Shown: positions 1 through 64,000 of the stretch, piece by piece
Numbering within the stretch: position 1 is the first letter of the stretch
Layout: each line of letters opens with the position of its first letter
Source of the DNA: Bacteroidia bacterium
GTDB taxonomy: Bacteria > Bacteroidota > Bacteroidia > Flavobacteriales > Flavobacteriaceae
Assembly (NCBI GenBank): GCA_030427865.1
Contig: JAUICK010000001.1
Span: 186,001 to 250,000 of the forward strand
Direction: 5' to 3'
DNA length: 64,000 nucleotides
Made by a program: the position numbers and the translations under genes
The notes under the pieces: model-generated
Told to the model about the DNA's origin: nothing
What the model saw: only the letters and a program-made list of their open reading frames with translations
Database searches by the model: none

Positions 1-1072
1 GCCAATCTTTATGTGAATTTTCATTCAATAAGGGTAATAATAAGTCTAAACTTGTTTTTGCATCACCCAAAACAGCTACATCCGTTTTTACGTTTTTATC
101 AATCTCTGCTGGGTCAATTTCAAAGTGAATTACCTTCGCTTGTTTGGCATACGTATCTAAACTACCTGTTACACGATCGTCAAAACGCATTCCGATTGCG
201 ATTAAAACATCACATTCGTTGGTTAAAATATTTGGAGCATAATTTCCATGCATACCCACCATACCAACATTTAAAGGATGTGAAGTAGGAATTGCAGAAG
301 CACCTAAAATGGTCCAAGCTGCAGGAATTCCTGCTTTTTCTACAATTGCTTTTAATTGCTCTTCTGCTTCACCTAAAATAACGCCTTGCCCCCAAACAAT
401 TAATGGTTTTTTTGCTCCATTAATTAGTTTTGCAGCTTCTTCAACCTTAGAAATATCTGTATCTGGAACAGGATTATAACTTCTTACTTTTGTACATTTC
501 TCATACGAAAAATCAAACTCATCAAACTGAGCATCTTTAGTAATATCTACTAAAACAGGTCCTGGTCTACCACTTTTTGCAATGTAAAACGCTTTTGCTA
601 ATGCTTCAGGAATATCTTCTGCTTTTGTTACTTGACAGTTCCATTTGGTAACTGGAGTGGAGATACCTACTATATCTGTTTCTTGAAACGCATCTGAACC
701 CAATAAATGTGATGGCACTTGACCTGTAATACACACCATTGGTGTAGAATCTATTTGGGCATCTGCAATACCCGTTATTAAGTTGGTTGCTCCTGGACCA
801 GAAGTTGCCATAGCTACACCAACTTTACCAGAAATTCTTGCATATCCTTGAGCAGCATGTGTTGCTCCTTGTTCGTGTCTTGTTAAAACGTGATGAATTT
901 TATCTTGATATTTGTACAACTCATCATAAACTGGCATAATTGCTCCTCCTGGATATCCATACAAAATATCTACTCCTTCTTCAATTAAGCATCTTACAAT
1001 TGCCTCACTACCAGAAATACGCTCCGTAGTTTTGGTCGCTTTTTGTTGTTGTTTTATGGTTTGTGTTTCCAT
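1..1072 (-). CDS. ilvB: Acetolactate synthase large subunit, partial (runs off left edge)
   Basis: Minus-strand translation from CAT at 1070-1072: METQTIKQQQKATKTTERISGSEAIVRCLIEEGVDILYGYPGGAIMPVYDELY...GQVPSHLLGSDAFQETDIVGIS; TPP-enzyme/IlvB signature; no stop within window. Confidence 0.95.
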   Translation of the reverse strand, partial: METQTIKQQQKATKTTERISGSEAIVRCLIEEGVDILYGYPGGAIMPVYDELYKYQDKIHHVLTRHEQGATHAAQGYARISGKVGVAMATSGPGATNLITGIADAQIDSTPMVCITGQVPSHLLGSDAFQETDIVGISTPVTKWNCQVTKAEDIPEALAKAFYIAKSGRPGPVLVDITKDAQFDEFDFSYEKCTKVRSYNPVPDTDISKVEEAAKLINGAKKPLIVWGQGVILGEAEEQLKAIVEKAGIPAAWTILGASAIPTSHPLNVGMVGMHGNYAPNILTNECDVLIAIGMRFDDRVTGSLDTYAKQAKVIHFEIDPAEIDKNVKTDVAVLGDAKTSLDLLLPLLNENSHKDW

Positions 1073-1088
1073 GGTAATTCTTTTAATA

Positions 1089-1115
1089 CCTACAAGGTTT
1101 CAAAAACCTTGCAGG
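1089..1115. repeat. Intercistronic palindrome between ilvD and ilvB (CCTACAAGGTTT-caa-AAACCTTGCAGG)
   Basis: 12-nt inverted repeat with one G:T pair, 3-nt spacer, not followed by a clear T-run on the minus strand. Confidence 0.6.
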
Positions 1116-1121
1116 AGTTTT

Positions 1122-2798
1122 TTATAAATCTGTTACACATCCTTTAGATGCAGATGCTACTGATTTTGCGTATTTGTATAAAATTCCTTTTTTGTGTTTT
1201 AAGGCTGGTGCTACCCATTTTGCTTTTCTTTCTGCCAATTCTTCATCAGAAATTAATACATTTATAGAGTTGTCTTCTGCACTAATTCTAATTTTATCTC
1301 CAGTTTCAATTAAACCTATTGCACCTCCAGACTGTGCTTCTGGTGTAATATGCCCTACCACAAAACCGTGCGTTCCTCCAGAAAAACGACCATCTGTAAT
1401 TAAAGCTACAGATTTTCCTAAACCTGCTCCCATAATTAATGAAGTTGGTTTTAACATTTCTGGCATTCCAGGTCCTCCTTTTGGTCCCACATACCTAATG
1501 ACGACTACATCTCCTCTTTCTACTTCTCCGTTTGAAATTCCTGTGTTTGCTGCTTGTTCACCATCATAAACCACTGCTTTTCCTTCGAACAATAAACCTT
1601 CATTTCCAGAAATTTTTGCTACGGCACCTTCTTCAGCAAGGTTTCCGTATAGAATCTGTAAGTTTCCAGATTTTTTTAATGCATTTTCTTTTTGATAAAC
1701 AATATCTTGTTCTTCAAATTCTATGGCTTCAACATCAGCTAAATTTTCCGCTAAAGTTTTACCTGTAACTGTCATACAATCTCCATGTAAGTATCCTTGC
1801 TCTAACAAGTACTTCATAATTGCAGGAATTCCTCCAATTCCATGAATGTCTTCCATTAAATATTTACCAGATGGTTTTAAATCTCCAATTAAAGGAGTTC
1901 TATCAGAAACTCTTTGAAAATCTTCTAATTTAAAATCGATATCTGCTGCATGTGCAATTGCTAAAAAGTGAAGTACTGCATTGGTAGAACCTCCTAAAGC
2001 ATTGACTAAAGTAACTGCATTTTCTATAGATTTTTTAGAAATAATATCTAAAGGTTTTAAATCTAATTCTAATAAATTTTTAATCGCTCTTGCTGTTCTT
2101 TCTGCTTCCGACAATTTATTTGGATTCTCAGCAGGAATAGAGGAGTTATAAGGTAAAGCAAACCCCATACACTCAATAGCAGAAGCCATTGTGTTTGCAG
2201 TATACATACCACCACAAGCCCCAGCTCCTGGAATTGCTCTTTTTATAATTTCTTTATATTCTGCTTCATCTATTTCACCTGCTACTTTTTGACCTAAAGC
2301 CTCAAAAGCAGAGACAATATTTAATTTTCTTCCTTTATATTTCCCTGATGCAATAGAACCTCCATACATCATAATTGATGGACGATTTAAACGCAGCATT
2401 GCCATAATAGCACCTGGCATATTTTTATCGCAACCCACAATTGCCACTAAAGCGTCATAACTTTGAGCATTCATAACTGTCTCAATAGAGTCTGCAATAA
2501 TATCTCTTGAAACTAAAGAGTAATTCATACCCGAAGTTCCCATAGAAATACCATCTGAAACTCCAATTGTATTGAATCCTAAACCAACTAAATCTGCAAT
2601 TTTACATTCTACTTTAACTTCATCTTTTAATCGATTTAAATGCATATTGCATGGGTTGCCATCGTAACCAGTACTGGCAATACCAACTTGCGCTTTTTGC
2701 ATATCTTCATCTGATAAACCTGCTGCATACAACATGGCTTGAGACGCGGGTTGAGATTCGTCTTGCGTTAATCTGCTACTATGTTTATTAAGTTTCAT
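1122..2798 (-). CDS. ilvD: Dihydroxy-acid dehydratase
   Basis: 558 aa; motifs [39 protein letters not shown]. Confidence 0.97.
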
Positions 2799-2970
2799 TT
2801 AATGATTTCTTCGTTTTGTTGACTAAATTATTCTATTTCCTATTTTTTGTTGCATAAAATTCAATGGCATTTTTTACTTTCAGATGTTAAAAAAATACCA
2901 TAAAATACTGTTTACCAATTATTTAACACTGTTTATATATGATACCCAAGTGTTAAAATAAATACAATAA

Positions 2971-3000
2971 AAAAACCTTCCATTTTGCAGGAAGGTTTTT
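2971..3000 (-). terminator. Intrinsic terminator, probable ilv attenuator terminator
   Basis: Minus strand AAAAACCTTCC-TGCAAAAT-GGAAGGTTTTT followed by TTATTG; 11-bp perfect stem; lies between the Ile/Val-rich leader ORF and ilvD. Confidence 0.85.
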
Positions 3001-3033
3001 ATTTAAATTTTATATATAAATATTACTTCCACA

Positions 3034-3096
3034 TCACACCATAATAATTACGATGACGATTAAAATAGAAATAATATTTAAAAATTGTTTTTTCAT
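3034..3096 (-). CDS. Putative Ile/Val-rich leader peptide (MKKQFLNIISILIVIVIIMV) of an ilv attenuator
   Basis: ATG AAA AAA CAA TTT TTA AAT ATT ATT TCT ATT TTA ATC GTC ATC GTA ATT ATT ATG GTG TGA on minus strand; 12 of 20 residues are I, V or L; terminator begins ~33 nt after the stop. Confidence 0.75.
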   Translation of the reverse strand: MKKQFLNIISILIVIVIIMV

Positions 3097-3143
3097 ATTG
3101 AAGTGTAAATATTTCGAAATTTATTTTAAATTTCCAAATAAAA

Positions 3144-4265
3144 TTAAATGATTGTACTTTGTCCCATATGAATATTTTTAAAATTCATATTACTATCTTC
3201 TTGATTTTCTATATAATCTGCAATAAAATCTCCAACTTTTGAAGTTGTTGTATATGTTTGATTTTTACTTCGTAAATCTTTAGTTGTGATTCCTAAATCT
3301 AGTGATTTTTCTACTGCTCTTTGTATTGCATCTGCCTCATCTTGTAAACCCAAATGCTCTAACAACATTGATGCAGACAAAATTGATGCCAAAGGATTTG
3401 CAATATCTTTACCTTTGGCTTGTGGGTAAGAACCATGAATTGGCTCGAACAAAGCATTCTTTGTACCTATTGAACTTGATGCTAACAAACCTATAGAACC
3501 ACCAATTACACAAGCTACATCAGAAATTATATCGCCAAATAAATTTTCTGTAAGAATAACATCAAACTGTTTTGGATTAAGTACTATTTGCATTGTGGCA
3601 TTGTCTACAAACATAAAATCTAAATCTACATCTTTGTATTCTTTTGCAATTTCTGCTACTGTTTTTCTCCATAAACGTGAAGTTTCTAAAACATTCGCTT
3701 TGTCTATTAAAGTAACTTTTTTCTTTCTGTTTTGAGCAGCTTGAAATGCTAAGTGTGTAATTCTTGAGATTTCATCTACTGAATATTGACAGCCATCAAA
3801 AGCAACTTTACCGTCTTTACTTAATTCTTTTCTACCAAAATAAATTCCACCAGTTAATTCTCTAAAAATAGCAACATCTGTACCTGATATAATATCTTTT
3901 TTTAAAGGTGAATTTTTAAGTAAATGGTTATAAGCTTTAACGGGTCTAACATTACAAAATAAGTCTAATTCTTGTCTTAATTGCAACAAACCTTGCTCTG
4001 GACGAATTTTAGCAGTTGGGTCATTATCGTACTTAGGATCGCCTACAGCTCCAAATAAAACGGCATCTGCATCTTTACAAATCTGTATGGTTTCTTTTGG
4101 CAATGGTGTTCCAGTTTGCTCAATTGCAGTAGCTCCTAATTGAGCTTCTTTGTATAAAAAAATATGATCATACACTTCTGCAACAGCATCTAATGCTTTT
4201 TTTGCTTGGTTGGTTACTTCGGGTCCAATCCCGTCTCCAGGGATAACTGCAATTGTATATTTCAT
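3144..4265 (-). CDS. leuB: 3-isopropylmalate dehydrogenase
   Basis: 373 aa; MKYTIAVIPGDGIGPEV, FGAVGDPKYD, LTENLFGDIISD. Confidence 0.96.
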   Translation of the reverse strand: MKYTIAVIPGDGIGPEVTNQAKKALDAVAEVYDHIFLYKEAQLGATAIEQTGTPLPKETIQICKDADAVLFGAVGDPKYDNDPTAKIRPEQGLLQLRQELDLFCNVRPVKAYNHLLKNSPLKKDIISGTDVAIFRELTGGIYFGRKELSKDGKVAFDGCQYSVDEISRITHLAFQAAQNRKKKVTLIDKANVLETSRLWRKTVAEIAKEYKDVDLDFMFVDNATMQIVLNPKQFDVILTENLFGDIISDVACVIGGSIGLLASSSIGTKNALFEPIHGSYPQAKGKDIANPLASILSASMLLEHLGLQDEADAIQRAVEKSLDLGITTKDLRSKNQTYTTTSKVGDFIADYIENQEDSNMNFKNIHMGQSTII

Positions 4266-4371
4266 TATTTGTCTCGAAATTCTGTCTTATCAAAGGTAGC
4301 TATTTATTTTAATAGTCGACTCAAAACTCATAACTACCAATGAAGACAAAGTTTAAGGTTGATTTTTATTG

Positions 4372-5547
4372 TTATGCTGTTGCTACTTTAGAGGTTTTGT
4401 TTACTTTGTTCATAATATTATGAATATCCTCATCTTTCACTTCTTTTTGTTGGTCTGCTGTGTTTAAGAAAGCTTTGTAAGCTATATCTAATTGAACTTT
4501 GGTTAACTCATAACCAATCTTTTTAGCCCTGTACGCTAATGCAGCCCTACCACTTCTTGCTGTTAAAACAATTGCACTTTCTGTAACTCCAACATCTTCT
4601 GGATCCATAATTTCATAGGTTTCTCTGTTTTTAATTACGCCATCTTGATGAATTCCAGAACTATGTGCAAAAGCATTAGCTCCTACAATTGCTTTATTAG
4701 GTTGCACTGGCATTCCCATACTTTCACGAACCATAATACTTGTATCGTACAATAGTTTTGTATTAATACTTGTTTCTAAGTTTAGATAAGGATGTTGTTT
4801 TAACACCATAACGACCTCTTCTAAAGCTGTGTTTCCTGCTCTTTCACCAATTCCATTAATGGTACACTCTATTTGACGTGCTCCATTGATAACGCCAGAA
4901 ATTGAATTTGCAGTTGCCATGCCTAAATCGTTATGACAATGACAAGAAAGAATTACATTATCTATACCTTTTACATTTTCACGTAAATATTTCATTTTAG
5001 CTCCATATTCTTCTGGCAAACAATACCCTGTTGTATCAGGAATATTTAATACAGTAGCTCCAGCTTTAATAACTTCTTCACAAACTTTAGCTAAGTATTC
5101 GTTATCTGTTCTACCTGCATCTTCGGCATAAAATTCTACATCTTCAACAAAAGATTTTGCGTAAGAAACTGCTTTTATAGCACGTTCTATAACAGCTTGT
5201 CTGTTTGATTTAAATTTAAATTGAATATGAGAATCACTAGTACCAATACCTGTATGAATTCTTGGATGCTTGGCAAATTTTAAAGCTTCTGCTGCTACTT
5301 TTATATCATTTTCTACAGCACGTGTTAAGCCACAAACAGTTGCATTTTTTACAATTTTTGCTATTTCTGTAACCGAATTAAAATCACCAGGGCTTGATAC
5401 AGGAAAACCCGCTTCAATTACATTTACACCAAGTAAATCTAATCTTTCAGCAATTACCAATTTTTGTCTTGTATCTAACTTACAACCAGGAACTTGTTCT
5501 CCATCTCTTAATGTTGTATCAAAAATTTGTACTTGATTATTTTGCAT
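4372..5547 (-). CDS. leuA: 2-isopropylmalate synthase (short form without C-terminal regulatory domain)
   Basis: 391 aa; [45 protein letters not shown] ends soon after the catalytic/linker region. Confidence 0.9.
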
Positions 5548-5578
5548 AATTTCTGTAAAGATTATCGTATTAATGTAT

Positions 5579-5586
5579 CAAATGTA
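5579..5586 (-). promoter_or_regulatory. Candidate -7 element for leuA (TACATTTG)
   Basis: CAAATGTA on + strand = TACATTTG, matches Bacteroidetes TAnnTTTG; no clear -33 TTG at ideal spacing. Confidence 0.4.
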
Positions 5587-5679
5587 TATATTGAGATGAA
5601 AATAAATAGTTATTTTTACCATTTAGTACGATTTCTAATTTCATTTAAAAAAACATAATTATTTAATTATCAGCTTTTT

Positions 5680-7239
5680 ATGAGTAAAAGTGTTACATTA
5701 GCCAATCAACAAAATGACGCTCTTTTTGTTTTAATTAAATCTTTAACTAAATCTGAAAAGCGTCAGTTTAATCTCTATGTGGGTAGGTTAGGAGGAAATG
5801 TTGATGCTAAATTTTTCTCGTTGTTTAAATTTTTAGAAAAATTAAAAGTTTATGATGAAAAAATAATTATTGGTAGTGGTATAGTTTCTAAACAACAATT
5901 ATCTAACTTAAAAGCGCATTTGTATAAACAAATTTTAATTAGTTTGCGTTTAAATCCTGCGCACAAAAATGTACGAATTCAAATTAGAGAACAGTTAGAT
6001 TTTGCAACCGTTTTATATCAAAAAGGGTTATACAAACAAAGTTTAAAGCTCTTAGACAAAGCTAAAAATATGGCTTTAGATAATGAAGAAAAAAATATTG
6101 CTTACGAAATTGTAGAATTAGAAAAAGTTATTGAAACACAATACATTACCAGAAGTTTAAGTAACAGAGCAGATCAGCTTTCTGTTCAGGCAAAAGAACT
6201 CAGTCAGCATAATGTTATTGCCAGTAAATTATCTAACCTCTCTCTTCAACTATACAGCTATTTATTACAAAATGGGTATGTAAAAAACAAAGAAGAATTA
6301 AAATTTATTGACAAATACTTTAATGACAGAATGCCTAAATATGAATATCAAAAATTAGGCTTTCGTGAAAGATTATGGCTTAACAAAGCGCATTTATGGC
6401 ACAGCTTTTTAATTCAAGATTTTTTATTAAGCTACAAATACGCCCGAAAATGTGTGGATTTATTTGACAGCTCTAAACTGATAAATTTACATCCTGTTTT
6501 TTATCTAAAATCTAAAAATTACTTATTAGAAGCTTCTTTTTTAGTAAAAAACGTTACTGTTTTTAAACAAGAATTGAATCATTTTGAATCTGAAATTGAT
6601 CAAAAATCAATTCCAATGAACACCAATACAGAATTACTAATTTTTCTGTATTTCTATGCAAATAAACTACATTTACATTTCTTAGAAGGTTCTTTTGAAA
6701 AGGGCGAATATTTGGTGGATGTCATCAATACCAAAATAGATAAATACAAAAACAGATTAGACAACCATTATGTGGTAATGCTCTATTATAAAATAGCCTG
6801 TTTGTATTTTGGAATGGGTAAAAACAGAGAATGTATTGGATATCTGCAAAAAATAATTCGCTCAAAAAACTTAAGTTCTGCAGAAGATTTACAATGTTTT
6901 GCTCGTATTTTAAATTTAATTGCACACTATGAATGCGGTTTAGATTACGATTTAGAAAGACAGTTTTTAGACACTTATAAATTCCTTTTAAAAATGGAGA
7001 ACTTGCAAGAAGTTCAGAAAGTATTTTTAGAATCAATTAGAGATTTAAGTGACATTTTTCCGCACGAAATTAAAAACGAATTCAAAAAAATTCACGCAAA
7101 ATTAAAAGTGTTTGAAAATCATCCTTATGAAAAAAGAGCTTTCTTGTATTTAGATATTTTATCTTGGTTAGAAAGTAAAATTCAGAATAAACCTATTGCT
7201 TTAATTATTAAAGAAAAGACAAATCAATTAGGTAAATAA
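5680..7239 (+). CDS. Uncharacterised TPR/alpha-helical repeat-like protein
   Basis: 519-aa ORF, helical composition with SLKLLDKAKNMALDNEEKN-like repeats; no recognised catalytic motif. Confidence 0.7.
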   Translation: MSKSVTLANQQNDALFVLIKSLTKSEKRQFNLYVGRLGGNVDAKFFSLFKFLEKLKVYDEKIIIGSGIVSKQQLSNLKAHLYKQILISLRLNPAHKNVRIQIREQLDFATVLYQKGLYKQSLKLLDKAKNMALDNEEKNIAYEIVELEKVIETQYITRSLSNRADQLSVQAKELSQHNVIASKLSNLSLQLYSYLLQNGYVKNKEELKFIDKYFNDRMPKYEYQKLGFRERLWLNKAHLWHSFLIQDFLLSYKYARKCVDLFDSSKLINLHPVFYLKSKNYLLEASFLVKNVTVFKQELNHFESEIDQKSIPMNTNTELLIFLYFYANKLHLHFLEGSFEKGEYLVDVINTKIDKYKNRLDNHYVVMLYYKIACLYFGMGKNRECIGYLQKIIRSKNLSSAEDLQCFARILNLIAHYECGLDYDLERQFLDTYKFLLKMENLQEVQKVFLESIRDLSDIFPHEIKNEFKKIHAKLKVFENHPYEKRAFLYLDILSWLESKIQNKPIALIIKEKTNQLGK

Positions 7240-7343
7240 TAGCAGATTAATATTTGAAATGATTGATTTTTAACAATTCTATATAAATTAGTTAAAATCA
7301 CAAAATAATCAGTGCTTCAGAGCAAAAATTTAAATAATACTTC

Positions 7344-7351
7344 TATTTTTG
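7344..7351 (+). promoter_or_regulatory. Candidate -7 element (TATTTTTG) of thr operon
   Basis: TAnnTTTG match located ~65 nt upstream of the Thr-rich leader ORF; -33 TTG not evident. Confidence 0.4.
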
Positions 7352-7415
7352 TCTCGTGGATTTATTAAACACATACAATAATTTTACTGCAACTACTTCT
7401 GTAGCTGGTATTTCT

Positions 7416-7457
7416 ATGCGCACAATTATTCGCACAACTACAACAATTACCCTTTAG
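7416..7457 (+). CDS. Putative thr operon leader peptide MRTIIRTTTTITL
   Basis: ATG CGC ACA ATT ATT CGC ACA ACT ACA ACA ATT ACC CTT TAG; 6 Thr and 3 Ile of 13 residues, 99 nt upstream of the thrA start; in-frame upstream extension to GTG 7356 is also Thr-containing. Confidence 0.75.
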   Translation: MRTIIRTTTTITL

Positions 7458-7556
7458 GGGTTATACTATATTCATATCATCAAAGGTTATCTATTGTTTC
7501 ATATCAAACAGAAACAAAATCAATAAAAATAAAATTACACAAACTATTCATTACCA

Positions 7557-9998
7557 ATGAAAGTATTAAAATTTGGCGGTTCGTCTGTCGCGAGTTCAGA
7601 AAACATAAAAAAAGTCTTAGCAATTGTTGCCCAAGAATCTAAAAACCAAAAAATAGCAGTGGTAGTTTCTGCTTTTGGCAAAACAACGAATGCATTAATA
7701 AAAGGCGCAAATTTAGCTTCCGATAAGAATGAAGGCTATAAAGAAGTTCTAAAAAAATTAGAAGAACATCATTTTGAAGTGGTTAAAGATTTAATTCCTG
7801 TTCAAAATCAAAGTGCTATTATTAGCTATGTAAAACAGTTATTTAATCATTTAGAAACTATTTATGAAGGATGTTTTTTATTGCAAGAATTAACACCAAA
7901 AACCTTGGCTAAAATTTCGAGTTTTGGTGAATTGCTTTCTTCATACATTATTGCAAAAGCAGCAAATTTAGCTTTTGAAACAGATTATAAAGACAGTAGA
8001 GAGTTAGTAATTGCTTCTGATAATTATTTAGGAGCTATTGTAGATTTTTCTACAACCAATAAAAATTTACAGAACTATTTTAATGGTAAAAACAAACAAG
8101 TTACTTTATTACCTGGTTTTGTTGCTAAAACTCCAGAAGGAAAAACAACTACTTTAGGACGTGGAGGTTCTGATTACACTGCTGCCATTATTGCTGCTGC
8201 TGTAAATGCTGATGAATTGCAAATCTGGACAGATGTAAGCGGAATGTTTACTGCCAACCCAAGTGTAGTAAAACAAGCGTTTCCAATTCCACATATTTCG
8301 TATCACGAAGCGATGGAATTGTCTCATTTTGGCGCAAAAGTAATTTATCCACCTACAATTCAACCTGTGTTAAAAAAGGAAATTCCTATTTTAATTAAAA
8401 ACACATTTAAGCCAGAAGAAGAAGGAACTTTAATAGCGAAAGAAACAAGTAATAAAAAGCCCGTTAAAGGAATTAGCCACATAGAGAACATTACCCTAAT
8501 TACTTTGGAAGGAAGTGGAATGGTGGGTATTCCTGGTTTTTCTAAACGTTTATTTGAAGCGCTTTCTTTTCACAACATCAACATCATTTTAATTACACAA
8601 GCTTCTTCAGAACTTTCCATTTGTATTGGTATTGCTGATAAAGATGCTGCTAAAGCAAAAGTTGTGATTGATGAGACTTTTGAGTTTGAAATTCATCAAC
8701 AAAAAGTAAATCCAACTGTTTTAGAACAAGATTTATGCATTATAGCTTTAGTGGGTGACAATATGAAAAACCACCAAGGTTTAAGTGGACAAATGTTCAG
8801 TTCTTTGGGTAAAAACAATGTAAATATTAGAGCAATTGCACAGGGTTCTACAGAAAAAAATATATCTGCTGTGATTAATAAAAGTGATGCAAAAAAAGCA
8901 TTAAATACACTTCACGAGCAGTTTTTTGAAGAAAAAACAAAACAATTAAACTTGTTTGTAACTGGTGTTGGAAATGTTGGAGAACGATTCTTAGCACAAT
9001 TAGAGCAACAAAAAAAGTTCTTAAAGAAGAATTTAAAATTGAACGTTCGTGTTATCGGATTATCAAACTCTAAAAAAATGGTTTTTAATGAATCTGGAAT
9101 CGATTTAAAAAACTGGAAAGAAGTTCTAAAAAATGGAGAGCCAACAAGTTTAAAAGACTTTTTTAATAAAACAAAAGACTTAAATCTAAGAAACAGTGTT
9201 TTTGTAGACAATACTGCAAATCAAGCAGTTTCTGAAGTTTACGAAAACTATTTAAGACAAAGTATTGGTGTAGTAACTTGTAATAAAATTGCCTGTGCAT
9301 CTTTATTAGACAATTACAAAACCTTAAAAGCGGTTTCAAGAAAATACAATGCTCCATTTTTATTTGAAACCAATGTTGGTGCAGGTTTACCAATTATTGA
9401 TACGTTGAAAAACTTAATCAATTCTGGAGATAGAGTGCATAAAATTCAAGCGGTTTTATCTGGAAGTTTAAATTTTGTGTTTAATAATTTTAATGAATAT
9501 TCAACGTTTCATGATGTTGTTGAACAAGCTCAAAAAGAGGGGTATACAGAACCCGACCCAAAGATAGATTTAAGTGGAGTTGATGTAGCTCGTAAAATCT
9601 TAATTCTTGCCAGAGAAAGTGGTTATGATTTAGAATTGAGCGATATTTCTAAAAATGCTTTTCTACCTGAAGAAAGTTTAAACACAACGAATAATGATGA
9701 TTTTTATGCTTCACTAACTAAAAACGAGGCGCATTTTCAAAATATTTTTGCAGCAGCAAATGACAAAAATTGCAGATTAAAATATGTGGCGGAATTTGTT
9801 GATGGAAAAGCAAATGTTGGTTTGCAACACATTCCTTCAGATCATCCTTTTTATAATTTAGAAGGAAGTGATAATATTGTATTATTCTTTACAGACAGAT
9901 ATCCAGAAAATCCTTTGTTAATAAAAGGTGCTGGTGCTGGTGCAGATGTTACAGCTTCTGGTATTTTTGCTGATATTATTCGAATAGGAAATATATAA
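7557..9998 (+). CDS. thrA: Bifunctional aspartate kinase / homoserine dehydrogenase I
   Basis: MKVLKFGGSSVASSENI (aspartokinase), C-terminal LNLFVTGVGNVGERFLAQL...KEGYTEPDPKIDLSGVDVARKILILARE (homoserine dehydrogenase). Confidence 0.97.
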   Translation: MKVLKFGGSSVASSENIKKVLAIVAQESKNQKIAVVVSAFGKTTNALIKGANLASDKNEGYKEVLKKLEEHHFEVVKDLIPVQNQSAIISYVKQLFNHLETIYEGCFLLQELTPKTLAKISSFGELLSSYIIAKAANLAFETDYKDSRELVIASDNYLGAIVDFSTTNKNLQNYFNGKNKQVTLLPGFVAKTPEGKTTTLGRGGSDYTAAIIAAAVNADELQIWTDVSGMFTANPSVVKQAFPIPHISYHEAMELSHFGAKVIYPPTIQPVLKKEIPILIKNTFKPEEEGTLIAKETSNKKPVKGISHIENITLITLEGSGMVGIPGFSKRLFEALSFHNINIILITQASSELSICIGIADKDAAKAKVVIDETFEFEIHQQKVNPTVLEQDLCIIALVGDNMKNHQGLSGQMFSSLGKNNVNIRAIAQGSTEKNISAVINKSDAKKALNTLHEQFFEEKTKQLNLFVTGVGNVGERFLAQLEQQKKFLKKNLKLNVRVIGLSNSKKMVFNESGIDLKNWKEVLKNGEPTSLKDFFNKTKDLNLRNSVFVDNTANQAVSEVYENYLRQSIGVVTCNKIACASLLDNYKTLKAVSRKYNAPFLFETNVGAGLPIIDTLKNLINSGDRVHKIQAVLSGSLNFVFNNFNEYSTFHDVVEQAQKEGYTEPDPKIDLSGVDVARKILILARESGYDLELSDISKNAFLPEESLNTTNNDDFYASLTKNEAHFQNIFAAANDKNCRLKYVAEFVDGKANVGLQHIPSDHPFYNLEGSDNIVLFFTDRYPENPLLIKGAGAGADVTASGIFADIIRIGNI

Positions 9999-10078
9999 TA
10001 GTTATTGGTTTAAGGTTGTTTGTTTATGGTTATCGTCCGAACAAAAAACTAACAACCACAAACCACAAACCAAAATAA

Positions 10079-11008
10079 ATGGATAAAATAAAAATTTTTG
10101 CTCCTGGAACAATTGCCAATGTTTCTTGTGGTTTTGATATTTTGGGTCTTTGTTTAGATTCTGTTGGAGATGAAATGATCATCAGAAAAACAGCAAAAAA
10201 AGGAGTTACCATTAGCAAAATTGTAGGTCAGATTTTACCTATAGAAACCCAAAAAAATGTAGCTGGCGTAGCTGCTTTGGCTTTGTTAGCAAAAGTAGAT
10301 TCAGATTGTGGTTTTGATATTGAAATTCATAAAAACATAAAACCCGGAAGCGGAATTGGAAGTTCTGCTGCAAGTGCTGCTGGTGCTGTTTTTGGCATCA
10401 ACAAATTGTTAGGAGAACCTTTTTCTTTAGCAGAATTGGTTCCTTTTGCAATGGAAGGTGAAAAATTAGCAAGCGGTTCTGCACACGCAGATAATGTTGC
10501 TCCAGCTATTTTAGGTGGATTTACTTTGGTAAGAAGTTATACTCCTTTAGATGTGATTAAAATCAATTCTCCCAAAGAATTATACGCAACAGTAATTCAT
10601 CCGCAGATAGAAATTAAAACATCAGATTCACGTTCTGTGCTAAAACAACAAGTCACTTTAAAATTAGCCGTAAAACAAATGGGCAATTTAGGTGGATTGA
10701 TTAGTGGATTATATACAGAAAACTACGATTTAATTAGCAATTCTTTACACGATGAAATTGTAGAGCCCAACAGATCTATCTTAATTCCTGGTTTTGATGA
10801 TGTTAAAAAAGCCTGCTTAAAAGCTAACGCTTTAGGAAGTGGAATCTCAGGTTCTGGTCCTTCTATTTTTGCGTTAAGCAAAGGAGAAGAAACTGCAAAA
10901 GAAGTTGCTAAAAGTATGAGCGAAATTTATAAAAACATTGGAATTGATTTTGATATTCACGTGTCAAAAATCAATCAAGAAGGAATAAAAATCATAAACA
11001 GTTATTAG
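10079..11008 (+). CDS. thrB: Homoserine kinase
   Basis: GHMP kinase motif PGSGIGSSAASAAGAV; between thrA and thrC. Confidence 0.95.
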   Translation: MDKIKIFAPGTIANVSCGFDILGLCLDSVGDEMIIRKTAKKGVTISKIVGQILPIETQKNVAGVAALALLAKVDSDCGFDIEIHKNIKPGSGIGSSAASAAGAVFGINKLLGEPFSLAELVPFAMEGEKLASGSAHADNVAPAILGGFTLVRSYTPLDVIKINSPKELYATVIHPQIEIKTSDSRSVLKQQVTLKLAVKQMGNLGGLISGLYTENYDLISNSLHDEIVEPNRSILIPGFDDVKKACLKANALGSGISGSGPSIFALSKGEETAKEVAKSMSEIYKNIGIDFDIHVSKINQEGIKIINSY

Positions 11009-11048
11009 TTTTAAGTATTTCGTTGTTAGTTATTTTCAACTTAAAACT
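11007..11048. repeat. 10-bp perfect inverted repeat in thrB-thrC spacer (AGTTTTAAGT ... ACTTAAAACT)
   Basis: Direct reading; begins within the thrB stop codon. Confidence 0.6.
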
Positions 11049-11077
11049 CAAAATTTAGAACTCAAAATTACATTTTA

Positions 11078-12361
11078 ATGAACTATTACAGTTTGCACCA
11101 TAAATCACCAAAAACAACTTTTAAAAACGCAGTTGTAGAAGGTTTAGCGAAAGACAGAGGAATTTATTTTCCAGAAGCTATCATTCCTTTATCAAAAGAT
11201 TTTATTGATAACATCTCTGAATACTCAAATCACGAAATTGCTTTTGAAGCAATTAAACAATTTGTGGGTGATGAAATTCCTGAAACGAAGTTGAAAGAAA
11301 TTATTGCAGAAACTGTTTCTTTTGATTTTCCTGTTATTTCTATTGATGAAAATATTGGAACTTTAGAGTTGTTTCACGGACCAACAATGGCTTTTAAGGA
11401 TGTTGGGGCTAAATTTATGGCAAAATGCTTAGAGTATTTTAACAAAGATAATGACGATGAAGTTACGGTTTTAGTGGCTACTTCTGGTGATACAGGTGGT
11501 GCAGTTGCCAATGGTTTTTTAGGTGCAAAAGGGGTAAATGTTGTTATTTTATATCCTTCAGGAAAAGTAAGTGATATTCAAGAAAAACAGTTGACCTCTT
11601 TAGGTCAGAATATTACAGCTTTAGAAGTTAATGGTGTTTTTGACGATTGCCAAGACATGGTAAAAACTGCTTTTTTAGATGAAGAAATAAAAAGAACATT
11701 AACTTCTGCAAATTCTATAAATGTAGCACGTTGGTTGCCACAAATGTTCTATTTTTTCTTTGCTTACAAACAATTACACAAACAGCATAAAGATATTGTT
11801 TTTTCTGTACCCAGTGGAAATTTTGGAAACATTTGTGCGGGAATTATGGCGCAAAAATTAGGTTTACCTGTAAAACATTTTGTGGCTTCTACAAATGTAA
11901 ATGATACGGTTCCTAACTTTTTAGTAGACGGAGTTTACAAACCAAAACCCTCTAAAGCAACGATTTCTAATGCGATGGATGTTGGAAATCCAAGTAATTT
12001 TATTAGAATTCAAGAATTATTTAATAATAATTTAGAGAGTTTAAAAAATGCTTTTTCATCATATAGTTTTACGGATGATGCAACTCGTGAAACAATGAAA
12101 AAAATCTACAACAATTGTGGTTACATAGCAGATCCTCATGGCGCTGTTGGTTATTTAGGATTGAAAAAACACGGTTTACAAGAAAATGAATATGGCGTGT
12201 TTTTAGAAACGGCTCATCCTGTAAAGTTTTTAGATGTTGTGGAAGAAACTTTACCAGTAAAGGTTGAAATCCCAGAGCAGATTCAGAAAGTTATCAATAA
12301 TAAAAAAGTAGCCATAAAAATAGCTACTTATAATGATTTAAAATCTTTTTTAATTAAATAG
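11078..12361 (+). CDS. thrC: Threonine synthase
   Basis: MNYYSLHHKSPKTTFKNAVVEGLAKDRGIYFPE; FHGPTMAFKDVGAKFMA PLP-lysine motif; VLVATSGDTGGAVANG. Confidence 0.97.
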   Translation: MNYYSLHHKSPKTTFKNAVVEGLAKDRGIYFPEAIIPLSKDFIDNISEYSNHEIAFEAIKQFVGDEIPETKLKEIIAETVSFDFPVISIDENIGTLELFHGPTMAFKDVGAKFMAKCLEYFNKDNDDEVTVLVATSGDTGGAVANGFLGAKGVNVVILYPSGKVSDIQEKQLTSLGQNITALEVNGVFDDCQDMVKTAFLDEEIKRTLTSANSINVARWLPQMFYFFFAYKQLHKQHKDIVFSVPSGNFGNICAGIMAQKLGLPVKHFVASTNVNDTVPNFLVDGVYKPKPSKATISNAMDVGNPSNFIRIQELFNNNLESLKNAFSSYSFTDDATRETMKKIYNNCGYIADPHGAVGYLGLKKHGLQENEYGVFLETAHPVKFLDVVEETLPVKVEIPEQIQKVINNKKVAIKIATYNDLKSFLIK

Positions 12362-12367
12362 AGTAAA

Positions 12368-12456
12368 AAAAGAAAGGGTTTAGTTTTGTGGGGAAACTAC
12401 ACCAAAAAAATATAAAAAGTAAAATGTTTTTAAAACTTTAAATATCCCTTTCTTTT
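12368..12456 (+). other. Folded element after thrC: 11-bp closing stem AAAAGAAAGGG/CCCTTTCTTTT around a 67-nt interior with two small hairpins
   Basis: Perfect complementarity 12368-12378 with 12446-12456; interior TAGTTT/AAACTA and AAAGT/ACTTT pairings. Confidence 0.5.
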
Positions 12457-12469
12457 ATGAATTTTATTA

Positions 12470-12504
12470 AAACCATCTCAACTATAAAAACTGAGATAGT
12501 TTTT
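12470..12504. terminator. Bidirectional terminator between convergent thrC and the T9SS gene
   Basis: AAAACcATCTCA-actataaaaac-TGAGATaGTTTT. Confidence 0.7.
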
Positions 12505-12510
12505 GTTGTA

Positions 12511-14748
12511 TTACTCTATTACTATTTTTTTATTAATTTTTCCTTTATCAGAATTTAATTTTACAATATAAACTCCTGTAGGTAATTTTCTGTTTATTTT
12601 AAGCTGATAACTTTCTTTTTGTTCTTTAACTTTCCAAACAGAAACTGTTTTCCCTAAAAGATTGATTAATTCTATTTTATTAATCGCTATTTCTTGATTT
12701 TTCTTGATATTGATAAAACTATTCTTATTGTCTATATAAATATTTGTATATGCATTTGCAACATCATCTATAACAGATAGAGAACTTGTAGGTTTAAATG
12801 CCAATACAAATCTTTCTGAATAAGTACCACTTTCTAAAGTAATCGTTGCTTTACCATTAATAACATCGAAAGATTCGCCAGTAAGTTTATCTATTACATA
12901 AACCATATTACTTACATTTTTCATTTCATCGACTTTAATTTCGATATTTCCAGAATAATTGGTAACTACCTCAAAAGGAACTTCTAAATCGTCTGAAATG
13001 TTTTGCACACCTGCAATTACAAAGTTTCTCTCATCTGAAGGAAACTTCCAATAGAAATCTGTTGCGCCAATGTCGTATATTTCTGCATCATAACCTTTAT
13101 CGTAACTAAATGAGGTATATGGGCTGAATGAAATTCCTATTTGTCTGTGATAATTATTACCATCTTCAGTATCTTTAAAATCCATTCCTAATTTTATTAC
13201 GGGTAAATTTTCGATACTATTTGCGTCTGATTTTGCTTGAGATTTTAAGAATACTGCATCTGTACCTTCTAATTTATATTCTCTTTGGCTGTTATTAAAT
13301 ACAATAGTTCCTCCGTCTACAGCATCACCTTGTACAAAGAACCCTTGTCCTATTGGAATATATGATTTTGGTTCTGTGTAAGTTATTTCGTCACCTCCAA
13401 CATTTGGAGCACATCCTATTTCACCATCATCTTTTAGATTTAGCAAATCAAATTCTATATCTCCTGTTCCTAAAGACTCAAAAGTAATATCACTTCCTAT
13501 TACTATACATATGTAAAGTTCACCAATCTCAAACTTATTATTACTTGTAGCTTCAAAATCGAAATTATCTTTAAATACTCCATTTTCTTTAACTCTAATT
13601 GTTTTGAGAGCATTTGATCTATAACGAACTCTTAAGGTATCTACTCCAGAAGCTATATTTTTAAAGGTAATAGATTGGTTAGCTGCATTAAGTGTAACAA
13701 CATCTATATTCGCTACACCATCGTTATCTAATACTGTAGATGTTGTCCCGCCAACAATAGTGGCAGCTTCTGCTTGCATATTAGCATCTATTGGGTTACC
13801 TGCTGCATTTTTAGCTGTAACTCCCATAGCAATGGTTCTGGCTGCATATCCTCCAATATAACCAGCAAAATTGTGTCCGTCTTGACCTGAATTTACTTCT
13901 TCTCCTGCGTGTTCCCAGAAATATAAAGTTCCGCTAATAGAATTGGTATTATCTTCTATAAATTCTTTTACACTAATTGCAGATGCATAAGGATTTGCTA
14001 CTAAATAAGATTCGTCTTTGCCTACAGTAGTGCTTAAATTACCATCTTTAGGAACCCCCATAAAGGTGTAATTTTGAGGTCTACCTGGACCTTTAAAGAT
14101 AAAACCATCTGTATTTGGTATAGTACCATTACTCCATTTTTGTACCCAATCTGCTCTTGTTCCTCCACTTGCTGCATAGGTATACACCCAATAATCGGCT
14201 AATGTTATTGGGGTTGTTGTAAAATCACCATCATAAGTAGCACTATCAAATGTAATATCTCTAGCAATACCTGAAGCTGTGTTGTTTATATTGCCTGCAA
14301 AAGTTGTAGGATTAGTTCCGTCTTTTAAGATATCTGCGACTGTATATGTTAATGACCCTGAGCTTGATTTAACTGGAGAGCCAACATAATTATATCTATA
14401 TAAACTTGGCACAGTAGAGTTTTGATCTACCAATAACCTACCGCCACCAGATACTAAACTTGCAGAGGTATGTGTTTGGATAAGTTGAGATTCATTGTTT
14501 CCTGTTGCTCCTGTAGAGTTAATTAAACGAATATCTCCATTTAATACAATATCATTAGTAACTACCAATAAATTATCTGTAATACCTAATTTTCTTGAAG
14601 CATTTACGGTTAATCTTCTTGCGCTTAATCGAGCAGTTGTATGGTTATAATCTTCGTCAATTACTACAAAACGAGAGCGATCTGGGTAACCATTATTCCA
14701 TGCACTACCTGTTCTTGTAGTTATATTGATTCTATGTAAACCTAACAA
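12511..14748 (-). CDS. C-terminal part of giant secreted protein, T9SS type A sorting tail (probably one gene with 14913-19688)
   Basis: C-terminus IELINLLGKTVSVWKVKEQKESYQLKINRKLPTGVYIVKLNSDKGKINKKIVIE is a Por secretion tail; open frame extends upstream of the first ATG to the homopolymer at 14931-14936. Confidence 0.85.
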   Translation of the reverse strand: MLGLHRINITTRTGSAWNNGYPDRSRFVVIDEDYNHTTARLSARRLTVNASRKLGITDNLLVVTNDIVLNGDIRLINSTGATGNNESQLIQTHTSASLVSGGGRLLVDQNSTVPSLYRYNYVGSPVKSSSGSLTYTVADILKDGTNPTTFAGNINNTASGIARDITFDSATYDGDFTTTPITLADYWVYTYAASGGTRADWVQKWSNGTIPNTDGFIFKGPGRPQNYTFMGVPKDGNLSTTVGKDESYLVANPYASAISVKEFIEDNTNSISGTLYFWEHAGEEVNSGQDGHNFAGYIGGYAARTIAMGVTAKNAAGNPIDANMQAEAATIVGGTTSTVLDNDGVANIDVVTLNAANQSITFKNIASGVDTLRVRYRSNALKTIRVKENGVFKDNFDFEATSNNKFEIGELYICIVIGSDITFESLGTGDIEFDLLNLKDDGEIGCAPNVGGDEITYTEPKSYIPIGQGFFVQGDAVDGGTIVFNNSQREYKLEGTDAVFLKSQAKSDANSIENLPVIKLGMDFKDTEDGNNYHRQIGISFSPYTSFSYDKGYDAEIYDIGATDFYWKFPSDERNFVIAGVQNISDDLEVPFEVVTNYSGNIEIKVDEMKNVSNMVYVIDKLTGESFDVINGKATITLESGTYSERFVLAFKPTSSLSVIDDVANAYTNIYIDNKNSFINIKKNQEIAINKIELINLLGKTVSVWKVKEQKESYQLKINRKLPTGVYIVKLNSDKGKINKKIVIE

Positions 14749-14912
14749 TGTATTTGCTTCTGTATTAGAATTGATAATTTCTGAAATTAATGGGTCGTGT
14801 GGATGCCTTTCTGCACCACCTGCTCCTAATAATTTATATGGATCTAATGCATCATCTATAAATACTACCCATTCACTTGGGGTGTAATTTGCATTTGTGG
14901 TTAATCTTTCGT

Positions 14913-17900
14913 CTATTCTAACATATGATGTTTTTTACCAACAGACGTGATTGCATCATACCTATCTGCCCATGAGGTACCAAAAATAGTTAACGATAAA
15001 GTAATAATATCATCTCCTCCTTCGATGTCTGTTAGTAAATCATTATCAACAATACTCGCATCTGCACCAATATTGGTAATTACATTTCCTGCATTTTTAA
15101 ATAAAATGGATTTACCTGGTGCTAATGATGTTGGGACTGTATATGCTACATCTGGTATAACCCCTGTTTGGTCTCCTGTTTTGTTCTTGTATAGTTGTAT
15201 TTTAATTAAATTACCATCAATCGAGTTTGTAGGGCTTACATTGGTAACTTCTATCCATCTTTCATTTTCAAATTGATATACTTGCGTAATCATTGGAGTA
15301 CCTTGAGCCCCTATAGTATCTCTATAATCTAAATCTCCAAAAGGGCTGCTTGCATCATTATCTCCGTCTCCTAAATTTCCTGCAGCTGGAGGATTATGAT
15401 TGTCATTTACGGTAGATCCATCAATGGCAGAATCGTCATTTTCATCAAAATTATCATCTAAACCATCGCCATCAGTATCTGTGCCCGATAAAGTATTATC
15501 TGCATCTCCGTTTTCTGCGATATCTAAAATACCGTCATTATCTGAATCTGAATCCAAATAATCAGGGTTATCTGTACCATCTGTATTTTCTGGATTTAGG
15601 CCGACAAAACCTCCTGTTTCATAATTATCATCAACACCATTATTGTTTGCATCTGTAATTCCAGAACCTACACCACTTGGAGCTATATAGCCTTTTGTAG
15701 GTTGCCCTTCTATATTGTCTGGAATACCATCATTGTCTGCATCGATATCTAAATAATCTGGAATACTGTCTCCATCTGCTGTTGCTGTTGGAGTATTTCC
15801 TGTTCCTGCAGAACTTGGAATACCATTTGTTGTTACAGTTGTTCCTACTGTACCATCTGCTCTACCATCTCTGTCTGCATCTGTTCCTCCAGATTCTATT
15901 ACATCAGGTATACCATCATTGTCTGAGTCTAAGTCTAAAAAGTTAGGAATACCATCTCCATCAGCATCTAAACTGGCCACAACTCCGTTAACAATAGTGG
16001 ATCCATTTGCAGTTGCATAATCAGGGTCTTGATAATTTGGTGTTCCATCTCCGTCTGAATCTAAGCTAGGGTCTGCTGTTAAGCAAGATCTTGGTAGTGT
16101 AACTGAGATATTTACAATAGCTGCTGCTGCACCGCTACCAAACACTGGGAAGGTTGGGCTTTCAAAGACGATGTTTCCATCTAAGGAAATTCTGTATAAT
16201 GAAGTTGCGTTTTCATTACTATTAGCTCCACTACCTCCAGTACCAGCTCCATCTAAACCATCTCCATTTGAATCTGAAAGTGTAAATACATATGTTCCTG
16301 AAGTAGTAACTGTAAAACTTAAGTCTATAATATCGTCTCCATCTGCATAAGTACCTCCACTTTCTGAAAAACCGCTTGGACCAGTAAGCGTCCAACTGTT
16401 TTCATTTTCAAAAGCACCTAAATCTATATAAACATTTATTGATGATTCATTAAGGCCAGTGGCATTAGGGCAATTCTCTGTAGTATCTAAAATACCATCA
16501 TTATCATCGTCTAAATCGTCTACATCTGCAATACCATCATTGTCTGTATCTGTACCGGGAGTATCTCTGTAATCTACGTTTCCACCTGAACCAATATCAC
16601 CATCTGTATCTAAGAAAGCATCTACAATATCTGTGGTATTTGTTATTTTATCGCCAGCACCTACACCATCGTTTACTGTTGAACCAGATATACTAGAATC
16701 ATCATTATTGTCAAAATTATCATCTAAACCATCTCCATCTGCATCTGTATTTGCCAAAGTATTTCCATCTCCGTTTTCGTTAATGTCTGTAATACCGTCA
16801 TTATCTGAATCTGTATCTATATAGTCTGGGTTATCTGTATTATCTGTATTTACGGGGTCTAAACCTATATTTCCTCCAGTTTCATAATTATCATCTACAC
16901 CATTATTATTGATATCTGTAATACCAGTACCCACACCACTTGGTGCAATATAACCACTTGTGGTTTGGCCTTCTATATTGTCTGGAATACCATCGTTATC
17001 TGCATCGATATCTAAATAATCTGGTAGGGTATCTCCATCTGTAGTAGTTGGTGTGTTACCTGTACCTGCAGAACTTGGAATACCATTAGTTGTTGGAGTG
17101 GTTCCTACTGTACCATCTGCTCTACCATCTCTGTCTGCATCTGTACCTCCAGATTCTATTACATCTGGAATTCCATCGTTATCTGAGTCTAAATCTAATG
17201 AATTAGGAATACCATCGCCGTCTGTATCATTAAAGCTAGAAGGGCATTGTAAAACCCCAAAAACGATATTATCTACACCAACATCATTACCATTACTTCC
17301 ATTTGGTTGATCATTAAAAATTACTATATCTACATCATTTGTAGTTGCTGTAAAATTTAACACTACTCTTCTCCAAATATCATCGTTTAAAACTCCTAAA
17401 CTAGCAGATGAAATGGATTGTAATGTTGTACCAGCGCTATTTTGAACTTCTAATCTAAATATAGGTAAATCTCCTGTACCTTGAGCTAAACCAGCTAAAT
17501 CTAGACGATATCTATAATCTGCACCAATACTCAAGTTAGTTAGTGATTGACGATAAAACTCAATAGGAGCTGTATTAATCATATTTATAGAAAGAAATCG
17601 ACCATTTGTAGAACCGCCAGCAGGACCTGTAAACTGATCTATATTAGCATCTACGTTACCATTAGAGTCTGTTGTGTTGTAAAAAGGTAAACCTGGAGTA
17701 AGCGAAGAAACTACTGCATAAGAACCATCAGGAATACTTCCTGATGATTGATATGTATGATTAGAAACATTTGGATCTGAGGTTCTTGTAGTACCTGTAC
17801 CAAAGTCATTACTGTAAAGAATAATAACTTCATTTTTTAGTGAAATATCGCAATTACCATTTTCAATAACATCTAAAATACCGTCATTGTCATCATCTAA

Positions 17901-19688
17901 ATCATCTACATCTGCAATACCATCATTATCCGTATCTACTCCAGGGATATCTCTGTAATCTACATCACCACCAGTAGTAACATCACCGTCTGTATCTGTA
18001 AAATTATCTGTTTGGGTATCATCAAAAGAGCCATTAGGGTCTGTATAATTATCTCCATTATCTAATGTATTTACCAAACCATTAGTACCTACGGCACCTG
18101 TAACTTTACCTGCGCCATCGTTAGCGAGTCCGCTACCAGATTCTACAACATCAAAAGTACCATCGTTATCTGAATCTAAATCTAAATAATCTGGATTGTC
18201 TGTGTTGTCTGAATTTTGAGGTGTGATTCCAATTGAACCTGCACCTGTAACCCCTCCAGTAGGAGTAGCATCATATGCATTATCTAAACCGTCTTTATCT
18301 GAGTCTAAGCCAGTAGGGGCAATATAACCTGTAGTAGATTGTGCTTCTATATTATCTGGAATACCATCGTTATCTGAATCTAAATCTAAATAATCTGGAA
18401 CACCATCATTATCTGAATCTCTTGAAGTTACACAATTTAAATCTACTGTGTACTCTAAAGCGTACGCACCACTACCATCACTACAAAAATTACCAACACC
18501 AGTTGCTGTGGTTGCTTGTATGGTAATACCTGGAGTTACCCCTGCCCCTGGATCTATATCTATAACTGTAAGGTTTCTTTGTACAAATGGAAAAACAGCG
18601 TCTAATGTTGGACTACACTGTGTGCTTCTTACATGTAAACCACTATCTATTGTACCACTATTAAAATTTAAGCTAAAAGTTTCGTTACTGGCTGCACCCC
18701 CATCTATATCTCCTTTTGCACGAACATTACTTACAGAAACTAAATCGCCAACTGAAAGACCTAAAGAAGATACGTCTATACTTTGTAAGGTACCTGTAGC
18801 ACCATCTGCTACAGTAATTCTATCTGGAGTTGTTGTAAGTGCAACACCAGGACAAGCTCCTTCTGTTATGTCTAAAATACCATCATTATCACTATCTATA
18901 TCTACATTATCTGGAACCCCATCTCCATCTCCATCTAAAAAGTTTTCGCAAAAGGTAAATCCAATCATACCAGAACCATGAACCGACCCAAGGGTACATG
19001 CATCACAATCTTGCCATACAATTGTTATGGATGTAATTTTATCTACATCAGAAAAATTTACCCCAACGTTATCATCATCTCCCGCAGTAGAACCACTATT
19101 GGTAGAATTAACAATTCCTGTATTATCATCTACTGTATAAGAAGGGTTTGCTGAACTTGTAAATGTTGGATAAATGGTATTATTAAAACTATCCATAGCA
19201 GTAATGGTGTATTTATCACCATTTGTTCCGTTACCATTTACATGAAATAAATCAAAACCAACTGAATAAACAGGCGAGCTAAATGAAATAGTTAAAGTAA
19301 CACCATTACCTGTTACAAAACCAGATGTGAAAAATTGAAGCACTTCTCCAGGATCAGCGTCTAAACCCACTGCAGGAGAAGCTGTTGTAGATGTACTACC
19401 TTGCCATTGCGCAAGTGTTCCAGTTTCTCCAGAAAAGGTATACGTTATATTTACGCCACTACCATCTACGTTAGTCATTGTTTTGATAAGGTCTCCATCT
19501 GTCCAATCAAAGTCGTTATTACCAGAAGGTGTTGTACTCCAAATAAAACTTGCTGCGCCGTTATCGCAACTACTGTGCAAATATTGTGAATAAGAATTTA
19601 CTGAAAATAGAATTATTAATACAATAACAACTCTTCTTAAACGAACTATTTCCCCAAATAAGTTCGTTTTTTTTAGATTTCTAATCAT
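14913..19688 (-). CDS. N-terminal part of giant secreted protein with TSP3-like calcium-binding repeats and a C-terminal lamin-tail-like segment
   Basis: Signal-like [35 protein letters not shown]; many DSDNDGIPD / DTDGDG repeats; [20 protein letters not shown] resembles a lamin tail domain; stop just after the poly-A frame break. Listed ORF begins at 19712. Confidence 0.85.
15360..18960 (-). repeat. Degenerate DNA repeats encoding TSP3-like motifs, including a long module duplicated at ~1.26-kb offset
   Basis: Near-identical blocks about 15694-15960 and 16956-17220 (GGx[14 protein letters not shown]...[11 protein letters not shown]...[20 protein letters not shown]). Confidence 0.8.
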
Positions 19689-19790
19689 AAAAAAACATTT
19701 TAAAGTCCGCAAAAATACAAATTAATAGGGCGGATATCAATAAATTAGACACGCTTATTTCTTTGAAGTCACAGATTAATCGTAAAAAAA

Positions 19791-19819
19791 AGTCCTAATA
19801 AATTTAATTTATTAGGACT
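19791..19819 (-). terminator. Intrinsic terminator downstream of tRNA-Gln
   Basis: AGTCCTAATAAAT...ATTTATTAGGACT with T-run on the minus strand. Confidence 0.85.
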
Positions 19820-19824
19820 TTTGT

Positions 19825-19895
19825 TGGCCTACAAGGACTCGAACCTTGAATGTCGGTACCAAAAACCGGTGTGTTACCAATTACACCATAGGCCA
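19825..19895 (-). tRNA. tRNA-Gln (anticodon TTG)
   Basis: Minus strand TGGCCTATGGTGTAATTGGTAACACACCGGTTTTTGGTACCGACATTCAAGGTTCGAGTCCTTGTAGGCCA; 7-bp acceptor, D, T and anticodon arms; TTTTGGT anticodon loop. Confidence 0.93.
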
Positions 19896-19912
19896 ATGCG
19901 TATTAGCGGATG

Positions 19913-19942
19913 CAAATTTAGTGCATTCTTTTAATTTCGCAA
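19913..19942 (-). promoter_or_regulatory. Consensus Bacteroidetes promoter for tRNA-Gln (TTG-N19-TAAATTTG)
   Basis: CAAATTTA at 19913-19920 and CAA at 19940-19942 on + strand. Confidence 0.65.
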
Positions 19943-20065
19943 ACATTTTTTTATAATTTTTAACTTTAACATACTTTTGTGATGAATTTGTTATTTATAA
20001 AAATCAAACTCAACTATTTTTATTGAGATTTATTAGTAAATTCGCCCACACATTATTACATAACT

Positions 20066-23000
20066 ATGACATCAGCAAACTTTAAAAAATGGAATATCAT
20101 CTTAGGGTGGTTAACATTTGTAATTGCTTTAATTACATACTCTTTAACCTTAGAACCTACAGTAAGTGCCTGGGATTGTGGAGAATACATTTCTACTTCG
20201 GTAAAGTTAGAAGTTGGGCATCCTCCAGGAGCGCCGCTTTTTCAAATGTTAGGTGCTTTTTTTGCAATGTTTACTTCTAATGTAACACAAATTGCTAAAA
20301 TGGTTAACTTTATGTCTGCTTTGGCAAGTGCATTTACCATTTTATTTATGTTTTGGACCATCACCAATTTAGCTAAAAAAATGGTCTTAAAAGTGGGTAA
20401 TATTTCAGAAGGAAGCCATATTGCAATTCTTGGAAGCAGTTTAATTGGTGCTTTAACATACACATTTTCTGATAGCTTTTGGTTTAGTGCAGTTGAAGGA
20501 GAAGTATATGCCATGTCATCATTTTTAATGGCATTATTGTTCTGGTTAGGGTTAAAATGGGAAAGTGAAATACATACACCAAGAGGCAACAAATGGTTAA
20601 TTTTAATTAGTTTTATTGTTGGCTTATCTTTTGGCGTTCATATTCTATCGCTCTTAGTAATTCCTGCAATTGTAATGTTGTATTTCTTTAGAACTTACAA
20701 AGAAATAAACATAAAAACTACTGCTATTGCAACAGTAATTTCTGTATTGGTTTTAGCATTTGTCTTTAAATTTTTATTTCCGTTTACATTAAAATTCTTT
20801 AGTGCTTCAGAATTGTTTTTTATCAACTCTATTGGTTTGCCTTATAACTCAGGATCAATTATAGCTGCTATTATTTTAATCGTTTTATTTTACTTCGGAT
20901 TGAATTACACACGTAAGAAAAACAAAGTAAATGCAAACACATTAATTTTATCTGTTTTATTTATAATGATTGGATTCTCTTCTTGGATGATGCTACCTAT
21001 TAGAGCCAATGCAAATACTACCATTAACGAAAACGATCCATCAAGTGCACGAGAATTATTAGCCTATTATGAACGTGAACAATATGGTGATGCCAATGTT
21101 TTTTATGATACTTATTATTCTAATTCTTACTCAAGAGAACAAGATAAAAATAAACCCTACAAAGACGATAAACCTAAATATGAGAAAAGAAACGGCAGGT
21201 ATGAAATTGTAAATAATTATAAAAACGTTGTTCCAAATTGGTCTGATAAACACAAAGGTTTTATTCCAAGAATGGTAAACCCAGCCTCAGAAAAAGAATA
21301 CAAACAAATTGCAGGGATTCCTGCAAACAGTAAACGCAGACCAACTTTTGCCGAGAACATAAAATTTATGATGAGCTTTCAGTTTGGATACATGTATGGA
21401 CGCTACTTTATGTGGAATTTTGTAGGAAGACAAAATGATATTCAAGGAAAATTAGATATTTTTAATGGAAATTGGATTAGCGGAATTCCTATTGTAGATG
21501 AAGCAAGATTAGGCTCGCAAAAACAATTACCAAGTCAGGTTTTAGAAAATAAAGGAAGAAATAAATACTACTTTTTACCACTTATATTAGGAGTAATTGG
21601 ATTATTATTTCAAATTAAATGGGATAAAGAAAATTTCTTTACATTATTATTATTTTTTCTGTTTACTGGAGCTGCCATTATATTTTACACAAATCCAAAA
21701 CCTTTTGAACCAAGAGAACGCGATTACGCAGTAGTAGGCAGTTTTTATATTTTTGCTATTTGGGTTGGTTTTGGAGTTTTAGCTTTGTACGAATATTTAA
21801 AGAACTTCGGCCCTAAAAAAGCCATGGCAATTGCGGTAACATTTATTTCTTTTGTTGCTGTTCCGTCTTTAATGGCTTTCGAAAACTGGGATGACCACGA
21901 TCGATCTAATAGATACACTACTCATTTAAATGCCCAAGCATATTTAGAATCTTGCGACCCAAATGCCATAATGTTTACCATTGGAGATAATGATACTTTC
22001 CCTCTTTGGTATATGCAAGAAGTAGAAGGTATTAGAACAGACGTAAAGTTGGTTAATACCTCATTATTCGCAACAGATTGGTATATAGACCAAATGAAAC
22101 GCGCTACTTATGATGCACCTCCTATTCCATCGCAATTAAAACACGACCAATACAAGTATGGAACTTTAGACGTTGCTTACTCTTTAGAACATCCTCGTTT
22201 TAAAGACTCTATTATTGGCATTAAAGACTTTATGCGTTGGATTGCTTCTGATAGTGATGCTACTTATGTAGAAACCGAAAATGGACAAAAAGAAAAATTC
22301 TACCCAACCAATAAAATTAGAATTCCTGTAAACAAAGAAAAAGTGTTAGCAAACGGAATTGTAGCCCAAAAAGATGTTGATAAAATTGTGCCCTATATAG
22401 ATATTACTATTGATGACAGAGCATTATTTAAAAACCGCATTTTAATGTTAGATATATTAGCCAATAACAATTGGGAAAGACCCATCTATTTTACAGGAGG
22501 TGCAAATGCTGACGAAGAGTATATTTGGTTAAAAGACTATTTACAATTAGATGGAATGGCATATAAATTAGTACCTATTAAAACACCAATGGGTAACAAA
22601 AGTTTATTTGATATGGGAAGAATCGACCCAGAGAAAATGTACGCCAATATTCAAAAATGGAATTGGAGAAATATTAACGACGGTAAAATTTATTTAGACG
22701 AACAAACCAAAAGAAATGCCATTTCTATGCGAAACAGTCTAATGCGTTTGTCTGAAACATTTGCTAAAAAAGGAGATACTATAAAAGCTTTAGAAGTTAT
22801 AAATTTGTCGTTAAACAAAATGCCAATAGAAGATTTTGACCATTACAGTTTGTCTTTAGGTTACCCAGAAGCCTACTACAAACTAAAAAATACTGAAAAA
22901 GCAAGAGCAACTTCTAAAACATTAATTCGTTTATTTAAAGAAAAATTAATTTGGTTAAGTACTTTTTCTGAGGATGACACCAACCTTATTTTCGATGAAA

Positions 23001-23149
23001 TTGATACCACTTTGTATATGTATAGAAATATAATTTCTCAGGCAGAACAAGGAGAAACAGATAAAGAATATTTAGATGCTTTACAAACAGAATTTGTAAA
23101 TACTGTAAAACTTTTTAGTCATTTGATTCCAGATGAAGAAGTAAAGTAA
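20066..23149 (+). CDS. DUF2723 / glycosyltransferase family 117-like membrane protein
   Basis: 1027 aa, multi-TM; LEPTVSAWDCGEYISTSVKLEVGHPPGAPLFQMLGAFFAMF signature. Confidence 0.88.
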   Translation: MTSANFKKWNIILGWLTFVIALITYSLTLEPTVSAWDCGEYISTSVKLEVGHPPGAPLFQMLGAFFAMFTSNVTQIAKMVNFMSALASAFTILFMFWTITNLAKKMVLKVGNISEGSHIAILGSSLIGALTYTFSDSFWFSAVEGEVYAMSSFLMALLFWLGLKWESEIHTPRGNKWLILISFIVGLSFGVHILSLLVIPAIVMLYFFRTYKEINIKTTAIATVISVLVLAFVFKFLFPFTLKFFSASELFFINSIGLPYNSGSIIAAIILIVLFYFGLNYTRKKNKVNANTLILSVLFIMIGFSSWMMLPIRANANTTINENDPSSARELLAYYEREQYGDANVFYDTYYSNSYSREQDKNKPYKDDKPKYEKRNGRYEIVNNYKNVVPNWSDKHKGFIPRMVNPASEKEYKQIAGIPANSKRRPTFAENIKFMMSFQFGYMYGRYFMWNFVGRQNDIQGKLDIFNGNWISGIPIVDEARLGSQKQLPSQVLENKGRNKYYFLPLILGVIGLLFQIKWDKENFFTLLLFFLFTGAAIIFYTNPKPFEPRERDYAVVGSFYIFAIWVGFGVLALYEYLKNFGPKKAMAIAVTFISFVAVPSLMAFENWDDHDRSNRYTTHLNAQAYLESCDPNAIMFTIGDNDTFPLWYMQEVEGIRTDVKLVNTSLFATDWYIDQMKRATYDAPPIPSQLKHDQYKYGTLDVAYSLEHPRFKDSIIGIKDFMRWIASDSDATYVETENGQKEKFYPTNKIRIPVNKEKVLANGIVAQKDVDKIVPYIDITIDDRALFKNRILMLDILANNNWERPIYFTGGANADEEYIWLKDYLQLDGMAYKLVPIKTPMGNKSLFDMGRIDPEKMYANIQKWNWRNINDGKIYLDEQTKRNAISMRNSLMRLSETFAKKGDTIKALEVINLSLNKMPIEDFDHYSLSLGYPEAYYKLKNTEKARATSKTLIRLFKEKLIWLSTFSEDDTNLIFDEIDTTLYMYRNIISQAEQGETDKEYLDALQTEFVNTVKLFSHLIPDEEVK

Positions 23150-23150
23150 A

Positions 23151-23795
23151 ATGAAAGCCTATTTCCCCAGAACGCCACGTTTTATAATGAGAATTTTCTC
23201 AGAATATACGTGGCATTTTCCTTCTACTAAAAAAGAAATTTTTTTAACTTTTGATGATGGACCAACACCAGAAATAACCGAATTTGTTTTATCTGAATTA
23301 AAAAAATACAATGCAAAAGCTACTTTTTTTTGTATTGGTAAAAACGTACAAAATCATCCAGAAATTTTTAGAAAAATTCTTTCTGATGACCACTCAGTTG
23401 GAAATCATACACAAAACCATTTTAACGGCTGGAAAACTCAAAAAAAAGAATATGTAGAGAATGTTTTAGAAGTAGAAACAACTTTGCAACTTTGCAACTT
23501 TACAACTTTAAAACTCAATTTATTTAGACCTCCTTACGGAAAAATCAAAAAAAAACAAGCAAAAGAAATCCAAAAAAAAGGCTATAAGATTATTATGTGG
23601 GATGTTTTATCCGCAGATTTCGACACAAAAACTTCTAAAGAAGAATGTGTAAAAAATGTTCTTGAAAACACCAAAAACGGAAGCATTATTGTTTTTCATG
23701 ACAGCGTAAAAGCAGCAGAAAGAATAAAATATGCATTGCCAAAAGTGTTAAAAGAATTTTCTAAAAAAGCATATAAATTCTCGAAAATAGAATAA
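23151..23795 (+). CDS. Polysaccharide deacetylase (NodB-homology) family protein
   Basis: LTFDDGPTPEITEFVLSEL, GNHTQNH, FRPPYGKIKKKQ, IIVFHDS. Confidence 0.92.
   Translation: MKAYFPRTPRFIMRIFSEYTWHFPSTKKEIFLTFDDGPTPEITEFVLSELKKYNAKATFFCIGKNVQNHPEIFRKILSDDHSVGNHTQNHFNGWKTQKKEYVENVLEVETTLQLCNFTTLKLNLFRPPYGKIKKKQAKEIQKKGYKIIMWDVLSADFDTKTSKEECVKNVLENTKNGSIIVFHDSVKAAERIKYALPKVLKEFSKKAYKFSKIE
23478..23518 (+). repeat. In-frame short tandem repeat inside the polysaccharide deacetylase gene
   Basis: caactttg-caactttg-caacttta-caactttaaaactcaa units encoding TTLQLCNFTTLKLN. Confidence 0.65.
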
Positions 23796-23908
23796 AACAA
23801 AATAGTTAGCAAACAAGTTTAGCCCAGATTGAAACGGCATCCTTTTTTTGAGGAACGAAAAAAAAAGATATAGTGGAAAGCTGGAAATAGCTTCTAAAAA
23901 TGAAAAAA

Positions 23909-24202
23909 TTAAACGTACTGTTGCACCAAACCTATTAAAGTATTTGCATCTTGATGACCTGTTTGACGCCATTTCATTTCGCCATTTTTATAAATCATAA
24001 AAGTAGGATTTCCTTTTACACGCAAAGCTTCTGCAAGAGTTTCGTTTTTTTTAATATCTATCTTAATTACTTTGGCTCTATCACCCAAAGCCGCAGCAAC
24101 ATCTCTAAGTGTGTCTACTGTATTTTCTGTATCATTATAATCTGTATAAAAATCTATTAAAACAGGTTTAGCAACACCAATTAATTCACCAAATTTTGCC
24201 AT
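23909..24202 (-). CDS. Thioredoxin-family protein
   Basis: 97 aa; PVLIDFYTDYNDTENTVDTLRDVAAALGDRAKVIKIDIKKNETLAEALRVKGNPTFMIYKNGEMKWRQTG; thioredoxin fold but no CxxC at the canonical site. Confidence 0.8.
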   Translation of the reverse strand: MAKFGELIGVAKPVLIDFYTDYNDTENTVDTLRDVAAALGDRAKVIKIDIKKNETLAEALRVKGNPTFMIYKNGEMKWRQTGHQDANTLIGLVQQYV

Positions 24203-24290
24203 AATATAAAGTCTTTAAAGGGGGAAAAACGTATAAATTATCATATGTTAATGAACAAATATAAATAAAAGTATTTAAATCTACTGATTA

Positions 24291-25514
24291 TCAGGCTTTT
24301 TTCAATTCTATAACTGTAATTTCTGGCCAAATTCCAACTCTTCCTGGAAAAGCATGATACCCAAAACCACGATTTACATTAATATATCTTCCAAATTCTT
24401 CGTACAAACCAGCCCATTGTTTGTATACATATTTTGAAGGACTCCACTTAAAAAAACCTGGAATTTCTATTCCCATTTGCAATCCATGAGTATGTCCACT
24501 GAGTGTTAAGTGGTAGTTAAAATCATCTTGTTTTACCTTGTATTCCCAATGACTTGGGTCGTGAGTCATTAAAATTTTAAAATCCTCTTTCTTTACACCT
24601 TTAGAGGCCTTTTCTAAGTCTCCAGCTTGATTGAATCCTTTTCCCCAGTTTTCCACACCTAAAAGCGCAATTTTTTGCCCATCTTTTTCAATATACCTAT
24701 GTTCATCTAACAACAAATCGAATCCTATTTTTTTATGAATGTCTTTAACTGCTTTAAAATTATTGACTTTATCTTCAGGTTTTTCCCATTTCATATAATC
24801 ACCATAATCGTGATTCCCGAGAATAGCATATTTACCTTCTTTGGCTTCTAATTGGGCAAAAACATCAATCCAATCATCCATTTCATCAGCTTTATTATTT
24901 ACAATATCTCCAGTAAATAACATCAAATCCGATTTTTGTTGATTGATTAAATCTACTCCATATTGTATTTTCTCTTTATTGGTAAAACTTCCTGAATGAA
25001 TATCTGAAATCTGTGTTATGGTATAACCATCAAAAGCATCAGGTAAATCTTTAAAACTTAACTGATATTTTAATACTTTGTAATTGTATTTTCCTTGAAT
25101 AATTCCATAAATAAATGACGCAAACGGAATTGCAGCCAACCCTAAAGCCAATTGAGAAATAAACTTTCTTCTGCCTGCTAAAGGTTGTGTTTCATTGGAC
25201 GAAATTGCAGAAATCAATTTTACAATCCATCTATAGACATCTTCACCAAAAAGCATAATTATCACCACTAATTTTGGAATAGAAACCGTAAGCAATAGAC
25301 CCATTGCCATTTGAAATTGAGGTGTTTGTCCATTACTTCTATCATACGTAAAAACCGTAATAAAAAAGTTGATGTAGACAGCGATACTTAGCAATAGAAA
25401 AGAAAATTTTATAATTTTACTTTTTGTAACCGTTTTAAATGCTTGAAAAGTATAAATCTCTACAAGTACTATAATTAGCGTTAAAATAATAAGTGGATAA
25501 ATCCAACGTGACAT
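24291..25514 (-). CDS. Membrane-anchored metallophosphoesterase
   Basis: ITQISDIHSG, FTGDIVNN, LGNHDYGDY, LSGHTHGLQMG motifs; N-terminal TM helices. Confidence 0.93.
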   Translation of the reverse strand: MSRWIYPLIILTLIIVLVEIYTFQAFKTVTKSKIIKFSFLLLSIAVYINFFITVFTYDRSNGQTPQFQMAMGLLLTVSIPKLVVIIMLFGEDVYRWIVKLISAISSNETQPLAGRRKFISQLALGLAAIPFASFIYGIIQGKYNYKVLKYQLSFKDLPDAFDGYTITQISDIHSGSFTNKEKIQYGVDLINQQKSDLMLFTGDIVNNKADEMDDWIDVFAQLEAKEGKYAILGNHDYGDYMKWEKPEDKVNNFKAVKDIHKKIGFDLLLDEHRYIEKDGQKIALLGVENWGKGFNQAGDLEKASKGVKKEDFKILMTHDPSHWEYKVKQDDFNYHLTLSGHTHGLQMGIEIPGFFKWSPSKYVYKQWAGLYEEFGRYINVNRGFGYHAFPGRVGIWPEITVIELKKA

Positions 25515-25618
25515 AGAATATTTTTAAAATGTTAACAAAGATACTTCTTTAAATAACGAATGAATTTTAACGTCTTGTTAAAGTTTTGTAGCTTTAGCAT
25601 TCTTATTAAATCAATAAA

Positions 25619-28468
25619 ATGTCAGATCAAAAAAGACTTTTTTTAGTTGATGCTTATGCATTAATTTTTCGTGGATATTACGCTTTTATCAAAAACCCAA
25701 GAATCAATTCTAAAGGTTTAGACACCTCTGCTATTATGGGGTTTATGAACTCTCTTTTAGATGTAATTAAACGCGAAAGACCAGACCATTTAGCAGTTTG
25801 TTTTGATAAAGGTGGAAGTGTAGATAGAGTAGAAATGTTTGAAGCTTATAAAGCCAACAGAGATGAAACTCCAGAAGCCATAAAAATTGCAGTACCCTAT
25901 ATAGAAGAAATTTTAAAAGCCATGCATATACCAATAATGGTCAAAGAAGGGTATGAAGCAGATGATGTTATTGGAACACTTTCTAAACAAGCAGAAAAAG
26001 AAGGGTACAAAACTTTTATGGTAACACCCGATAAAGATTTTGCACAATTGGTTTCAGAAAATATTTTTATGTATAAGCCTCGTTTTGGAGGTGGTTACGA
26101 CATTTGGGGAGTTCCTGAAGTGCAAGAAAAATTTGGAGTAGAAACACCAGAACAAGTCATCGATTTTTTAGGAATGATGGGCGATTCTTCTGATAATATC
26201 CCGGGGTTGCCAGGAGTTGGCGAAAAAACCGCAAAGAAATTCTTAGCGCAATTTGGTTCTATGGAAGGTTTGTTGGCCAATACAGATGAGCTTAAAGGAA
26301 AAATGAAAGAAAAGGTAGAAGCGAACGCAGAATTAGGTTTACTTTCTAAAAAATTGGCAACTATAATGTTAGATGTTCCCGTAACTTTTGATGCTGATGA
26401 TTTTACATTAGATCAACCCAATAAAGAAAAAGTTACTGAGATTTTTAACGATTTAGAGTTTAGAAACCTACTTACCAATTTCTTAAAAACGTTTGCTGAT
26501 GAAAACACTGAAAAAGTAAACTCAGCAGAAAACTCTTCTGCTCAAGAATCAAAACCAACAACCAAAACTCAACAACCAAAAACTACAGAAGGTCAATTCG
26601 ATTTATTTGCTGCCCCAGGAAGTGGAAATATTTCTGCTGATGAAACAGCTTCTGGTTATAAAACCATTAAAAACACCAACCACTTTTATCAACATATAGA
26701 TTCTCCTCTATCGAGAAAGTTATTATTGAAAAAGTTAATGCAACAAACTTCGGTTTGTTTTGATACTGAAACTACTGGTTTAAAAGCTTTGGAAGTAGAA
26801 TTAATCGGAATTGCATTTTCTTACGAAGTTGGTAAAGGGTATTATGTTTCTTTTCCTGAAAATCAAGAAGAAACCAAAACTATTTTAGAAGAATTCAGAC
26901 CTTTTTTCGAATCTGATATTGAAAAAATTGGTCATAATTTAAAGTACGATATTAAAGTCTTATCTAATTACAATATGCCTGTAAAAGGTAAATTGTTCGA
27001 TACGATGATTGCGCATTATTTGATCAATCCAGATATGAGGCATAATATGGATGTGTTGGCAGAAACCTATCTAAATTATCAGCCTGTTTCAATTACAGAA
27101 TTAATTGGCAAAAAAGGGAAAAATCAGCTCTCAATGAGAGTGGTTCCTATTGCAGACCAAACTGAATATGCAGTAGAAGATGCAGACATTACGTTACAAC
27201 TAAAACAACATTTTACAGGAGAATTAGAAAGCGGTAACGTAACTAAATTATTTAATGATGTTGAGTTGCCTTTGGTTTCTGTCTTAACAGCTATGGAAAT
27301 TGAAGGAATAAATGTAAATACTGATTTCCTAAAAGAATTATCTGTTGCCTTAACTGATGACATCAACAGATTAGAAAAAGGAATTTACGAGCAAGCAGGT
27401 GAGGAGTTTAACATTGCATCACCCAAACAATTAGGAATTGTGTTGTTCGAAAATTTAAAATTGGTTGACAAACCAAAAAAGACAAAAACAGGGCAGTATA
27501 AAACAGGGGAAGAAATTTTATCTTACTTAGCCAAAGACCATCAAATTATTAGAGATATTTTAGAATATCGTCAGTATAAAAAATTACAAAGTACTTATGT
27601 TGATGCTTTACCGAATGAAATCAATCCAAAAACAGGAAGAATTCATACAGTTTATGCCCAAGCAGTTGCTGCAACAGGAAGACTGAGTTCTAACAATCCG
27701 AATTTACAAAACATTCCTATTAGAACAGAGCGTGGTCGTGAAGTTCGAAAAGCATTTATTCCAAGAGATAAAAATCACGTTTTATTAGCTGCGGATTATA
27801 GCCAAATTGAATTGCGAATTATTGCTGCATTGAGCGAAGAAGAAACAATGATAAATGCTTTTAAAAATGGTGAAGACATTCACGCTTCTACCGCTGCAAA
27901 AGTATTTAATGTCGATATCAATGATGTAACTCGCGAACAACGTAGCAATGCAAAAACGGTAAATTTCGGAATTATCTACGGAGTTTCTGCCTTTGGGTTG
28001 AGCAATCAAACCAACTTAAACAGAAGTGAAGCTAAAGCGTTGATTGATACGTATTATGAAACCTACCCAAAGCTAAAAGCCTATATGTCTGCGCAAGTAG
28101 ATTTTGCTCGCGAGCACGGATATGTGGAGACGATTTTACAAAGACGAAGGTATTTAAAAGACATCAACTCTAGAAATGCAATGGTAAGATCTGGTGCTGA
28201 GAGAAATGCTGTAAATGCGCCAATTCAAGGTTCTGCCGCAGACATTATAAAACTAGCAATGATTAACATTCATAACCGATTTGAAAAAGAAGGTTTTACT
28301 TCTAAAATGCTTTTACAAGTGCACGATGAATTGGTTTTTGATGCGCATAAAGATGAGTTAGAAACAATAAAACCTATTATACAATACGAAATGGAAAATG
28401 CGTTTAAAATGACTGTTCCTTTAGATGTAGAAATGGGAATTGGTGAAAATTGGCTGGAAGCACATTAA
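25619..28468 (+). CDS. polA: DNA polymerase I
   Basis: 949 aa; 5'-3' exonuclease N-terminus, CFDTETTGL exonuclease motif, AADYSQIELRIIA, TVNFGIIYGVSAFGLS, LLQVHDELVFD. Confidence 0.98.
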   Translation: MSDQKRLFLVDAYALIFRGYYAFIKNPRINSKGLDTSAIMGFMNSLLDVIKRERPDHLAVCFDKGGSVDRVEMFEAYKANRDETPEAIKIAVPYIEEILKAMHIPIMVKEGYEADDVIGTLSKQAEKEGYKTFMVTPDKDFAQLVSENIFMYKPRFGGGYDIWGVPEVQEKFGVETPEQVIDFLGMMGDSSDNIPGLPGVGEKTAKKFLAQFGSMEGLLANTDELKGKMKEKVEANAELGLLSKKLATIMLDVPVTFDADDFTLDQPNKEKVTEIFNDLEFRNLLTNFLKTFADENTEKVNSAENSSAQESKPTTKTQQPKTTEGQFDLFAAPGSGNISADETASGYKTIKNTNHFYQHIDSPLSRKLLLKKLMQQTSVCFDTETTGLKALEVELIGIAFSYEVGKGYYVSFPENQEETKTILEEFRPFFESDIEKIGHNLKYDIKVLSNYNMPVKGKLFDTMIAHYLINPDMRHNMDVLAETYLNYQPVSITELIGKKGKNQLSMRVVPIADQTEYAVEDADITLQLKQHFTGELESGNVTKLFNDVELPLVSVLTAMEIEGINVNTDFLKELSVALTDDINRLEKGIYEQAGEEFNIASPKQLGIVLFENLKLVDKPKKTKTGQYKTGEEILSYLAKDHQIIRDILEYRQYKKLQSTYVDALPNEINPKTGRIHTVYAQAVAATGRLSSNNPNLQNIPIRTERGREVRKAFIPRDKNHVLLAADYSQIELRIIAALSEEETMINAFKNGEDIHASTAAKVFNVDINDVTREQRSNAKTVNFGIIYGVSAFGLSNQTNLNRSEAKALIDTYYETYPKLKAYMSAQVDFAREHGYVETILQRRRYLKDINSRNAMVRSGAERNAVNAPIQGSAADIIKLAMINIHNRFEKEGFTSKMLLQVHDELVFDAHKDELETIKPIIQYEMENAFKMTVPLDVEMGIGENWLEAH

Positions 28469-28505
28469 AAACTCAATTTTATCCTTAATTTTGCAACCGC
28501 AAATT

Positions 28506-29465
28506 ATGAGTATTATTTCTAAAGACATACAAAAAGCGGTTCAATTATTAACTGATGAACAATTGGTAGCTATTCCCACTGAAACTGTATATGGTTTGGC
28601 AGGTAATATTTTTAGCGAAAAAGCGATAAAAAGTATTTTTTCAACTAAAAAAAGACCTTTTTTTAATCCGTTAATTGTACATATTCCTTCAGTAGCTATT
28701 TTAGATGATATTGTAACGCATATTCCCCAAAAAGCAAAATTGTTAGCCAATGCTTTTTGGCCAGGTTCTATGACATTGGTTTTAAAAAAAAGTTCTAAAA
28801 TTCCTGATTTAATTACTGCAGGAAAAGATACAGTCGCAGTTCGTGTTCCAAATCATCCAACTACATTAGCATTGTTATCTAATTTAGATTTCCCTTTGGC
28901 TGCACCAAGTGCAAATCCTTTTGGAAGCATTAGTCCTACCAAAGCAAAACACGTAGAAGGGTATTTTAAAAACGCTATAAAAATGGTTTTAGATGGAGGT
29001 TCTTGTACAAACGGAATTGAATCTACCATTATTGGTTTTGAAAACGACGAACCAATTATTTACAGGTTGGGTGCTCTGTCTTTAGAAGACATAGAGGCTG
29101 TTGTAGGAAAGGTCTCTGTCAAAAACAAAAAAGAAGACAAACCTGATGCTCCAGGAATGTTAGCAAGACATTATGCACCAAAAACACGCACTTTTTTGGT
29201 GAACGATGTTGCTTTAGAAGTACAAAATCATCCGAATAAAAAAATTGGTGTACTTGTTTTTCATCAATCTTTACAAGACGCTGCTTTAACAGAAATTGTA
29301 TTATCTAAAAAAGGTTCAATGCAAGAAGCAGCTTCAAATTTATATGCATCTATGCATGAATTAGATCATCAAAATTTAGACGTAATTATTGCAGAACGTT
29401 TTCCTGAAGAAGGATTAGGAAAATCGATTAACGACCGTTTGCAACGCGCTACTTTTTCTTCATAA
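28506..29465 (+). CDS. L-threonylcarbamoyladenylate synthase (Sua5/YrdC/YwlC)
   Basis: VAIPTETVYGLAGNIFSEKAIKSIFSTKKRPFFNPLIVHI; APSANPFGSISPTKAKHV; Sua5 C-terminal PGMLARHYAPKT. Start placed at ATG 28506, just after TAATTTTG. Confidence 0.93.
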   Translation: MSIISKDIQKAVQLLTDEQLVAIPTETVYGLAGNIFSEKAIKSIFSTKKRPFFNPLIVHIPSVAILDDIVTHIPQKAKLLANAFWPGSMTLVLKKSSKIPDLITAGKDTVAVRVPNHPTTLALLSNLDFPLAAPSANPFGSISPTKAKHVEGYFKNAIKMVLDGGSCTNGIESTIIGFENDEPIIYRLGALSLEDIEAVVGKVSVKNKKEDKPDAPGMLARHYAPKTRTFLVNDVALEVQNHPNKKIGVLVFHQSLQDAALTEIVLSKKGSMQEAASNLYASMHELDHQNLDVIIAERFPEEGLGKSINDRLQRATFSS

Positions 29466-29470
29466 AAAAA

Positions 29471-29507
29471 CAGGAAAACAAATCTCTCTTAAGATTTAGT
29501 TCTCCTG
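29471..29507 (+). terminator. Terminator after sua5
   Basis: CAGGAaAACAAATCT-ctctta-AGATTTaGTTcTCCTG followed at distance by a T-run. Confidence 0.6.
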
Positions 29508-29553
29508 AATTTGCCCCTTTTTTTAATTTATAACTTCTAAATTTGGTTAGATA

Positions 29554-29967
29554 TTAGTTATCAGATTTTACAGGAACATCCTCTACATCATTGTTTCCGT
29601 AAGAAAAACCTCCTTGTCCATTCCAATTATTATCTATTGCCATATGCGCTGTAAACTTTGATAAATAAGAACCAATTGCTGGTGGTGGAACTGATACCAA
29701 ATATTCACCTTCTAAACTCACTACTTTGGTTACTTTTCCATAACCTGTAGCTCTAATCTGCCCTTTTACATTGCTTACTACAACATTGCTTTCTGGGCCT
29801 GCTATGGCTTGCGTAATTTCTACTGTTCCAGAAACACTATTTGTTGATGGTACCACAACTAAAGAAAAATGTGCTACTGGTGCTCCTGGCATTCCTATAT
29901 TTCCTATGGTTCCTTTTGTTAAATATGCTTCTGCTATTGATTTCGGTTTTACTGCTGTATTTTCCAT
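29554..29967 (-). CDS. DUF1842-like hypothetical protein
   Basis: 137 aa; FSLVVVPSTNSVSGTVEITQAI segment. Confidence 0.6.
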   Translation of the reverse strand: MENTAVKPKSIAEAYLTKGTIGNIGMPGAPVAHFSLVVVPSTNSVSGTVEITQAIAGPESNVVVSNVKGQIRATGYGKVTKVVSLEGEYLVSVPPPAIGSYLSKFTAHMAIDNNWNGQGGFSYGNNDVEDVPVKSDN

Positions 29968-30215
29968 TTTATTACATTATAATTTTACCCTACTCTGTTT
30001 TAGGTTTTTCGGATTCACCTCTTATAATTATAATTTCGATCGTTTAATTAAAATCACATTACAAACCTAAACAAATAAACACTTCGTTTTCATAGTGTTA
30101 ACACCTGATTTCTTAAACCAGTAATAATATTTAAGTAAAAACAATTGTTTCTTTATCCTTTTTAATCAAAGCCTTTACAGCTATATTTGCGAATCAGAAA
30201 ACAACTTTTTAGAAA

Positions 30216-31892
30216 TTGAATCTTAGTCATTTTATTAATTTTAAAAGTTCTACAAGTAAAATTAAACTTCCAAAAAAGTTTACATTTCCTTTTTATTATA
30301 CCCCTCATCCTTTGGCTAAAATTGCCTCAAAAGAATTACAAGAATATTTAGAAACTCAAAACGATTTTATTCACAATTTTGGACTTTCAAAAAATTCTGA
30401 TGAAATGGCAATTGGAAAAATGTTTGGTGTTTTAGTAGTAAAAAACCAAAAAAATGAACTTGGATATTTAGTCGCTTTTTCTGGAAAACTTGCAGACAAT
30501 AGTCTTCCTAAAAAATTTGTTCCTCCTGTTTTTAATATTAGAGAAAAAGGGAGTTTTTTTCTAAAAACTGAAGAAGAAATAAGTAAAATTAATAGGCAAT
30601 TAGCAGTTTTAACCTCTAATAAAGAATATATTTCTTTAAAAAAATCTTTACAGAAACTGCTTAAAGATGTAGAACAAGATTTAGCTTTGGTAAGAAAAAA
30701 ATTAAAACGTTATAAGAAAGAACGAAAACTAAAAAAAGAAATTAATAAACCTCTACTTAGTAAAGAAGCCTATAAATTGCTGTGTAAAAAGTTAGAACAA
30801 GAAAGTTTTAACAATCAGTTTTATATTAAAGAACTTCAAGAATATTACGAAGACAAAATTGCAAAAAAGAAAAAAGAATTTAATGTTTTTGAAGATGAAA
30901 TTGTAAGACTAAAAAAATTACGAAAAGAAAAATCGAATGCGCTACAACACTATATTTTTACAAACTACACCTTTTTAAATCAACAAAAAAAAAGGAACAG
31001 TTTATTGTCTATTTTTAAAGAATTAAATGAATTTCCGCCAGCAGGTTCAGGAGAATGTGCTGCTCCAAAATTATTACACTATGCTTTTGCAAATGATTTA
31101 CAACCAATTTGTATGGCAGAATTTTGGTGGGGCATTTCACCAAATTCTGAAGTAAGAAAGCACAAGCATTTTTACCCAGCATGCCAAAGTAGATGTAAAC
31201 CTATTTTAAAACATATGCTCGATGGAATTTCTGTTGATGAAAATGTTTTATTAGAAAACTTATCAGAAACCAAAGAAATTAAAATAATTTATGAAGATGA
31301 TGATATATTAGTTATTGATAAACCTCATGATTTTTTAACAGTTTCTGGTAAGAATATTAAAGATTCTGTTTACATTAGAATTAAAGAAAAATACCCAAAC
31401 GCTACTGGCCCTCTAATTGTACATCGTTTAGACATGTCTACTTCTGGAATTCTTTTAATTGCTAAAACCAAAGAAGCTAACAAAATTTTACAAAGTCAGT
31501 TTATTAAAAGAACAATAAAAAAACGTTATGTTGCAATTTTAGACGGAGTTATTTATGAAGATTCCGGAAAAATAGAACTTCCATTACGAGTAGATTTAGA
31601 TGACAGACCAAGGCAATTGGTTTGTTTTGAACATGGTAAACAAGCAAAAACTCTTTGGAAAGTTATAGAAAGAAAAGACAACAAAACAAGAGTACATTTT
31701 TACCCAATTACTGGCAGAACACATCAATTAAGAGTTCATGCAGCACATCAAAACGGATTAAATATGGCTATTTTGGGTGATGATTTGTATGGAAAAAAAG
31801 CTGACAGATTACATTTACATGCAGAATTTATTGAGTTTCTACATCCATCAACAAGTAAAAAAATGAGTTTTACTGTTACTGCCGATTTTTAA
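30216..31892 (+). CDS. RluA-family pseudouridine synthase with long N-terminal extension
   Basis: DDILVIDKPHDFLTVSGKN, IVHRLDMSTSGILLIAKT, GRTHQLRVHAAH; listed start is TTG, start uncertain. Confidence 0.9.
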   Translation: MNLSHFINFKSSTSKIKLPKKFTFPFYYTPHPLAKIASKELQEYLETQNDFIHNFGLSKNSDEMAIGKMFGVLVVKNQKNELGYLVAFSGKLADNSLPKKFVPPVFNIREKGSFFLKTEEEISKINRQLAVLTSNKEYISLKKSLQKLLKDVEQDLALVRKKLKRYKKERKLKKEINKPLLSKEAYKLLCKKLEQESFNNQFYIKELQEYYEDKIAKKKKEFNVFEDEIVRLKKLRKEKSNALQHYIFTNYTFLNQQKKRNSLLSIFKELNEFPPAGSGECAAPKLLHYAFANDLQPICMAEFWWGISPNSEVRKHKHFYPACQSRCKPILKHMLDGISVDENVLLENLSETKEIKIIYEDDDILVIDKPHDFLTVSGKNIKDSVYIRIKEKYPNATGPLIVHRLDMSTSGILLIAKTKEANKILQSQFIKRTIKKRYVAILDGVIYEDSGKIELPLRVDLDDRPRQLVCFEHGKQAKTLWKVIERKDNKTRVHFYPITGRTHQLRVHAAHQNGLNMAILGDDLYGKKADRLHLHAEFIEFLHPSTSKKMSFTVTADF

Positions 31893-32422
31893 AAAAAAGT
31901 AAAGCCAATTCCTAGAGAAACACTATCTAATCTGTTGTTATTAAACCCTAAAATTCCTTTTCTGTGAAAATCTAATTTAATAAGTGTATTCCATCTACTG
32001 GAGCCAGTAATTTGAGTTCCAATTCCAAATCCGTAATAATTTCCGTCAGGATATTTAGAAGAAGGCCTCCACATTTTTCCATAATTAGCTTCTATAAAAA
32101 AAGTATCTCCCTCATTCTCAGAAATATTAAATTTTAAAGTTCCATAAGTAGGAAATGCGCTAATAGAAGTAAAATGCCAATGATGATCAAAACCCGCATT
32201 AAAACTAATTGCAACTCTTTTTTTAAACTCGTAGCCAAAACCTACACGTATAAAAACGGCAGCAGGTACAAAGAAAGGTTCATCATCTCCAAAACCTTCA
32301 TCGTATTCATTTCTACCTAAAGTAAAGTTTAAAGACCCTGTAAAAAAAGGTTCACTATTTTTTTCTTGAGATGATGTTTGTAGTCCACAAAAAATTACAA
32401 ATAGTAATAGTAGTTTTTTCAT
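31889..32422 (-). CDS. Outer-membrane beta-barrel-like protein
   Basis: Signal peptide MKKLLLLFVIFCGLQTSSQ, alternating aromatic beta pattern, C-terminal aromatic FTFF. Confidence 0.6.
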   Translation of the reverse strand: MKKLLLLFVIFCGLQTSSQEKNSEPFFTGSLNFTLGRNEYDEGFGDDEPFFVPAAVFIRVGFGYEFKKRVAISFNAGFDHHWHFTSISAFPTYGTLKFNISENEGDTFFIEANYGKMWRPSSKYPDGNYYGFGIGTQITGSSRWNTLIKLDFHRKGILGFNNNRLDSVSLGIGFTFF

Positions 32423-32456
32423 GTTTTAGTTTAGGTTTCAACAATCGAAACAAAAA

Positions 32457-33149
32457 CTATTCCACTTCTAATTTTTTAATAAAATTTTCTACAGAAACTG
32501 CTTTTTCTACCGAAAAATCACCAATTTTAGTTCTTCTTAAGGCAGATAAATGTGCTCCAGAGTTAAGTGCTAAACCAAAATCGTAGGCTAAAGAACGAAT
32601 GTAAGTGCCTTTGCTACAAACAACTCTAAACGCTACTTCTAACAAGTTTATTTTAGTAATTTCAAATTCAGAAACAACAACTTTTCTATCTTTAATTTCT
32701 GTTGTTTCTCCTTTTCTTGCTAATTCATACAAGCGTTTTCCATCTTTTTTAATTGCTGAAAAAATTGGTGGTTTTTGTTGTATTTCTCCTATAAATTTTT
32801 TTGCTGTTTGATGAAGTAAATCATCTGTGATGTGCTCTACAGGATACGTATTATTAATTTCTGTTTCTAAATCGTAACTTGGTGTAGTTGCCCCAATTGT
32901 AAAAACACCTGTATATTCTTTTATTTGCCCCTGATAGGTGTTTATTTCTTTGGTTTGTTTGCCTGTACAAATAATTAATAAACCTGTTGCTAATGGGTCT
33001 AAAGTGCCAGCATGACCAACTTTAATTTTTTTGATATTAAAATGTTTTTTGATATGCCAACGCAATTTATTTACAACCTGAAAAGAAGTCCAATTTAGAG
33101 GTTTATCAATCAATAAAACTTGTCCAGCTTTAAAATCTTCTTCGGTCAT
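32457..33149 (-). CDS. truB: tRNA pseudouridine(55) synthase
   Basis: KPLNWTSFQVVNKLRW, KVGHAGTLDPLATGLLIICTGK. Confidence 0.96.
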   Translation of the reverse strand: MTEEDFKAGQVLLIDKPLNWTSFQVVNKLRWHIKKHFNIKKIKVGHAGTLDPLATGLLIICTGKQTKEINTYQGQIKEYTGVFTIGATTPSYDLETEINNTYPVEHITDDLLHQTAKKFIGEIQQKPPIFSAIKKDGKRLYELARKGETTEIKDRKVVVSEFEITKINLLEVAFRVVCSKGTYIRSLAYDFGLALNSGAHLSALRRTKIGDFSVEKAVSVENFIKKLEVE

Positions 33150-33171
33150 TTATGCTAAATTTATTAAAGTT

Positions 33172-33966
33172 TTAATTAAAAAGAGCATACCCAATTGCAA
33201 TTAATCCTACAATTGCACAGTATAATGAGAAATAAGATAATTTGCTTTTCTTTACCAAAGCTATCATCCATTTACATGCTAATAATCCTGCTAAAAACGC
33301 TGCGACAAAGCCAGCAGAGATAGGAATAATTTCTGATGATTGAAAGTTAATATCGCCGCTTAATAAATCTTTCCCGATTTTTCCAAAAATAAGTGGAACC
33401 ACCATTAAAAATGAAAATTTAGCAGCTCTTGTTCTATCTATTCCTAATAAAACAGAAGTAGAAATTGTTGCTCCAGAGCGAGAAATTCCTGGCAACATTG
33501 CTATTGCCTGAGAAATTCCGATAAGTATAGCATTAGAAAAAGAAACTTCTTTATTTGTATTTTTTGCTTTATCTGCCAGTAACAATAAAAGTGCAGTTAC
33601 CAATAACATAACTCCTACCAATAAAATTTTACCTCCAAAAAAAGATTCTAATTGTTCTTCAAAAAGTAATCCCACAAAAACTGCAGGAATCATAGATAAA
33701 ACAATTTTTAGCGAAAATTTAAATTCATCATTCCATTTAAACTGAAACAATCCTTTCATAATTTCTATAACTTCTTTTCTAAAAATAACTAAAGTACTTA
33801 ACGCAGTAGCAAAATGTAGAACAACTGTAAATGTTAAACTTTCTTCTGGTACAGAAGTATCTCCTAAAATTGCCTTTGCTAACTCTAAATGTCCGCTTGA
33901 AGAAACTGGTAAAAATTCGGTTAATCCTTGAATAATACCTAATACAATGGCCTCTAAAATATCCAT
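33172..33966 (-). CDS. uppP: Undecaprenyl-diphosphate phosphatase
   Basis: IIQGLTEFLPVSSSGHLELAK, LPGISRSGATIS. Confidence 0.97.
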   Translation of the reverse strand: MDILEAIVLGIIQGLTEFLPVSSSGHLELAKAILGDTSVPEESLTFTVVLHFATALSTLVIFRKEVIEIMKGLFQFKWNDEFKFSLKIVLSMIPAVFVGLLFEEQLESFFGGKILLVGVMLLVTALLLLLADKAKNTNKEVSFSNAILIGISQAIAMLPGISRSGATISTSVLLGIDRTRAAKFSFLMVVPLIFGKIGKDLLSGDINFQSSEIIPISAGFVAAFLAGLLACKWMIALVKKSKLSYFSLYCAIVGLIAIGYALFN

Positions 33967-33967
33967 A

Positions 33968-34210
33968 TTATTTTTTTGGGTTTAAAAGAATAGCATAAAT
34001 TTCTACTGCTAAACCAATAATTACAAGCGTTGGTGCTAATCGAATTCTTTGCCAATTATATATTTCTTCGTTAAAAACTTCTGGGTTTTCGCTTCCGCCT
34101 CCTGCCATTAAAATAAAGCCTAAAGCAATAATAATTAGACCGATAATCATTACTATATAGTTTTTTTTAGCAAAAAGAAATTCTGGTTGTTGTATATTTT
34201 CTTTACCCAT
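33968..34210 (-). CDS. DUF3098 family small membrane protein
   Basis: 80 aa, two TM helices, between uppP and ftsX. Confidence 0.75.
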   Translation of the reverse strand: MGKENIQQPEFLFAKKNYIVMIIGLIIIALGFILMAGGGSENPEVFNEEIYNWQRIRLAPTLVIIGLAVEIYAILLNPKK

Positions 34211-34215
34211 ATTTA

Positions 34216-35094
34216 TTAATAATAAAGTTCGTCTGTTTGTAAATTTAAAAAACGTTGTGTTGCAAAATAAGTACTAATCCATGTAATTATAAATGACGAA
34301 ATTAATACTCCTAAAATTAAATACGCTAAGGTTAAATAGTCTTTTAAAATATCTAAAGAAGGGATGTATTTATCAACATAAAATATAATAACACTTAAGC
34401 CAATGATTGCTAAGGTAGCTCCAATTAGTCCTAATTTAATACTTTGCCAAATAAAAGGTTTTCGAATAAAACTTTTTGTAGCGCCAACCATTTGCATCGT
34501 TTTTATATTAAACCTTTTAGAATAAATAGAAAGCCTTATAGAACTGTTAATTAACACAATTGCTACCAAGCCAAAAAAACCACTAACCACCAACAACCAA
34601 AAGCTTATTCTTTTAATATTTTTTGTGAGTAAGTTAATTAAAGGTTTGTCGTAAGAAACATCTGCAACAAATGCATTTTTAAGAAATTGCCTTTCTAAAT
34701 CTTTCGTTTTTTGAGGCGTTACATAGGCTGCTTTTAAATAAATATCTATGGCGTTTTTTAACGGATTTTTTCCTAAAAACTGTAAAAAATCTTCTCCTAT
34801 TTCTTTACTATATTCTTTTGCTGCTCTTTCTTTGCTTATGTAAATTACCTTTTTTGCATAAGCTTCTTTTTTTAAGGATTCTTTGAATGAAAAAATTTTT
34901 TCATTAGAAACATCATCTTTTAAAAATAAAGTAATTGCTACTTTTTCTTTAACATGATTTGCAACTTTGGTTGATTTTAATAAAATTAAGCCTAAAATTC
35001 CAACCATAAAAAGCACCAAAGCAATGCTAATTACCACAGAAAAGTAAGAAGATTGCAAGCGTCTTTTTTGATAAGAATCAAACGATTTAGACAT
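34216..35094 (-). CDS. ftsX: Cell division protein FtsX-like ABC permease
   Basis: 292 aa, four TM pattern, NSSIRLSIYSKRFNIKTMQMVGATKSFIRKPF. Confidence 0.9.
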   Translation of the reverse strand: MSKSFDSYQKRRLQSSYFSVVISIALVLFMVGILGLILLKSTKVANHVKEKVAITLFLKDDVSNEKIFSFKESLKKEAYAKKVIYISKERAAKEYSKEIGEDFLQFLGKNPLKNAIDIYLKAAYVTPQKTKDLERQFLKNAFVADVSYDKPLINLLTKNIKRISFWLLVVSGFFGLVAIVLINSSIRLSIYSKRFNIKTMQMVGATKSFIRKPFIWQSIKLGLIGATLAIIGLSVIIFYVDKYIPSLDILKDYLTLAYLILGVLISSFIITWISTYFATQRFLNLQTDELYY

Positions 35095-35166
35095 AAATTA
35101 AAAAACTTTATGGGTTGCAAGATAATAATTAGTATGCAGTTATAGTAACAGTTAATGGTATTTTAA

Positions 35167-35568
35167 CTAATCGATTTCTTGACACAGCTCTATTAATACT
35201 CCGTTTGTAGTTTTTGGATGCAAGAAAGCTACTAATTTGTTATCTGCTCCTTTTTTTGGGGTTTCATTTAAAACCGTAAAACCCTCTTTTTTTAATCTTT
35301 TTATTTCTTTTTTAATGTCTGAAACTGCAAATGCAATATGATGAATTCCTTCTCCTTTTTTATCAATAAATTTTGCTATTGGGCTTTCTGAGTTTGTGGC
35401 TTGAAGTAATTCTATTTTATTGGGTCCAGATTTAAAGAAAGAGGTTTTAACACCCTCTGATATAACCTCTTCGATTTTATAATGTTCTTTTCCAAAAAAT
35501 GATGCAAATAATTGATTTGATTTTTCTAAATCTTTTACTGCTATTCCTATGTGTTCAATTTTTTTCAT
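35167..35568 (-). CDS. mce: Methylmalonyl-CoA epimerase
   Basis: MKKIEHIGIAVKDLEKSNQLF, GEGIHHIAFAVSDI; start set at MKKIEH because the longer ORF start overlaps a terminator. Confidence 0.88.
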   Translation of the reverse strand: MKKIEHIGIAVKDLEKSNQLFASFFGKEHYKIEEVISEGVKTSFFKSGPNKIELLQATNSESPIAKFIDKKGEGIHHIAFAVSDIKKEIKRLKKEGFTVLNETPKKGADNKLVAFLHPKTTNGVLIELCQEID

Positions 35569-35590
35569 GATGTAAAAATAATATAGATAA

Positions 35591-35620
35591 AAAAGCCTCA
35601 AAACTAAATTTTAAGGCTTT
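35591..35620 (-). terminator. Terminator after DUF5689 gene
   Basis: minus AAAGCCTT...AGGCTTTTTT (AAAAGCCT/AAGGCTTT). Confidence 0.7.
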
Positions 35621-35641
35621 TATTCATCATTTAAATATTAA

Positions 35642-37033
35642 TTATTTGCTTCCTACTACAAAGTCATCAATCATGTAAGCACCATCTAAATCTGTATTAG
35701 TTCCAGAACCAGTATACTTAAAAGCTACAAACAATGTACCTGTATAAGAAGAAAGATCGATTAATCCAGAATCTTGAAAAGCGTACCAACGATCATCTTT
35801 TTTAGGCACATTAAAAGATAAAGGTTGCCAAGTTGCACTTAGCACATTTGTTCCATCATAATCGGTTGAAACAAATAACTCTAACTTATTATCTACATCA
35901 TTATCTAAATGATGCTGAGCTACTTTAAAGTTTAAAACCTCATTTTCTTGAGCATCCATATTTATTGAAGGAGAAACTAACCATCCAATATTTACTGCAT
36001 CTCCAGTTCTAAACGCGCTAAATTCTGTATATCCGTTTCCGCTAAAAACTTGCTCTGTCCATAATTCACGTCCAGTTTCAGCAAAATTAGTCCACCCACT
36101 AAAATCTAGATCACTATTGTCTACTGCAGATTGAAAATCTTCTGAAAAGAAAGAAACTAAAGGGTCGCATTTAGCTCCATCCATTTTTACATCAGAAACT
36201 TTATTTAAAGCTAAAACTAAGTCGCTACCATTAAATGTTTTTGAAACTACTGCAGCTATACTACCTCCGCCTGCTGGAAGAGTTTGAAATTTAAAATCTG
36301 CAAAAGCGCTTGTTTCTAGTATAAAGTTTGTGTACCCAAAACCTTCGCAACTTTCTAACAAACGTTGAGTGTCAAATCTATCGTTAGCATCTACATAGGT
36401 TTTTCCTGCTAAATCTGCTGGAAACTGAGCATTTTCTATTTTTACATACAATCCAACATGACTATCGTTTATTTCGGAAAACTTAACCACTAAAGGCATT
36501 AATTCTTCTGTTTTAGAGCTTCTTAAAATATGGTCGTTTACTTGGTTTAAAGATAAATTTTCTACTTCATCATCGCTATTCATTTTGCCTCCGATTGCTA
36601 CTACACCATCTCCAGAACGAACTTCTCCAATATAAAGTCCTTTAAGGTTAATGTACACTTCTCTTCCAACATTAAATTTATTGTAAGAGTCTGTAAGTTC
36701 TAAAACTACTTTTATAGCTGCTGTTGGGTTATTTGCTTCATCTTGAATAAAGAATTCTTTATAAAAGTTTCCAGAAAAATCTGAAGATGTTACATATCCT
36801 TTTACATAAATATCTGAAGTAATTTCTGTTGCTTGACCATTTACAAAAAGTCCTTTTAAATTTGTAACAGAAATTTCACTATAGCTATTGTTATTTAGTA
36901 AGCTTTGTAGGGCTAAACTTTCTTTTGCTCCCAAAGAATTTGGAATTTCAAAATCTCCATCTTCTACACAAGAAGTGAAGTTAATTGTAGTAATGAATGC
37001 TATTACTAAGGTGATTATTTTATTTGTTTTCAT
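35642..37033 (-). CDS. DUF5689-containing lipoprotein
   Basis: Lipobox FTSCVEDGDFEIP; IYVKGYVTSSDFSGNFYKEFFIQDEANNPTAAIKV OB-fold-like segment; C-terminal jelly-roll-like choice-of-anchor region. Confidence 0.8.
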   Translation of the reverse strand: MKTNKIITLVIAFITTINFTSCVEDGDFEIPNSLGAKESLALQSLLNNNSYSEISVTNLKGLFVNGQATEITSDIYVKGYVTSSDFSGNFYKEFFIQDEANNPTAAIKVVLELTDSYNKFNVGREVYINLKGLYIGEVRSGDGVVAIGGKMNSDDEVENLSLNQVNDHILRSSKTEELMPLVVKFSEINDSHVGLYVKIENAQFPADLAGKTYVDANDRFDTQRLLESCEGFGYTNFILETSAFADFKFQTLPAGGGSIAAVVSKTFNGSDLVLALNKVSDVKMDGAKCDPLVSFFSEDFQSAVDNSDLDFSGWTNFAETGRELWTEQVFSGNGYTEFSAFRTGDAVNIGWLVSPSINMDAQENEVLNFKVAQHHLDNDVDNKLELFVSTDYDGTNVLSATWQPLSFNVPKKDDRWYAFQDSGLIDLSSYTGTLFVAFKYTGSGTNTDLDGAYMIDDFVVGSK

Positions 37034-37047
37034 AATTCGTTTATTTT

Positions 37048-39807
37048 TTAAAATCTTAAGTTTACATTTAAAAAGTAGGTTGTACCTCTACCATACCAAT
37101 ATCTGTTTCCAAAAACAGGAGTGTCTAAAGCTTTGTCATTTCTTAATTGTCTGAAGTTTGCGTTTCTACCTTGTTCAAATCCACCAGATTTATATTCTTT
37201 ATTAAATAAGTTATTTACAGTTGCAAAAACGCTGATAAATTTATCGCCTATTTTCCAAGATTTTCCTCCAATTAAATTTACAACCATGTAATCATCAAAC
37301 TTTTCTTGTTGTAATAATTCTTTTGCTAAAACTGGGTCGTAATCTGCAAATGGTAAACCATCTACATCTTCATAAAAATTAGCTGATCTGTTTAATGGCG
37401 CAACATCTACATACGTATTTGTAAAAAAGTTAGTAGTTGCTCCAACCCACCAATAATCTGGGTCTCTATACTCAAAACCTACAGAGTATGCATTTTGTGG
37501 ACCAGAAGCTACCTTATAATTTTTAAGTAAAGCTGTATAGTCTTTTGATCTAAAATCTGCATCAAAACCACCTACGTTTGCAACATCGGAAGTTAAGTAC
37601 AAATCTGGATTATTATTATACGTATACTGACCTATAGAAGCAGCTCCTTTTAATTTTATAGTAGGTGTTACTTGAGCCTCTAAACCTATTTCTAAACCAA
37701 TATGTTTTTTATCTATTCCAGATAAAACTTCTTGTACAAAAGCGGTGTTGTCTCCTCCAATACCATCAGCAAAGAAAAAAGAAATTTCTGTAGCATCTTG
37801 TATTTCTGTATAATATGCTGTTAATCTTGATGTGATGATTGGGCTTCTAACAATATAGCTTACATCTGTAGTAAAGATTTTTTCGCTTTTTAGGTTTTCT
37901 ACTGTATTATTATTTTCTCTCACATTAGAGAACGAGTTTCTAATTGTAGGTGCGTTTGTTAAGTAACCAATATTTGCATCTATTAAATGACGACCCGTTA
38001 TTTTATAAGTTAATCCTCCTTTTACACCGTAATTTGTAAAGTTTAGTTTATCTGAATTTCCTAAAGAGTTATTTTCAAATCGTCCGTTTTTATATAAACC
38101 TTCTCTTTGATGGCTTGTTTTGGAAATATTAAAAGCAGTGTAAAAATCTACTTTATTGTACTTAAATTGTGTTTGTAGAAAAGCGCCTACAACATCAGAA
38201 TTTAACTTGTAATTGTATCTAAACTTATCTCCTTTACCTACAACTCTATTTGGGTCTAATAAATTGTTTTGTCTTTTATCTATTGTATTTGTGTTATCGG
38301 CAAATGGATTTATGTCTAAATACCCTGTACCTCCTAATAAATCTATTACCTCTGCAAAAGCGTTAGATCGTAAACGCTTGTATTCTAATTTTGCGTTTAA
38401 AGTAATATTACTATTTAATTCAGAATTTAATATCGAGTTGATGGTAAGTTGTTTATCGTCATTTCTATCTTCATATAAAACATAAGCATTGTCTAATCCT
38501 GCTGCTTTATTAGTTAAATTTGCGTCGTAAATTCTGTTCCAGTTTAACTGTCCATCGTTAACAAAATTTTGTTGAGATTGATAAGCTGCAGCTAAATCGT
38601 TGTTTCTTAACTGAAAACTTGGTAAGTATTGATAATAAGTTGGACTTGGGTTTGCGCCTCCATTAAAATCTAAACGGCTATTTCCTATTTTACCAAATTG
38701 ATAAGCTACATTGGTTTGCAATGTAGTATTATCGGACCAATTCCAATAATGATTTAACATTAGTATTGGTTCTTCTACTTCTTTAATTCTTGAGTTTACT
38801 TTTCTTCCATCTATATAACCCCAATAATCATTGTATTGAATTCCTTTTAAATCGAAAACTTCTTGTGTGTTAGGAGAAGACTTACCTCTTCTATTTGGAG
38901 TAAAAATAGAAGTAAGCACCAAACTATGTTTATCGTTAATCTTTTTATCAACAGAGGCAAACAAAGAATAGGCATTATAACTTGTACCATCGTTAAAACC
39001 CTCTAAACCTGCTCTTCTGCTTCCAGAAAAAGTTAATGCCCAACCACCATCTAAAATTCCAGTAGAGTGTGTGGCCATAACCCTATGTACATAACTTCTG
39101 TTTGATGAAGAATAAGAAATTCTTGTGCCTGCTCTTTGTTCTGATGCTCTTGTGTTTATATTTGTAGAACCTAATACACCACCAAAAGTAAAGTTAGAAG
39201 GAGCTAAGCCATTACTAAACTCTTGATTTCTTAAAACATCGTTTAAACCACCCCAGTTACTCCATTGTGCTCTTCCATCAGAAAGTTTGTTCATTTCAAT
39301 TCCATTAATCAAAACTTTTCCGTTTCCAGAATCTAAACCTTTAATTCTGAAGAAAGAAGAACTAAATTCGAAAGCGGCAGTTCTTAAAAATATATCTTGG
39401 GTTGCTTGTAATAACCCAGAAATATTATCTGCTGCACTTGCATCATCATTTAACTCATCATCAGTAATGGTAATTAAACTTAAATCTTGGTCTTCTGAAA
39501 TATCGTGATATAACAAAATTGTACCCAAATCAATTATTTTCCCCGAAAGTTCTATTGGGAAATTTTGAGTTTCGTAACCACTTAATTTAACCTCTAAAAT
39601 ATAACTTCCGTTTGATAAGTTTTTAAGTAAAAAAGCACCATTTAAATCAGTAATCTGACTAACTTTTGTGTTTTTTACACTTACCAAAACATTTTGAAGA
39701 GGTTTATCGGAATCGCCATCTGTAACAACTCCTTTAACAATATTTTGTGCTTCTATCCCTAAAACAAAGAATAACAGCAAAAACATTGATACAACAATTT
39801 TTTTCAT
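37048..39807 (-). CDS. TonB-dependent outer membrane receptor with carboxypeptidase-like N-terminal domain
   Basis: VKGVVTDGDSDKPLQNVLVSVKNTKVSQITDLNGAFLLKNLSNGSYILEV; plug and barrel; C-terminal YFLNVNLRF. Confidence 0.92.
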   Translation of the reverse strand: MKKIVVSMFLLLFFVLGIEAQNIVKGVVTDGDSDKPLQNVLVSVKNTKVSQITDLNGAFLLKNLSNGSYILEVKLSGYETQNFPIELSGKIIDLGTILLYHDISEDQDLSLITITDDELNDDASAADNISGLLQATQDIFLRTAAFEFSSSFFRIKGLDSGNGKVLINGIEMNKLSDGRAQWSNWGGLNDVLRNQEFSNGLAPSNFTFGGVLGSTNINTRASEQRAGTRISYSSSNRSYVHRVMATHSTGILDGGWALTFSGSRRAGLEGFNDGTSYNAYSLFASVDKKINDKHSLVLTSIFTPNRRGKSSPNTQEVFDLKGIQYNDYWGYIDGRKVNSRIKEVEEPILMLNHYWNWSDNTTLQTNVAYQFGKIGNSRLDFNGGANPSPTYYQYLPSFQLRNNDLAAAYQSQQNFVNDGQLNWNRIYDANLTNKAAGLDNAYVLYEDRNDDKQLTINSILNSELNSNITLNAKLEYKRLRSNAFAEVIDLLGGTGYLDINPFADNTNTIDKRQNNLLDPNRVVGKGDKFRYNYKLNSDVVGAFLQTQFKYNKVDFYTAFNISKTSHQREGLYKNGRFENNSLGNSDKLNFTNYGVKGGLTYKITGRHLIDANIGYLTNAPTIRNSFSNVRENNNTVENLKSEKIFTTDVSYIVRSPIITSRLTAYYTEIQDATEISFFFADGIGGDNTAFVQEVLSGIDKKHIGLEIGLEAQVTPTIKLKGAASIGQYTYNNNPDLYLTSDVANVGGFDADFRSKDYTALLKNYKVASGPQNAYSVGFEYRDPDYWWVGATTNFFTNTYVDVAPLNRSANFYEDVDGLPFADYDPVLAKELLQQEKFDDYMVVNLIGGKSWKIGDKFISVFATVNNLFNKEYKSGGFEQGRNANFRQLRNDKALDTPVFGNRYWYGRGTTYFLNVNLRF

Positions 39808-39907
39808 AAATGTTTGTTTGTTTTTTTAATAAAAATTTCTTGCTAAATTGCAGACAAAATTAACAATTTTTAACAAATTATAGTGTTAAAATATCATTAT
39901 ATAATTT

Positions 39908-39935
39908 TTGGCTTGACTTTTGTTTTATATGTTTG
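39908..39935 (+). promoter_or_regulatory. Promoter TTG-N17-TATGTTTG
   Basis: TTG 39908-39910, TATGTTTG 39928-39935, ATG at 39954. Confidence 0.6.
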
Positions 39936-39953
39936 TAAAGTAAAACATTAAAA

Positions 39954-41009
39954 ATGAAGAAAACCCTTTATATCGTTCTTATTTTCTTGTTAGCATTTTA
40001 TACAAATACTGCTCAAGAAAAAGGAAAAAAATACAATATAAGAACCATTGCTTTTTATAATCTTGAAAACTTATTCGATACGATTAATGACATTAATAAG
40101 AATGATGAAGCAAGCCCAATGATGGAACTAAAATCTAACAGATCTAAAGTTTATTGGGACAAAATTGATAAATTAGGGAGTGTAATTGCTCAAATTGGAA
40201 TAGACAAAGCAAATACTAGTCCTGCAATAATTGGAGTTTCTGAAGTAGAAAACATAAATGTTTTAGAAGATTTGGTAAAATCTAAACATTTAGTAAAAAA
40301 GCGTTATGGTATTATTCATTACGACTCTCCAGATAAAAGAGGAATTGATGTAGCCTTATTGTATCAAAAAAGATATTTTAAACCCATTCATCACGAAGCG
40401 TTTAACCCAAATATATATAGAAACAATAGAAAAGTTTATACAAGAGATCAACTATTAGTATCTGGTTATTTAGATGATGAATTAATTCATGTAATTGTAA
40501 ATCACTGGCCATCAAGAAGTGGTGGAGAAGCAAAAAGTAGACCTTTACGTGAAAAAGCAGCCTATCAAAACACAAAAATTATAGCTCAAATTAGAGAAAA
40601 AGACCCTAATGCTAAGATTTTAACAATGGGAGATTTTAATGATGACCCTATAAACTCAAGTTTTAAAAAGGTACTAAAAACTAAAAGCAGAAAAAAAGAT
40701 GTTGGCATAAATGACATCTACAACCCTTATGAAGATCTCCATAGAAGAGGTTTTAATACCTTAGGATATAGAGATAACATTAATTTATTTGATATGATTT
40801 TAATTTCTTCACCTCTATTAGATAAAGGCGAAAAAGATTTCTCATCTTATAAAATGTTTAAAGCAATGATTTTTAACAAACGTTTTTTAACAACTCGTAA
40901 AGGTCAGTTTAAAGGATATCCGTATAGAAGTTTCTCTTATGGAGGATATACTGGCGGTTACTCAGATCATTATCCAGTATATATGTATTTGATTAAGGAA
41001 AAAAAATAA
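39954..41009 (+). CDS. Secreted endonuclease/exonuclease/phosphatase family protein
   Basis: Signal peptide; FYNLENLFDTIND, GVSEVENINVLEDL, VNHWPSRSGG, MGDFNDDP, YSDHYPVYM. Confidence 0.92.
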   Translation: MKKTLYIVLIFLLAFYTNTAQEKGKKYNIRTIAFYNLENLFDTINDINKNDEASPMMELKSNRSKVYWDKIDKLGSVIAQIGIDKANTSPAIIGVSEVENINVLEDLVKSKHLVKKRYGIIHYDSPDKRGIDVALLYQKRYFKPIHHEAFNPNIYRNNRKVYTRDQLLVSGYLDDELIHVIVNHWPSRSGGEAKSRPLREKAAYQNTKIIAQIREKDPNAKILTMGDFNDDPINSSFKKVLKTKSRKKDVGINDIYNPYEDLHRRGFNTLGYRDNINLFDMILISSPLLDKGEKDFSSYKMFKAMIFNKRFLTTRKGQFKGYPYRSFSYGGYTGGYSDHYPVYMYLIKEKK

Positions 41010-41035
41010 ACCTATTATTTATTCCTATAAAAAAC

Positions 41036-41067
41036 AAAACCCCGCAACTTTTAAGTTGCGGGGTTTT
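41036..41067. terminator. Strong bidirectional terminator
   Basis: AAAACCCCGCAACTT-tt-AAGTTGCGGGGTTTT, 15-bp stem. Confidence 0.95.
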
Positions 41068-41102
41068 TTGATAAAAAATTATTGCCTTTTATAGAATGGG
41101 AT

Positions 41103-42635
41103 TTAAGACTTTACAGTTTTAAATCTATAATATAAATATGTGTAAGCATCACGAGGTATAATTGCAATCCACTTTTTGTGTTTTAAATACCATTTAAAAC
41201 GTATAGAATTTACTCCTTTTGTTAAATAAGCTGCAATAAAAGGGTGTACATGTAACTGAACTTTCCCTCTGTTTTTAGAGTTTGACATAAATTTTTCTAA
41301 ATCTGCTTCAATTTTATCTAACAAAACTATAGGAGCCTCTACTTGTCCATCTTTATTTGGGTTGGCTTCGGTAGTTTTTATACTTAACTCTGGTCTAACC
41401 CTTTGTCTTGTAATTTGTACCAATCCAAATTTACTTGGAGGTAATATTTTATGCTTTGTTCTATCTAAAGCCATTTGTTCTTTTAAATGCTGATACAGTT
41501 TATTTCTATTTTCAGCTTTATGCATATCAATAAAATCTACAACTATAATTCCTCCCATATCACGTAATTGTAATTGACGAGCAATTTCGGTTGCTGAAAT
41601 TAAATTTACTTCTAATGCTGTATCTTCTTGAGAACCTGCTTTATTAGAACGGTTTCCGCTATTTACATCGATAACGTGTAAAGCTTCTGTGTGCTCAATA
41701 ACTAAATAAGCACCTTTACTCATTGAAACTGTTTTACCAAATGATGTTTTTATTTGACGTTCTATTCCATATTTTTCGAAAATTGGAACAGTAGATCTAT
41801 GCAATTTTACAATTTTCTCCTTTTCTGGATAAATTTCTTGTAAATACTCTTTAATTTCTACTTTTAACGTTTCATCATTTGTAACAATACTTGTAAAAGT
41901 TTCGTTCATTACATCTCTTAAAATAGAAGATGCTCTGTTTAACTCGCTTAAAATTTTGGTTGGCGTGTTTGTGTTAGGTATTCTTTTACACATTGTTTTC
42001 CAACGATCTAATGAGTTTTGCAAATCTTTATCTAATTCTGCTACTTTTTTGCCTTCTGCAACAGTTCTTAAAATAACGCCAAAACCTTTTGGTTTAATGC
42101 TTTTTGCTAATCTTTTTAAACGTTCTTTTTCTTTTGGGTCTGCTATTTTTTGCGATACAGAAACTCGATCAGAAAAAGGAACTAAAACCAAAAATCTACC
42201 AGCTATAGACAACTCAGAACTTAATCTTGGTCCTTTTGTAGAAATCGGTTCTTTTACAATTTGTACCAACAAGTTTTGCCCTGTTTTTAGTACATCTTTA
42301 ATACTACCGTCTTTGTTAATGTCTTCTTCTTTTCGGAAGTTTTTTAAAGTAAATTCTTTATACTTACCTGTGCTTACTTTCTTAATGAATTTGTTTAATG
42401 AGTTTACTTGCGCTCCTAAATCATGATAATGCAGAAATCCGTCTTTAGGATAACCCACATTTACAAAGGATGCATTTAAACCTGTTAACACTTTTCCTAT
42501 TTTGGCTAAAAAAATATCGCCAACAGAAAACTTGTTATCAGTTGTTTCATTATTTAATTCAATAAGTTTTCCATCTCTTAATAAGGCAAAATCAATATCA
42601 GATGAATTACTACGAATTATTAATTCTGTTTTCAT
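41103..42635 (-). CDS. Ribonuclease E/G family protein
   Basis: S1 region FLAKIGKVLTGLNASFVNVGYPKDGFLHYHDLG; LHVIDVNSG; ARQLQLRDMGGIIVVDFIDM; LVQITRQRVRPEL. Confidence 0.96.
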   Translation of the reverse strand: MKTELIIRSNSSDIDFALLRDGKLIELNNETTDNKFSVGDIFLAKIGKVLTGLNASFVNVGYPKDGFLHYHDLGAQVNSLNKFIKKVSTGKYKEFTLKNFRKEEDINKDGSIKDVLKTGQNLLVQIVKEPISTKGPRLSSELSIAGRFLVLVPFSDRVSVSQKIADPKEKERLKRLAKSIKPKGFGVILRTVAEGKKVAELDKDLQNSLDRWKTMCKRIPNTNTPTKILSELNRASSILRDVMNETFTSIVTNDETLKVEIKEYLQEIYPEKEKIVKLHRSTVPIFEKYGIERQIKTSFGKTVSMSKGAYLVIEHTEALHVIDVNSGNRSNKAGSQEDTALEVNLISATEIARQLQLRDMGGIIVVDFIDMHKAENRNKLYQHLKEQMALDRTKHKILPPSKFGLVQITRQRVRPELSIKTTEANPNKDGQVEAPIVLLDKIEADLEKFMSNSKNRGKVQLHVHPFIAAYLTKGVNSIRFKWYLKHKKWIAIIPRDAYTYLYYRFKTVKS

Positions 42636-42782
42636 ACTGAACTGGTTTTAACACTGCACATAATTGTGCAGATGGATTAATATTGTGTCAGGTATATAAA
42701 TACCGTGCGAGGTTAGTTTAACCTCTAATGTCAATGAACTTTTTGTTTTCGCTAAACTATAAACGAAAAAGTAAGCAAATGC
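42636..42782 (-). promoter_or_regulatory. Structured 5' leader of rne/rng
   Basis: Three perfect stem-loops: CTGCACA-taat-TGTGCAG (42654-42671), GGTAT-ataa-ATACC (42691-42704), GAGGTTA-gtt-TAACCTC (42709-42725). Confidence 0.6.
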
Positions 42783-42792
42783 TTACTTTTTC
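42765..42792 (-). terminator. Intrinsic terminator overlapping the 3' end of the small basic ORF
   Basis: GAAAAAGTAAGC-aaat-GCTTACTTTTTC 12-bp perfect stem. Confidence 0.75.
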
Positions 42793-42872
42793 TTATGTCT
42801 ATTAGCTCTAGCTCTTTTCTTTCTTTTGTGTGTAGAGATTTTTGCTCTCTTTCTTTTTTTACCACTTGGCAT
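42783..42872 (-). CDS. 29-aa highly basic protein MPSGKKRKRAKISTHKRKKRARANRHKKK
   Basis: ATG to TAA on minus strand; not in supplied ORF track; own terminator; between hup and rne. Confidence 0.75.
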   Translation of the reverse strand: MPSGKKRKRAKISTHKRKKRARANRHKKK

Positions 42873-42923
42873 AATGTTCTGATGTTTTTTAAACCTATGT
42901 AAAAGGCTTAGATTAATGTTTTA

Positions 42924-43214
42924 TTACTTAACTGCTACTTTACTTTTTACTCCTTCTGTAAAAGTTTTAGCTGGTTTAAAAGCTGGAATATTATGAGCAG
43001 GAATTTTAATAGTTGTGTTCTTAGAAATATTTCTACCTGTTTTTTCTGCTCTTGTTTTGATAATAAAACTACCAAAACCTCTTAAATAAACGTTATCGCC
43101 ATTTTCTAATGCATCTTTCACTTCAGTCATAAATGCTTCAACAGTTGCTAATACATCTGTTTTTTCGATTCCTGATTTATCTGAAATTTTTGATACGATA
43201 TCTGCTTTCGTCAT
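42924..43214 (-). CDS. HU-family DNA-binding protein
   Basis: MTKADIVSKISDKSGIEKTDVLATVEAFMTEVKDALENGDNVYLRGFGSFIIKTRAEKTGRNI. Confidence 0.96.
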   Translation of the reverse strand: MTKADIVSKISDKSGIEKTDVLATVEAFMTEVKDALENGDNVYLRGFGSFIIKTRAEKTGRNISKNTTIKIPAHNIPAFKPAKTFTEGVKSKVAVK

Positions 43215-43264
43215 GTCTCTATTTTTACTATATATTTATTAATTTAATTTCAAAAATGCGGATG

Positions 43265-43292
43265 CAAATATATGATAATTAATCAATTCCAA
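43265..43292 (-). promoter_or_regulatory. hup promoter (TTG-N17-TATATTTG)
   Basis: CAAATATA at 43265-43272 and CAA at 43290-43292 on + strand. Confidence 0.6.
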
Positions 43293-43335
43293 AAACATTA
43301 AAGGCTAATTTTATGTGAATTTTATAATGTAATTT

Positions 43336-43343
43336 TACATTTG
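43336..43343 (+). promoter_or_regulatory. mutY -7 element TACATTTG
   Basis: TAnnTTTG match 13 nt upstream of ATG 43356. Confidence 0.5.
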
Positions 43344-43355
43344 TATTTTTATTTA

Positions 43356-44399
43356 ATGAAATTTTCTAACACTCTCATAAACTGGTACTTACAAAATAAA
43401 CGCGATTTACCATGGCGCAAAACCAAAAACCCATATTTTATTTGGTTAAGTGAAATTATGCTACAACAAACTCGAGTTGCTCAAGGTTTGTCTTATTATT
43501 TAAAATTTACGGAAGCTTTTCCAACAGTTTTCGACCTCGCTAAAGCGAATGAAAGTACCATTTTAAAAATGTGGCAAGGTTTAGGATATTATTCTCGAGC
43601 AAGAAACCTTCATTTCACTGCAAAATACATCGCTAATGAATTAAATGGCGAGTTTCCATCAACATTTAATGAGATTATTAAACTAAAAGGAATTGGAGAA
43701 TATACAGCTGCTGCCATTGCTTCTTTTGCTTTTAATAAACCTACAGCTGTTGTAGATGGTAACGTATATCGTGTTTTGTCTCGTTATTTTGGCGTTGAAA
43801 CAGCAATTAATTCATCCGAAGGAATTAAAGAGTTTAAAGCTTTAGCAGACACTTTAATTGATAAAAACCAACCTGCAAGCTACAATCAAGCCATTATGGA
43901 ATTTGGTGCAATTCAGTGCAAACCTAAAAAACCATTGTGTTTATTTTGCCCTTTATCTGAAAGTTGTGTGAGTTTACAAAAAAACTTGATTGAGAAACTT
44001 CCTGTAAAAGAGAAAAAATTAAAAATTAAAAAAAGATATTTTAATTATTTAGTTGTAAAAACCAATGACGATAAAACCATTTTATCTGAAAGAAAAGGAA
44101 AAGGAATTTGGCAAGGTTTGTATCAGTTTCCTTTAATTGAAAGTGAAACAATTATTAACCAAAATGATTTAATTTCATCTAAAGAATTTAAGAATTTATT
44201 TCCTTCAGAAACTACTATATCTTTGTTTAATAAAAAGGAAATTATTCATAAATTATCGCACCAACATTTACATACCCAGTTTTGGGTTATAGAAACCGAA
44301 ACATTATCAGAAGCAACAATAAATTGGACTGCTATTAATACATATCCTGTTCCTATTTTAATTGCAAACTTTTTAGATGCTTATCTAAATAAAAAGTAA
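43356..44399 (+). CDS. mutY: A/G-specific adenine glycosylase
   Basis: LPWRKTKNPYFIWLSEIMLQQTRV; LKGIGEYTAAAIASFAF; CKPKKPLCLFCPLSESC Fe-S loop; start moved to ATG 43356. Confidence 0.96.
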   Translation: MKFSNTLINWYLQNKRDLPWRKTKNPYFIWLSEIMLQQTRVAQGLSYYLKFTEAFPTVFDLAKANESTILKMWQGLGYYSRARNLHFTAKYIANELNGEFPSTFNEIIKLKGIGEYTAAAIASFAFNKPTAVVDGNVYRVLSRYFGVETAINSSEGIKEFKALADTLIDKNQPASYNQAIMEFGAIQCKPKKPLCLFCPLSESCVSLQKNLIEKLPVKEKKLKIKKRYFNYLVVKTNDDKTILSERKGKGIWQGLYQFPLIESETIINQNDLISSKEFKNLFPSETTISLFNKKEIIHKLSHQHLHTQFWVIETETLSEATINWTAINTYPVPILIANFLDAYLNKK

Positions 44400-44439
44400 T
44401 TGATATTTTTAGTACTTTTGATATAGAAATACACAAGCT

Positions 44440-44865
44440 ATGGCAGGAACAATAAACAAAGTAATTTTAATTGGCAACTTAGGTGATGATGTAAAAATGC
44501 ATTATTTTGATGATCAGAACTGTGTGGGTCGTTTTCCTATTGCTACATCAGAAAGCTATACCAACAAACAAACTGGAGAAAAAATAACCAATACAGATTG
44601 GCATAATATTGTGGTTAGAAACGGGTTGGCTAAAGTTTGCGAAAAATATTTATCTAAAGGCGATAAAGTTTACTTAGAAGGGAAACTAAGAAATCGTCAA
44701 TGGGAACAAGATGGTGTAAAACGCTACTCAACAGAGGTTCAAGTTAATGAAATGACCATGTTATCTACCAAAAAGAATATAGATAATACTCAACAAAACC
44801 AACAACCTGCTGCGCAAACTCCAAAATCTGTTGCGCCAGAAGAAAATGATGATTTGCCATTTTAA
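44440..44865 (+). CDS. ssb: Single-stranded DNA-binding protein
   Basis: INKVILIGNLGDDVKMHYF...DWHNIVVRNGLAKVCEKYLSKGDKVYLEGKLRNRQW; C-terminal NDDLPF. Confidence 0.97.
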   Translation: MAGTINKVILIGNLGDDVKMHYFDDQNCVGRFPIATSESYTNKQTGEKITNTDWHNIVVRNGLAKVCEKYLSKGDKVYLEGKLRNRQWEQDGVKRYSTEVQVNEMTMLSTKKNIDNTQQNQQPAAQTPKSVAPEENDDLPF

Positions 44866-44893
44866 TCAATTTTATCAACAAAAATCTTAAAAT

Positions 44894-46222
44894 TTGGACC
44901 CAGATCCCGAACCATTATTTTTATTTTTTGCAGCTATAGATGTTTTAACAAGCATTAATATTATAATTCTTATTGGCTTATTAATTAGTTCTGCGTTAAT
45001 TTCTGGAACAGAAGTTGCTTTTTTCTCGCTTTCTCAAACCGATTTAAACGAGCTTTCTAACAACGGAAAAGATGAGAATGTGGTAGTTACTTTATTAGAA
45101 AAACCCAGAAAATTATTAGCAACAATATTAATTACCAATAACTTTATTAATATTTTAATTGTATTGCTTTTTGCTTCATTATCTGAAACTTTGCTTGGTA
45201 ATTTTAACTACCAATTAAACCTTTATTTCTTTACAGCTCCAATTCGTTTTTTAGTTGAAATTGTTTTAGTTACTTTCTTAATCTTACTATTTGGAGAAGT
45301 TTTGCCAAAGGTTTATGCATCTAGAAATGCACTTCGTTTTTCAAAAGCAATGTCTAAATTTATTCATACCATTAATATTGTATTAACGCCATTTAGTTTA
45401 CCTTTAATTACACTAACAAAGTGGGTTGAAAAAAAATTAGGCAACAAAGCAAGCAGTTTTTCTGTAGAAACCTTATCTCAGGCTTTAGAACTAACTTCTG
45501 AAGGAGCAACTACAAAAGATGAGCAGAAAATATTAGAAGGAATTGTAAATTTTGGAAACACTGAAACTGTGCAAATCATGAAACCTCGTATCGATATTTT
45601 TGCACTCTCTGATGAAGAATCTTATGAGGATGTTCTTAGTAAAATTCTTAAAAACGGATACTCCAGAAATCCTGTTTACAAAGAAAATATCGATAATATC
45701 ATTGGCGTTTTATATGCCAAAGACTTGCTGGCGCATTTAAATAAAAAAACCTTTAAATGGCAAAACCTATTGCGAGAACCATTTTTTGTACCAGAAAATA
45801 AAAAATTAGACGATTTGTTAGGCGATTTTAGAGAAAAGAAAAATCACTTGGCAATTGTAGTTGATGAATATGGTGGTACAAGCGGACTAGTTACTTTAGA
45901 AGATGTTATAGAAGAAATTGTAGGTGATATTAATGATGAGTTTGATGATGACGATTTATCGTATTCTAAAATAGATGTTAATAATTATATTTTTGAAGGT
46001 AAAACCACCATTAAAGACTTTTGTAGAGTTTTAGATGATGAAGATGAAGATCTTTTTGAAGAAGAAAAAGGCGAAAGCGAAACCTTAGCTGGCTTTATTT
46101 TAGAAGTTTCTGGTAGATTCCCCAAAAAAGGAGAAAAAATAAATTTTAAGAATTATACGTTTACTATTGAAGCCTTAGATAAAAAGCGTATAAAACAAAT
46201 AAAAGCAACAAGAAATGCGTAA
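44894..46222 (+). CDS. gldE: Gliding motility-associated protein GldE (CNNM/CBS domain)
   Basis: DUF21 TM region, CBS pair, VVDEYGGTSGLVTLEDVIEEIVGDINDEFD; adjacent to ssb and gldD. Confidence 0.93.
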   Translation: MDPDPEPLFLFFAAIDVLTSINIIILIGLLISSALISGTEVAFFSLSQTDLNELSNNGKDENVVVTLLEKPRKLLATILITNNFINILIVLLFASLSETLLGNFNYQLNLYFFTAPIRFLVEIVLVTFLILLFGEVLPKVYASRNALRFSKAMSKFIHTINIVLTPFSLPLITLTKWVEKKLGNKASSFSVETLSQALELTSEGATTKDEQKILEGIVNFGNTETVQIMKPRIDIFALSDEESYEDVLSKILKNGYSRNPVYKENIDNIIGVLYAKDLLAHLNKKTFKWQNLLREPFFVPENKKLDDLLGDFREKKNHLAIVVDEYGGTSGLVTLEDVIEEIVGDINDEFDDDDLSYSKIDVNNYIFEGKTTIKDFCRVLDDEDEDLFEEEKGESETLAGFILEVSGRFPKKGEKINFKNYTFTIEALDKKRIKQIKATRNA

Positions 46223-46769
46223 CCTTTTTTTTCTTATTTTTTTATTTTTATTTAGTAGTTGTAAAGAAGAAACTTTACCAAAGCCTAAAGCTTATTTGAG
46301 TTTAGAATACCAAAAAAAATCTTACCAAAATCTATCATTAAAAAGACCCTACACTTTTAGGGTTTCTAAAAATACAATTGTTATTGATGAACCTAATAAT
46401 TGGTTAAAAATAAAATACCCAGATTTAAAAGCATCTATAGATATTACATACAGGCCTGTTGCAAACAACTTAAAAGAACTCTTAACCGAAGCAGAAAAAT
46501 TGGTTTTTAAGCATACTGTAAAAGCAGAGCAAATTATTCCTAAAGATTTTGTAAACCCACAAAAAAGAGTTTACGGAAGTTTATATGAAATTACAGGAAA
46601 TGCAGCTTCTCACATACAATTTCATGTTACAGATAGCACTAAAAACTTTATAAAAGGAAGCTTATACTTTTACGCAAAACCAAATTACGATTCTATTTTA
46701 CCTGCTGTAACTTATATAAAAGAAGATATTTTGCATTTGGTAGAAACTTTAGAATGGAAAAAAAAGTAA
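46215..46769 (+). CDS. gldD: Gliding motility lipoprotein GldD
   Basis: Lipobox LFSSCKEE; PKPKAYLSLEYQKKSYQN; 8-nt overlap with gldE. Confidence 0.93.
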   Translation: MRNLFFLIFLFLFSSCKEETLPKPKAYLSLEYQKKSYQNLSLKRPYTFRVSKNTIVIDEPNNWLKIKYPDLKASIDITYRPVANNLKELLTEAEKLVFKHTVKAEQIIPKDFVNPQKRVYGSLYEITGNAASHIQFHVTDSTKNFIKGSLYFYAKPNYDSILPAVTYIKEDILHLVETLEWKKK

Positions 46770-46880
46770 CCTAATTTTCTGCTCTAAGTAAAAACACCTG
46801 TTTTTTGAAACAGAAACTTCGCCTCTAATTCTATTCCTTAATTTTCAAGTAATTTGAATAACTAATCAAACTTATTAATT

Positions 46881-48419
46881 ATGAAAAAAAGTATTATTTA
46901 CATACTGTTTTTAACAGTTCTGCTTTCTTTTTTTTACTCTTGCAACAAAGAAAAAAAAATTATTTTAGCTGCTAAATACTACATTACTGTAGACTCAATT
47001 TCTAACTCAAACGCTCCTGCTTTACAATCTTTTACACATGCCATACATAAAGAAGAATGGCTACTTTTTGCAGGAAGAACTAATAAAGAAAAAGATAATG
47101 GTGGTGTTCACGACATGACTAAAAAAAGTGATTACGCAAAAGAATCTTTTCCGCCAACATCATTTAACGAAAACATATATGTTTACAATCCTTATACAAA
47201 TACTGAGCCCAAGAGTATTACAATTAGCGAAATGATAACTAAAGTAACAGAAGAATTTTCTTCATACAATTTAACAACGCTCACAAAGTATATCTCAGTA
47301 TTTAAAAACACAAATGCTCTAGTAAAACAAGTAGGTGAATACCTTTATATTGTTGGAGGCTATGGAGCTGCCGATTTTGCAAATCCAAAAAATGGATATA
47401 CAACTTATAATCAAATTGCCAAGATTCATGTACCCTCTATGATTTCTCTAGTAAAAGGCGATTATACAAATGTTAATGAGTCTAAACTTTTTGCTTTTGC
47501 TCAAAATGAAAACTTAATTAGCACTGGTGGAGAACTGCATTATATTAACGGGACTTTTTATTTAGTTGGAGGGCATAATTTTGGAAATAGCGCTCCTGCT
47601 TTTTCTAAAGGTCAAAAATATGTGGATGCAGTTTATCCTTTTACAGTCGCTAACGGCACAACTACATCTTCATTAAATGTAAGCGTAAGTGCGCCAATCT
47701 CTGATTTGAGTGATCCTAATGGAATTTCTTCTGACTATAATTCGATATTTAGAAGAAGAGATGGCCCCATTACACCTTCTTTATACTATAACTCTTTAAA
47801 TCAAGAACTGGAAGAAAGCATTGCTATTTATGCAGGAGTTTTTAAACCTGGTGAAGATTTACAAGCTTGGAACAATGCTATTTATGTACATCCAAATTGG
47901 GCAAATAATAACAATAAATTGTATACTTATGACAAAGCATATAATCAGAAAAATTTAAACGTATATTCTTGTCCAAATGTAGTGGCTTATGATGCTACTA
48001 CTAAAGTTTTACATACCTTTTTATTAGGTGGAATTGGAGATGGAAATACCAGTAAAGAAGTTCGTTTATCTGGGTTTACTAACACAGGCACACACATTAA
48101 ATTGTATGTAGATAGTAACCCTTTAATAAGTACGAGTAGTACTTTTAGTCAAAATTTATTTGCTAAAAACACCAAAAACAGTAAACCTTTTTATGGCGCA
48201 GAGGGTATTTTCTTTCCGTCTTCTAAATTTAAAAACACATCTGTATCTTCAGACATTTTAGATATAGGTTTAATTTTTAACGAAAATAACTCTAACGTTG
48301 AAATTGGTTATATTTTTGGAGGAATAGAAGCTTTTGACTCTCATCCAGGAACTTATGGAAGAACAAAATCTAGAGCCTCTAATAAAGTTTGGAAAGTAAC
48401 TTTTAACAAGCAATTTTAA
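46881..48419 (+). CDS. Lipoprotein, possibly beta-propeller/Kelch-like
   Basis: MKKSIIYILFLTVLLSFFYSCNKEKK lipobox; repeated LYIVGGYG / FYLVGGHN / YIFGGIE motifs. Confidence 0.7.
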   Translation: MKKSIIYILFLTVLLSFFYSCNKEKKIILAAKYYITVDSISNSNAPALQSFTHAIHKEEWLLFAGRTNKEKDNGGVHDMTKKSDYAKESFPPTSFNENIYVYNPYTNTEPKSITISEMITKVTEEFSSYNLTTLTKYISVFKNTNALVKQVGEYLYIVGGYGAADFANPKNGYTTYNQIAKIHVPSMISLVKGDYTNVNESKLFAFAQNENLISTGGELHYINGTFYLVGGHNFGNSAPAFSKGQKYVDAVYPFTVANGTTTSSLNVSVSAPISDLSDPNGISSDYNSIFRRRDGPITPSLYYNSLNQELEESIAIYAGVFKPGEDLQAWNNAIYVHPNWANNNNKLYTYDKAYNQKNLNVYSCPNVVAYDATTKVLHTFLLGGIGDGNTSKEVRLSGFTNTGTHIKLYVDSNPLISTSSTFSQNLFAKNTKNSKPFYGAEGIFFPSSKFKNTSVSSDILDIGLIFNENNSNVEIGYIFGGIEAFDSHPGTYGRTKSRASNKVWKVTFNKQF

Positions 48420-48440
48420 CCCATCTATCTTATAAAATTT

Positions 48441-48468
48441 AGCTGTTTGAATAATTATTTAAACAGCT
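48441..48468 (+). terminator. Intrinsic terminator
   Basis: AGCTGTTT...AAACAGCT followed by T-run. Confidence 0.8.
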
Positions 48469-48543
48469 TTTTTTGAAATTACTTTTACTACAACTATATA
48501 TAAAATATCTATAGTATCTTGCAGTTAATTTCTATTAGAAATA

Positions 48544-49401
48544 ATGCAAAACACACACACTAAAAACTTATCATTTTTACTTTTAGGAACACTATTTATA
48601 AGTACTTCTGGGGTTTTAGGAAAATATATTGCAATGCCAGCAGAGGCTATTATTTTATGTCGTTCTTTTCTATCATCCATTTTTATATTTATTTTTTGTA
48701 GGTTTCAAAAAGTAAATTTGAATATACACTCTAAAAAAGACAAGCGTTCTTTTTTTATTGGAGGGTTTTTAATGGGAGCACATTGGGTAACTTATTTTTA
48801 TGCTTTAAAACTTTCTAATGTTGCTTTAGCAATGTTATCTATTTATACATATCCAATAATTACTGCATTTTTAGAACCTTTTTTTTCTAAAAAGAAATTA
48901 AATACATTACATGTTTTCTTAGCTGTTTTTGTCTTGGTTGGAATTTACCTTTTAGTACCAGAATTTTCTATAAAAAACACTCATTTTCAGGGTGTTTTGT
49001 TAGGAGTTTTATCTGCGTTTTTTTATGCACTTAGAAATTTGATGGTAAAAGAAGATGTTAAAAAATACAATGGCAGCATGCTTATGCTGTATCAAATGAT
49101 TATAATTACTGTACTGTTATTGCCCACGCTGTTTTTTAGTGATTTTTCAAACTTACAAAGCCAATTACCGTTATTGCTTTTAGTTGCTTTATTAACTACT
49201 GCAATTGGACATACATTAATGGTAAACTCTCTTAAACATTTTTCTGCTACAACTGCAAGCATTATAAGTAGTGTGCAACCTGTCTTTGGAATAATCATTG
49301 CCTATATATTTGTATATGAAATACCAAGTTTTAATGTTTATATAGGTGGTAGCTTAATTTTACTAACGGTTGTTATTGAGAGTTTTAGGAGTAAAAAATA
49401 G
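48544..49401 (+). CDS. EamA/DMT-family transporter
   Basis: 285 aa, ~10 TM helices, LLGTLFISTSGVLGKYIAMPAEAIILCRSF. Confidence 0.9.
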   Translation: MQNTHTKNLSFLLLGTLFISTSGVLGKYIAMPAEAIILCRSFLSSIFIFIFCRFQKVNLNIHSKKDKRSFFIGGFLMGAHWVTYFYALKLSNVALAMLSIYTYPIITAFLEPFFSKKKLNTLHVFLAVFVLVGIYLLVPEFSIKNTHFQGVLLGVLSAFFYALRNLMVKEDVKKYNGSMLMLYQMIIITVLLLPTLFFSDFSNLQSQLPLLLLVALLTTAIGHTLMVNSLKHFSATTASIISSVQPVFGIIIAYIFVYEIPSFNVYIGGSLILLTVVIESFRSKK

Positions 49402-49404
49402 AAT

Positions 49405-50472
49405 TTAAAACAAATCTTTATTGCTAATATCCAGATAGTTACGTTTTACAAATGCTAAAATAGTTTCTAAAATTTCTCCCATAGATTTACACTTTTTAAA
49501 CTCTACATCACCTACATAAGCTATTAAATCTTTTTTTAGTTGTTCTACATTTTCTGGTTTAGAAATGGCATCGTTTTTCATACACTCTATAAGCCTTGTA
49601 GTTCTATTTGGTGAGGTAATCATTCTTTTAGCAATAAAAGAACGTTCTTCTATTTTGTATTGCTCTATAGAACTGTTTTGCAGACGTTTACTAACCATTT
49701 CTACCATTTTAAAGTTCTCTTTCATAAACTGTAAATTATACACTTTAAGGCTGCCTTCGTAAGATTGTTGATCGAAATCTATAGCTCTAATTTTATAGAC
49801 AATTTTGTCGAAATCATGTATAGGTGTAATTACGTAATTGTAAGAGCGCATATCGCCTAAAAGACGAATCATACAACGCTCTTTAAATTTTACAAATTCT
49901 TTAGCGATTTGAGATTGCTCTGAAGAGGAGCACTTTGGCAAAATATTATTGATAAAATCGTCTCCCGGAATTCCAGATATATGCTCTTCTATTAACGTAT
50001 CTTGATACACCAAATAGTTAATATTGTATGGCGATAATAGGTGCTCTAATTCTAAACCATAAACTCTTGAAGCATCTGCTTTTTTTACATAGAAATAAGT
50101 AAAGTTATCGTTTAAGATATTTCTAACTTTAATTCTAAAAGGTTTAGAATTTCCAAAAGTACAATAGTCTATGGCATCTACATTTAAAAACGGAATTGTA
50201 CTTTCATTTCCGTCTGAATGTAAAATTGTATAAATTTTCTTTAAACTTCTGTCTATTTCTTTTCTATCCCATTCAGAATAATAAGTTCTCACCCAAAGTG
50301 TATCTTCATCATTTTTATCATATACAGAAACAGAACCTTGAAACCGTAACAAATCATTGTATAAAATACTAATTTTTGTACTTCTTTTGTATTTTATTAA
50401 AAAGTCATTCAGTTCTTTACTTATTGGAAAAGTAGGCTTTTTTTTAGAAATTAATTTTTGTTTAGTAGACAT
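49405..50472 (-). CDS. Conserved hypothetical with possible divergent protein-kinase-like fold
   Basis: 355 aa from MSTKQK; MIRLLGDMRSYNYVITP...IRAIDFDQQSYEG resembles a degenerate catalytic loop/DFD arrangement. Confidence 0.6.
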   Translation of the reverse strand: MSTKQKLISKKKPTFPISKELNDFLIKYKRSTKISILYNDLLRFQGSVSVYDKNDEDTLWVRTYYSEWDRKEIDRSLKKIYTILHSDGNESTIPFLNVDAIDYCTFGNSKPFRIKVRNILNDNFTYFYVKKADASRVYGLELEHLLSPYNINYLVYQDTLIEEHISGIPGDDFINNILPKCSSSEQSQIAKEFVKFKERCMIRLLGDMRSYNYVITPIHDFDKIVYKIRAIDFDQQSYEGSLKVYNLQFMKENFKMVEMVSKRLQNSSIEQYKIEERSFIAKRMITSPNRTTRLIECMKNDAISKPENVEQLKKDLIAYVGDVEFKKCKSMGEILETILAFVKRNYLDISNKDLF

Positions 50473-50505
50473 TCTATAGCAGATATAGCACAAAAATACG
50501 CATAT

Positions 50506-51606
50506 TTAGACGATTTCGAACATCTTACCCGGTAAAGGTTTTAAAACTCCTTTGAGTTCCATTTGTAATAAAATTGATGACAATTGAAATATAGGAATAT
50601 TACATTCTAAAGAAATAACATCTAACAATTGTTGCCCTTTTTGATGTAAAACATCATAAACTTTCTGTTCGTTTTCACTGAGTTCTACAAAAAGCTGTTT
50701 TTGAATTGATTTTGATTTTTTTTGAATATCCCAATTTAGCATTTTTACTATATCTGATGCTGAGCTTAATAAGTGCGCCTTATTATTTTTTATTAAATTA
50801 TTGCACCCTCTACTGTAAATATCTGTTGTTCTTCCGGGAACCGCAAATACATCTCTATTGTAAGAATTTGCAATATCTGCTGTTACTAAAGAACCTCCTT
50901 TTTCTGCAGATTCTATAATAATTGTTGCGTTAGAAATTCCTGCAACTATTCTATTTCTTTTTAAAAAATTTTCTCTCAAAGGTTTTTCTTCACTCCAAAA
51001 CTCTGTTAAAAAACCTCCGTTTTCATTTACAGAATTAATATACTTTTTATGTATTTTAGGGTAAATTTCTTCGAATCCATGAGCCAAAACAGCAATGGTT
51101 TGTAGTTTGTTTTCTATGGCAGCTTTATGCGCACATATATCTACTCCGTATGCAAAACCGCTTACAATTACTGGATTATGTTCTGCTAATTCTTCAATTA
51201 ATTGATTGCAAAAACTCCGTCCATAAGAGCTTATATTTCTTGTACCTACAATAGAAATAATTTTTTGATTTGTGAAATCTAAATTTCCATCTTTAAACAA
51301 TAAAATTGGACTATCTATACAATTTTGAAGATTTATAGGATAATTCTCTTCTAAAAAATAAGTGTAAGAAATCTTATGTTCTTGAATGTATTTGAATTCT
51401 TTTTCAGCTAATTCTATATTCTGTTTATCAAACAAATGCTTTAAAACATGCGAACCAATTCCGTTTATTTTTGATAAAATAGCTGATTTTTCTCTAAAAA
51501 TTTGCACTTCATCTCCAACGTTTACAATAAGTTTTTTAGCTAATATAGCTCCAATAGCTTTGCACTTCTGCAGTCTTAAAACAGCAAGTAACTTTTCTTC
51601 TTTCAT
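50506..51606 (-). CDS. dprA: DNA processing protein DprA
   Basis: ISIVGTRNISSYGRSFCNQLIEEL, VSGFAYGVDICAHKAAI, GSLVTADIANSYNRDVFAVPG; start at MKEEK. Confidence 0.95.
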   Translation of the reverse strand: MKEEKLLAVLRLQKCKAIGAILAKKLIVNVGDEVQIFREKSAILSKINGIGSHVLKHLFDKQNIELAEKEFKYIQEHKISYTYFLEENYPINLQNCIDSPILLFKDGNLDFTNQKIISIVGTRNISSYGRSFCNQLIEELAEHNPVIVSGFAYGVDICAHKAAIENKLQTIAVLAHGFEEIYPKIHKKYINSVNENGGFLTEFWSEEKPLRENFLKRNRIVAGISNATIIIESAEKGGSLVTADIANSYNRDVFAVPGRTTDIYSRGCNNLIKNNKAHLLSSASDIVKMLNWDIQKKSKSIQKQLFVELSENEQKVYDVLHQKGQQLLDVISLECNIPIFQLSSILLQMELKGVLKPLPGKMFEIV

Positions 51607-51715
51607 CTTGTAACAATTGCCACCAAGATACAAAAGTTGAATTAAATTGTTTTATTGAAAAGCTACTTACTGAACCATTATCGTTTCGATAAAAGCATTT
51701 TAATTGAGGGAAAAT

Positions 51716-53143
51716 TTATTTTACTATAATTTTTTTATAACTAACTTTATTTTCTATATCTGTAATTTTTAATAGGTATATACCTTTTGTAATTCCTTTT
51801 AATGAAATAGTTTCTTCTTTTGAACTCAATATATTTTGCCCCTTTAAGTTATAAACAGCAACATTTTTTATACGAACTCCGCTTACGGTGATTTGGTTTG
51901 TAGTAGGATTGGGATATAAGCTAACATTTGTGATAAATTTATTTTTAAGAGATAAAACAGAATTAAAATTATAGGCTCTAACCCCTCCACTATCTTCTGT
52001 GTTTAAATTAAAATCTGACGAACCTGCTACAACAAAACTGTTTTTAACCTCTACAGATGCACCTAAATTATCTCCAGAAACATCTCCTGTAATTGTAGTG
52101 CCAACTTGATTCCAAGAACCACTTTGGTATTTATATAACTGAATATAACCTTTATTGTTATCTGCTATTCTTGATGCAACAGTAACAAGGTTTCCTGTGT
52201 TATCCATGTTAGAAGTTGCAATATCGTTGTTCAGTCCTAATATATCATTTCCTATTTGCATCCATTGTGTTCCGTTAAACTCGTATACTTTAACAACGCC
52301 TTTTACTCTGAAAGAAATTCTATTTCCGTCATCATTTATACTAACATTACTTAACCTATCATTATCTGAAGCTCCAATAATATCTGCCCCTACTTTGCTC
52401 CAACTTCCACCAGAAAATTGAAAAACTCTTACTAAACCTTTATTTACACCACCTGAATCAAAACCAGATGCGCTTGCTACAACTCTATTACCGTCTTTAC
52501 TGATATCAACTGAATCACCAAAGTTATCATTAGCCATATCTCCATCAATTTCAGTGCCCATTTGATTCCAATTTGCACCGTCAAAACTATACATTCTAAT
52601 ATGTCCATTACTTGAAAATTGATTTCCTGTATTAGCATCATTAAAAATGGCTCCAACAATAATTTTAGTTCCATCTGCATTTATAGCTATTCTTCCTCCA
52701 AATGTATCTCCAGTGGTTTCGCCTACAATATCGTTTCCAATTTGAAGATATTGCCCCGATGAGAATCGAAAAACTTTTACATAACCTGGCCCTGAATAAT
52801 TTCCGTCATTTAATTGAGTAGCTCCTACTGCAACAGTATTACCTGTTTCATTCATAATTACTGAAGCTCCAAAAGTATCTCCATTGGTATTTCCTAGCAA
52901 ATCGTTACCAACTTGTACCCAAACATTGTTTTGCAAATTGTAAACTCTTGCAAAACCTGTAACATCTGTACTATATTGGTAAGGTGCAGAGGTAATTAAA
53001 TAATCTCCATTTATATTAATGGATGCATTTTGTCCAAAATTTGCTTTTGCTTCTAAAAAAACAATTTTCGATCCAATTTGGTCTTGAGAAAATACATAAA
53101 CAGTTAAAAATAATAATGCGAATGTGTGTAATTGTGTTTTCAT
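51716..53143 (-). CDS. Secreted beta-propeller-like protein with T9SS sorting tail
   Basis: Repeated VKVFRFSSGQYLQIGNDIVGETTGDTFGG-type units; tail YPNPTTNQITVSGVRIKNVAVYNLKGQNILSSKEETISLKGITKGIYLLKITDIENKVSYKKIIVK. Confidence 0.9.
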   Translation of the reverse strand: MKTQLHTFALLFLTVYVFSQDQIGSKIVFLEAKANFGQNASININGDYLITSAPYQYSTDVTGFARVYNLQNNVWVQVGNDLLGNTNGDTFGASVIMNETGNTVAVGATQLNDGNYSGPGYVKVFRFSSGQYLQIGNDIVGETTGDTFGGRIAINADGTKIIVGAIFNDANTGNQFSSNGHIRMYSFDGANWNQMGTEIDGDMANDNFGDSVDISKDGNRVVASASGFDSGGVNKGLVRVFQFSGGSWSKVGADIIGASDNDRLSNVSINDDGNRISFRVKGVVKVYEFNGTQWMQIGNDILGLNNDIATSNMDNTGNLVTVASRIADNNKGYIQLYKYQSGSWNQVGTTITGDVSGDNLGASVEVKNSFVVAGSSDFNLNTEDSGGVRAYNFNSVLSLKNKFITNVSLYPNPTTNQITVSGVRIKNVAVYNLKGQNILSSKEETISLKGITKGIYLLKITDIENKVSYKKIIVK

Positions 53144-53235
53144 AATTTTAATGGTTTTTTCAGTAAAAGTATTTGAAAAACTCAATAAAATTAGGTTGTT
53201 GGGACGAATAACAAGTATTTGAGTACGAGCAACAG

Positions 53236-55002
53236 TTAGTCTTTTAAGTTAACTTTAAAAGTTCTTGAAACTGGTATTTCTATATTTGGTTCTAAAATAA
53301 CAGAATTGCTATTTATTACTTTAATAAAATTTTTATTTACAACATATGACCGATGAATTTTTATAAAATTTGGTGGTAGTTGCTCTAAAACATTTTTTAA
53401 ATGATTTCTATCTAACATTTTTTTATCATTATAATAATATTCTACATAATTTCTTTCTGCTTTTACATATTTAATATCGTCTAAATAAATTTTCTGTTTG
53501 TTACTTAAGATAATACTTTTTCTGACCACTTTTTTTATAATTTCTGCTTTCTCCTGTTCAATAATTTTTGATTTTTTATCACTGGTTTTGTACGCTTTAA
53601 AAAAGTAAAAAACAAAAGCTAATAAAATAAAAGAAATAGTAATAATAGAAAATAAATTATTTTTAATTACAGAAACAGTAGAGGTTAAATTAGAGTTTTC
53701 ATCTTGTAGGTTTTCTACTTCTTCTCTATATTTTATAATATTAACAAATGCTTCTTTCTGGTTAGCAATTATTTGTTGCGTTATATTATTAGCATAGGTT
53801 TTATATTTGAAACTTTTATTCTTATCAATATCTATAAAATGATTAGAAAGTGCTTCGTAACTAAAATAAACATAATCTAAAAACTGAGTTGTGTCTACTT
53901 GTTTAAGATTTAATTCTAACTTGTTGGCATAAAAAACCGCTGAATCTTTTTGCTTACTTTTTGTGAAATAGTCTAATAAATAGTTGTGCACATTTAATGC
54001 AACAAAAGGTCTTTTTGTTTTATAAGCTATTGGCTTAAACTTAGAAGAATACTTTCTATATGAATTAAGGTTGTTGGTAGACTTTGCAATTTCGCAAAGT
54101 TGTTCGTATTTAGAGAAAACAACCCTAACTGATAAGCTATCGCTAATAGATTTTAAAATTTCTTCACTTTTTTGGTAGCTTGTTTCATGAATATAAAATT
54201 TTGCTAAATACAATTGAGCAAAAGGTAGAATATTTAAAATTTGATTCTTTTTCATAAAAGCTTCTGCTTTTTTTGCCTTTTTAATAAGAGGGATAACATC
54301 TTGAGATTGTATTGGTCTTGGAATTAATTGATAAGAAATATCTAATTCTGTAATTTTCGCAGAAGCTAATTCTCTTTTATTATTACTTTTCTCTGCATAA
54401 AACAACTCTAAAGCATTGTAATTTAATGCTTTTCCTAATTCTTTTCTGTTTCTATGCAATAAAGAAATTCGCCCAACAATTTCAGTAATTATATCGTATT
54501 TCTCAGTAGGTTTTACTTTTTCATAAATCTTTTTATACTTTATTAAACCTTTATCTGATGAAATTTTTCCTTGACGAATATCATAATAAATTTTTCTAAT
54601 TCTAAATCTTAAATAATCGTTATCAAGTTCAGGAATATTATTTTTTGCTGCTATTTTTAATCCTTTTCTAAAAAATTGATAAACAATTGCTGTATCTTGT
54701 TTAACGATTGCTGTATTTATTTTTGATGTATAACTTCTAATAATTAGGTTTACAACCTTAGATTTTTCTGCGTAAAAAATAGCAGAATCTGCATATTTTT
54801 CTTGTAATACATTAAATTTTAATACTTTAGATTTTTGAGATAACTCATTAAAAAGAATACTTTTTGTAGCGTGGTGTTTTGCAGTCTTTAAAGCTTGCAT
54901 TTTTTTTTTGAAAAAAGCGTTAGATTCTATACCTTGAGAAAACATAGCTGCACTCCGCAAGAATAAGAAAAACACTAAAAAGCTTTTCATAAAAAATTTC
55001 AT
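53236..55002 (-). CDS. TPR-like sensor protein with one TM and C-terminal LytTR DNA-binding domain
   Basis: IYLDDIKYVKAERNYVEYYYNDKKMLDRNHLKNVLEQLPPNFIKIHRSYVVNKNFIKVI LytTR motif; signal peptide and internal TM. Confidence 0.9.
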   Translation of the reverse strand: MKFFMKSFLVFFLFLRSAAMFSQGIESNAFFKKKMQALKTAKHHATKSILFNELSQKSKVLKFNVLQEKYADSAIFYAEKSKVVNLIIRSYTSKINTAIVKQDTAIVYQFFRKGLKIAAKNNIPELDNDYLRFRIRKIYYDIRQGKISSDKGLIKYKKIYEKVKPTEKYDIITEIVGRISLLHRNRKELGKALNYNALELFYAEKSNNKRELASAKITELDISYQLIPRPIQSQDVIPLIKKAKKAEAFMKKNQILNILPFAQLYLAKFYIHETSYQKSEEILKSISDSLSVRVVFSKYEQLCEIAKSTNNLNSYRKYSSKFKPIAYKTKRPFVALNVHNYLLDYFTKSKQKDSAVFYANKLELNLKQVDTTQFLDYVYFSYEALSNHFIDIDKNKSFKYKTYANNITQQIIANQKEAFVNIIKYREEVENLQDENSNLTSTVSVIKNNLFSIITISFILLAFVFYFFKAYKTSDKKSKIIEQEKAEIIKKVVRKSIILSNKQKIYLDDIKYVKAERNYVEYYYNDKKMLDRNHLKNVLEQLPPNFIKIHRSYVVNKNFIKVINSNSVILEPNIEIPVSRTFKVNLKD

Positions 55003-55106
55003 TTAGCTAAAATAATGATTTTTAATCCTTTACTTAAAATATAAGAAATTGTGAATAAATTCTTTACAATTTTCTGAAATGATGTTGCTATTTTTTTATT
55101 TTTGTT

Positions 55107-56021
55107 ATGATGACAATAGCTAAATATATAAACGATTTATTATACAGATACGACTGTGTAATTGTTCCTGATTTTGGGGGGTTTGTAACCAATAGAATTG
55201 GTGCGAAAATAGATAACTCTACTCATACTTTTTATCCGCCTACAAAACAAATTACATTTAACAGTCTTTTAAAACATAATGATGGTTTATTAGCAAATTA
55301 CATTGCTTCTTCAGAGAATATTTCTTTCGAAAAGGCTTCTACTGCCATTTCTTTATCTGTGATAAAGTGGAAAAATGAAATCCATACAAAATCTGTTTTG
55401 ATAGATAACTTAGGAAGTTTATCTCTAAATGAAGCTAAACAAATTGTTTTCGAACCCAATACTAAAGTTAATTATTTAACAGATTCTTTTGGTTTAGCAT
55501 CCTTTGAATCTTCTTCTATTTCAAGATATAAACAACAAGTTAAACCTTTACTTCCTGTTGTAAACAAAGAAGATAAAAAAGGTGTACCAGCCTTTATAAA
55601 ATATGCTGCCACTGCTGCAATTTTATTAACATTAAGTTTTGCTGGTTATAATGGTTATCAAAAAAATAAATACAAAGAAACCTTAGCAAAACAAGAAAAA
55701 GCCTTAGAAAAAAAGATTCAAACTGCTACTTTTATCATTTCTAATCCTTTACCAACTATCAATTTAAGTGTTGCTAAAGAAACCCCAAAGCCTTATCATA
55801 TTGTTGCTGGTGCTTTTCAATTTGTAGAAAATGCTCAGAAAAAAGTAAAACAACTACAAGCAAAAGGTTTTGATGCTAAAATAATAGGAGTAAATAAATG
55901 GGGATTAACTCAGGTTACTTTTAATAGTTACGCAGACAGAAACGAAGCAATTAATAACTTATACAGAATACAAGATACTATTTCTGAAGATGCTTGGTTG
56001 TTGGTTAAAAAATTAGACTAA
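55107..56021 (+). CDS. HU-CCDC81-like plus SPOR domain membrane protein
   Basis: N-term IAKYINDLLYRYDCVIVPDFGGFVTNRIGAK; TM FIKYAATAAILLTLSFAGYNGYQKNK; C-term YHIVAGAFQFVENAQKKVKQLQAKGFDAKIIG. Confidence 0.85.
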   Translation: MMTIAKYINDLLYRYDCVIVPDFGGFVTNRIGAKIDNSTHTFYPPTKQITFNSLLKHNDGLLANYIASSENISFEKASTAISLSVIKWKNEIHTKSVLIDNLGSLSLNEAKQIVFEPNTKVNYLTDSFGLASFESSSISRYKQQVKPLLPVVNKEDKKGVPAFIKYAATAAILLTLSFAGYNGYQKNKYKETLAKQEKALEKKIQTATFIISNPLPTINLSVAKETPKPYHIVAGAFQFVENAQKKVKQLQAKGFDAKIIGVNKWGLTQVTFNSYADRNEAINNLYRIQDTISEDAWLLVKKLD

Positions 56022-56095
56022 AATCATTTATTTCTTTCTATTTTTTAATATCGCTTTTAAATAAGTGATTGTTATCTTTGCAAAAATATTTTTTG

Positions 56096-56605
56096 ATGGA
56101 AGCAAAAACTCCTAAAGAATCTTTAACCGTACTTACTGATTTAGTTTTACCAGGTGAAACCAACTATTTAGATAATCTTTTTGGTGGCGAATTGTTAGCT
56201 AGAATGGATAGAGCTTGCAGTATTGCTGCAAGAAGACATTCGAGAAGAATTGTAGTTACTGCTTCTGTAAACCATGTTGCTTTTACAAAAGCTGTGCCAG
56301 TTGGTAGTGTGGTAACTGTAGAAGCAAAAGTATCTAGAGCGTTTAAATCTTCTATGGAAATTTATGTTGATGTTTGGATTGAAGATAGACAATCTGGTGT
56401 TAAAACTAAAGTAAATGAAGGAATTTATACTTTTGTAGCTGTAGATGAAACAGGAAAACCTGTTGTTATTCCTCAAATAATTCCAGAAACTGAATTGGAA
56501 AAAAAACGTTTTGATGGAGCGTTAAGACGTAAACAATTAAGTTTGGTTTTGGCTGGAAAATTAGACCCAAATGAAGCTACTGCTCTAAAAGCATTATTTA
56601 ATTAA
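56096..56605 (+). CDS. Acyl-CoA thioesterase (hotdog fold)
   Basis: PGETNYLDNLFGGELLARMDRACSIAARRHSRRIVVTASVNHVAF; start set at ATG 56096, downstream of TATCTTTG 56073-56080. Confidence 0.9.
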   Translation: MEAKTPKESLTVLTDLVLPGETNYLDNLFGGELLARMDRACSIAARRHSRRIVVTASVNHVAFTKAVPVGSVVTVEAKVSRAFKSSMEIYVDVWIEDRQSGVKTKVNEGIYTFVAVDETGKPVVIPQIIPETELEKKRFDGALRRKQLSLVLAGKLDPNEATALKALFN

Positions 56606-56616
56606 AAAATATTTAT

Positions 56617-57120
56617 ATGGATTTTAACAATCATAAAATTATTTATTCTGTTGCAATATTTATTGCTGCCGTTTTAATAAGACTACTGATTACCAATTCT
56701 TTAAAAAAAATTCAATTAAAATTTGGGTTTCAGAAAGCAAGAATTTTAGTAACCAATAAAATAATAACGATATTAATATATATAACCGTAATTGTAATTA
56801 TCTCTTTTATATGGGGGGTAGATGAAAAACAATTATTAATCTATGTTTCTTCTTTTTTAACCATTTTAGGAATTGCCTTTTTTGCACAGTGGTCTATTCT
56901 TTCTAATATTACTGCCGGATTAATTTTATTTATAAATTACCCTGTAAGAATTGGAGATACCATAACAATTTTAGAAAAAGACAATGATACAACTGGAGAA
57001 ATTAGAGATATTGGTGCTTTTTTTATAACATTAAGAACCAAAAAAGGAGAATTAATTACTCTACCAAATGCAATTATTCTTCAAAAAAACATCAAATATT
57101 ACCCTCAACCAAAAGGTTAA
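56617..57120 (+). CDS. Small mechanosensitive (MscS-like) channel family protein
   Basis: FFAQWSILSNITAGLILFINYPVRIGDTITI. Confidence 0.9.
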   Translation: MDFNNHKIIYSVAIFIAAVLIRLLITNSLKKIQLKFGFQKARILVTNKIITILIYITVIVIISFIWGVDEKQLLIYVSSFLTILGIAFFAQWSILSNITAGLILFINYPVRIGDTITILEKDNDTTGEIRDIGAFFITLRTKKGELITLPNAIILQKNIKYYPQPKG

Positions 57121-57124
57121 TACA

Positions 57125-58360
57125 TTATCTTTTTAACATCCAAGAAGAAGGGTTTAAGCGTGTTGTGTTTTTAAATAACACAAAAATAAGTTTCGTTTTT
57201 TTAGATACTTTATCAGTAAAAATCTGACCTAACTTTTGCCCCGTTTTAACAGCATCGCCTTTTTTTACATAGACTTTTTCTAAGTTATTATAAGAAGTAA
57301 TGTAATTTCCATGCTGAATTAACACATTTTTTCTTCCTTCAGAACTTACCAAAACATTCAATACCTTTCCATTAAAAATTGCTTGCGCATCTTTACCTTT
57401 TTGAGTTACAATATGCAAACCCGTTCCATTAATTGTAATTCCAGGAAAAGTAGGATGAGGCTGTTTCCCAAAACGTCTTACCACTAAACCTTCGTCTACT
57501 GGCCATGGTAATTTCCCTTTATTTAACTCGAATTTTGTAGCTAAAGCCTTAGCTTCAGGACTCAATAAAAACTCGTTCTTTTTTGTAGTTTTCGACTTCG
57601 ATTTTAGTTTTGCTTTTGCAATTCTATTAGCTCTTGCAATTTCTGCTTTTATAAGCTTGTCTATTTTTGCCGTTAGTTTTTTTTCTTCTTTAACTTTTTT
57701 CTGCAGCGCTCGCTTATATTTATTTTCTTTCTTCTTTATGGTAGAAATTAACTTTTCTTGCTTTTTCTTATCGGTTTCAATAGCCAACTTTTGTTTCTTT
57801 TCTGATAAAATTAAAGTGTCTTTTATTTTTTTTTGATACCATAAAGAATCGTTTAACTTTTGAATAATGTTGCTCTGAATCTTAATTTCTTCTCCTTGCT
57901 TTTTTCGAAACTTAGTATATTGTTTCATATACTCTAATCTTTTGTAAGCTTGATAAAAATTTTGAGAAGAAAGCAAAAACATTGTTCTACTTTGTTGAGA
58001 TTTACTCTTATATGATTTAAAAATCATATCTGCATAATCTTTCTTTAAATCAGATAATTTTTTATCTAATTTCTTAATTTTTAATTCGTTTTTAGAAATC
58101 TCTTTTGATAAGATAGAAGCTTCAGAATTTATGGTAGCAATAAGTTGTTCTCTTACTTTAATCTTCTTATTAATGTCTTTTAAATCTTCGAGTGCATTTT
58201 TTTCTTTCTTTTTCTCTTTAAAAAGCAAGTTGTTTACTTGCTTCATTTCTAAATTTAGCTTTTTACGTTGTGCTTCTAACTGTTTTCTGGTTTGCCCAAA
58301 CGTAGAAAAAACACTAATTAATAGTAATATAATAGATATGTAAAACCTGTTTTTAATCAC
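57125..58360 (-). CDS. EnvC-like murein hydrolase activator (M23 family)
   Basis: Long coiled coil then LPWPVDEGLVVRRFGKQPHPTFPGITINGTGLHI...VLIQHGNYITSYNNLEKVYVKKGDAVKTGQKLG. Confidence 0.9.
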   Translation of the reverse strand: MIKNRFYISIILLLISVFSTFGQTRKQLEAQRKKLNLEMKQVNNLLFKEKKKEKNALEDLKDINKKIKVREQLIATINSEASILSKEISKNELKIKKLDKKLSDLKKDYADMIFKSYKSKSQQSRTMFLLSSQNFYQAYKRLEYMKQYTKFRKKQGEEIKIQSNIIQKLNDSLWYQKKIKDTLILSEKKQKLAIETDKKKQEKLISTIKKKENKYKRALQKKVKEEKKLTAKIDKLIKAEIARANRIAKAKLKSKSKTTKKNEFLLSPEAKALATKFELNKGKLPWPVDEGLVVRRFGKQPHPTFPGITINGTGLHIVTQKGKDAQAIFNGKVLNVLVSSEGRKNVLIQHGNYITSYNNLEKVYVKKGDAVKTGQKLGQIFTDKVSKKTKLIFVLFKNTTRLNPSSWMLKR

Positions 58361-59130
58361 TATAAATTAATTTTTTTGTATCCTTTTGGTATCGAAAAAT
58401 TAGTATCAAAATCAGTGTTAAATTCTACTGATTTTAGAATAAAATCTATATTGGTAAATTTGTTGGCTTGTTTCGCTTTTATTTTAATTTCTGATGGAAA
58501 AACTTCATCATCAATTAAATTATATGAAGGATATAAAATATCTAAACGCTGATTTTTTAGAGAATTTACAATAGATTGTTTATCTAATTTAAAATGCGAC
58601 GGGTTTACTGCAAAGAAAATATCGAATAAATTTGCTTGTTTTTCTGGAGATAAAAGATAAGAGTTGCCTGCAATTGTAACATTCTGTTTTTCTTCTTTTA
58701 CATTCATTAAAGATTGCCCTAATAACAAATTTTGAAGTTGCTCGAAATTAATATCTGTACCTAATAATTTTTTTAACATCGAAAAATCTCCTTCAAAATA
58801 ATTTTTGGCATAAGGAGAGTAATAACTGACAGATGTTGGCGTAATTTTAGCTTTAAAAACGGTAATAAACTTGGTTCCTTTTAACCAGATTACTTCATCT
58901 TTTTTTATTCGTAAACTAACAGAAATACTTTGTTTTAACTTACCGTTATTAAAGTTAGCTTTTAATTTAGCATTTACCGTTTTTTTATTAAAATTAGAGG
59001 CAATGTGTTTTCTTGCTACTTTTTTTGCAGACATTTCTTTTGCTATACTACCTGAACTCATTATGTTTTTTTTGGTTTTACAGGAAACAAAAATCAATAC
59101 AAAAACAGCAAAATATTTTATAAATCGCAT
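58360..59130 (-). CDS. DUF4292 lipoprotein
   Basis: MRFIKYFAVFVLIFVSCKTKK lipobox; SVSLRIKKDEVIWLKGTKFITVFKAKITPTSVSYY. Confidence 0.8.
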   Translation of the reverse strand: MRFIKYFAVFVLIFVSCKTKKNIMSSGSIAKEMSAKKVARKHIASNFNKKTVNAKLKANFNNGKLKQSISVSLRIKKDEVIWLKGTKFITVFKAKITPTSVSYYSPYAKNYFEGDFSMLKKLLGTDINFEQLQNLLLGQSLMNVKEEKQNVTIAGNSYLLSPEKQANLFDIFFAVNPSHFKLDKQSIVNSLKNQRLDILYPSYNLIDDEVFPSEIKIKAKQANKFTNIDFILKSVEFNTDFDTNFSIPKGYKKINL

Positions 59131-59132
59131 TC

Positions 59133-60116
59133 TTAACTTTTTAGGTTTTTAGATTTTTTTTCATACTTCTTTTCTTCTTTATAGTTTCCTAAACCTTTGT
59201 AAGATTTTGCCATTTCTTGGTAGAAGTTAGCTTCCATTTGGTCTTCTATTACAAAATCGATACCATTCTTTAATGTTGCTAACGCTTTTTTATACTTTTT
59301 CTGATAATTTAGAGCTTTCCCTTTTATTAAATACACAAAGGGTTGCGCAGGAAAAAGTTTAATGCCAATATCTGCATATTTTAAAAGTTCGTTAGTATCG
59401 TTTTCTGACTCTTTTAAAATTTGCTTTAAAAGCGTGTAAGATTTATTGGTTTTAAATTGATTTTTTAAAGAAATAGAAGTATTGGTTTTTTCTTCAGTTA
59501 CAGACTTTCCTTTTCGTTTTTCTAAGCTTGTTTTTAATCTTTTAAGATTTACAGAAAGAGAGTTATCTGCTTCCATATCATTCATTACAGAAACTGCTTT
59601 TTTATATTCTCTATTCTGCAAGTATAACCTTACCAGTAAACTTCTTTCTTTAGGGTATTTAGCAACTAATTTTTGTTGAACAAGAATAGCTTCTTTATAA
59701 TTTCTTGTTTTACTATAAATTTTTACCAAATGCTTCTGCATCCATACATTATTGGGTTCTTTATCTAAAGCTCTTCGTATATATTCTTTTGCAAGTAAAG
59801 TATGGTTAAGGTGAAAGTAATTTTTAGAAAATTCAAAAAAGACTGAAGCATCGTTTGCTAAAATCTGATTACAACTTTCTAAATTTTCTATAGCTTTTTG
59901 ATAATTTCCTATTGATTTTTGGGATAAAGCTTTAAAAAAAAACTGCTGAAATTTTAATTCTTTTTCTTCTGTTAAATCTTTAGCTTCTGGAATACTGTCT
60001 TGACTAAAACTACTAAATGAAAAAAGAATAAATATCAAAGGCAAAAGAGACAACTTTATGTTTTTAAATTGCCTCACTTTTCTTACTTCTTGTTTCTTTA
60101 TTCTTTTATCTATCAT
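59133..60116 (-). CDS. Tetratricopeptide-repeat protein
   Basis: Multiple TPR-like units, signal peptide FILFSFSSFSQ. Confidence 0.85.
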   Translation of the reverse strand: MIDKRIKKQEVRKVRQFKNIKLSLLPLIFILFSFSSFSQDSIPEAKDLTEEKELKFQQFFFKALSQKSIGNYQKAIENLESCNQILANDASVFFEFSKNYFHLNHTLLAKEYIRRALDKEPNNVWMQKHLVKIYSKTRNYKEAILVQQKLVAKYPKERSLLVRLYLQNREYKKAVSVMNDMEADNSLSVNLKRLKTSLEKRKGKSVTEEKTNTSISLKNQFKTNKSYTLLKQILKESENDTNELLKYADIGIKLFPAQPFVYLIKGKALNYQKKYKKALATLKNGIDFVIEDQMEANFYQEMAKSYKGLGNYKEEKKYEKKSKNLKS

Positions 60117-61133
60117 TTATGTTAATTCGGTATAATCGCCAATACTAACAGAAGTATATTTGCCATTATATTTTGCATAATTGCCAATCATAGCATTATC
60201 TAAATCTGCATTTAAAATTTCTACATTAGATTGAATTAATGAATTTGTTATGGTAGAATCTTCTACAATGCTATTTGCTCCAATAGAAACATATGGGCCT
60301 ATTTTGGCGTTGTTTAAAATAACGTTTTCTCCAATAAAACAAGGTTGAATTATTTCAGAATTATTTAATACAACATCATCAGAAACTAAATTATTTCCAG
60401 CTTCATGCTCAAAAGTTAACACTTGTTTATTAGTATCTACAGTTGGGTCTTTCTTACCACAATCCATCCAAGCATCAACGGTTCCTGGTAGAAATTTTGC
60501 ACCTTGTTGTTTTAAAGACTCTAAAACATTAGTTAGTTGGTATTCTCCACCTTCGCGTAAATCATTATCAATTAAATGCTTAATTTCTTCACGAACTTTG
60601 TTACCATCTTTAAAATAATAAATTCCGATAATAGCTAAATCAGACACAAAATCTTTAGGTTTTTCGACAAAATCAGTTATGTAACCTTCCTTTAATTTAA
60701 CAACTCCAAATGCACTTGGGTCATTTACTTGTTTTACCCAAATTGCACCATCTGCATTGGCATCTAACTTAAAATCTGCTTTAAACAAAGTATCTGCAAA
60801 CGCAACAACACAAGGACCACTTAGAGATTCTTTTGCACAATAAATCGCATGAGCTGTACCTAAAGCTTCTTCTTGAACATAAACAGAGCCTTTTGCTCCT
60901 AATTCTCCTGCAATTTTTATTAATTTAGATGAAGTATCTGCTGGAAAACCTTTTTCAGATGGTCCTATAATAAAAGCTATTTCTTCAATTTTCTGATTTA
61001 CAACAGAAGTAATATCCTCTACCAAACGTTGTACAATTGGTTTACCTGCAATTACGGTTAAAGGTTTTGGAACCGTTAGTGTATGGGGTCTTAAACGAGA
61101 CCCAATTCCTGCCATTGGCACTATTATTCTCAT
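60117..61133 (-). CDS. Sugar nucleotidyltransferase with left-handed beta-helix segment
   Basis: MRIIVPMAGIGSRLRPHTLTVPKPLTVIAGKPIVQRLVEDI; hexapeptide-like C-terminus. Confidence 0.9.
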   Translation of the reverse strand: MRIIVPMAGIGSRLRPHTLTVPKPLTVIAGKPIVQRLVEDITSVVNQKIEEIAFIIGPSEKGFPADTSSKLIKIAGELGAKGSVYVQEEALGTAHAIYCAKESLSGPCVVAFADTLFKADFKLDANADGAIWVKQVNDPSAFGVVKLKEGYITDFVEKPKDFVSDLAIIGIYYFKDGNKVREEIKHLIDNDLREGGEYQLTNVLESLKQQGAKFLPGTVDAWMDCGKKDPTVDTNKQVLTFEHEAGNNLVSDDVVLNNSEIIQPCFIGENVILNNAKIGPYVSIGANSIVEDSTITNSLIQSNVEILNADLDNAMIGNYAKYNGKYTSVSIGDYTELT

Positions 61134-61216
61134 ATCTTTTTTTATCTGTAATACAAGTGCAATATAGCACTAATTAAGAAATGTAAAAACTACAATTAAG
61201 TTTTACTTCTAATCTC

Positions 61217-61280
61217 CTCACTGAAAACGGTGAGAAAACTCACTGTTTTCAGTGAGGTCTTTTTTTCACCATTTTCAGTG
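61217..61280 (+). promoter_or_regulatory. Operator-like array: three CAC-N8-GTG boxes
   Basis: CACTGAAAACGGTG 61219-61232, CACTGTTTTCAGTG 61241-61254, CACCATTTTCAGTG 61267-61280; box 1 is inverted relative to boxes 2 and 3. Confidence 0.65.
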
Positions 61281-61281
61281 A

Positions 61282-61312
61282 TTGCGAAATTCTCAATTTT
61301 TTAATACGTTTG
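61282..61312 (+). promoter_or_regulatory. Promoter for S8 peptidase, TTG-N20-TACGTTTG
   Basis: TTG 61282-61284, TACGTTTG 61305-61312. Confidence 0.65.
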
Positions 61313-61474
61313 TAAGGTATTTTATAAAATTTTATGTTTTTTTAATAAAAAAATTAATTATTCACCTAAAACTTCCAGCATTTATGAATCACCTTTTTGC
61401 CTTATCGTTTGGGCAAATTAAATAAAAAGCGAATTCAATTCAAATAAATACTAATCTAATAACTACAAAAACAA

Positions 61475-64000
61475 ATGAAAAAAAGTTACTTAATTAAATT
61501 CCTAACTTTAGGAATATTCTTGTCATTTACTTTTAGTTTTAATGCACAAACAAAAAAAGAGTTAAAAAAAATTAAAGGAAAGTACGATTTACAAAAACTC
61601 GATTATCTAAAGAAAGAATTTAATCAAAAAGCAACAGCCGAAAAAGCAAAAGCATTACAATTGGCTAAATTAAATAATTGGCCAACAATCATTAAAAAAG
61701 ATGGTAAATATGCAGAAATACAAAAAATAATTAATGGTAAACCAATTTATTATACAACTTTTAATATAGACGCAGCTAAATCAACAAGAACAAATCACTT
61801 AAATAATGGTGGTTCATTGGGTCTAAACTTAAATGGACAAAATATGACTGCTTATGTTTGGGATGGAGGTATTGCAAGAGCATCACATCAAGAATATGAT
61901 GGCGCAGGCGGATCTAATAGGTTTTCTGTAGGAGATGGATCTTCTACTCTAAATTTCCATGCTGCACACGTAACAGGTACCATTATAGCTTCTGGAGTTC
62001 AAGCAAATGCAAAAGGAATGGCTCCTCATGCAAGTGCTATCGGAAACGACTGGAATAATGATCTTGCAGAGGCAACTACAGCAGCAGGTAATGGAATGTT
62101 AGTTTCTAATCATTCTTATGGTTTTTCTGCTAGAAACCCTAACACAGGGCAAGCTTGGTTGCCAGATTACTATTTTGGAGGCTACATAGAAGAATCAAGA
62201 GGCTGGGATAATTTAATGTTTAATGCTCCAAATTATTTAATGGTTGTTGCAGCTGGTAATGATGGAAATGATAATTCTGCAAATGGAGCTCCATTAAATG
62301 GAAATTCTTCCTATGATAAATTAACAGGACATTCTACTTCAAAAAATAATTTAGTTGTTGCAAATGCACAAGATGCAAATATTGATGCTAATGGCAACCT
62401 TATATCTGTTACTATTAATAGTAGTAGTAGTGAAGGTCCAACAGACGATTTAAGAATTAAACCAGACATTACTGGTAATGGAACAGGAGTTTATTCTACT
62501 TACCATAATAGCGACTCAGCTTACAATAGTATTAGCGGAACATCAATGGCATCACCAAATGTTGCAGGAACCTTATTGTTATTACAACAACATGCTAATA
62601 GTGTTAATGGTTCTTATATGAGGGCTGCAACACTTAAAGGTCTTGCATTACATACAGCAGATGATGCAGGAACTAATGGCCCAGATGCAATTTTTGGTTG
62701 GGGACTTTTAAATGCAAAAAAAGCAGCTGAAGCAATTACTCAAAATGGAAATGAATCTAAAATTGAAGAACTTACATTAACCTCTGGTCAGACTTATCAA
62801 ATTACTGTAGATTCTGATGGAGTGAATAATTTAATAGCTTCTATATCTTGGACAGATCGTCCAGGAACAGCAAACACTATTGTTAATAATTCTAATGCTG
62901 TATTGGTAAACGATTTAGACGTTAGAGTTACTAAAGGAGCTACAACACATAATCCTTGGAGATTAACAGGTATTACTACAAATGGAAAAGGAGACAATAT
63001 TGTAGACCCTTTTGAAAGGGTTGATGTCCCTGAAGCTTCAGGTACTTACACAATTACTGTTACCCACAAAGGTTCTTTAACAGGAGGAAGCCAAAATTTC
63101 TCTTTAATAGTTACAGGATTATCTGGAACACCTATTGTTTGTAACGCAACTGTTCCAACTGGAGTCAGCACAACTAATGTTTCTGCATCAGGAGCAACAA
63201 TTGGTTGGGATACTGTAACAGCTGCAACATATGATGTACGTTACAGAGTATCTGGAACTTCTACTTGGATAACTAACACCGTTAATGGAACTTCAACAGT
63301 ATTAAGTGGATTATCTGCTAACACTTCTTATGAAGTACAAGTTCGCAGTAAATGTTCTTCAGGAAACTCAGCATACAGTACATCAGCAAACTTTACAACT
63401 CCAGAAGTTCAATTAAATTATTGTGCATCTAATGGAAATGATGTTTCTGATGAATATATTAGTAGAGTACAAATAGAAACAATAAATAATACCTCTGGAG
63501 CTTCTTCAAGCGGTTATGCAGATTATTCTTCAATTTCTACTAATTTAACAAAAGGAAACTCTTCTACAATAACCATTACTCCTACTTGGACAGGAACTAT
63601 TTATAATGAAGGTTACGCTGTTTTTATTGATTATAATAAAGACGGAGATTTTGATGATAGCGGAGAAACTGTCTGGACGCAATCTGCTTCTAAAACAACT
63701 CCTGTAACTGGATCATTTACTATACCAACATCATCAATTACTGGTCAAACAAGAATGCGTGTTGTTATGCAATACAATGCAGTTCCTTCTGCATGTGGTT
63801 CTTATAATTATGGTGAAACAGAAGATTACACAGTAAATATAGTTAGTGGAGCTGCAGATGCAACTGCACCAGTAATTACATTAAACGGGGCTTCAACAAT
63901 AAATCTAACTGTTGGAGACTCTTTTACAGACCCAGGAGCAACTGCAACTGATAATGTAGATGGAAATATTTCTGCAAATATTGTTGTAACAGGTTCAGTT
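61475..64000 (+). CDS. Secreted S8 subtilisin-like serine peptidase with FN3, GEVED and DUF5011-like domains, partial (runs off right edge)
   Basis: MKKSYLIKFLTLGIFLSFTFSFNAQ; VWDGGIARASHQEY, HAAHVTGTIIASG, SISGTSMASPNVAGTLLLL; C-terminal adhesive domains; no stop in window. Confidence 0.93.
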   Translation, partial: MKKSYLIKFLTLGIFLSFTFSFNAQTKKELKKIKGKYDLQKLDYLKKEFNQKATAEKAKALQLAKLNNWPTIIKKDGKYAEIQKIINGKPIYYTTFNIDAAKSTRTNHLNNGGSLGLNLNGQNMTAYVWDGGIARASHQEYDGAGGSNRFSVGDGSSTLNFHAAHVTGTIIASGVQANAKGMAPHASAIGNDWNNDLAEATTAAGNGMLVSNHSYGFSARNPNTGQAWLPDYYFGGYIEESRGWDNLMFNAPNYLMVVAAGNDGNDNSANGAPLNGNSSYDKLTGHSTSKNNLVVANAQDANIDANGNLISVTINSSSSEGPTDDLRIKPDITGNGTGVYSTYHNSDSAYNSISGTSMASPNVAGTLLLLQQHANSVNGSYMRAATLKGLALHTADDAGTNGPDAIFGWGLLNAKKAAEAITQNGNESKIEELTLTSGQTYQITVDSDGVNNLIASISWTDRPGTANTIVNNSNAVLVNDLDVRVTKGATTHNPWRLTGITTNGKGDNIVDPFERVDVPEASGTYTITVTHKGSLTGGSQNFSLIVTGLSGTPIVCNATVPTGVSTTNVSASGATIGWDTVTAATYDVRYRVSGTSTWITNTVNGTSTVLSGLSANTSYEVQVRSKCSSGNSAYSTSANFTTPEVQLNYCASNGNDVSDEYISRVQIETINNTSGASSSGYADYSSISTNLTKGNSSTITITPTWTGTIYNEGYAVFIDYNKDGDFDDSGETVWTQSASKTTPVTGSFTIPTSSITGQTRMRVVMQYNAVPSACGSYNYGETEDYTVNIVSGAADATAPVITLNGASTINLTVGDSFTDPGATATDNVDGNISANIVVTGSV

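Follow-up and report, generated by a model that had tools for sequence, protein, structure and literature searches.

The minus-strand segment 3137-2969 of the window, the whole stretch of 64,000 nucleotides analysed here, is very probably a ribosome-mediated transcription attenuator of ilvDBNCA that senses charged tRNA-Ile (and tRNA-Val). The first ORF of its transcript would be a short leader, and the run of genes that it would control starts with ilvD, followed by ilvB, ilvN, ilvC and an ilvA-like gene (all named by sequence similarity). This downstream operon makes Ile and Val, the amino acids encoded in the leader. Leader-peptide attenuation is textbook knowledge for Proteobacteria, and an earlier note on this DNA had proposed that an Ile/Val version of the same logic operates here, a proposal that conservation and simulation now support. 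From the computed ORF and hairpins, their conservation and their in silico switching, we infer the promoter, the translation of the leader, termination at 2970 and the response to amino acids.

In the proposed mechanism, a promoter just before the Ile/Val-rich leader would start the transcript. When Ile-tRNA and Val-tRNA are plentiful, the ribosome would reach the leader stop codon and cover GGAAG (3030-3026), leaving the 5' arm of the terminator free, and RNA polymerase would then stop at about 2970. When these tRNAs are short, the ribosome would stall within codons 8-18 and open the 1:2 hairpin; UGUGGAAG plus UAUUUA would then pair with the 5' arm of the terminator and the flank just upstream of it, so that RNA polymerase would run on into ilvD. 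If the leader is not translated, the 1:2 hairpin would hide GGAAG and termination would be the default. Such a switch would let the cell make the Ile/Val enzymes only when its ribosomes run short of Ile/Val.

Leader, hairpins and terminator in the window

The 20-codon leader ORF between leuB and ilvD, the 11-bp intrinsic terminator and the GGAAG/CTTCC complementarity, all described in the earlier note, were found again at the same positions (Table 1). The leader ATG follows the end of leuB after 47 nt. Ile and Val account for about half of the leader residues; the control codons are codons 8-18, the last of which is the final Ile codon and also the last clustered Ile/Val codon. A short ORF rich in codons for the amino acids of the pathway encoded downstream is characteristic of leader-peptide attenuators, as is an intrinsic terminator between the leader and the structural gene. 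A mechanical terminator scan recovered the terminator hairpin independently. The U run beyond it extends to about 2969, and 172 nt separate the end of the hairpin from the start of ilvD. On the minus strand, GGAAG faces CUUCC (2994-2990), which is common to the terminator 5' arm and the antiterminator. The strict pattern GGAAG..CTTCC..GGAAG has the ilvD leader as its only match in the whole genome.

Table 1 Parts of the candidate attenuator and neighbouring features in the window
Feature	Position	Strand	Remark
leuB, upstream neighbour	4265-3144	minus	Outside the switch; upstream gene differs between loci
Putative -7 promoter box AATATTTA	3113-3106	minus	From comparison with relatives
Leader ORF MKKQFLNIISILIVIVIIMV*	3096-3034 (ATG 3096, TGA 3034)	minus	20 codons; frame and Ile/Val codons conserved
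Protector/pause hairpin (1:2)	3080-3017	minus	MFE fold and alignment
Antiterminator strand 2, UGUGGAAG	3033-3026	minus	Inside the footprint of a ribosome at the leader stop
Intrinsic terminator hairpin (3:4) AAAAACCTTCC-TGCAAAAT-GGAAGGTTTTT	3000-2971	minus	11 bp
ilvD-proximal conserved element TTGGGTATCATA...TTAAATAATTGGTAAACAG...CTGAAAGTAAA	2949-2873	minus	Profile matches, E 1.3e-9
ilvD, dihydroxyacid dehydratase	2798-1122	minus	Gene name from sequence resemblance

In the MFE fold without a ribosome, the Ile/Val codons, the stop codon and GGAAG all lie within hairpin 1:2. Folding of the leader, a check suggested in the earlier note, gave an energy far below those of 200 dinucleotide shuffles (z = -6.4; 0/200 as good), and a switch appears once a simulated ribosome is added. 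A region so strongly structured could also be a small-molecule riboswitch, a T-box or a protein-binding leader that works the terminator, with translation irrelevant. However, an Rfam scan of the region returned no family at the gathering score, and a permissive scan gave sub-threshold matches only, with no T-box and with Phe_leader as the best cis-regulatory one (27.6 of 55 bits). Moreover, the ORF that forms one strand of the hairpin is conserved, and all module classes have their pairing segment at the stop codon. Such a sensor is therefore hardly credible, and an attenuator worked by translation is preferred.

Simulated switching

The simulation follows the pairing of the terminator 5' arm at the stage when the 3' arm has yet to be transcribed. 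RNA behind the stalled ribosome is removed, and the ribosome footprint is assumed to extend 12 nt beyond the A-site codon. In the window, the simulated pairing of the 5' arm is about 0.58 with the ribosome stalled on codons 4-18 (0.58-0.59 for A-site codons 5-18), 0.04 at codon 19 and 0.03 with the ribosome at the stop codon. The simulation thus predicts the switch outlined in the earlier note, in which a ribosome at the stop masks GGAAG and one stalled on the Ile/Val codons exposes it. Without a ribosome the value is 0.01, which would favour termination in an untranslated leader, as expected of a protector. Pairing without a ribosome averages 0.48 in first modules, so the protector effect is not general in the family.

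The antiterminator is longer than first described. The earlier note counted 5 bp only; the MFE structure with the 5' half of the leader occupied has 5+3+6 bp, with UGU/GCA beside GGAAG/CUUCC and UAUUUA/UAAAUA inside (-7.1 kcal/mol). The GGAAG/CUUCC duplex of the window, taken alone, is no better than shuffled segments (p = 0.27), and the 5-pair helix has no covariation beyond shuffles within A1, the same-genus alignment described below; the antiterminator was therefore judged by comparison across module classes. In all 123 modules simulated, sequestration is higher with a stalled ribosome than with one at the stop (means 0.74 versus 0.14), and the difference exceeds 0.2 in 97-100% of modules versus 30% of shuffled controls. 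Shuffling the post-stop spacer mostly abolishes the switch (stall 0.46 versus stop 0.33). The post-stop segments of these 123 modules pair with their own 5' arms at a mean of -10.1 kcal/mol, versus -5.2 for shuffled segments. A mutually exclusive antiterminator is thus predicted in silico on comparative and thermodynamic grounds, with a core that is short and weak in the window itself.

Conservation within the genus

The alignment A1 comprises 19 same-genus loci with 18 distinct sequences. The leaders share the pattern M-[K/R]-x-Q-x-x-N-I-I-S-[I/V]n and lie about 295 nt upstream of ilvD; their terminators keep the same register. Leader and terminator are present in most same-genus loci having close ilvD homologues; the leader is absent from L024 and L026-L030, where ilvE directly precedes ilvD, and also from L007 and L015. 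The 1:2 and terminator helices are paired in 93% of alignment cells (hairpin 1:2 in 93.5% over the 18 distinct sequences), and their double changes and covariation scores exceed those of nearly all shuffles and slid controls; compensatory changes occur at 4 of the 9 pairs of the terminator helix. In codon columns 8-18 Ile or Val predominates and is maintained through synonymous and Ile/Val exchanges.

The unusual constancy of N-I-I-S, together with a hydrophobic run of about 14 residues after MKKQ, would suit a functional small hydrophobic peptide, membrane or toxin-like, with an RNA structure that serves its own expression. However, the N-I-I-S codons lie in the 5' arm of hairpin 1:2, which is itself conserved and accounts for the constancy of these residues. 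The second-module leaders found in relatives are unrelated in sequence and retain their Ile/Val runs, the element is associated with ilvD/ilvE, and the same architecture occurs with Asn codons before gatA. A functional peptide is thus highly improbable, and the leader is better understood as the sensing part of an attenuator.

Conservation within the family and beyond

The covariance model R1, built from A1, was run on 301 sampled Flavobacteriaceae genomes, 234 of which have ilvD. The N-I-I-S-[I/V]n leader, the terminator and the post-stop segment were found together in 87 of the 301 genomes and in 72 of 238 genera. Among the named carriers are species of Algibacter, Polaribacter (MAG), Meridianimaribacter, Winogradskyella, Gaetbulibacter, Lutibacter, Aquimarina, Dokdonia and Flavobacterium. 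The conservation of an Ile/Val ORF and terminator that the earlier note had looked to in Flavobacteriaceae is thus borne out; as judged from sequence, an arrangement that recurs in 19 same-genus loci and at this frequency in the family is not due to chance. R1 matches few genomes outside the family, with one genome outside Flavobacteriaceae in a class-wide sample. Divergent Ile/Val leaders with complementary terminators were observed before ilvD at L294, L318, L321 and L304, whose hosts are Saprospiraceae, Sediminibacterium (Chitinophagaceae), another Bacteroidetes MAG and Elizabethkingia. The Ile/Val leader strategy seems to reach beyond Flavobacteriaceae.

Among the 95 loci analysed, those with strong R1 matches have ilvD or ilvE as the next gene. 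On the upstream side, 14 loci have leuB and 11 a gltD-like gene, the rest being other or unresolved, at distances from 7 to over 700 nt. Because upstream genes and distances vary in this way, the unit belongs to ilvD/E and not to leuB. Ile and Val make up 44% of the codons in the leader frame, a figure biased upward by the partial selection of the 95 leaders for Ile/Val content, versus about 7% in the two other frames, which contain stops.

These data also bear on whether the hairpin is merely the 3' terminator of the leu operon, with an incidental ORF and an independent ilvD promoter further down. The hairpin lies 144 nt past leuB and can terminate in the leuB direction, the stretch from it to ilvD holds a conserved element as well as promoter-like sequences, and the relatives L007 and L015, which lack the leader ORF, have a good TAnnTTTG near ilvD. 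However, the leader-terminator unit is kept beside gltD-like and other genes at all these distances, it is doubled or tripled in 26 loci, its ORF frame and Ile/Val codons are conserved, and its post-stop segment pairs with the terminator arm. A leu terminator is thus very unlikely, and an attenuator of the ilv genes is the preferred explanation.

Predicted promoter and 5' UTR

A TTTG that stops 4-12 nt short of the start codon precedes 69 of 95 leaders of first modules and 1 of 28 leaders of second or third modules. It matches TAnnTTTG, the -7 box of Bacteroidota (PMC7366714, PMC9723704). Most relatives have nATATTTG at this position; the window box deviates from the consensus by TTTA in place of TTTG, and TTG at 3137-3135 is a possible -33 box. 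If the box is at -7, the 5' UTR would be about 0-7 nt long and the leader ORF leaderless or nearly so. In F. psychrophilum, leaderless mRNAs are reported to make up only 5.5% (PMC9723704).

The earlier note left open whether the attenuator acts inside a leu-ilv transcript or is transcribed from a promoter of its own. The latter is favoured by a -7 box that lies at a fixed short distance ahead of first modules and is missing ahead of second ones, and by the variety of upstream genes; a separate promoter with a very short 5' UTR is thus probable. Bacteroidota do not rely on Shine-Dalgarno initiation, and a conserved, easily scored attenuator makes it possible to test how ribosomes load onto a leader without a binding site quickly enough for attenuation.

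Tandem modules in relatives

Two or three complete leader-terminator modules stand in series at 26 of the 95 loci. The first module usually carries GGAAG(G)/CCTTCC and the second GATACAG/CTGTATC, on or beside the stop codon of the leader; some loci have a GATACAG-type module by itself (L235-L237). The sum of cognate pairing beats that of cross pairing in 26/26 tandem loci, and the pairing codes are usually orthogonal. A second module called in L041 is a false combination of ORF and hairpin and was left out. Three modules were found in L107 and L110 only, where three consecutive Ile-rich leader-terminator modules precede ilvE. Modules 2 and 3 of these loci share an identical GAGAAAGG/CCTTTCTC terminator and therefore look like a recent duplication.

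It is likely that the ilv attenuators of Flavobacteriaceae, with single examples in other Bacteroidota, form a distinct lineage. In this lineage the ORF would be leaderless or nearly so, strand 2 would lie at the stop and duplicate the terminator 3' arm, and modules could be stacked two to three deep with orthogonal codes (GGAAGG, GATACAG, occasionally GAGAAAGG) so that a single operon would stand behind several independent Ile/Val checkpoints in succession. The window itself has the single-module form, with one leader-terminator module before ilvD. Since nature provides versions of the switch with one, two and three modules, the effect of stacking on gain and leakiness could readily be studied. 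The tandem arrays are the newest aspect; the principle of attenuation is already known.

Comparison with known attenuators

The enterobacterial operons ilvGMEDA, ilvBN and leuABCD (E. coli, Salmonella) carry leader-peptide attenuators. As in these, a leader coding for branched-chain amino acids is followed by a protector (1:2), an antiterminator (2:3), a terminator (3:4) and branched-chain amino acid genes. However, no kinship at the Rfam level was detected with the enterobacterial elements; here a -7 box of the Bacteroidota type stands only a few nt from the leader, Leu codons are scarce, and strand 2 abuts the stop codon and largely copies the terminator 3' arm. The trpL leader of Sinorhizobium meliloti is reportedly a leaderless attenuator ORF; it is alike in lying at or near the transcript 5' end and unrelated in sequence, amino acid and phylum.

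In S. aureus, a short ORF with branched-chain amino acid codons and a terminator also lie upstream of ilvD, and mutations in either relieve repression (PMC5794164). In contrast to the leader here, the S. aureus peptide has 26 residues with Leu and Ile and a ribosome binding site, CodY is layered on top, and the proposed antiterminator pairs with the poly-U tail (PMC5794164), whereas strand 2 here pairs with the terminator 5' arm. The element in the window has every structural feature of an attenuator that could be tested, and by analogy and simulation it would work like the enterobacterial ilv/leu and S. aureus ilvD attenuators.

According to a 2010 survey, leader-peptide attenuation had been demonstrated only in Proteobacteria and Actinobacteria until the survey added cases of its own from Firmicutes (PMC2965389). 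For F. psychrophilum, leader-peptide attenuation of amino-acid operons is reported in outline; the accessible main text does not name ilv, and the supplement may list ilvD (PMC9723704). A literature search of main texts found nothing specific on ilvD attenuation in Bacteroidetes, and outline reports only for attenuation in Bacteroidota. The only tandem leader-ORF attenuators that it found are those of Salmonella mgtCBR, described as 'a singular example', where two leader ORFs in series act independently before one operon (PMC3641672). The mgtCBR attenuators respond to different signals, ATP and proline (PMC3641672); in the relatives here, two or three complete leader-terminator modules share one amino-acid code, and their pairing sequences are mostly orthogonal.

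The ilvD-proximal element and other leaders nearby

An ungapped element of about 80 bp, TTGRRYRTCATA ... TTTAAAyAaCTGnnnnnCAG ... TGAATTTAACC (model R2, loci L196-L245), is located about 22 nt beyond the last terminator and 66-210 nt upstream of ilvD. This placement holds for all 54 strong R2 matches with a listed ilvD position (at least 54 genomes); 21 of the 54 are in genomes without an R1 match, some of which carry divergent attenuators. The element is partly dyad-symmetric. RNAalifold found no structure in it, and it was therefore treated as DNA or unstructured. It is probably not part of the attenuator and is perhaps the operator of an ilvD-proximal promoter. A short ORF through it (M-x-x-F..L-N-I-I) was rejected because the frame is not kept (L004 versus L006).

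An Asn-rich leader, MTNNNNNRNFNNPNF*, was found in the same genome at L067:2174-2221 (G000 contig C20). It is followed by GGAAGG and a CCTTCC..GGAAGG terminator, the same core as in the ilvD element, and then by a small ORF, gatA and gatB; this leader is kept in 12 of 14 same-genus loci. From its sequence, it is apparently an attenuator of the amidotransferase genes that senses Asn-tRNA.

Within the window, a Thr/Ile-rich leader with a GTG start, MDLLNTYNNFTATTSVAGISMRTIIRTTTTITL*, lies at 7356-7457 (plus strand) upstream of thrA (aspartokinase/homoserine dehydrogenase). A TATTTTTG box stands 4 nt before the GTG, and the leader is predicted to be leaderless. No obvious U-tailed terminator was seen at this leader, and its mechanism may therefore differ. 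A similar leader was found in 30/30 relatives examined, with a nearly constant end (...TL-stop-GGG). A Flavo-1 RNA (RF01705) is located at 23817-23891 on the plus strand of the window.
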